IMG/VR virus record: IMGVR_UViG_3300037427_002023
Span: 1 to 25,116 of that record
Strand: one strand, 5' to 3'
Origin: a virus
DNA length: 25,116 bases
Numbering within the stretch: position 1 is the stretch's first letter; each line of letters begins with the position of its first letter. Of the stretch, positions 1 through 25,116 are shown piece by piece. A model generated the notes under the pieces. The model was not told the origin of the DNA. It made no database searches and saw nothing but the letters and a program-made list of their open reading frames with translations. The translations under genes and the position numbers were made by a program.

Positions 1-44
1 ATTAAGATCTGATTTGATATTTGTATAAACCTTGATGATTCCAT
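1..44 (-). CDS. 5' start of a new gene cut by the left edge (partial)
   Basis: An ATG on the minus strand at 44-42 opens a frame that stays open to base 1 and reads MESSRFIQISNQIL. It starts 14 nt after the stop codon of the 261-aa gene. Its leader (AAATAAATAGAATAGA) is A-rich and SD-less like the other leaders here, which supports a real start in the same operon. Only 14 complete codons are visible, so the function cannot be read. From memory, some structural proteins of T4-like phages begin with an 'RFI-x-IS' type opening. That is a weak hint only. Confidence 0.5.
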   Translation of the reverse strand, partial: MESSRFIQISNQIL

Positions 45-58
45 TCTATTCTATTTAT

Positions 59-844
59 TTACCATTGCAAAAGCTTTGGATTCCATGAAACTCCAATTCC
101 AATATAAGGGCCTACATCACCACTCCCATTAACGCCCATACCTAAATTTAAACCTAAACCAAATGATTTTCTATTTTGCATCTGTAAGCTTTTAAATGCA
201 GAACTTTTAGTATCAATCATTATTCCTTGCGCACTGTTAAATGTAGTACCTGGATAATCAGAAGTTAATTGAATAAAAACTTCTTTAGTTTTTTGGTCTT
301 GTGATAGTGTAGCATTTAACCATATATTTTGAGAAAGATCTATCGACGCATTTCCAAAAGTTAAACTATCTGTAATTACATAAGGAACAGAAACACCTAA
401 ACTTCTTGAACTCCTTTCCCATGAACTGTCAGAATTAAAAGAAAGAACAGAATTAAATTCTTTATTGCCTTGTTTAATTAAAGTATCTGTTGAGGTAACA
501 GGAACTTCAACTATCTTTTCTTTAATAATAGTTTTATATTTTACAATAGTTATTGGAGGTTTCATTCTTTCTACCTCTAAGCTATCTTTAAGTTCATCAA
601 GAGTTAATGTTAAACCTCTTATCTCTCCAACTGATTCACCCTTTTCATTAACATAGTTTTTAATAGTATCATTAGCAGCTATCAGATTATTTTGAATTCG
701 TGTAACTTCTCCTTTTGCATTTTCGGTTTCATTACACTGTCTCATTAATAAAAAGAATAGCACCGCGATACCACCCAGTAAAAACATCCTAGTGTTCTTT
801 GGGTCTGTCAGAATACCAAGAATATTTTTAACTATAACTATCAT
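59..844 (-). CDS. Membrane-anchored spanin-like protein, 261 aa
   Basis: The short basic N-terminus (K6, K16, R19) is followed by one membrane segment at about residues 20-36 (MFLLGGIAVLFFLLM). A charged, probably coiled-coil stretch covers about 38-95, and a Pro/Val/Lys extended linker (KEKIVEVPV) lies near 106-114. The rest is a beta-rich C-terminal half ending in a Gly-rich amphipathic stretch (GLGLNLGMGV, then PYIGIGVSW) and a final Trp. That plan, with an inner-membrane anchor, a periplasmic rod and an outer-membrane-like beta end, resembles phage spanins or Rz-like proteins. I have seen similar layouts among Bacteroidota phage proteins. There is no lipobox at C37. The start overlaps the upstream stop as ATGA (841-844), which implies translational coupling. 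AAAGGA abuts the ATG, too close for a normal SD. Alternative: a tail or cell-envelope structural protein. The lysis role is inferred, since no endolysin or holin is seen. Confidence 0.75.
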   Translation of the reverse strand: MIVIVKNILGILTDPKNTRMFLLGGIAVLFFLLMRQCNETENAKGEVTRIQNNLIAANDTIKNYVNEKGESVGEIRGLTLTLDELKDSLEVERMKPPITIVKYKTIIKEKIVEVPVTSTDTLIKQGNKEFNSVLSFNSDSSWERSSRSLGVSVPYVITDSLTFGNASIDLSQNIWLNATLSQDQKTKEVFIQLTSDYPGTTFNSAQGIMIDTKSSAFKSLQMQNRKSFGLGLNLGMGVNGSGDVGPYIGIGVSWNPKLLQW

Positions 845-1077
845 TCCTTTATATACTGAAGCAATTTATTAGGAGTAACTTCTGATGCTCCATATTTTTT
901 TACTATTTTATCCATAAACTTTTTTTCTTTAAGTTTCATGGAGTCTACTTCTTCAAACAGACCATCTCTTTTCTTTGCTAAACTTTCAATACTTTTTTGC
1001 ATAAGATCTAAAGAAAGTTGAATTTCTCTATATCTACTTACATATTCATTTAGTTCTTTTATTTCTTTTTTTGTCAT
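841..1077 (-). CDS. Small coiled-coil protein, 78 aa
   Basis: This is a highly charged, Lys/Glu-rich protein with heptad-like spacing of Leu/Ile/Met over about residues 5-58 and a short C-terminal helical tail. It has no membrane segment, no cysteines and no enzyme motif. It starts 2 nt after the stop of the 891-aa fibre gene and overlaps the following membrane-protein gene by 4 nt, so it is very probably translated as part of the operon. Plausible roles are a fibre chaperone, a small structural protein or a cytoplasmic partner of the adjacent membrane protein; nothing in the sequence decides between them. Its reality is supported by tight packing and by composition that is clearly protein-like. 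I do not recognise the family. Confidence 0.8.
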   Translation of the reverse strand: MTKKEIKELNEYVSRYREIQLSLDLMQKSIESLAKKRDGLFEEVDSMKLKEKKFMDKIVKKYGASEVTPNKLLQYIKE

Positions 1078-1079
1078 TT

Positions 1080-3755
1080 TTAAAAAGCGTTTACATTTAA
1101 TTCATTTCTATCTAAGCTGCTACCATTAGCGATCATCCACCCACTTTGGTTATAGATTTTACTTCCGTTTGGATTACCCATAGATTGATACCTTGCAAAT
1201 GAGTTAGTGATATTACCGTTCCATATCAATTCAACAACCTTTCTTCTCATTCTACTACCATTAGCATCAACACTATTAGTTCCTAGTGTTACTTGTTTAT
1301 ATCCTCTTGTACCATCTGGTGTATAAAGTCCATTTGTTGCAGCCGAGCCATTTTCATACCAATCACTCCAATTTCCTCCAGATGGAAACCATTTTCGGTT
1401 CTGTGGGAAATTAATTCTTACTGTACCATAATTCCTAAAGGTCAAAGTTCCTCCTCCTAGAGCTGGTGCGTTCATATACTGTCCTTGTGTAGAATAATTT
1501 TCTATAACTACTACTATTTTTTGTCCTGGGTATGCACCAAGTGGAAATTTAAAACTATTATCATAAGCATCAACAAATATTTGTCCTCCAACTGCTGGCC
1601 TAGCTACACTTGTCGACCTCTGTCCTACACCGAAACCAAATCTTAAAAATATCAATGGGGCTTTTGCAAGATCAGCAGTAGTCGGCATACCGGATGTTAA
1701 TTGAGCAGTAGAAGCATAACTTATATTACTCATAAAATCAAAACCAAAAGATGAATAATTACCTTGTCCACCATAAGGAGGTCCCTGTGTTACCTCATTT
1801 AGATAGTCCGGAGAATCATAAATAGGTGTCTTATTACCATTGGCATTTCTGTCTTGACTTCTCTTAAAAACTAAAGGTGCGGCTATTGATATTTTCTGTG
1901 CATTAGCATTAAAGAATTGTCTAACTCCACCTGGTAGACCATCACTAGTTCTAACCTCTATACCTAAACTAGAATCAAAAGATGGATCATAAGCTCCAAC
2001 GTTTCCACTTGAACCTGTAGATGGGCTATATGTTGTTGGTACTGGATTAGTTGAGCTTTCGTCACCAACACTAATAGAAATCTGATTTCCTGTAACCTGT
2101 GAGAGTGTACCTTTTCCTAACATCCATTGTTCAAGAGATCCTCCTGGTAAAAAATCAATAGTATCTTTACTACCAACTCTTCTAAAAGATTCACCTAAAG
2201 CTTGTGTTAATACATCATCCACATTATTAAATTGATATATTGAACCACCACCTGCGCTTAAAATAGGACCCTGACCAGTTCCGAGAGGGTCTGTCTTTGC
2301 CCAAGTGTTAATTCCTCTAAATCTTGTATGTGATGCAGTTGCATTAGTATAATTTAATACAATACTTGGTGCTTGTTGAGCGTTAAGGGCTGCGTTTCTT
2401 AATGAAATATCTTTATGAGTCAATATGAAAACCTGTCCAGTAGCATTATTAGCTCCAGTATATTCATTAAGAATAGTTACCAAACCAGGATTCGCAGCAC
2501 CTTTATGTACTAACGATACGTTTCCAGTTGAATTTAATTGTAACCCACCAACAGCAGCATTTAAATCAATATTTCCTGTACCATTATTTCCGTTTGATAA
2601 ACTAATACCTCCACCAGCAATACCAAGAATTTTACCTGTAACATCAGTAGTAAGCATAATATTACTAGCCTGTAAAACAGAATTAGCGGTAACTGTACTA
2701 CCGGCGACCGGTAAAGTCAGTGAAGGTAATGTAACACTATTACCTAATTCAAAAATACCTGAACCTTGAGTACCATTTCCAACCAATCTAAACTTATTTC
2801 CGGTAGCAGGAGATCCTGTTGCACCGGTTCCTATGTTTATTTCAATATTTTGATTTTCTCCTGCAAAAGAATATGGTGCTGAATTATTTCCACTTGAGAT
2901 TGTTACTTGACCACCAGAGAAAATATCTACACCTCTACCTCCTACACCAGTATCTACTTGAAAACCTATAACATCGGTATTAGATGAAGGGTTAGTAGCA
3001 GGCTTAGGAATTTCAATAACCATTCTATCATCTATTCCTAATTTAATAGCACTTAAATTACCTAAATTATTTTGCTCCATTAATTCACTATTAGTAGCAT
3101 CAGCACCACCATGAAGAACTATTGCTCTACTTGAAGTATTTTTTTGATGAACCATTAATGAAACAACATCAGATGCCATAGAAAGAGCAAGCGTATCAGT
3201 TAATTGATACTCAGATGTTAAAGCCTGTCCTGAGTCAGCTGTAGAAGTATTGCTTGCTGCACCACCTACTAAAACTGTAAGTATACCTTGGTTAATTCCA
3301 GTTGCACCGGTACCACCTATACCTTTAGGTGTAGCTAATGTTGTATTAAAATTATTTAAAGACCCTTGCCCAAAATAAGATCCAAATCCACCAGATAAAC
3401 CTGCGGCGCCAGTAGGACCTTGTAAATCTACTTGAGTTACAACCCAGGTAGTGCCATTATATTCCCATACTTGACCATTAGCCTGTAAATAATAATCTCC
3501 TTCTAAAGGATTAGGAGTAGGTGGGCTAACATTAGGGCTAACACCAACAGGAGGAGTAGCAAATGGAGTAGTATCTTCATACCAAGTACTACCTTTTGGT
3601 CCTCTTCCACCAGCAGGCCCAATCGGACCAGCAGGACCTTTAGGACCAGCAGGCCCACCACCGTTCAGTAATAGTTGATCAAAATTAAAATTTGTTTTAT
3701 CAACTAACTGTGAAATAGTATCCGATGCTATAATTTCTTGTATAGTAATTGGCAT
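1080..3755 (-). CDS. Collagen-like tail fibre or baseplate-associated protein, 891 aa
   Basis: Residues 1-28 are a probable virion-docking segment shared with the 215-aa protein. Residues 34-54 form seven collagen-type G-x-y triplets (GPA GPK GPA GPI GPA GGR GPK). About 58 residues with a GDYYLQANGQVWEYNGTTW module follow, then a second short G-x-y run (GPT GAA GLS) at about 113-121. The long remainder is rich in Gly, Asn, Ser and Thr and beta-strand-like, as in trimeric phage fibres. The C-terminal ~200 residues are more aromatic and globular (WFPSGGNWSDWYENG) and could be the distal, receptor-binding or tip domain. Collagen-like repeats are known in phage fibres as trimer-forming stalks. 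The gene starts 9 nt after the 1678-aa gene, and its leader is nearly identical to that of the 215-aa gene. Receptor binding is inferred. Confidence 0.85.
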   Translation of the reverse strand: MPITIQEIIASDTISQLVDKTNFNFDQLLLNGGGPAGPKGPAGPIGPAGGRGPKGSTWYEDTTPFATPPVGVSPNVSPPTPNPLEGDYYLQANGQVWEYNGTTWVVTQVDLQGPTGAAGLSGGFGSYFGQGSLNNFNTTLATPKGIGGTGATGINQGILTVLVGGAASNTSTADSGQALTSEYQLTDTLALSMASDVVSLMVHQKNTSSRAIVLHGGADATNSELMEQNNLGNLSAIKLGIDDRMVIEIPKPATNPSSNTDVIGFQVDTGVGGRGVDIFSGGQVTISSGNNSAPYSFAGENQNIEINIGTGATGSPATGNKFRLVGNGTQGSGIFELGNSVTLPSLTLPVAGSTVTANSVLQASNIMLTTDVTGKILGIAGGGISLSNGNNGTGNIDLNAAVGGLQLNSTGNVSLVHKGAANPGLVTILNEYTGANNATGQVFILTHKDISLRNAALNAQQAPSIVLNYTNATASHTRFRGINTWAKTDPLGTGQGPILSAGGGSIYQFNNVDDVLTQALGESFRRVGSKDTIDFLPGGSLEQWMLGKGTLSQVTGNQISISVGDESSTNPVPTTYSPSTGSSGNVGAYDPSFDSSLGIEVRTSDGLPGGVRQFFNANAQKISIAAPLVFKRSQDRNANGNKTPIYDSPDYLNEVTQGPPYGGQGNYSSFGFDFMSNISYASTAQLTSGMPTTADLAKAPLIFLRFGFGVGQRSTSVARPAVGGQIFVDAYDNSFKFPLGAYPGQKIVVVIENYSTQGQYMNAPALGGGTLTFRNYGTVRINFPQNRKWFPSGGNWSDWYENGSAATNGLYTPDGTRGYKQVTLGTNSVDANGSRMRRKVVELIWNGNITNSFARYQSMGNPNGSKIYNQSGWMIANGSSLDRNELNVNAF

Positions 3756-3764
3756 TTCTTTTTG

Positions 3765-6700
3765 TTATTTTTTAACTATAGTTACACTGAACCCATACGA
3801 TTCAGAGAAACCTGTTCTTTTATTATATATTAGCCTTAAATCAAATGGATTAGTATTTAATGTTTTTGACGATACATTCTCATTAATAGTTAACCCAGAT
3901 GTAATTTTTGCTTCATTTGTTAATTGTGCAGTACTGTAAGTATCAGGTTGATCATCCCTAGATGCTAAAGTATAAAAATCAATTCTTTCAATTTTATAAA
4001 GCTTTAATATATTTTCTTCAATGTATCTATTCACATCATCATCTAAAGTTTCCAAATTACCCCAACCATATAAGTCTTTTACGTACTTTTCAAATTGTTC
4101 TTTAATCGGAGGAAAGAGATATTCTATTAATCTTTTTTGATTAAAAAGATAAAATGATACAGTAGGTGCTGATTGTCTTTTCTTAATAGCTTGAATACTT
4201 CTTCCATTAACAGTATTTACTTGTCTCTGATTAAATGTTACTGAAGGAGTATCTTGATACATAAAGGTACCGTCAATTAAACTCGGTTGTTTTATAGCAG
4301 CCTTAACAAAAGGATCAGGTGTAAATGTTTCTAAAATTATTTTCTCTGGTACCTTTAAAGACTTAGATCCAAAAAATGATTTCTTTTCTTTCATTGATCT
4401 TGTACCAATTACATCTTCAATTAAAGTCTTGTCAATAGTTTTAATAAAATATGAAGGTTCCCAGTTAGAAGAAAATGCATAAAAATCTTTATAGTCAATA
4501 GCCCACTCATTAATTAAAGGATACAAACTTGGAAATGCACTTTCTGCTGATAGCTCCAATATAGTTGATGGATCTTGTTCATTTACTTTATGGTAAAAGA
4601 AATTCTTTAATTGTCCAAAATTAGAATCAGAACTAAAGAATTGAGTATTTTTATATTTACATAATTCTAATACCTTAAGTTTATAAGCTTCATCATTAAT
4701 TATACTACCTCCAGTAGAACTACCGGTAGAACTACCAGTAGAAGATCCTGTACTTCCTCCACCATTAAAATCTATATTCATATAAGGATCCCTAAATGAT
4801 AATATAGATAAAGCAGTAGGTTGATAATATCCTGCATGCCTACCTATAGGAGTAAGCCTAGGTGCTTTTTGTAATGAAAGATCATAACCAATAACATCAG
4901 TTAAATTAAATGCTGTTGGTTTATTAGGATCAGGTAAAACTCCTACATATACAGCTTTAAGTATATCTTCTTGAGCTCTAAGTTCAATTGAAAAAGTTTG
5001 AGATAAACTACCATCACTGTTTAAAACTTGATTACCATCTTTGTCTATTGTTTGGTATACTATGTTAGGATTACCCATGTTCACAGCTTCAAATATTTCA
5101 GCAAAACCAACTTGGTTTAATCTATTTTGGTATGCATTAAACCCTCCTTGTAAAATTTTATAATTGGATCTTATTAAATTAAAAGTACTTGGGGTAATAT
5201 TAGGTAATAACCAATTTGCACCATTACGAGTTACTGTTGCTGCTATTAATGAAGATTGTGAAACTATTTCTTGTATATTACTAATTTGATAAGTGGCTCC
5301 ACCATCCTCAAATTCAATTGTAGGAAAGGATCCATCTAAACCAATGGTTAAATCATCAAGGAATCTAGTAGGATTTCCATTTACATCAGGTACACCATTA
5401 ATTTGATAGAATGATCCTACAACTTGAGCATTATCAAATCTAATAGCCCCTTGTAATGTACTATCTAAATATTGAATTGGAGTTACTGGTGCACAATTAG
5501 AATCCACTTTATATTTACTTTCCATTGAATATAAAGAAGTTCTATCAATTATTTCAGCACCACCATTTAAACAAGGATCATCAAATTTTAAAGAAATTAA
5601 CATAACAACAGTTTTCCATTTATCATTCTTAATAAACTTAATTTCTGTTTCAGGCTTATCCGGTAAATTAGGTACTAATATAGCTGAGAACCTATATTCA
5701 TTAAATTCCCCATTAGTAACATAAGATAGTGATGCATTATCAAAATCAGGTTTTTGTGTTCCTATTGCTTTAGGTTTAGCTATAATTCTAACACCTCTCA
5801 AAAAAGTTTCTGCAAAATTCTTATCATCACCACCATTAAATCTACCATATCTTAATTGCCTATCTATTTCAGCAATACCTCCTGTAGTAAATCTTTCAAC
5901 AATAAAATAATCATTAAAATAATTTTTATCTACTCTTTGGAATGTACCTGGAATTAATGGTGTCCCAGCTATAGGATCAGCTGGTATATCATCAGTAGGT
6001 GCTTTATCAATATAACTCCATGAGCTCTTTATTGCATCTTGTGTAAAGTAAGTTGGAAATTCCGATAAGTAATACCATTCATGAGTATATCCACTAGCTA
6101 CTTGGCCTCTATCCCATTTAGATGGCGCAAAATTATTTAATCCAAAGGCTTCACTTAAATCTAATCTATAAGGATGATTCCTAACATCTTTACCATCATT
6201 AACCCAAGACCATTTATTTATATAAGGTATGACTCTTGATATAGCAGCCTGTGAAGTTAAAAAGTTTTCTTCTAATCTAATATATTCAGATGCTATATAA
6301 TCTTGTACTACATCCTCAGGAGAAGATGGTTTTAATAGTCCCACTAAATTAAAAAATCCACCAGTATCATAAAATTTTCTAATTTCTGGAGTAGAACTTA
6401 TTCCTATATAATCTGGCCCGTTAAGACCTGGTACTGACTGATTATATTGAGCTTTTTCAAAAACCAATTCACCTTCTTCGCTGTAAAGAGTACTATAAAA
6501 ATCTACATCAAAATCTCTAACATCAAAAAATGAAAATCTACCAAAAGATGGTTTATAGTCAGAATAGAGTGCAACTTGGTTAGAGCGACTTACTTCTATT
6601 TGATTATCATTACATGTAATTATAACATAAGTATCAATATTTTCATAACCTATTTGATTATTAAAGTTATCATATATAGGCTCATCAGTATAAGGAACCC

Positions 6701-8801
6701 AGTCTCCTATTTCAGCATAACCTCCAGTTGTCTGTACAAAGTTACCTTTTACGAATCTTTTTTGGCCTCCATTTTTAACTTTTAATAAGGCATTCTTTGT
6801 ATCATTGCCACCAATAAAGTTTTGTTTAGGTGAGGTTAGTGTGGCTAAAGGGTGTGACTGTAAAGAATCAAATTGTGTAGGATATGCAACATCTAATTTA
6901 AAACTTAATTGATTAAACCTAGACCCACCATTTCTACATATGACATAAACAGTATCATCATTATATGAAGCTTCAAAAAATCTATCATTTTCATTAATAC
7001 CTTTATTTATTGCAGTTGTTATTGCTTGTGCAACTTCCTGAACAGTACCAGTAGGATTAAAAAAGTTTTGAGTAGATTTTCCAGGTGTAGGAGCCAAAGC
7101 AGTATTTGCTGTAATAAAACCAGTCAAATATACACCGTCATAAAAATATATTGTTGATCCATTAGGTATATGTTCTACTACTGGAGTAGGTGAAGTAAAT
7201 TGAATATTACTGTTGTTATCTAAAGTAACATCATTATTTAATGTGATGTTTAAAATAACAGGATAGCTTGGGGAGGCAGTTAAGCCAGAATAATCATAAG
7301 AAACACTTTCTATAAAAGTATCAACAGGTATAATATTAGAAGATGAAAGAGAAGTTACTCTTGCACCAATTAAAACATTTCCTGATGGGGAATATAATTG
7401 AACAGTATTACCTGCACTAACAGACTGTTGTCCTGCTGATATTGGCCAAGGGCCTACTCCTGCCAATGCAGCACCAGGTGCTGCTGGAGTTTCTGTAGGA
7501 TTTCCAATAACTTTCATTGACATTTGTGCCAAACCTTGTCTACTTATTATATTAGCATTGGCATAAGTGTCTGGTTCCTTATATCCAGTTAGTAAAGAAA
7601 TATCAATTTTTTTATCAAATAATCTTAATTGATCTGTTCCCCATTTTGATCCTTTTTTAATAGTATGAAAATCATCTTCTTTATCCTTAACATAAAAAAT
7701 TGATTCAACTTCATTTACTCTATTAGGTGTAGGTAAACCTGTTATGGTTGTAGTTTTAGCAGGATCTAAGAAAAGTAAAATACCTTCTTCATTAGTTATT
7801 TCAAATGGGGTATTTAAAAACTGTGATACTTCGGTAATAGTTTTTATTTTTGGTAATTGTGTTTTTTCTGTATTTTTAAAAAATCCTATACCTGATAAAT
7901 CAAATGAACCTTCTTCAACTTCATTTACATACATACCAAAGTAACGATTAAGAGAATAATCTGGTGCTTTTGGATCATCAAATAAAAATTCTAAATTTAA
8001 AAGATTAGCTAAGAGAATACCATTATTTTGAAACCCTTGTGTAAAGAAATATTCATTTTCCATTATTGTAGCATCTTTACCTACTAAGTCATTATAAGAA
8101 TAACTACCGCTACTTGTAAAACCTCCACTATTATAAGATATACCATTCCATAAAATAGGTTCATCTTTTCTCCAACTAATATTTAGAGGTACTTCGGGAA
8201 ATTCTTCTTGATTTCTATAATTCCTAATATAAGATCCTAGTTTGGTACCTTCAGATAAATCAAAAGTTTTAATTGCCGTACAATTTTCTAAAACTTGTTT
8301 AGAAAAATTTACTGAAGTTTGTGCATTAGTTGCACCAGCATTTTCTGTCGCTGCATTAACATTATTAACCGCTGCAGGATTATCTAATCTAAAAATTACA
8401 AAATAATTAGGTATTTGTTCATTTAACCATAGCGGTGCCAATGTACCTAAGCTTTGGCTATAGCTTTCAGATGCTACAGATCTAGTACCTGCACTATAAA
8501 ACATTTCATATTGATTTCCATAAGAACTTAAAACTGAAGTATTTTCAAATTCTTGGAATACTTCATATGCTGCTTCCTTAGGAAATTTACCTGAATTAAA
8601 AAATCTAAAAACATCCTCATCATAAGTATTTGTACCATCAACTTTAAATGCTTTATATCTCTGAGAAGATAAACGAGTATTGGCACTAAACGATTCTAAG
8701 TAAATATCTGTACCATCAGATACAACCTTTACATTACCTGTTAATTTAGGATTAGTTCGAATTAAACTATATGATGCTTTGTCAAATAGGTTTTCAGCCA
8801 T
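3765..8801 (-). CDS. Very large baseplate/tail structural protein, 1678 aa
   Basis: This is the largest gene in the window. There is no signal peptide, membrane segment or enzyme motif. The protein is rich in Asn, Tyr, Phe and Asp and mostly beta-like, as expected for a peripheral baseplate or tail protein. Around residues 440-640 lies a Ser/Thr/Val-rich region containing a small module (GTVQEVAQAITTAIN, then DDTVYVICRNGG) of the kind seen in modular tail proteins. A Gly/Ser/Thr linker near residues 1344-1363, encoded by a 12-nt tandem repeat, separates the main body from a C-terminal ~310 residues with charged helices (EQFEKYVKDLYGW). The start is ATG after an SD-less leader that can form a 9-bp hairpin with the start codon. 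Its place after the wedge genes suggests an outer baseplate component. I do not recognise a precise T4 counterpart, and at about 1.7 kaa it exceeds any T4 baseplate protein. Confidence 0.85.
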   Translation of the reverse strand: MAENLFDKASYSLIRTNPKLTGNVKVVSDGTDIYLESFSANTRLSSQRYKAFKVDGTNTYDEDVFRFFNSGKFPKEAAYEVFQEFENTSVLSSYGNQYEMFYSAGTRSVASESYSQSLGTLAPLWLNEQIPNYFVIFRLDNPAAVNNVNAATENAGATNAQTSVNFSKQVLENCTAIKTFDLSEGTKLGSYIRNYRNQEEFPEVPLNISWRKDEPILWNGISYNSGGFTSSGSYSYNDLVGKDATIMENEYFFTQGFQNNGILLANLLNLEFLFDDPKAPDYSLNRYFGMYVNEVEEGSFDLSGIGFFKNTEKTQLPKIKTITEVSQFLNTPFEITNEEGILLFLDPAKTTTITGLPTPNRVNEVESIFYVKDKEDDFHTIKKGSKWGTDQLRLFDKKIDISLLTGYKEPDTYANANIISRQGLAQMSMKVIGNPTETPAAPGAALAGVGPWPISAGQQSVSAGNTVQLYSPSGNVLIGARVTSLSSSNIIPVDTFIESVSYDYSGLTASPSYPVILNITLNNDVTLDNNSNIQFTSPTPVVEHIPNGSTIYFYDGVYLTGFITANTALAPTPGKSTQNFFNPTGTVQEVAQAITTAINKGINENDRFFEASYNDDTVYVICRNGGSRFNQLSFKLDVAYPTQFDSLQSHPLATLTSPKQNFIGGNDTKNALLKVKNGGQKRFVKGNFVQTTGGYAEIGDWVPYTDEPIYDNFNNQIGYENIDTYVIITCNDNQIEVSRSNQVALYSDYKPSFGRFSFFDVRDFDVDFYSTLYSEEGELVFEKAQYNQSVPGLNGPDYIGISSTPEIRKFYDTGGFFNLVGLLKPSSPEDVVQDYIASEYIRLEENFLTSQAAISRVIPYINKWSWVNDGKDVRNHPYRLDLSEAFGLNNFAPSKWDRGQVASGYTHEWYYLSEFPTYFTQDAIKSSWSYIDKAPTDDIPADPIAGTPLIPGTFQRVDKNYFNDYFIVERFTTGGIAEIDRQLRYGRFNGGDDKNFAETFLRGVRIIAKPKAIGTQKPDFDNASLSYVTNGEFNEYRFSAILVPNLPDKPETEIKFIKNDKWKTVVMLISLKFDDPCLNGGAEIIDRTSLYSMESKYKVDSNCAPVTPIQYLDSTLQGAIRFDNAQVVGSFYQINGVPDVNGNPTRFLDDLTIGLDGSFPTIEFEDGGATYQISNIQEIVSQSSLIAATVTRNGANWLLPNITPSTFNLIRSNYKILQGGFNAYQNRLNQVGFAEIFEAVNMGNPNIVYQTIDKDGNQVLNSDGSLSQTFSIELRAQEDILKAVYVGVLPDPNKPTAFNLTDVIGYDLSLQKAPRLTPIGRHAGYYQPTALSILSFRDPYMNIDFNGGGSTGSSTGSSTGSSTGGSIINDEAYKLKVLELCKYKNTQFFSSDSNFGQLKNFFYHKVNEQDPSTILELSAESAFPSLYPLINEWAIDYKDFYAFSSNWEPSYFIKTIDKTLIEDVIGTRSMKEKKSFFGSKSLKVPEKIILETFTPDPFVKAAIKQPSLIDGTFMYQDTPSVTFNQRQVNTVNGRSIQAIKKRQSAPTVSFYLFNQKRLIEYLFPPIKEQFEKYVKDLYGWGNLETLDDDVNRYIEENILKLYKIERIDFYTLASRDDQPDTYSTAQLTNEAKITSGLTINENVSSKTLNTNPFDLRLIYNKRTGFSESYGFSVTIVKK
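4713..4760 (-). repeat. 12-nt tandem repeat encoding a Gly-Ser-Ser-Thr linker
   Basis: Four consecutive 12-nt units lie inside the 1678-aa gene: AGTAGAACTACC at 4713, GGTAGAACTACC at 4725, AGTAGAAGATCC at 4737 and TGTACTTCCTCC at 4749 (+ strand). The first two differ by one base and the last two have diverged. They encode GSTGSST-type repeats near residues 1347-1363. The unit is a multiple of three, so gain or loss of copies would change linker length without a frameshift. It is most simply a flexible interdomain tether. Confidence 0.85.
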
Positions 8802-8839
8802 TTATCTTTCACTTTTTTTATTTATTCACTAAAGATAAA
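8801..8839 (-). promoter_or_regulatory. Hairpin overlapping the start codon of the 1678-aa gene
   Basis: TTTATCTTT at 8801-8809 and AAAGATAAA at 8831-8839 (+ strand) form a perfect 9-bp inverted repeat with a 21-nt loop. In the transcript, the 3' arm includes the A of the ATG. The stem has only one G-C pair, so it is weak and could act only as a modest translational brake. The 55-nt gap (8802-8856) is the second longest in the window. There is no U-tract after it, so it is not a terminator. It could be chance in such AT-rich DNA. Confidence 0.35.
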
Positions 8840-8856
8840 GTTAAAATAAATTGGAC

Positions 8857-11800
8857 TTACAGAGTTAGTGGTCCTTGTCCACCGTCAACATTGGTAAGTT
8901 GAGTAAATCTATCTACCGCTACTTGATTCAATGAAGGTCTTAATCCAGCCACTACTTTTTCCAAATCATTTAATCCTTTAGTTACTGTTGCTTTAGGGAA
9001 ATTATCAATACTTAACCTATCAGAACGATATTTAGCAAATACTTCAATATCAAATTGTACGACATCAGAATTATTAGGATAAATATCAAATCCTATTTTT
9101 TTGGAATAAGTTAGATTAACCGTTGATCCTGAATCATCACCAGCAACATTACCTAAACCACTACCTGTAGTTAAACCAAAATAATCAGTCATTCTATATT
9201 GAAATACTAATGGAATGTTTAATGAATTTTGTTGACCAAATTGAACAAATTCATATGATTGCGTTGAATCACCTTCTACTTGAATATTTTCATGATCATC
9301 AGCAGAAACAAATAAATATGAACCACAAGACTGTTCACCTAATAGATATTGGTCAAAACTATCAAAAGACGTTTTAGCATTTCGGCTATAATTAACATAA
9401 CCTGCTTGTGTAGTATCCCAAAGAACAGCTAAGTTAGCTCCACTTAAAGATGGACTAGCTTGTAATGTTTGACCACTATCAAAAGTAGGATTTAATGTTC
9501 CACCTCCTGCGGGTGTTAATGCAAATAAATCAGTAATGTTTTCATTTAAATATATTCCTTGGCTTTCACCATAAGTATCATCAACCTTTAAAGGTGAAAA
9601 TTTAGAATTCCTAAATAAGACAGCAGCTGTACCATTTCCTGTACCTGCACCAATAGCCGTTGTACAATCAACCGCACCAGTGCCTGGGGCTGGTAATGTT
9701 GTAGTATCTCCAGTTAAAGATTCATATACAGATTTATAAGCAGCATAATTTTTTAAATATGGGTGTGCAATAGAAACTTCAATCAAATCATCACTACCAC
9801 CAAAGAAGCCTGCTGCTGTAGTAGGTGCGCCACCTGCTGTAAATCCACCACTCCAAATAAATTGAGTAGTTGGAGTTGCAACACCAGAATCGGTAGTTCT
9901 TGTATAAAAATTTTCTAAGGTATCTAAATTAAATGTATAATCTCCAGCTGGATTAACATAACTATAAAAATTATTATCAGAGCTAACATCAGAAAATCTA
10001 CTATAAATAAATTGATTTTTATTTTGTGTTGATTGATATGGTGCTAAAGAAACAGTCTGTCCATATCTAGTAGTACTTGTAACTGTAGGGTTAGTTAAAA
10101 GTAAAGGTGTTAAGTCATATTTTCTTATAGTATTATAATCAACATCGTCCCCTCTAAATGTTGCTCTACTATTACTTTGGTTAGCAGCACTGTTATCTAA
10201 CCATGAATAAGTAGCTGGAAGAATAGTAGTACCATTATTTAAATTAGGAGTACCTGGAACAGCAACATCAGCAGGATTTTCTGATTGCCTAACCATTCTT
10301 TTTCTATTACCAGTAATTCTTGCAACTAATTGTAATGTAGTTTGAGATTTATTTCCTATGTTTATAAAATAAGTTTTAGTAATTACTGCTCCTCTTGGAT
10401 CATCCAAACCATCAACTTCTTGAGAATAGAATCCAGCAAATATCTTTGTTGTAGAATTTCTAGCCAACCTCGTGGTATTACCTTGGTCATCAATTAATGT
10501 AGTTACCATTTCACCTTGTGCATTACTTAATATCTCAGCAAATAAATCTAGCTGATTTTGCATTTCGGTTAATTTAGTAAATAAATCAATTGGTGTTTGG
10601 TTTTCGGATAAAAACCCAGATGCAATTACTGGTGTTGAATGAGCAAAATAAGTTTCATTAGCAGTAAAAGAACTACTTAAATGAGTATATAATCCAATAC
10701 CTTCTAATTCTTCTTGTAAAGTTACTTTAGCCAAGTCTTCTTGGTTCTGTGCTAATATTGATTCAACTGCATTATCAGAACTAAGATCTGCTGGAAATTC
10801 AACTCTTATAGCATCACTCCACTCACTCTCTAATGGATTAGATGGCCAGCCTGCTTCTGATATAGACTTTACTTGTATTTCAACTTGCTCCCCCTTTCTA
10901 ATAGGAATATCTAATTGATTAATATTTATAGAATCGGCATTATCATCATCAATAGGAGCCCATTCATATAAGCCTGTAAGTGGATTTCTAACCCTAGGTC
11001 TTAATACACTATCTACTTGAGCATAGTTTGAAAAAGCACCTTGGCTTGTTCCATTACCATCTACAAAAGTAAATTGATCTACGGGGTTAGCTGCACCATC
11101 AGCAGAAAGATATCTATAACGATATTTAAATTTAACAATATCCTGTACACCTGTAGATGGAGCAGACTTTTCTTGCGGCATAGCCCAGAATCCTCTTACT
11201 CTATATTTAGGTGTTATACTATTAATTGAATTATCTTGAGCCGATGCATCTATTTCTGTTACTACAGATGCATACAACTTAGAAGTTGATGCTCTCTCAG
11301 TTATAAGTCCTTGTAACGCATTCTTATCTGCATCTCTTTCAACCTCTGTGCTGTAATTAGTAGTTTGTATTTTAGTTCTACTTTGAGATATAGCAGTATC
11401 TAATTCAGTTAATTGCGCCTGGTTAGTATTCTTCTGGTTATTTAAATCTTTAAGTTGTACAATAGCATCAGAATTACTAACTTGCCCATTAATTAAAGAA
11501 ACAGAAAAGTTATCAGCAGAAAGCGTTGGTGCATTAGGAATTAAACCTTCTCTGCTTGTTGGTATTTTATCTTGAGCAAATGAAAGTAAATATCTTCCAA
11601 AATCAATAGCACTCTGTTGATAATAATCAGCCAATGTTTGTTGATTACCAGCTGCATCAATAGTATTTAAATCATTAGTATAAAAACCACTACCTGGAGA
11701 CCAGTTAACTGCTGGTATTTTAGAATTTGGATCAATAGGCTTAATAAAAGTTACACACCTTTCTCCAAAACCTACAGTAACATCTACATTTAATTCATCA

Positions 11801-12738
11801 TTTAAAGAAGATCCTATTTTTAAAACATCAGCACCAATACTTATAGTTTTAGAACCTTCTTGTAATTTTACAATAATAGAATTTGTGCTACTATCAATCC
11901 TAGATACAGTATATCTAGTATCAATCGGAGATGAGACTACTTCTAAGCTATCACCAACTTTAAGTTGAACAGTATCATCAAAATCCGCTTCAGAATCTGT
12001 ATAAAATATTTTATTTAATTTGTACACCTTTTGTGTAGTTGTTTGATTTACACCATTTACAGTTTCAGTTACGCTTTCTTCAGAAATTCTAGTAACACTA
12101 AACATTCCAGAATATCTCAATTCTCTTGGTGGTAAATCAACTACAGCTTCATCTAATACATAAGATATATTTTTCTCTACAATCTGCTGTAAGAAAGTAT
12201 CATAATTAATATCAGCTGCCCCGTTATAACTAGAGTCAAAGAAATTGGTTTTACTTTGTGTATTAGTATCTAATATAAATCTTTTAACAATACATCTTTC
12301 AGTATCAATAGGTGCTTGGCCTGTTATATCAAATGAAACAAATAATAATGGATTAATTAGTTCTTCAAAAAACCAATTAGGCTTTACATTAAATTCATTA
12401 ACAGATGTCATAGCAGTTAAATCAGCGGCCTCAGTAGGAAGCTTAGCTAAAACCAATTTTCTAAATGTACCATCAGGTAATCTTATAGAACTATCAGAAC
12501 CATTAAAATTAGTAATAGTATTGATATTACTCTGTAACCTGTCAACTGAATTTTTAAGAAAACCAAAACTAGGAATAGTTACACGAGAATTTGTTCCATT
12601 TTGATTCTGTATATTTACAGTAACGGACTCTCGGCTTGATGTAATCGCTTGGTTAACTTTCTCAAAGCTCTCCAATGAATTGTTAAAAAGTCTTAACAAC
12701 TCCGGTAACATTGTTTGTATTGAATTATTCTCAGCCAT
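8857..12738 (-). CDS. Large structural (baseplate-associated) protein, 1293 aa
   Basis: The N-terminal ~100 residues are helical and Ser/Asn-rich (LPELLRLFNNSLESFEKVNQ). A beta-rich region follows, then a predicted coiled coil at about 424-500 (LKDLNNQKNTNQAQLTELD onward). A fibronectin-III-like domain at about 522-647 is suggested by alternating strands and by the IPIRKGEQVEIQVKSIS segment followed by SEWSDAIRVEFP. The last ~600 residues are Asn/Thr/Ser-rich and beta-structured, with a final acidic segment (DIEVFAKYRSD) that may be an exposed fold. No catalytic motif is visible. FN3-like domains are common in tail and baseplate proteins, where they are thought to bind surface sugars or act as spacers. 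The gene follows the 706-aa gene by 21 nt and uses an SD-less leader. No T4 homologue is evident; gp10/gp11-like roles are possible by position only. Confidence 0.82.
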   Translation of the reverse strand: MAENNSIQTMLPELLRLFNNSLESFEKVNQAITSSRESVTVNIQNQNGTNSRVTIPSFGFLKNSVDRLQSNINTITNFNGSDSSIRLPDGTFRKLVLAKLPTEAADLTAMTSVNEFNVKPNWFFEELINPLLFVSFDITGQAPIDTERCIVKRFILDTNTQSKTNFFDSSYNGAADINYDTFLQQIVEKNISYVLDEAVVDLPPRELRYSGMFSVTRISEESVTETVNGVNQTTTQKVYKLNKIFYTDSEADFDDTVQLKVGDSLEVVSSPIDTRYTVSRIDSSTNSIIVKLQEGSKTISIGADVLKIGSSLNDELNVDVTVGFGERCVTFIKPIDPNSKIPAVNWSPGSGFYTNDLNTIDAAGNQQTLADYYQQSAIDFGRYLLSFAQDKIPTSREGLIPNAPTLSADNFSVSLINGQVSNSDAIVQLKDLNNQKNTNQAQLTELDTAISQSRTKIQTTNYSTEVERDADKNALQGLITERASTSKLYASVVTEIDASAQDNSINSITPKYRVRGFWAMPQEKSAPSTGVQDIVKFKYRYRYLSADGAANPVDQFTFVDGNGTSQGAFSNYAQVDSVLRPRVRNPLTGLYEWAPIDDDNADSININQLDIPIRKGEQVEIQVKSISEAGWPSNPLESEWSDAIRVEFPADLSSDNAVESILAQNQEDLAKVTLQEELEGIGLYTHLSSSFTANETYFAHSTPVIASGFLSENQTPIDLFTKLTEMQNQLDLFAEILSNAQGEMVTTLIDDQGNTTRLARNSTTKIFAGFYSQEVDGLDDPRGAVITKTYFINIGNKSQTTLQLVARITGNRKRMVRQSENPADVAVPGTPNLNNGTTILPATYSWLDNSAANQSNSRATFRGDDVDYNTIRKYDLTPLLLTNPTVTSTTRYGQTVSLAPYQSTQNKNQFIYSRFSDVSSDNNFYSYVNPAGDYTFNLDTLENFYTRTTDSGVATPTTQFIWSGGFTAGGAPTTAAGFFGGSDDLIEVSIAHPYLKNYAAYKSVYESLTGDTTTLPAPGTGAVDCTTAIGAGTGNGTAAVLFRNSKFSPLKVDDTYGESQGIYLNENITDLFALTPAGGGTLNPTFDSGQTLQASPSLSGANLAVLWDTTQAGYVNYSRNAKTSFDSFDQYLLGEQSCGSYLFVSADDHENIQVEGDSTQSYEFVQFGQQNSLNIPLVFQYRMTDYFGLTTGSGLGNVAGDDSGSTVNLTYSKKIGFDIYPNNSDVVQFDIEVFAKYRSDRLSIDNFPKATVTKGLNDLEKVVAGLRPSLNQVAVDRFTQLTNVDGGQGPLTL

Positions 12739-12759
12739 TCTCTAGTTTACTTTTATTAT

Positions 12760-14880
12760 TTATTTAACTATATCAAATACAAAGTTTAACACACCTTGTT
12801 CAGTACAGATTAAATCAATAATCGGTAATGTACTAATATCTGCATTAGGTATAGTTGCTGCTAATTTACCAAATGTTCCATTGTTCAGTCTACTAGGTGC
12901 ATCAGTATATATGTTAATATTTCTTGATCCTACTAAAGGAACATTATTAAATGTTATTCTTGCAGTCTGACCAGTTCTCCATTGTATATCTGTATCATCT
13001 ATATAAATGTTTATATCACCACCAGCAGTATTAATTGTATCTAATCTTAACATATTAGTGTATGTTAATAAATCTGCAAATACTTGAGGGGCTACTACAT
13101 TTAAATTAAGAGGAGCTGCTTTTGTTATTTGAACATCTCCGCTATCAACAGGAACCATTAAATTGTATGCCTGTACATTATTTGAAACTTGTATTTGATT
13201 AGGTGTATTAGTATTTATAGTTATACCAGTACCTTGTCTAACTACATCAGTATTATATTGTAATGTCTTTGAAACATCTCCATTAGCCAATGCTTGTATT
13301 TCATCTGCATTCTTTGCAATCAAATCTAATAATGTAGTACTGCTCGCAAAAGCTAACGAAGCATTATCAATCTGAGTTTGCATATTATCAATTTGTGCTT
13401 GTAAAAATGCTGAAGTAGATACAGAGTTTAATGTATTTTGTACAGCCGTTAATCTTTTTTCCATATCAGCAATCTCTAATTGCTGTCTTTGGAATATTTG
13501 TGATGATGCTTGTAATTGTGCAGATGCATCTGAAAATAATCCCATTGAAAAGGTATTATAATCATTTACAATTGTATCAATACCTGCAGTTCCAGGAGAA
13601 GCATCAAACCTTAAATTAATTTTAAATCCATAACTATTACCATTTTGGCCAGTAGTAGGATTAGGTTTATATTTAGGATATCTTTGAATATATCCACCAT
13701 CTGTAGTTGGAGTAATATTATCTAATAATAAAATTCCATATAAATTAGTTTTAGTCTTAGAAGAATCGCTTAAGTCTACCATATCATAATAAACTAACAC
13801 AGCATTAAATTCAAAAGACTCAGCTAAATCAGTTCCATTAAATTGTGGAATAGTTGATATATTTTGGTCTGTTGCAATTTGTTGATAATCATTAGGATTA
13901 AAATCAATACTAATTCCATCTAATTCACTTCTTACATATGCAGATCCTGAAAATCCTGGTGGGTTATTATAATCTGCTGGATATTTTTGTATGTTAGCAT
14001 TAAGAACACTTTCAAAGGTTGTAGGTTCTGTAAAATAAGCATCGGCAACGGATACAGTTGTACCTGGTCCTAACCCCATCCAATCAGCATCTGGATCTGT
14101 ATAACCAGCAGGACCTATACCTTGTAATTGTTGATCATAATCATACCAAGCTAAAATATCTAATCCTTGTGGGTGAACGGTTGCAGAATTTCTTCCCATA
14201 ATATATTCACTAGTTCCTTGAATCTTTAGTGAAGGGCTATAGTTGGCATCTGAAATTGAATCAAAGAGGATAGTAGGCGTTCTACCCACTTCCGTTGGTA
14301 CATTAATATATAATTCTGTATATGATTCACCGGCCTTATCTACATTATTTACAATGTCAATTTCACCTATATACTTTACTACTCTTCTGTATTGTCGAGG
14401 ACCACTTGTTATTTCATCTTCTTCACAAAATCTTTTATCAGTAAGGCTTGAGATTTTTTCTGCTGAAGTAGCTTCTCTGAATCTCATTGCACCAGTTTCC
14501 TTTAACCATTTAAAGAATACTCTCTCAGTTACAGTTAGATTTGTAGTGTTATCATAACTGGCATCACTTATAATTAATTCTTCTAAATTTAGCGCATAAT
14601 TTTGAAGACTCTCTGTAAAATTAACATTAGGATCACCTTTTAAACCACCTGACCAAATAGCACCATCAATTGTATCAAACTGCATATAGTTTTGATAATT
14701 ACTAAATGTGTTTGGATCTAATCTATCAAAATCTGGTAGATTAAGAAGCACAAACTTAGAAAAGACCAACTTTAGATCATCATTATTGATGGTCCTAGAT
14801 AAGTCTTTAGCTGATGACGAGAACGTGTAAAATGTTCCACCGTCTGCTTGGGGTGTTCTAATTAAGGGCGTCGTTGCCAT
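12760..14880 (-). CDS. Baseplate/tail structural protein with central coiled coil, 706 aa
   Basis: The N-terminal ~150 residues are globular with mixed helices and aromatic residues (FSKFVLLNLPDFDRLDP; VFFKWLKETGAMRF) and look like an assembly domain. The middle is Tyr/Asn/Pro-rich and beta-like. A coiled coil at about residues 460-515 (QRQQLEIADMEKRLTAVQ, then QAQIDNMQTQIDNAS) indicates oligomerisation, probably trimeric. The C-terminal ~170 residues are beta-strand-rich. The gene lies 17 nt after the 215-aa gene and 21 nt before the 1293-aa gene. Position and size suit a peripheral baseplate protein or a fibritin-like or fibre-attachment protein. No enzyme motif, signal peptide or membrane segment is seen. 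The family is not securely recognised; the structural assignment rests on composition, coiled coil and operon position. Confidence 0.82.
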   Translation of the reverse strand: MATTPLIRTPQADGGTFYTFSSSAKDLSRTINNDDLKLVFSKFVLLNLPDFDRLDPNTFSNYQNYMQFDTIDGAIWSGGLKGDPNVNFTESLQNYALNLEELIISDASYDNTTNLTVTERVFFKWLKETGAMRFREATSAEKISSLTDKRFCEEDEITSGPRQYRRVVKYIGEIDIVNNVDKAGESYTELYINVPTEVGRTPTILFDSISDANYSPSLKIQGTSEYIMGRNSATVHPQGLDILAWYDYDQQLQGIGPAGYTDPDADWMGLGPGTTVSVADAYFTEPTTFESVLNANIQKYPADYNNPPGFSGSAYVRSELDGISIDFNPNDYQQIATDQNISTIPQFNGTDLAESFEFNAVLVYYDMVDLSDSSKTKTNLYGILLLDNITPTTDGGYIQRYPKYKPNPTTGQNGNSYGFKINLRFDASPGTAGIDTIVNDYNTFSMGLFSDASAQLQASSQIFQRQQLEIADMEKRLTAVQNTLNSVSTSAFLQAQIDNMQTQIDNASLAFASSTTLLDLIAKNADEIQALANGDVSKTLQYNTDVVRQGTGITINTNTPNQIQVSNNVQAYNLMVPVDSGDVQITKAAPLNLNVVAPQVFADLLTYTNMLRLDTINTAGGDINIYIDDTDIQWRTGQTARITFNNVPLVGSRNINIYTDAPSRLNNGTFGKLAATIPNADISTLPIIDLICTEQGVLNFVFDIVK

Positions 14881-14897
14881 GTGTTAATTCTTTATTG

Positions 14898-15545
14898 TTA
14901 TGATACTGTATATCCTGTTCCACCAACAACATACCAAACTCCTACGCCTGATCCATTGTCAATACATAATAAGTGTACACTCTGTCCTAATGCAGTTAAA
15001 TCTAAATTAGATCCTGCACCAGTTAATACCAAGTTATTTGATACACCATTAAATCTTACAGTACCTGTATTTGATTCTGCATAGATAAGGAATAATTCCT
15101 GACCAATACTTCCATTAAATATATCTATTTGTAGATTATTGGTAGTATCTGAATTACCTACTCTATAAATTGAATACGGTGGAATTGCTCCAGTCGCTCC
15201 AATATCTAATGTCATACCTGGTCCTGCTAATGTATCATTTTGGGTAGTAGGATTAGTATCATTTCTGAATAAACCTCCACCTGTCAAATTTAAATTACCA
15301 GTCATCTTAACATTAGTAAGAATATCAAATGTACTTGCATTAATATCTAATAGTACGGTACTTAAACCTACCCTTAATGCTTCGGTAGATACATTATTTA
15401 AATTAGTAATTGTACCGGCTGATGGTGCAAAATACACCTCCATAGAATTAATCTCACTAGCAAGAACATTGAAGTTATCATTAATAACTAACCTTGATCC
15501 TGATAATGAATCCGTTCCTAGAATTTCTGTTACGCTAATTGCCAT
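14898..15545 (-). CDS. Short fibre-like / baseplate-attached protein, 215 aa
   Basis: Residues 1-28 match the first 28 residues of the 891-aa collagen-like fibre without gaps: 10 identities, including E7, I8, D12, S15, N22, N24, F25 and L28, plus several conservative changes. A helical/beta stalk (TNLNNVSTEALRVGLSTV) and a Gly/Thr/Asn-rich beta domain follow. The C-terminus (LVLTGAGSNLDLTALG, then GVWYVVGG) resembles the small trimeric beta-sandwich tips common in phage fibres. The length is far below that of a full long-tail fibre, so this may be a short spike, an adaptor that decorates the wedge, or a minimal fibre. The gene starts 8 nt after the 1374-aa gene with an SD-less leader. The role is inferred. 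Confidence 0.82.
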   Translation of the reverse strand: MAISVTEILGTDSLSGSRLVINDNFNVLASEINSMEVYFAPSAGTITNLNNVSTEALRVGLSTVLLDINASTFDILTNVKMTGNLNLTGGGLFRNDTNPTTQNDTLAGPGMTLDIGATGAIPPYSIYRVGNSDTTNNLQIDIFNGSIGQELFLIYAESNTGTVRFNGVSNNLVLTGAGSNLDLTALGQSVHLLCIDNGSGVGVWYVVGGTGYTVS

Positions 15546-15553
15546 TTTCTTTG

Positions 15554-18500
15554 TTATTTTATATTTAAGATATTTCTATCCTTTTTATATTTATTCCCAT
15601 TGTTATCAGTAAGTTCTAACGTGATCACATATCTTCCTGGGTTCTTAAAAAGATAGGTTAAATACTTACTATTGAAATATATATCCGCTACCGATGAGTC
15701 AGTAGTATTAGATATAGTCCATCTCGGTTGTTCCTTACCAACTATTCTACATTTATCATAAACAAACATTGCCCATGTCATAGGAGGTAATACTTTACCA
15801 TCATTAATAAATTTAGCAGTATTCCATGTTGCATTACCGGATCTGCTTTGCCCTTCTTTATAAATTCTACTTAAACAATCTACATTTCCACTTATTGGAG
15901 TATTTTCAAAAGGAACATATCCAGATAATCCTCCAACAGCAAACATTGAATCCAAAATAACAGTAGAAGGTTTAGCTAATACTTTACTTATATAATCAGT
16001 ATATAGTGCATGACCTAAAGGGTTTTGTGAAGCTACTAGAGCTGGGGTAGTAGCCGTCCATTCAGGTGCTAAAGAACCTCCGCTTACATAAGTAGTAATA
16101 AAATTCCATTCTGCATAAATTAATAAGTATAAATATTCTCTCATCAATAAAGCATTAAATTCATCTAAAGTCTGGCCAGGCTGTTGTGTATAAGCTGAAG
16201 TATCAAATGTTCCATTATTAATTGCTTCAGACATAGCTAAAAATGTAGGACCAAAAGATGAAGTCTGATTAAAAACAGTAGGATATGCACCTGGTAAACC
16301 AAATGTAGTTAGGGTATGTAAAGTATGTTCTAATACTTCTGTTATCTGATCATTAGGAGAACCTGAACTCAATTCCCAAATAAAGTCAACATTAGCATTA
16401 TTATCATTTGTGTTATCCCAACCAGGATAGGTTTCTAAAGAAGGAGTATAATCTCCCATTCCATTATATCCTATTCTTTGAATAGTCTTTTTAGTTTGTA
16501 AAGATTGTAGAATCGCCGCCTGTTTATTATATGTAATTCCTGTTGCATCTGGTTCTAAGATCATTTCATATACTCTTGCAACTTTTTTAACAAATTCATC
16601 TGTAACTGGATTAGTTCCACCTAATGATGGTAATGCTACCAAAGTAGATCCATTAATTGCTAATGATCTGTCAAAGGGTGGATATAGTGTTGAAGTTTGT
16701 AAAGGCCCTCCAACATAATCAGTTCCTGTTCCTGTTGATGCTGCACAGATTCTAACTCCATTTACATCAACTATATCAACAGAAGTAAAATCTCCAAATA
16801 CTCCATAATATCTAGAGACTGCCTGTACAAAAACCTGATTATATGATGAATCTAAAACAAGATTATAAACATACTTATTTATGATAGGATCTGAACTTAA
16901 GTTAAGTTGATTAACAGCCTCACTTAAAGTATTAGTAGCAAAATCAAAATAATGTTGTCCTGTTTGTCCATTTTTATCTACGATCTTTAAATATGAATTA
17001 GGTTTAATTTCACTAAATTGAAAAAATGCAGGAGTATCTCCAGTACATTGAGTCATATCCCACCATAAGTGATATGCATTATTCCAAGTACTGCTTGTTG
17101 TATTTAAATTCTTCCATTGGTATGGTCCTGTAAAACTAGCCTTTCCATTATCTTGAAAATTAAGAATTTGAAAATCAGCATTTGTACCAATTCCAAAATT
17201 ATTTAGAATAGCATTAACACGATCAAGAGATTCATATAAGCTAGGAGTTTCATCATCCCATGTTATTGTAGGAGATTGTGGTAAGTTCCATAATGCACCA
17301 TAATTTTTCCATGTATATTTACCTTCACTACTCCATGTATAATTTAACTTCCTTGCTTGGTACCAGCCAGAATATTCAACTTCTCTAGAATCAACACATA
17401 TTGTAGATTCTTTAACCAAATTAGAAACATTATTATACATATCATATAATCTCATTTCAACTGTATACTCACCTACATAAGGTAATGTGACTGGTAAACT
17501 ATTGTAAATTCCAATAGCTCCTCTTATATTAAAATAATAAGCAGGAGAAATATCAGTTTCGTCTTTAAAGATAGTCCACTCAATTTCAGCCATGTTAGCA
17601 TATTTTAAACCATCCCATGTAAATAAAGTTTCTCCTGGTAATTGAATATCAGTAAATTGACCACCTGTTCCTGCCGTTGCTAATTGAACTTCAGCTACAA
17701 ATCTATTAACATCATTTCCATAAGCTCTGATACATGGGCCAATATCATTTGTAACCTGAGACCAATCAAACCATAACCAAGGTTCCGTTTGAAGATTCTT
17801 AAGTGCTACTATTTGATTAAATAAAGAAGTAGTAATTATTTGAATAGTATCTCCAAAAACAACAGTATGACTAACTGAGGTTGATGTTGCAGGATCACTA
17901 ATACTATATACATCCCCAACTAGGGCTCCTTGTACATTAAAGTCAAATGTAAAGAAATCATTAGCATTAGTTAATTGATCCCATGTACTATTTATAGTGT
18001 CCCAAGTTATATTAGAAAAAGTATCATTTTCTAAAGTAACTAAAGCACCACTAGGAGTGCCGGGTTGATCTGGTAAACTTAATGATGATTCTCCTGGAAC
18101 ATAATCAGCTAATGTTCTATCCAAATCAGGAGCATATCTAGAAAAGTAAGCAGCATATACTCCAGCCACTGATTGAATAGATACATTTCCTCCATCTTGT
18201 AATGTTCCTAATACACTATTAACATCAGGTCCTATCGGTGGAGCAGGTAAAGCTTGGCCTGGTGTATATGAAGCTACCATATTTGCACCAACAGCAGCAC
18301 CACCTGCGCCTAATGGTGCAATGTAAGCATTACAATAATTTATTATTGCTTTACCAACTATTGCAGCTTCTTTTAAACAAAAAGATTGAAAATCTCTTAA
18401 ATCTTCTAAATATAAACATTCATTAGGTAGTGTTTTAAAAGATGCCTTTACTCCTGCTTGTATAGTATTGGTATCATTTCTACTAATTGTATTTGTAACT

Positions 18501-19678
18501 TCTAATAAACCAAAAAAATCAGCCTCTGCTGTTATTCCTTTTATATGAGCATTAAGTGGTAAATATTCATTCTCTAATTTTCTTTTTAAACCAAATAATT
18601 TAATAAGCGTTTCTTCTATAGTAAATTCTTGTACCTCCTTAGTAATAGGCAAGTCTTCATCTGTAAACTTATTAGGTACAATTTTATTAATTCTATAGAT
18701 AAGTTCAAACATACTAGTTTTCCTAAAGTTCTTATTAGGTAAAGTTATCTTCCTATCATCAAATTGAGCAGTAGGAGAAAATAAATCTATAGCACTACTT
18801 TGAATATACTTTCCAAATGTTGGTGAATTTGCATTTACATTTTTCCAGAATTCTTTAACTTTTAGAGTATCATATCCAAAAAATTTGATTGCATTTATTA
18901 AACCTTTATATGCACCAATAAAAGGATATATGTTAGACCCTTCTAACATTATCTCTTTACGCTTAAGATTTATTTCTACATAATCAGGTAAAACTTCTTT
19001 TATATTAGTATCTTTAAAAACAGTACTATCTGAAGCAATAACATTATAACCTAGATTCTGGGTCATAACTCTTAATCTTTCATCTTCTTCAATACTTTCT
19101 GCATAAACAGTAAATTCTGCAATTATAGTATTAGTACATTCATCTGTTATAGTTAAAGTTCTTTTATAGGTATTTTCTATTGGAGACGAGAATGCAATAT
19201 TAACTTGCATTGCAATAGATCTTATTTCATCAGTAATAATATACCCTTCTCCATCTACCTTTTGATTTATATCAAAATCTAAAGGTACATTTACTTTAGC
19301 TAACTTTATTAAATTAGGACCATCAGGTTCTTGTACCAAAGCAGATTGTGTACCAGTGATAAAATCCATATCAAATTTAAATAGAAAAATTTGAGATGGA
19401 TCATCTGTCTTCCAATCTACAACCCAATCACAAGCAGCTTGCCCAGTAGGTTCACCAGTAGGTGCATCAGTATAGCCATGTGGATATCCCCACTCAAAAG
19501 CACTTGTAGTGGAGTTAATCATTTTTTGTAAAATAAATAATTGACCTACTTCAAATAAATCAATAGAAACTTGAGAAATAAAAATATCACCCGTCCACTT
19601 ATCAGCAGACTTGTCATATTCCATATTGTAATTCTTCCCATTTTTATCAAAGAAGTATAAGTGTTCCCAGTTCGCCAC
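15554..19678 (-). CDS. Gp7-position baseplate wedge protein, multidomain, 1374 aa
   Basis: The start is GTG (19676-19678), six bases after the 89-aa stop; no in-frame ATG fits the packing better. The N-terminus (NWEHLYFFDKNGKNYNM) leads into a beta region. At about residues 244-280, a segment with KGLINAIKFFGYDTLKVKEFW resembles the tail-protein-I-like part of contractile-tail wedge proteins. Later regions are Trp-rich (YTWSSEGKYTWKNYG). They include a PKD/Ig-like domain near 700-760 (YVGEYTVEMRLYDMYNN) and a second one at the extreme C-terminus (FKNPGRYVITLELTDNNGN). T4 gp7 is 1032 aa and follows gp6; this protein follows gp6 after one small gene and is larger, so gp7 equivalence is inferred from position plus the gpI-like segment. 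The PKD-like ends could contact neighbouring wedges or the cell surface. Confidence 0.78.
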   Translation of the reverse strand: MANWEHLYFFDKNGKNYNMEYDKSADKWTGDIFISQVSIDLFEVGQLFILQKMINSTTSAFEWGYPHGYTDAPTGEPTGQAACDWVVDWKTDDPSQIFLFKFDMDFITGTQSALVQEPDGPNLIKLAKVNVPLDFDINQKVDGEGYIITDEIRSIAMQVNIAFSSPIENTYKRTLTITDECTNTIIAEFTVYAESIEEDERLRVMTQNLGYNVIASDSTVFKDTNIKEVLPDYVEINLKRKEIMLEGSNIYPFIGAYKGLINAIKFFGYDTLKVKEFWKNVNANSPTFGKYIQSSAIDLFSPTAQFDDRKITLPNKNFRKTSMFELIYRINKIVPNKFTDEDLPITKEVQEFTIEETLIKLFGLKRKLENEYLPLNAHIKGITAEADFFGLLEVTNTISRNDTNTIQAGVKASFKTLPNECLYLEDLRDFQSFCLKEAAIVGKAIINYCNAYIAPLGAGGAAVGANMVASYTPGQALPAPPIGPDVNSVLGTLQDGGNVSIQSVAGVYAAYFSRYAPDLDRTLADYVPGESSLSLPDQPGTPSGALVTLENDTFSNITWDTINSTWDQLTNANDFFTFDFNVQGALVGDVYSISDPATSTSVSHTVVFGDTIQIITTSLFNQIVALKNLQTEPWLWFDWSQVTNDIGPCIRAYGNDVNRFVAEVQLATAGTGGQFTDIQLPGETLFTWDGLKYANMAEIEWTIFKDETDISPAYYFNIRGAIGIYNSLPVTLPYVGEYTVEMRLYDMYNNVSNLVKESTICVDSREVEYSGWYQARKLNYTWSSEGKYTWKNYGALWNLPQSPTITWDDETPSLYESLDRVNAILNNFGIGTNADFQILNFQDNGKASFTGPYQWKNLNTTSSTWNNAYHLWWDMTQCTGDTPAFFQFSEIKPNSYLKIVDKNGQTGQHYFDFATNTLSEAVNQLNLSSDPIINKYVYNLVLDSSYNQVFVQAVSRYYGVFGDFTSVDIVDVNGVRICAASTGTGTDYVGGPLQTSTLYPPFDRSLAINGSTLVALPSLGGTNPVTDEFVKKVARVYEMILEPDATGITYNKQAAILQSLQTKKTIQRIGYNGMGDYTPSLETYPGWDNTNDNNANVDFIWELSSGSPNDQITEVLEHTLHTLTTFGLPGAYPTVFNQTSSFGPTFLAMSEAINNGTFDTSAYTQQPGQTLDEFNALLMREYLYLLIYAEWNFITTYVSGGSLAPEWTATTPALVASQNPLGHALYTDYISKVLAKPSTVILDSMFAVGGLSGYVPFENTPISGNVDCLSRIYKEGQSRSGNATWNTAKFINDGKVLPPMTWAMFVYDKCRIVGKEQPRWTISNTTDSSVADIYFNSKYLTYLFKNPGRYVITLELTDNNGNKYKKDRNILNIK

Positions 19679-19684
19679 TACGTC

Positions 19685-19954
19685 TTAATTTATTTTTTGG
19701 TACCACTTAGGTACAGCAAAGTTATAATAGATTCTTAGGTACTTAACTTTATTAACCCAAAATACCATAATAGGATTAAGATAATCTTCTAAGAATTTTT
19801 TAAGATGTGGATTCTTAAACATATATTTTGACATACTTATGTTTAATAAAGTTTTGGAATAATCATATCCTGTATTTTTTAAATTCCAACCTTCTTCATA
19901 AGTAGCTCTATATAAGCTAGGGAATCCTGTTCTATCATTTTTTACTGTAGCCAT
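19685..19954 (-). CDS. Small conserved-position orphan in the wedge cluster, 89 aa
   Basis: This is a basic, aromatic-rich protein (many Lys, Tyr and Trp; ending KYLRIYYNFAVPKWYQKIN) with no membrane segment or known motif. It begins 1 nt after the gp6-like stop and ends 6 nt before the gp7-like GTG, so it is held tightly between two wedge genes and is probably a baseplate or assembly protein. It is one of the few genes here with a usable SD-like site: AAAGGA about 7 nt before the ATG, lying inside the last codons of the gp6-like gene. Possible identities are a gp53-like or other small wedge component, but I cannot see sequence similarity to T4 gp53. Confidence 0.8.
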   Translation of the reverse strand: MATVKNDRTGFPSLYRATYEEGWNLKNTGYDYSKTLLNISMSKYMFKNPHLKKFLEDYLNPIMVFWVNKVKYLRIYYNFAVPKWYQKIN

Positions 19955-19955
19955 A

Positions 19956-21812
19956 TTAATTTCCTTTAAGTGCTTTTAACGTTGGTGAATCTTGTAACCT
20001 ACCTGTATTTAAACCTCTTGCATTATTTCCAGTAGCAATAGTAGTTCCCCTATTACGTTGAGCTTTATTATATTTTTCTTGCTGTATTTTATTATAAAGA
20101 TTATTTGGAATAGCTTCTTTATAGAATACATTTAAAGAACTAATTTTATTAGCTTCAGGTATAGGCTCATAGAAGGTACCATTTCTGTCTTTCCACCCTC
20201 CTCTTATAATAGCTAATTCATCATTCCCAATAAGAACATCACCAAAACTATCTAATCCTAATTGAGGATCTTCACCTTCTTTTAGTACAATCTTTTTGTT
20301 TTCAATTAAAACTCTTTGGTCAGTTACAGGATCTGTGCCATACACTTTTACAAAATAAAAACCATTTCTAATTGCTTCTTCATTCTGTTCTGAAATAAAG
20401 AATACATTTACAGAATCTACACCTTCTACATTTTCAATAATAGAAATAATATCCGATCTTGGAATTCTATCTCTTCTATTAACATTTAAGAAATAATCAT
20501 CTAGGTTCTTTCTAATTTCTACTCTTATGGCATCTTTATCAAAATTTTCAAAATATCTTATTACAACATTCAGAGCATACTTTCTAATAATAGGATCCTT
20601 GATTCTAACCTCAGCAGTAACAACCTGTCTTCCACTTTTATTTAAAATTTCATAAGTCATTTCCTTTTCAGCATCAGTCATAGTAAATTCTACTTCTGGT
20701 ACATTAAAGTAATCTAAATCGCTAGTTAATTTTTTCTTTACATCAGGAATTAAAAATAAGTAAATAATATTATCATCATCTAAGTATTGATCATTCTTTG
20801 TATTGTAAGCATCTATAAAAGACCAAAAATCATACTTGCTTAAATAGTAAATATAATTATTAGGATTAGCTAATACAAATGAATTACTTGCATACGGTGC
20901 AATTAACCTAGTAAATGCAGGATCTTCAGAATTAGAACCAAACATAGGATTTCTTGTAATGTTTAATGCAAGAACTTCATTTAAATCTACTTGCTCACCA
21001 GATGAATCTGTACCTGGTTCAGAAAATTTAATATCCAATTGTTTTCCTCCAATGTTTCCAGCACTTCCTCTTGTCTTAACATAAGTTACTCGTATTCTTG
21101 ATCCTAATGCTGGAGGTTGTCCAAATTGATTATTTCCAAAGAATACACTTAATCCTCCATTAACACTAGTTTTAACCATAGCGCATTCCTCGCCATTATT
21201 CATATCATAAATAGATTCTTCTAACTTCCATCTTTTACCATCTACAAAAACTTCAACTAAATATTGATCGGTAGGCTCCTTTGTAGTTAGGTTATAACTT
21301 TGTAAAGCTAAGCCAGTACCAGTAAATGATTGATCTTCCTTTTCTCCTTGTATAACCTCAACATTTATAAATGCCGAGTTTGTTTTTTCTAATCTTATAA
21401 AATCACTATTAAATCTTAAGAAATAAGTTAATCCATTATTACCTATTTCAAAACTCGAACCATTCATAATTTGTACATAGTCACCATTCACAAGGCTAGA
21501 TGCACTTGTATTTAATCTTAATCCAATAATACCTCTTGCAGATATTCCTCTTGTAGGATCATGTCCAGTAAGTCTGGATAAACCATATATGGATTCTATA
21601 TTTCTTGCTCTTGATATATTAAGTTCTGTTGCAACGGCTTCAATATAAAAGAAAATCATTTCACCTAGATTTGCTACAACAGTTAATACTTGCCCAAACG
21701 GTGAAGCAGGTGTAAAAGTTTCTCTTGCTTGGTCGTAAGTACGTTGCAGGTATTCAAATGAATCTTGAAATAACTCAGTGGCTCTTAATCGTGTTTTACT
21801 AAAGAATGACAT
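19956..21812 (-). CDS. Baseplate wedge protein, gp6 / baseplate-J family, 618 aa
   Basis: The length is close to T4 gp6 (660 aa). The N-terminal ~90 residues are helical (FLQ-type YLQRTYDQARETF; VVANLGEMIFFYIEAVATELN), as in gp6 proteins that pack along the wedge. A beta domain at about 92-140 follows (RGIIGLRLNT; NGDYVQIMNGSSFEIG). Near 240-265, RVTYVKTRGSAGNIGG is the typical baseplate-J turn ('x-V-x-Y-x-x-x-x-x-G-x-x-G-N'). Around 411-470, YALNVVIRYFENFDK and RIPRSDIISIIENVEGVDSV match the conserved C-terminal J-like alpha/beta domain, in which a strand and a helix form the wedge dimer contact. In the family, gp6 dimers make the inner ring of the baseplate. The gene sits directly after the gp25-like gene, as in T4-like and Mu-like modules. 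The Asn/Lys-rich tail of about 40 residues looks disordered. Confidence 0.92.
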   Translation of the reverse strand: MSFFSKTRLRATELFQDSFEYLQRTYDQARETFTPASPFGQVLTVVANLGEMIFFYIEAVATELNISRARNIESIYGLSRLTGHDPTRGISARGIIGLRLNTSASSLVNGDYVQIMNGSSFEIGNNGLTYFLRFNSDFIRLEKTNSAFINVEVIQGEKEDQSFTGTGLALQSYNLTTKEPTDQYLVEVFVDGKRWKLEESIYDMNNGEECAMVKTSVNGGLSVFFGNNQFGQPPALGSRIRVTYVKTRGSAGNIGGKQLDIKFSEPGTDSSGEQVDLNEVLALNITRNPMFGSNSEDPAFTRLIAPYASNSFVLANPNNYIYYLSKYDFWSFIDAYNTKNDQYLDDDNIIYLFLIPDVKKKLTSDLDYFNVPEVEFTMTDAEKEMTYEILNKSGRQVVTAEVRIKDPIIRKYALNVVIRYFENFDKDAIRVEIRKNLDDYFLNVNRRDRIPRSDIISIIENVEGVDSVNVFFISEQNEEAIRNGFYFVKVYGTDPVTDQRVLIENKKIVLKEGEDPQLGLDSFGDVLIGNDELAIIRGGWKDRNGTFYEPIPEANKISSLNVFYKEAIPNNLYNKIQQEKYNKAQRNRGTTIATGNNARGLNTGRLQDSPTLKALKGN

Positions 21813-21825
21813 TCAATTTTTTATT

Positions 21826-22188
21826 TTAAAAAAGAGCTCCTATGACTCTTATTTCATTAACAAAAATATCAACTAAACAACCGTCAACTTCAGCAGTGGA
21901 ATAAAATGATACTACTGTTTCAACATTAAATCCACCTTGTTCAGGTAAACAATAAGCCGATATTTGGCTAGTGATATTGTTTGCTATAACTGTTTCACTT
22001 AAGACTAAAGAAAATATTAAATCTTCTAAATTAGCACCCATACCTGGTGCCCCTAATACATCGCCTCGTCTTGTAAAAAGACAATTTTCAATCTTAAGAA
22101 TTAGTTGAGATAGTTCATCACTGACTTCTAAAGTATTCTCATTATACTTAGGAGCCGTTATATCTCTACTATAAATATCTTTAATCAT
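21826..22188 (-). CDS. Baseplate wedge protein, gp25-like, 120 aa
   Basis: The length is typical of the gp25/GpW family (about 110-140 aa). The hallmark segment lies at residues 37-59: FTRRGDVLGAPGMGANLEDL, where a positively charged turn, Gly-x-x-x and the 'G-x-x-L-x-x-x-x-F' pattern are conserved. The remainder alternates strands and helix to a hydrophobic C-terminus (VDIFVNEIRVIGALF). In T4-like phages gp25 joins gp6 and gp53 in the wedge core and bridges to the sheath. The immediately following gp6-like gene (13-nt gap) confirms the context. The family is sometimes labelled 'lysozyme-like', but catalysis is not established, so no enzymatic role is claimed. The leader is SD-less and pyrimidine-rich just before ATG (TTGTTCTCCC), unusual in this window. 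Confidence 0.9.
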   Translation of the reverse strand: MIKDIYSRDITAPKYNENTLEVSDELSQLILKIENCLFTRRGDVLGAPGMGANLEDLIFSLVLSETVIANNITSQISAYCLPEQGGFNVETVVSFYSTAEVDGCLVDIFVNEIRVIGALF

Positions 22189-22248
22189 GGGAGAACAATT
22201 ATTTTATTATATATTCTCTTTAAATTTAATAGCTTTCAGATTATAAAA

Positions 22249-23112
22249 TTATCCAGTAAAAAAGTAGTCAACCCCTTCATCACCTTTAATTTCTTCAACT
22301 ACTCTATCTACTTCATCTCTTCCTTCTGTTGAAATTAAATCATAATTAATAGTAATGTTACCAGGCAGGTTAAACGAGAATGTACCTAAGATTCTTGCTA
22401 ACTGTATTTTAGCCTGTCCAATACAATATCTAACAAATGCTTCATCTTGAAATAACGCACAATCAGGAATCGTTGAAAATATTTCAAAGATAACCGCTCT
22501 TTTTGGTAATTGCCCTTGGAATCTAAACTTTTTAGTTAATCTATTATATGTATAAGATATCTGTGGTAAGAGTACTTGTCTTGTATTATCTAAGAATAAA
22601 GAATTAACTACATAGTACATTAAATTTTCACTACCTATACCTGCACCATACACATCACTATAAATAAATTTGTCAATGGAAAAATCTACATCTCCTGCAT
22701 TAAAACTATAATCACCAAAGCCACCATCTTCACCACTAAAACCGCCTATTTCAAATACATCATTAACTGAATAAACTCTAGATGGCATTGGTACAATTCC
22801 TCTAGGATTATTAATGTTTGCTTTATTAGTAATAGTTTCTTTATCTTTACCAGATCCAAATGGGACTCCTTGTTTAAACTCCTTTGTATGTAATGCTCCA
22901 GCAGGTAAAGCAATATACATCTGTTCTACACTGTCTTCATATATTTTATAAAAATAACCTTTTGCTCTTTGTATAATATGAGCCAATTCCTTTTTAGGAA
23001 CTGTAAACGGTATTTGGCAAGCAATAGTTAGATCATCATTAATTTCTTTTATTAATGCATCTAAACATGCTGCTTCTTCCGGATCATTACAATAAGTATT
23101 TTTGTTAGCCAT
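22249..23112 (-). CDS. Virion structural protein, possibly neck/head-tail connector, 287 aa
   Basis: The N-terminal ~60 residues are helical with several Cys (C8, C16, C32) and KKELAHIIQRAKGYFYKIYE. The centre is Gly/Phe/Asp-rich (GGFSGEDGGFGDYSF). The C-terminal third (FVRYCIGQAKIQLARILGTF, then FNLPGNITINYDLISTEG and an acidic helix) is a pattern I associate, from memory only, with phage neck or connector proteins of the gp13 type. The location, directly before the gp25-like gene after a 60-nt gap, also suits a head-tail connector or wedge protein. That 60-nt gap (22189-22248) is the longest non-coding stretch inside the block; I see no convincing promoter or hairpin in it. Function is uncertain; only 'structural' is well supported. 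Confidence 0.8.
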   Translation of the reverse strand: MANKNTYCNDPEEAACLDALIKEINDDLTIACQIPFTVPKKELAHIIQRAKGYFYKIYEDSVEQMYIALPAGALHTKEFKQGVPFGSGKDKETITNKANINNPRGIVPMPSRVYSVNDVFEIGGFSGEDGGFGDYSFNAGDVDFSIDKFIYSDVYGAGIGSENLMYYVVNSLFLDNTRQVLLPQISYTYNRLTKKFRFQGQLPKRAVIFEIFSTIPDCALFQDEAFVRYCIGQAKIQLARILGTFSFNLPGNITINYDLISTEGRDEVDRVVEEIKGDEGVDYFFTG

Positions 23113-23118
23113 ACTATT

Positions 23119-24411
23119 TTATATTTTTTCTATTTCAATTACTTCAGTATTTTCAAATCTAGCTAATTTAGTAGCTCTACCTTTTCTAAATATACCTCCG
23201 TCCATTTCTCCACTAAAAACACCTCTCATTCCAAAAACATATGAATCTTTGCACATTACATTTTTACTAACATATGAATCTTCAATTTTACAATCACTAG
23301 CATCTGTAGCTCCAAAAAGATTACATTCAGTTACTGAAGTATTTAGTAATTCACAGTTAAAGATATCACATTTAATAAGGTTACCTTGTATCTTACTATC
23401 TACTATATCAATACCAGCTAATTCATAACATCTTAATAATTCAGTATCTTTAATCTGCATTCTACCTGTATCCGCATCATAGTTAATTAAACCTCTTTTC
23501 ATATCTGCTTTTGTTAAAAGTTCAAATATTTTTTCTCTCATCTTAGGATAGAATGTTTCTACAATTTGATCACTTGTATTTAAGTCTACCATTAATCTTA
23601 TATCTGGAAACTTTTTCTTAAATGAAGAATAATCTCTATATGATTGAATAACTCCTCTATGCTTTTCAAGAAGAGAATCTAATTTCTGCAAATCTTTTTC
23701 TGTATAAGTTGGATTCATTAATGATTCATATAAAGATATAACAAAATGCTCAGTAAGATTCATAATAGTATTGTACTTCTTTTCATAATCTTTACCACCA
23801 AGATATCTAAATTCAATATAATTTTTAGGAAGCTTTGAAAAGTTTACCCCATAATACTTTTCTGTAACAAACATATAATTTTTCCATAACCTTTTTTCAG
23901 GAGACGGTTGAGTCATACCACTAAGAGGAACGATAAATTTTATAGATTTTGCATAAACTGAATCTTTTCTATTAGGAAAAGCTTCATAAACTTTTTCTTC
24001 ATTAAAGTTTAAAACAAATTTACCAATATCTAATTTTGAAATATTAACAGGAGTACCTAGTTTACTTCCATCAAAAGCTACATTAATATGAATAGAACAT
24101 CTTTCATTAGTAGATCCATTTTCTCTAATCCACTTTAATGTTTTTGCAATAATAAGTTTTGATTCTACAAACGGCATAGGACCTGTAACCAACTCAATCA
24201 TTCCAGTTCCACCAGAATTATCAGGCTCTAATTTAAAAATTTCATCAGTAGGAGTAAATTCACTATGAGCCTTTTCTTCTATTCGGATCTGTTTATTTAA
24301 AACATTAGATAGGTTATGTTTAACCTCTTCTAATCCTTCATTTGAAAAGAATTCAAATTCTAATCCAATCCTGGAAGAGTATATTGCATTTAATTGTTCG
24401 TTAGAGTACAT
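23119..24411 (-). CDS. Putative amidoligase (COOH-NH2 ligase) fused to beta-helix tail, 430 aa
   Basis: The N-terminal ~230 residues carry the signature of the amidoligase family related to glutamine synthetase and gamma-glutamylcysteine ligase. Residues 16-21 read GLEFEF, with E18 and E20 as candidate metal ligands. EPDNSGGTGMIELVTGP spans 62-78, with D64 and E73. CSIHINV is at 105-111 (H108), and YIEFRYLGG is at 199-206 (E200, R202). These enzymes use ATP to join a carboxylate to an amine. Residues ~230-330 are helical. About 336-410 is a Cys-, Asn- and Ile-rich repetitive stretch (IKCDIFNCELLNTSVTECNL) resembling a pentapeptide or beta-helix fold. The gene follows the S1-like gene by 42 nt and precedes the connector-like gene by 6 nt. 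It has a possible SD (AGGA, 5 nt before ATG) lying in a hairpin arm. The substrate is unknown; a virion protein, a cell-wall peptide or a metabolite are all possible. Activity is inferred from motifs, not shown. Confidence 0.72.
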   Translation of the reverse strand: MYSNEQLNAIYSSRIGLEFEFFSNEGLEEVKHNLSNVLNKQIRIEEKAHSEFTPTDEIFKLEPDNSGGTGMIELVTGPMPFVESKLIIAKTLKWIRENGSTNERCSIHINVAFDGSKLGTPVNISKLDIGKFVLNFNEEKVYEAFPNRKDSVYAKSIKFIVPLSGMTQPSPEKRLWKNYMFVTEKYYGVNFSKLPKNYIEFRYLGGKDYEKKYNTIMNLTEHFVISLYESLMNPTYTEKDLQKLDSLLEKHRGVIQSYRDYSSFKKKFPDIRLMVDLNTSDQIVETFYPKMREKIFELLTKADMKRGLINYDADTGRMQIKDTELLRCYELAGIDIVDSKIQGNLIKCDIFNCELLNTSVTECNLFGATDASDCKIEDSYVSKNVMCKDSYVFGMRGVFSGEMDGGIFRKGRATKLARFENTEVIEIEKI

Positions 24412-24415
24412 GTAG

Positions 24416-24448
24416 TTCCTGATTTGTTTATATATTTACAATCAGGAA
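24416..24448 (-). promoter_or_regulatory. 9-bp stem-loop between the S1-like and amidoligase genes
   Basis: TTCCTGATT (24416-24424) and AATCAGGAA (24440-24448) are perfect inverted repeats around a 15-nt AT-only-plus-G/C-edge loop (24425-24439). In the minus-strand transcript the 3' arm contains AGGA, which ends 5 nt before the amidoligase ATG, so folding would hide this SD-like site. No U-tract follows on either strand, which argues against an intrinsic terminator. It could be a translational switch, an RNA processing site or a protein-binding element. The S1-like product upstream is an RNA-binding protein and a natural candidate regulator, which is inference. Confidence 0.6.
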
Positions 24449-24453
24449 TGCAG

Positions 24454-25116
24454 TTATACAATGTTCATTGTAATTTTTCTATCATTAACATTCACACTAC
24501 CAATCTTAACATTAATAATATCCCCTTTTGCAATTTCTCGGTTCTTTAGTTTTGATTTATGAACTAAACCACTTATACCTTTTTCTAATTCTACAAAGGC
24601 ACCATAAGAAGTTAATTTAGTTACTTTTCCTTCAGTAACCATCATAGGTTTATATTTCTCATCTGCACCATCCCATAAATCAATTTTAGGACCTAACTGA
24701 CTTAATATGATTTTCCTATCAGTAATAATTTCTTTAGTCCAAAATTTAATTTCATCGCCAGGTTTAATACTTTTATCATTTAAAGCATTTTGATATTCTT
24801 CACTTAATTCAGCCTTAGGAATTAACCCAGTTAAACATTCGTCAAATTCAGCAAATACCCCAAACTTAGTAGTACCTGTAACAAAACCAACTTTTTCTTC
24901 TTTAATATTTTCCTTAAGATTTTCAATAGTAGTAGGAATCATTGTTCTTAAATATTCTCTATGAGAAACTACAACAGTGTCTTTTTCTCTAGAGAATGTA
25001 ATTGGCATAACAATTAAATCCTTTCCTACAATAGCATTGAAGTCATGTAATTTATTTAAACCTCCTAATGATCCTGGCATAAAACATTTAATACCTGCAA
25101 CATCTACCCAATAACC
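24454..25116 (-). CDS. Ribosomal-protein-S1-like protein, 5' end beyond window (partial, >=220 aa)
   Basis: The frame is open from the stop at 24454 to the window edge. The 12 codons before the ATG at 25080 read GYWVDVAGIKCF and join smoothly to MPGSLGGLN, matching the S1-domain pattern 'G-x-x-V-x-x-x-G-I-x-x-F-x-P-G-S'. The ATG is therefore internal. Visible domains are the end of one S1 fold (~1-52, ending DTVVVSHREYLR), a second at ~75-140 (KVGFVTGTTKFGVFAEF; ITDRKIILSQ) and a third at ~160-218 (EGKVTKLTSYGAFVELEKG; HKSKL; VNDRKITMNIV). The arrangement and the short spacer LGPKIDLWDG resemble domains 2-3 of bacterial bS1, which bind single-stranded mRNA and help its loading on the 30S subunit. 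A polynucleotide phosphorylase-like or generic S1 RNA-binding protein is less likely. Phage-encoded S1 homologues are known in some aquatic phages. It probably acts in the cytoplasm. Confidence 0.85.
   Translation of the reverse strand, partial: GYWVDVAGIKCFMPGSLGGLNKLHDFNAIVGKDLIVMPITFSREKDTVVVSHREYLRTMIPTTIENLKENIKEEKVGFVTGTTKFGVFAEFDECLTGLIPKAELSEEYQNALNDKSIKPGDEIKFWTKEIITDRKIILSQLGPKIDLWDGADEKYKPMMVTEGKVTKLTSYGAFVELEKGISGLVHKSKLKNREIAKGDIINVKIGSVNVNDRKITMNIV

Follow-up and report, generated by a model that had tools for sequence, protein, structure and literature searches.

The 25,116-nucleotide stretch of the viral record IMGVR_UViG_3300037427_002023 analysed here (the window) raises the question of what an apparent amide-bond-forming enzyme does among phage tail genes. 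The gene lies at 23119-24411 on the minus strand, as do all other features of the window given below, and codes for a 430-aa amidoligase with a beta-helix tail. The ORF starts with an ATG, upstream of which AGGAACTAC is a plausible ribosome-binding site. Over 250 homologous loci were collected, almost all of them viral; a first scan returned 56 IMG/VR loci, and alignment-based scans added hundreds (one found 560 stretches, with 80 kept per scan). Comparison of close relatives gave pairwise dN values of 0.06-0.13 against dS values of 0.7-1.3, and the ORF is thus under purifying selection with dN/dS near 0.1. The contigs with relatives range up to complete megaphages of 735 kb, and full-length relatives at 31-41% identity occur in public genomes of 462-735 kb that are treated as huge phages or megaphages (PMC7162821; PMC9723777). 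When 84,980 species genomes were scanned, only three matches were found, all in MAG contigs and probably viral, indicating that the family is essentially viral.

The sequence-only reading had proposed a glutamine-synthetase-like amidoligase domain, and several lines of evidence agreed on such a domain at residues 1-234 (23710-24411). The window protein itself matched no Pfam family, even at E <= 10. Amidoligase_2 (PF12224) matched 25 of the 73 family members at E <= 0.01. A relative with 45% identity to the window protein and the same operon (L102) scored 26.4 bits against a curated cut-off of 22, and the relative in phage Atu_ph07 scored 30.2 bits, also above the cut-off. In profile-profile comparison with the amidoligases of LUZ24, Porphyromonas and Christensenellales phages, the family aligned over 188 columns with E = 3e-5 when Atu_ph07 was left out, and the DxS, H, R, N and E-F-R positions were matched; with Atu_ph07 among the annotated phage amidoligases, the E-value was 4e-13. 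LUZ24 gp18 (PF12224) has the same catalytic domain and the same motif series, ExE, DxS, H, R, N and ExFR. Multi-sequence profiles succeeded where single-sequence profile comparisons with E. coli GlnA, GshA and LUZ24 gp18 gave no useful signal, as is expected of one-sequence templates.

The AlphaFold model of the protein was confident (mean pLDDT 90, pTM 0.83), with the catalytic domain mostly above pLDDT 90, a flexible flap at residues 160-180 and a helical connector at residues 235-303 (23503-23709) in its secondary structure. The best PDB matches in Foldseek were glutamine synthetases (E = 1.3e-5, probability 1.00, about 12% identity), followed at lower rank by glutamate-cysteine ligase; the TM-score of about 0.3 to glutamine synthetases probably reflects alignments that span both domains. 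These enzymes differ from the window protein in having no beta-helix, and no sequence homology to them is detectable by single-sequence comparison. The order of the active-site residues is of the same kind as in the glutamine synthetase/glutamate-cysteine ligase fold. Viral matches in Foldseek were proteins named amidoligase and one full-length relative with the same two-domain architecture (TM 0.92, E = 7e-38), the uncharacterised A0A6J5PQ40 from an uncultured Caudovirales phage, which is unnamed and has no recorded function.

The four motifs and six residues singled out in the sequence-only reading were correctly placed and numbered in the translated ORF, and DSSP assignment of the AlphaFold model puts E18/E20, E73, H108 and E200/R202 on or beside predicted barrel strands. 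Their conservation was assessed in an alignment of 73 diverse family members, down to about 30% identity. GLEFEF (residues 16-21, 24349-24366) bears an ExE pair on strand 1 of the model, with both E18 and E20 invariant. ELVTGP (residues 73-78, 24178-24195), with E73 invariant, is preceded by an EPDxSGG motif in which E62 is present in 71 of 73 members and D64, S66 and G68 in all. SIHINV (residues 106-111, 24079-24096) contains H108, which is His in 63 members and Gln in 10, and IEFRYLGG (residues 199-206, 23794-23817) contains the invariant E200, R202 and G205. In total, E18, E20, D64, E73, R148, K185, N190, E200 and R202 were found in 73 of 73 members, and further invariant positions were G16, H49, S66, G68, E138, Y153, G205, N310 and R409. 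To this extent, both checks that could have refuted the sequence-only reading came out in its favour. The window protein is almost certainly an amidoligase-family enzyme with an intact active site, and it is very probably also catalytically active. The alternative that a former enzyme has lost catalysis and now serves as a building block of the tail or neck would fit the location among structural genes and the beta-helix architecture. However, a purely structural relic should lose its active-site residues, which here are invariant and more conserved than the rest of the protein, and dN/dS comparison of close relatives showed that the catalytic half of the gene evolves more slowly than the beta-helix half, so we regard such a relic as very unlikely.

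The exchange of H108 for Gln is confined to one clade of ten (L163, L176, L177, L209, L222, L229, L241, L242, L249 and L252), in which the remaining active-site residues are unchanged. This clade offers a natural variant for studies of the metal site or of specificity.

The C-terminal part, residues 304-430 (23122-23502), is probably a pentapeptide-type beta-helix according to the model, the profiles and the alignment, in agreement with the beta-helix-like tail first suggested from the sequence. It forms a run of short strands in the AlphaFold model and matched solved pentapeptide proteins weakly. Among the 73 members, Pentapeptide_4 reached E <= 0.01 in 33 (best 5e-6), with all scores seen below the 38-bit cut-off, and hydrophobic residues were enriched at a period of five (0.73 versus 0.55 in shuffles, 49 of 73 members lying beyond 5% of shuffles). 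The domain shares stacked beta-strands and weak profile matches with the pentapeptide repeat proteins MfpA and Qnr, but it falls below curated cut-offs, is short and is fused to an enzyme. It contains the invariant N310 and R409 and a terminal GGxxRxG motif, and the invariance of these two residues suggests that the domain is more than a passive appendage. A special meaning for the cysteines of this C-terminus, called Cys-rich in the sequence-only reading, was not supported, since its six Cys residues are exchanged for Ser, Ala, Thr or Leu among homologues. Disulfide or metal sites were rejected on the basis of this interchange, which would be expected if the residues were interchangeable packing positions of a beta-helix core.

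The surroundings of the gene were as first described, a tail and baseplate module. Downstream lie genes for a T4 gp13-like neck (head-tail connector) protein (22249-23112; phrog_211, E = 1e-9), a gp25-like baseplate wedge subunit (21826-22188; phrog_43, E = 3e-4; a conserved neighbour) and a gp6-like (J-domain) baseplate wedge subunit (19956-21812; phrog_219, E = 1e-24). The predicted structure of the first product (pLDDT 71) resembled one component of the T4 portal-neck-tail complex as well as gp13-gp14 neck assemblies (E = 1e-10); its PHROGs label is head-tail adaptor Ad2, while the structure indicates a T4 gp13-type neck protein. The upstream neighbour, cut by the window edge, codes for the C-terminal part of a ribosomal-protein-S1-like protein (24454-25116; PF00575, E = 2e-22, two domains) that is about 380-400 aa long in relatives. 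Two more baseplate proteins, one of them of the hub/lysozyme type, are also encoded upstream in relatives. The order S1, amidoligase, gp13-like neck, gp25 and gp6 recurred almost throughout the half of the tree that includes the window, at identities below 40%, with a median gap of 3 bp between the amidoligase and neck genes. After the loci were clustered at 80% identity into 86 representatives (52 on the window side and 34 on the megaphage side), a tail gene was found within 10 genes in 80 of 86, and within 5 genes in all 52 on the window side. In the megaphage half the strict operon is broken in most members, a tail gene lying within 10 genes in 28 of 34 representatives; the amidoligase also lies near a neck gene in two divergent, basal members of this half.

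The S1-like gene directly precedes the amidoligase in 198 of 259 loci, lies within two genes of it in 50 of 52 window-side representatives, and has a homologue in 11 of the 14 records searched. Together with the proposal that huge phages redirect translation via S1 (PMC7162821), this might suggest a role in translation take-over, in which the enzyme, as a functional analogue of RimK, would modify its S1-like neighbour or ribosomal proteins of the host. Yet adjacency to S1 was seen in 0 of 34 megaphage-side representatives, against 28 of 34 for tail-gene linkage, and we consider this role improbable. In megaphages, the S1 homologue has a different genomic location (in LR745206, for example, about 200 kb from the amidoligase), and this loss of adjacency weakens the case for S1 as an obligatory partner. 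Another option considered was that the enzyme makes a small peptide or amino-acid conjugate of the glutamyl-amine type that serves metabolism or helps to evade defence; the tail-operon position would then mean late expression only. The nearest solved structures, glutamine synthetase and glutamate-cysteine ligase, do use small molecules. However, neither the tail-gene linkage kept over great divergence nor a fused domain of the protein-protein type with invariant residues would be expected of a free metabolic enzyme, which makes this possibility distinctly unlikely.

The lack of a nearby glutamine amidotransferase or ATP-grasp partner, already remarked from the sequence, extended to all the neighbourhoods. 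GATase_6 was absent from 13 of 14 records (the megaphage records were searched whole), and the single copy was unlinked. RimK-type ATP-grasp enzymes in 2 of 14 records and GGACT in 4 of 14 were likewise unlinked to the amidoligase. PF14395 was found in 0 of 14 records, in a search without a working positive control and hence no firm negative. In the 14 records, Amidoligase_2 matched this gene and no other, at most once per genome. These findings bear on the cell envelope, for which a phage amidoligase hypothesis has been published with phiEco32-like cassettes (PMC10580990; PMC5498523). The window protein belongs to the same enzyme family and might, as a late enzyme, add or cap amide linkages on the peptides of peptidoglycan and so serve to remodel the wall or to exclude superinfection. 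However, the phiEco32/LUZ24-type cassettes are early modules in which GATase, ATP-grasp and a second ligase stand alongside (COOH-NH2 ligase, GATase, RimK-type enzyme and gamma-glutamyl cyclotransferase in LUZ24), whereas the window gene has no linked GATase or ATP-grasp partner, sits in a tail module and bears a beta-helix, which is not annotated in LUZ24 gp18. An envelope role therefore appears rather unlikely. We rank the alternatives in the order cell wall, small molecule, S1 or ribosome, and dead enzyme.

There are precedents for amidoligase genes in or beside structural modules. In Porphyromonas phages the gene lies between adaptor and neck genes, and in a Christensenellales phage it is near the terminase gene, accompanied by gamma-glutamyl cyclotransferase. 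The closest relative of the window protein in a cultured phage is AUZ94978.1 of the Agrobacterium jumbo phage Atu_ph07, encoded near portal and prohead genes; counted from the portal gene, it would be gp196. It differs from the window protein in having 500 aa, no pentapeptide match and a strand opposite to that of the portal gene, and going by existing annotation it lies outside any gp13/gp25/gp6 operon. Mass spectrometry is reported to place a cluster of virion proteins at CDS 170-215 in this phage (PMC6102473). In the literature searched on amidoligases in connection with baseplates, virion proteomes or pentapeptide repeats, nothing on the present architecture was found.

Computation thus established homology, intact active-site residues, domain architecture and a conserved location. 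The explanation that we tentatively prefer is a catalytically competent Amidoligase_2 ligase acting in the tail or neck morphogenesis of very large phages. By family chemistry, the enzyme would use ATP and metal to activate a carboxylate, for instance that of a glutamate or aspartate side chain, and would join it to an amine. The carboxylate, the amine or both may reside on a tail, neck or baseplate protein of the virion, or on a protein delivered with it; the beta-helix would dock or oligomerise the enzyme at its virion-protein site, and the modification would accompany tail assembly. We infer the virion substrate and the docking from the position of the gene, the missing partner enzymes and the fused domain, and a substrate among virion, tail or neck components is accordingly plausible but still short of probable. 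Against this explanation, operon membership shows co-expression and not the substrate, the S1-like neighbour is non-structural, and most megaphage relatives have the gene outside the strict operon. Neither a Pup-like tag peptide nor a crosslink motif was seen in the conserved neighbours, and the small ones among them showed no conserved GGE/GGQ-type C-terminus. More doubtful is the specific proposal that a dedicated glutamine-synthetase-fold ligase, directed to its site by the beta-helix, covalently crosslinks virion proteins or attaches residues to them, so that virion assembly would include an isopeptide step driven by ATP.

Phage amidoligases are frequent in annotation and barely understood, and published proposals concern wall modification via multi-enzyme cassettes. 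The present family is a single enzyme that belongs to the tail/neck module of very large phages, lacks the usual partners and has a beta-helix arm of its own. If virion proteins are its targets, tail assembly would include a covalent step carried out by an enzyme. Our analysis also gives a name and an active-site map to a gene whose conservation spans marine fragments and complete 735-kb megaphages and which is otherwise unnamed in the sources searched.

Two further features of these loci were recorded. In 21 of 34 megaphage-side representatives, the amidoligase has a gene for a DHH-type phosphoesterase-like protein no more than four genes away (L124:11382-13094, minus strand, and relatives; Pfam DHH, E = 6e-4). 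In the window itself, three giant proteins of 1678, 1293 and 1374 aa are encoded at 3765-8801, 8857-12738 and 15554-19678, respectively; they have no Pfam match, and the first two match PHROGs of unknown function.
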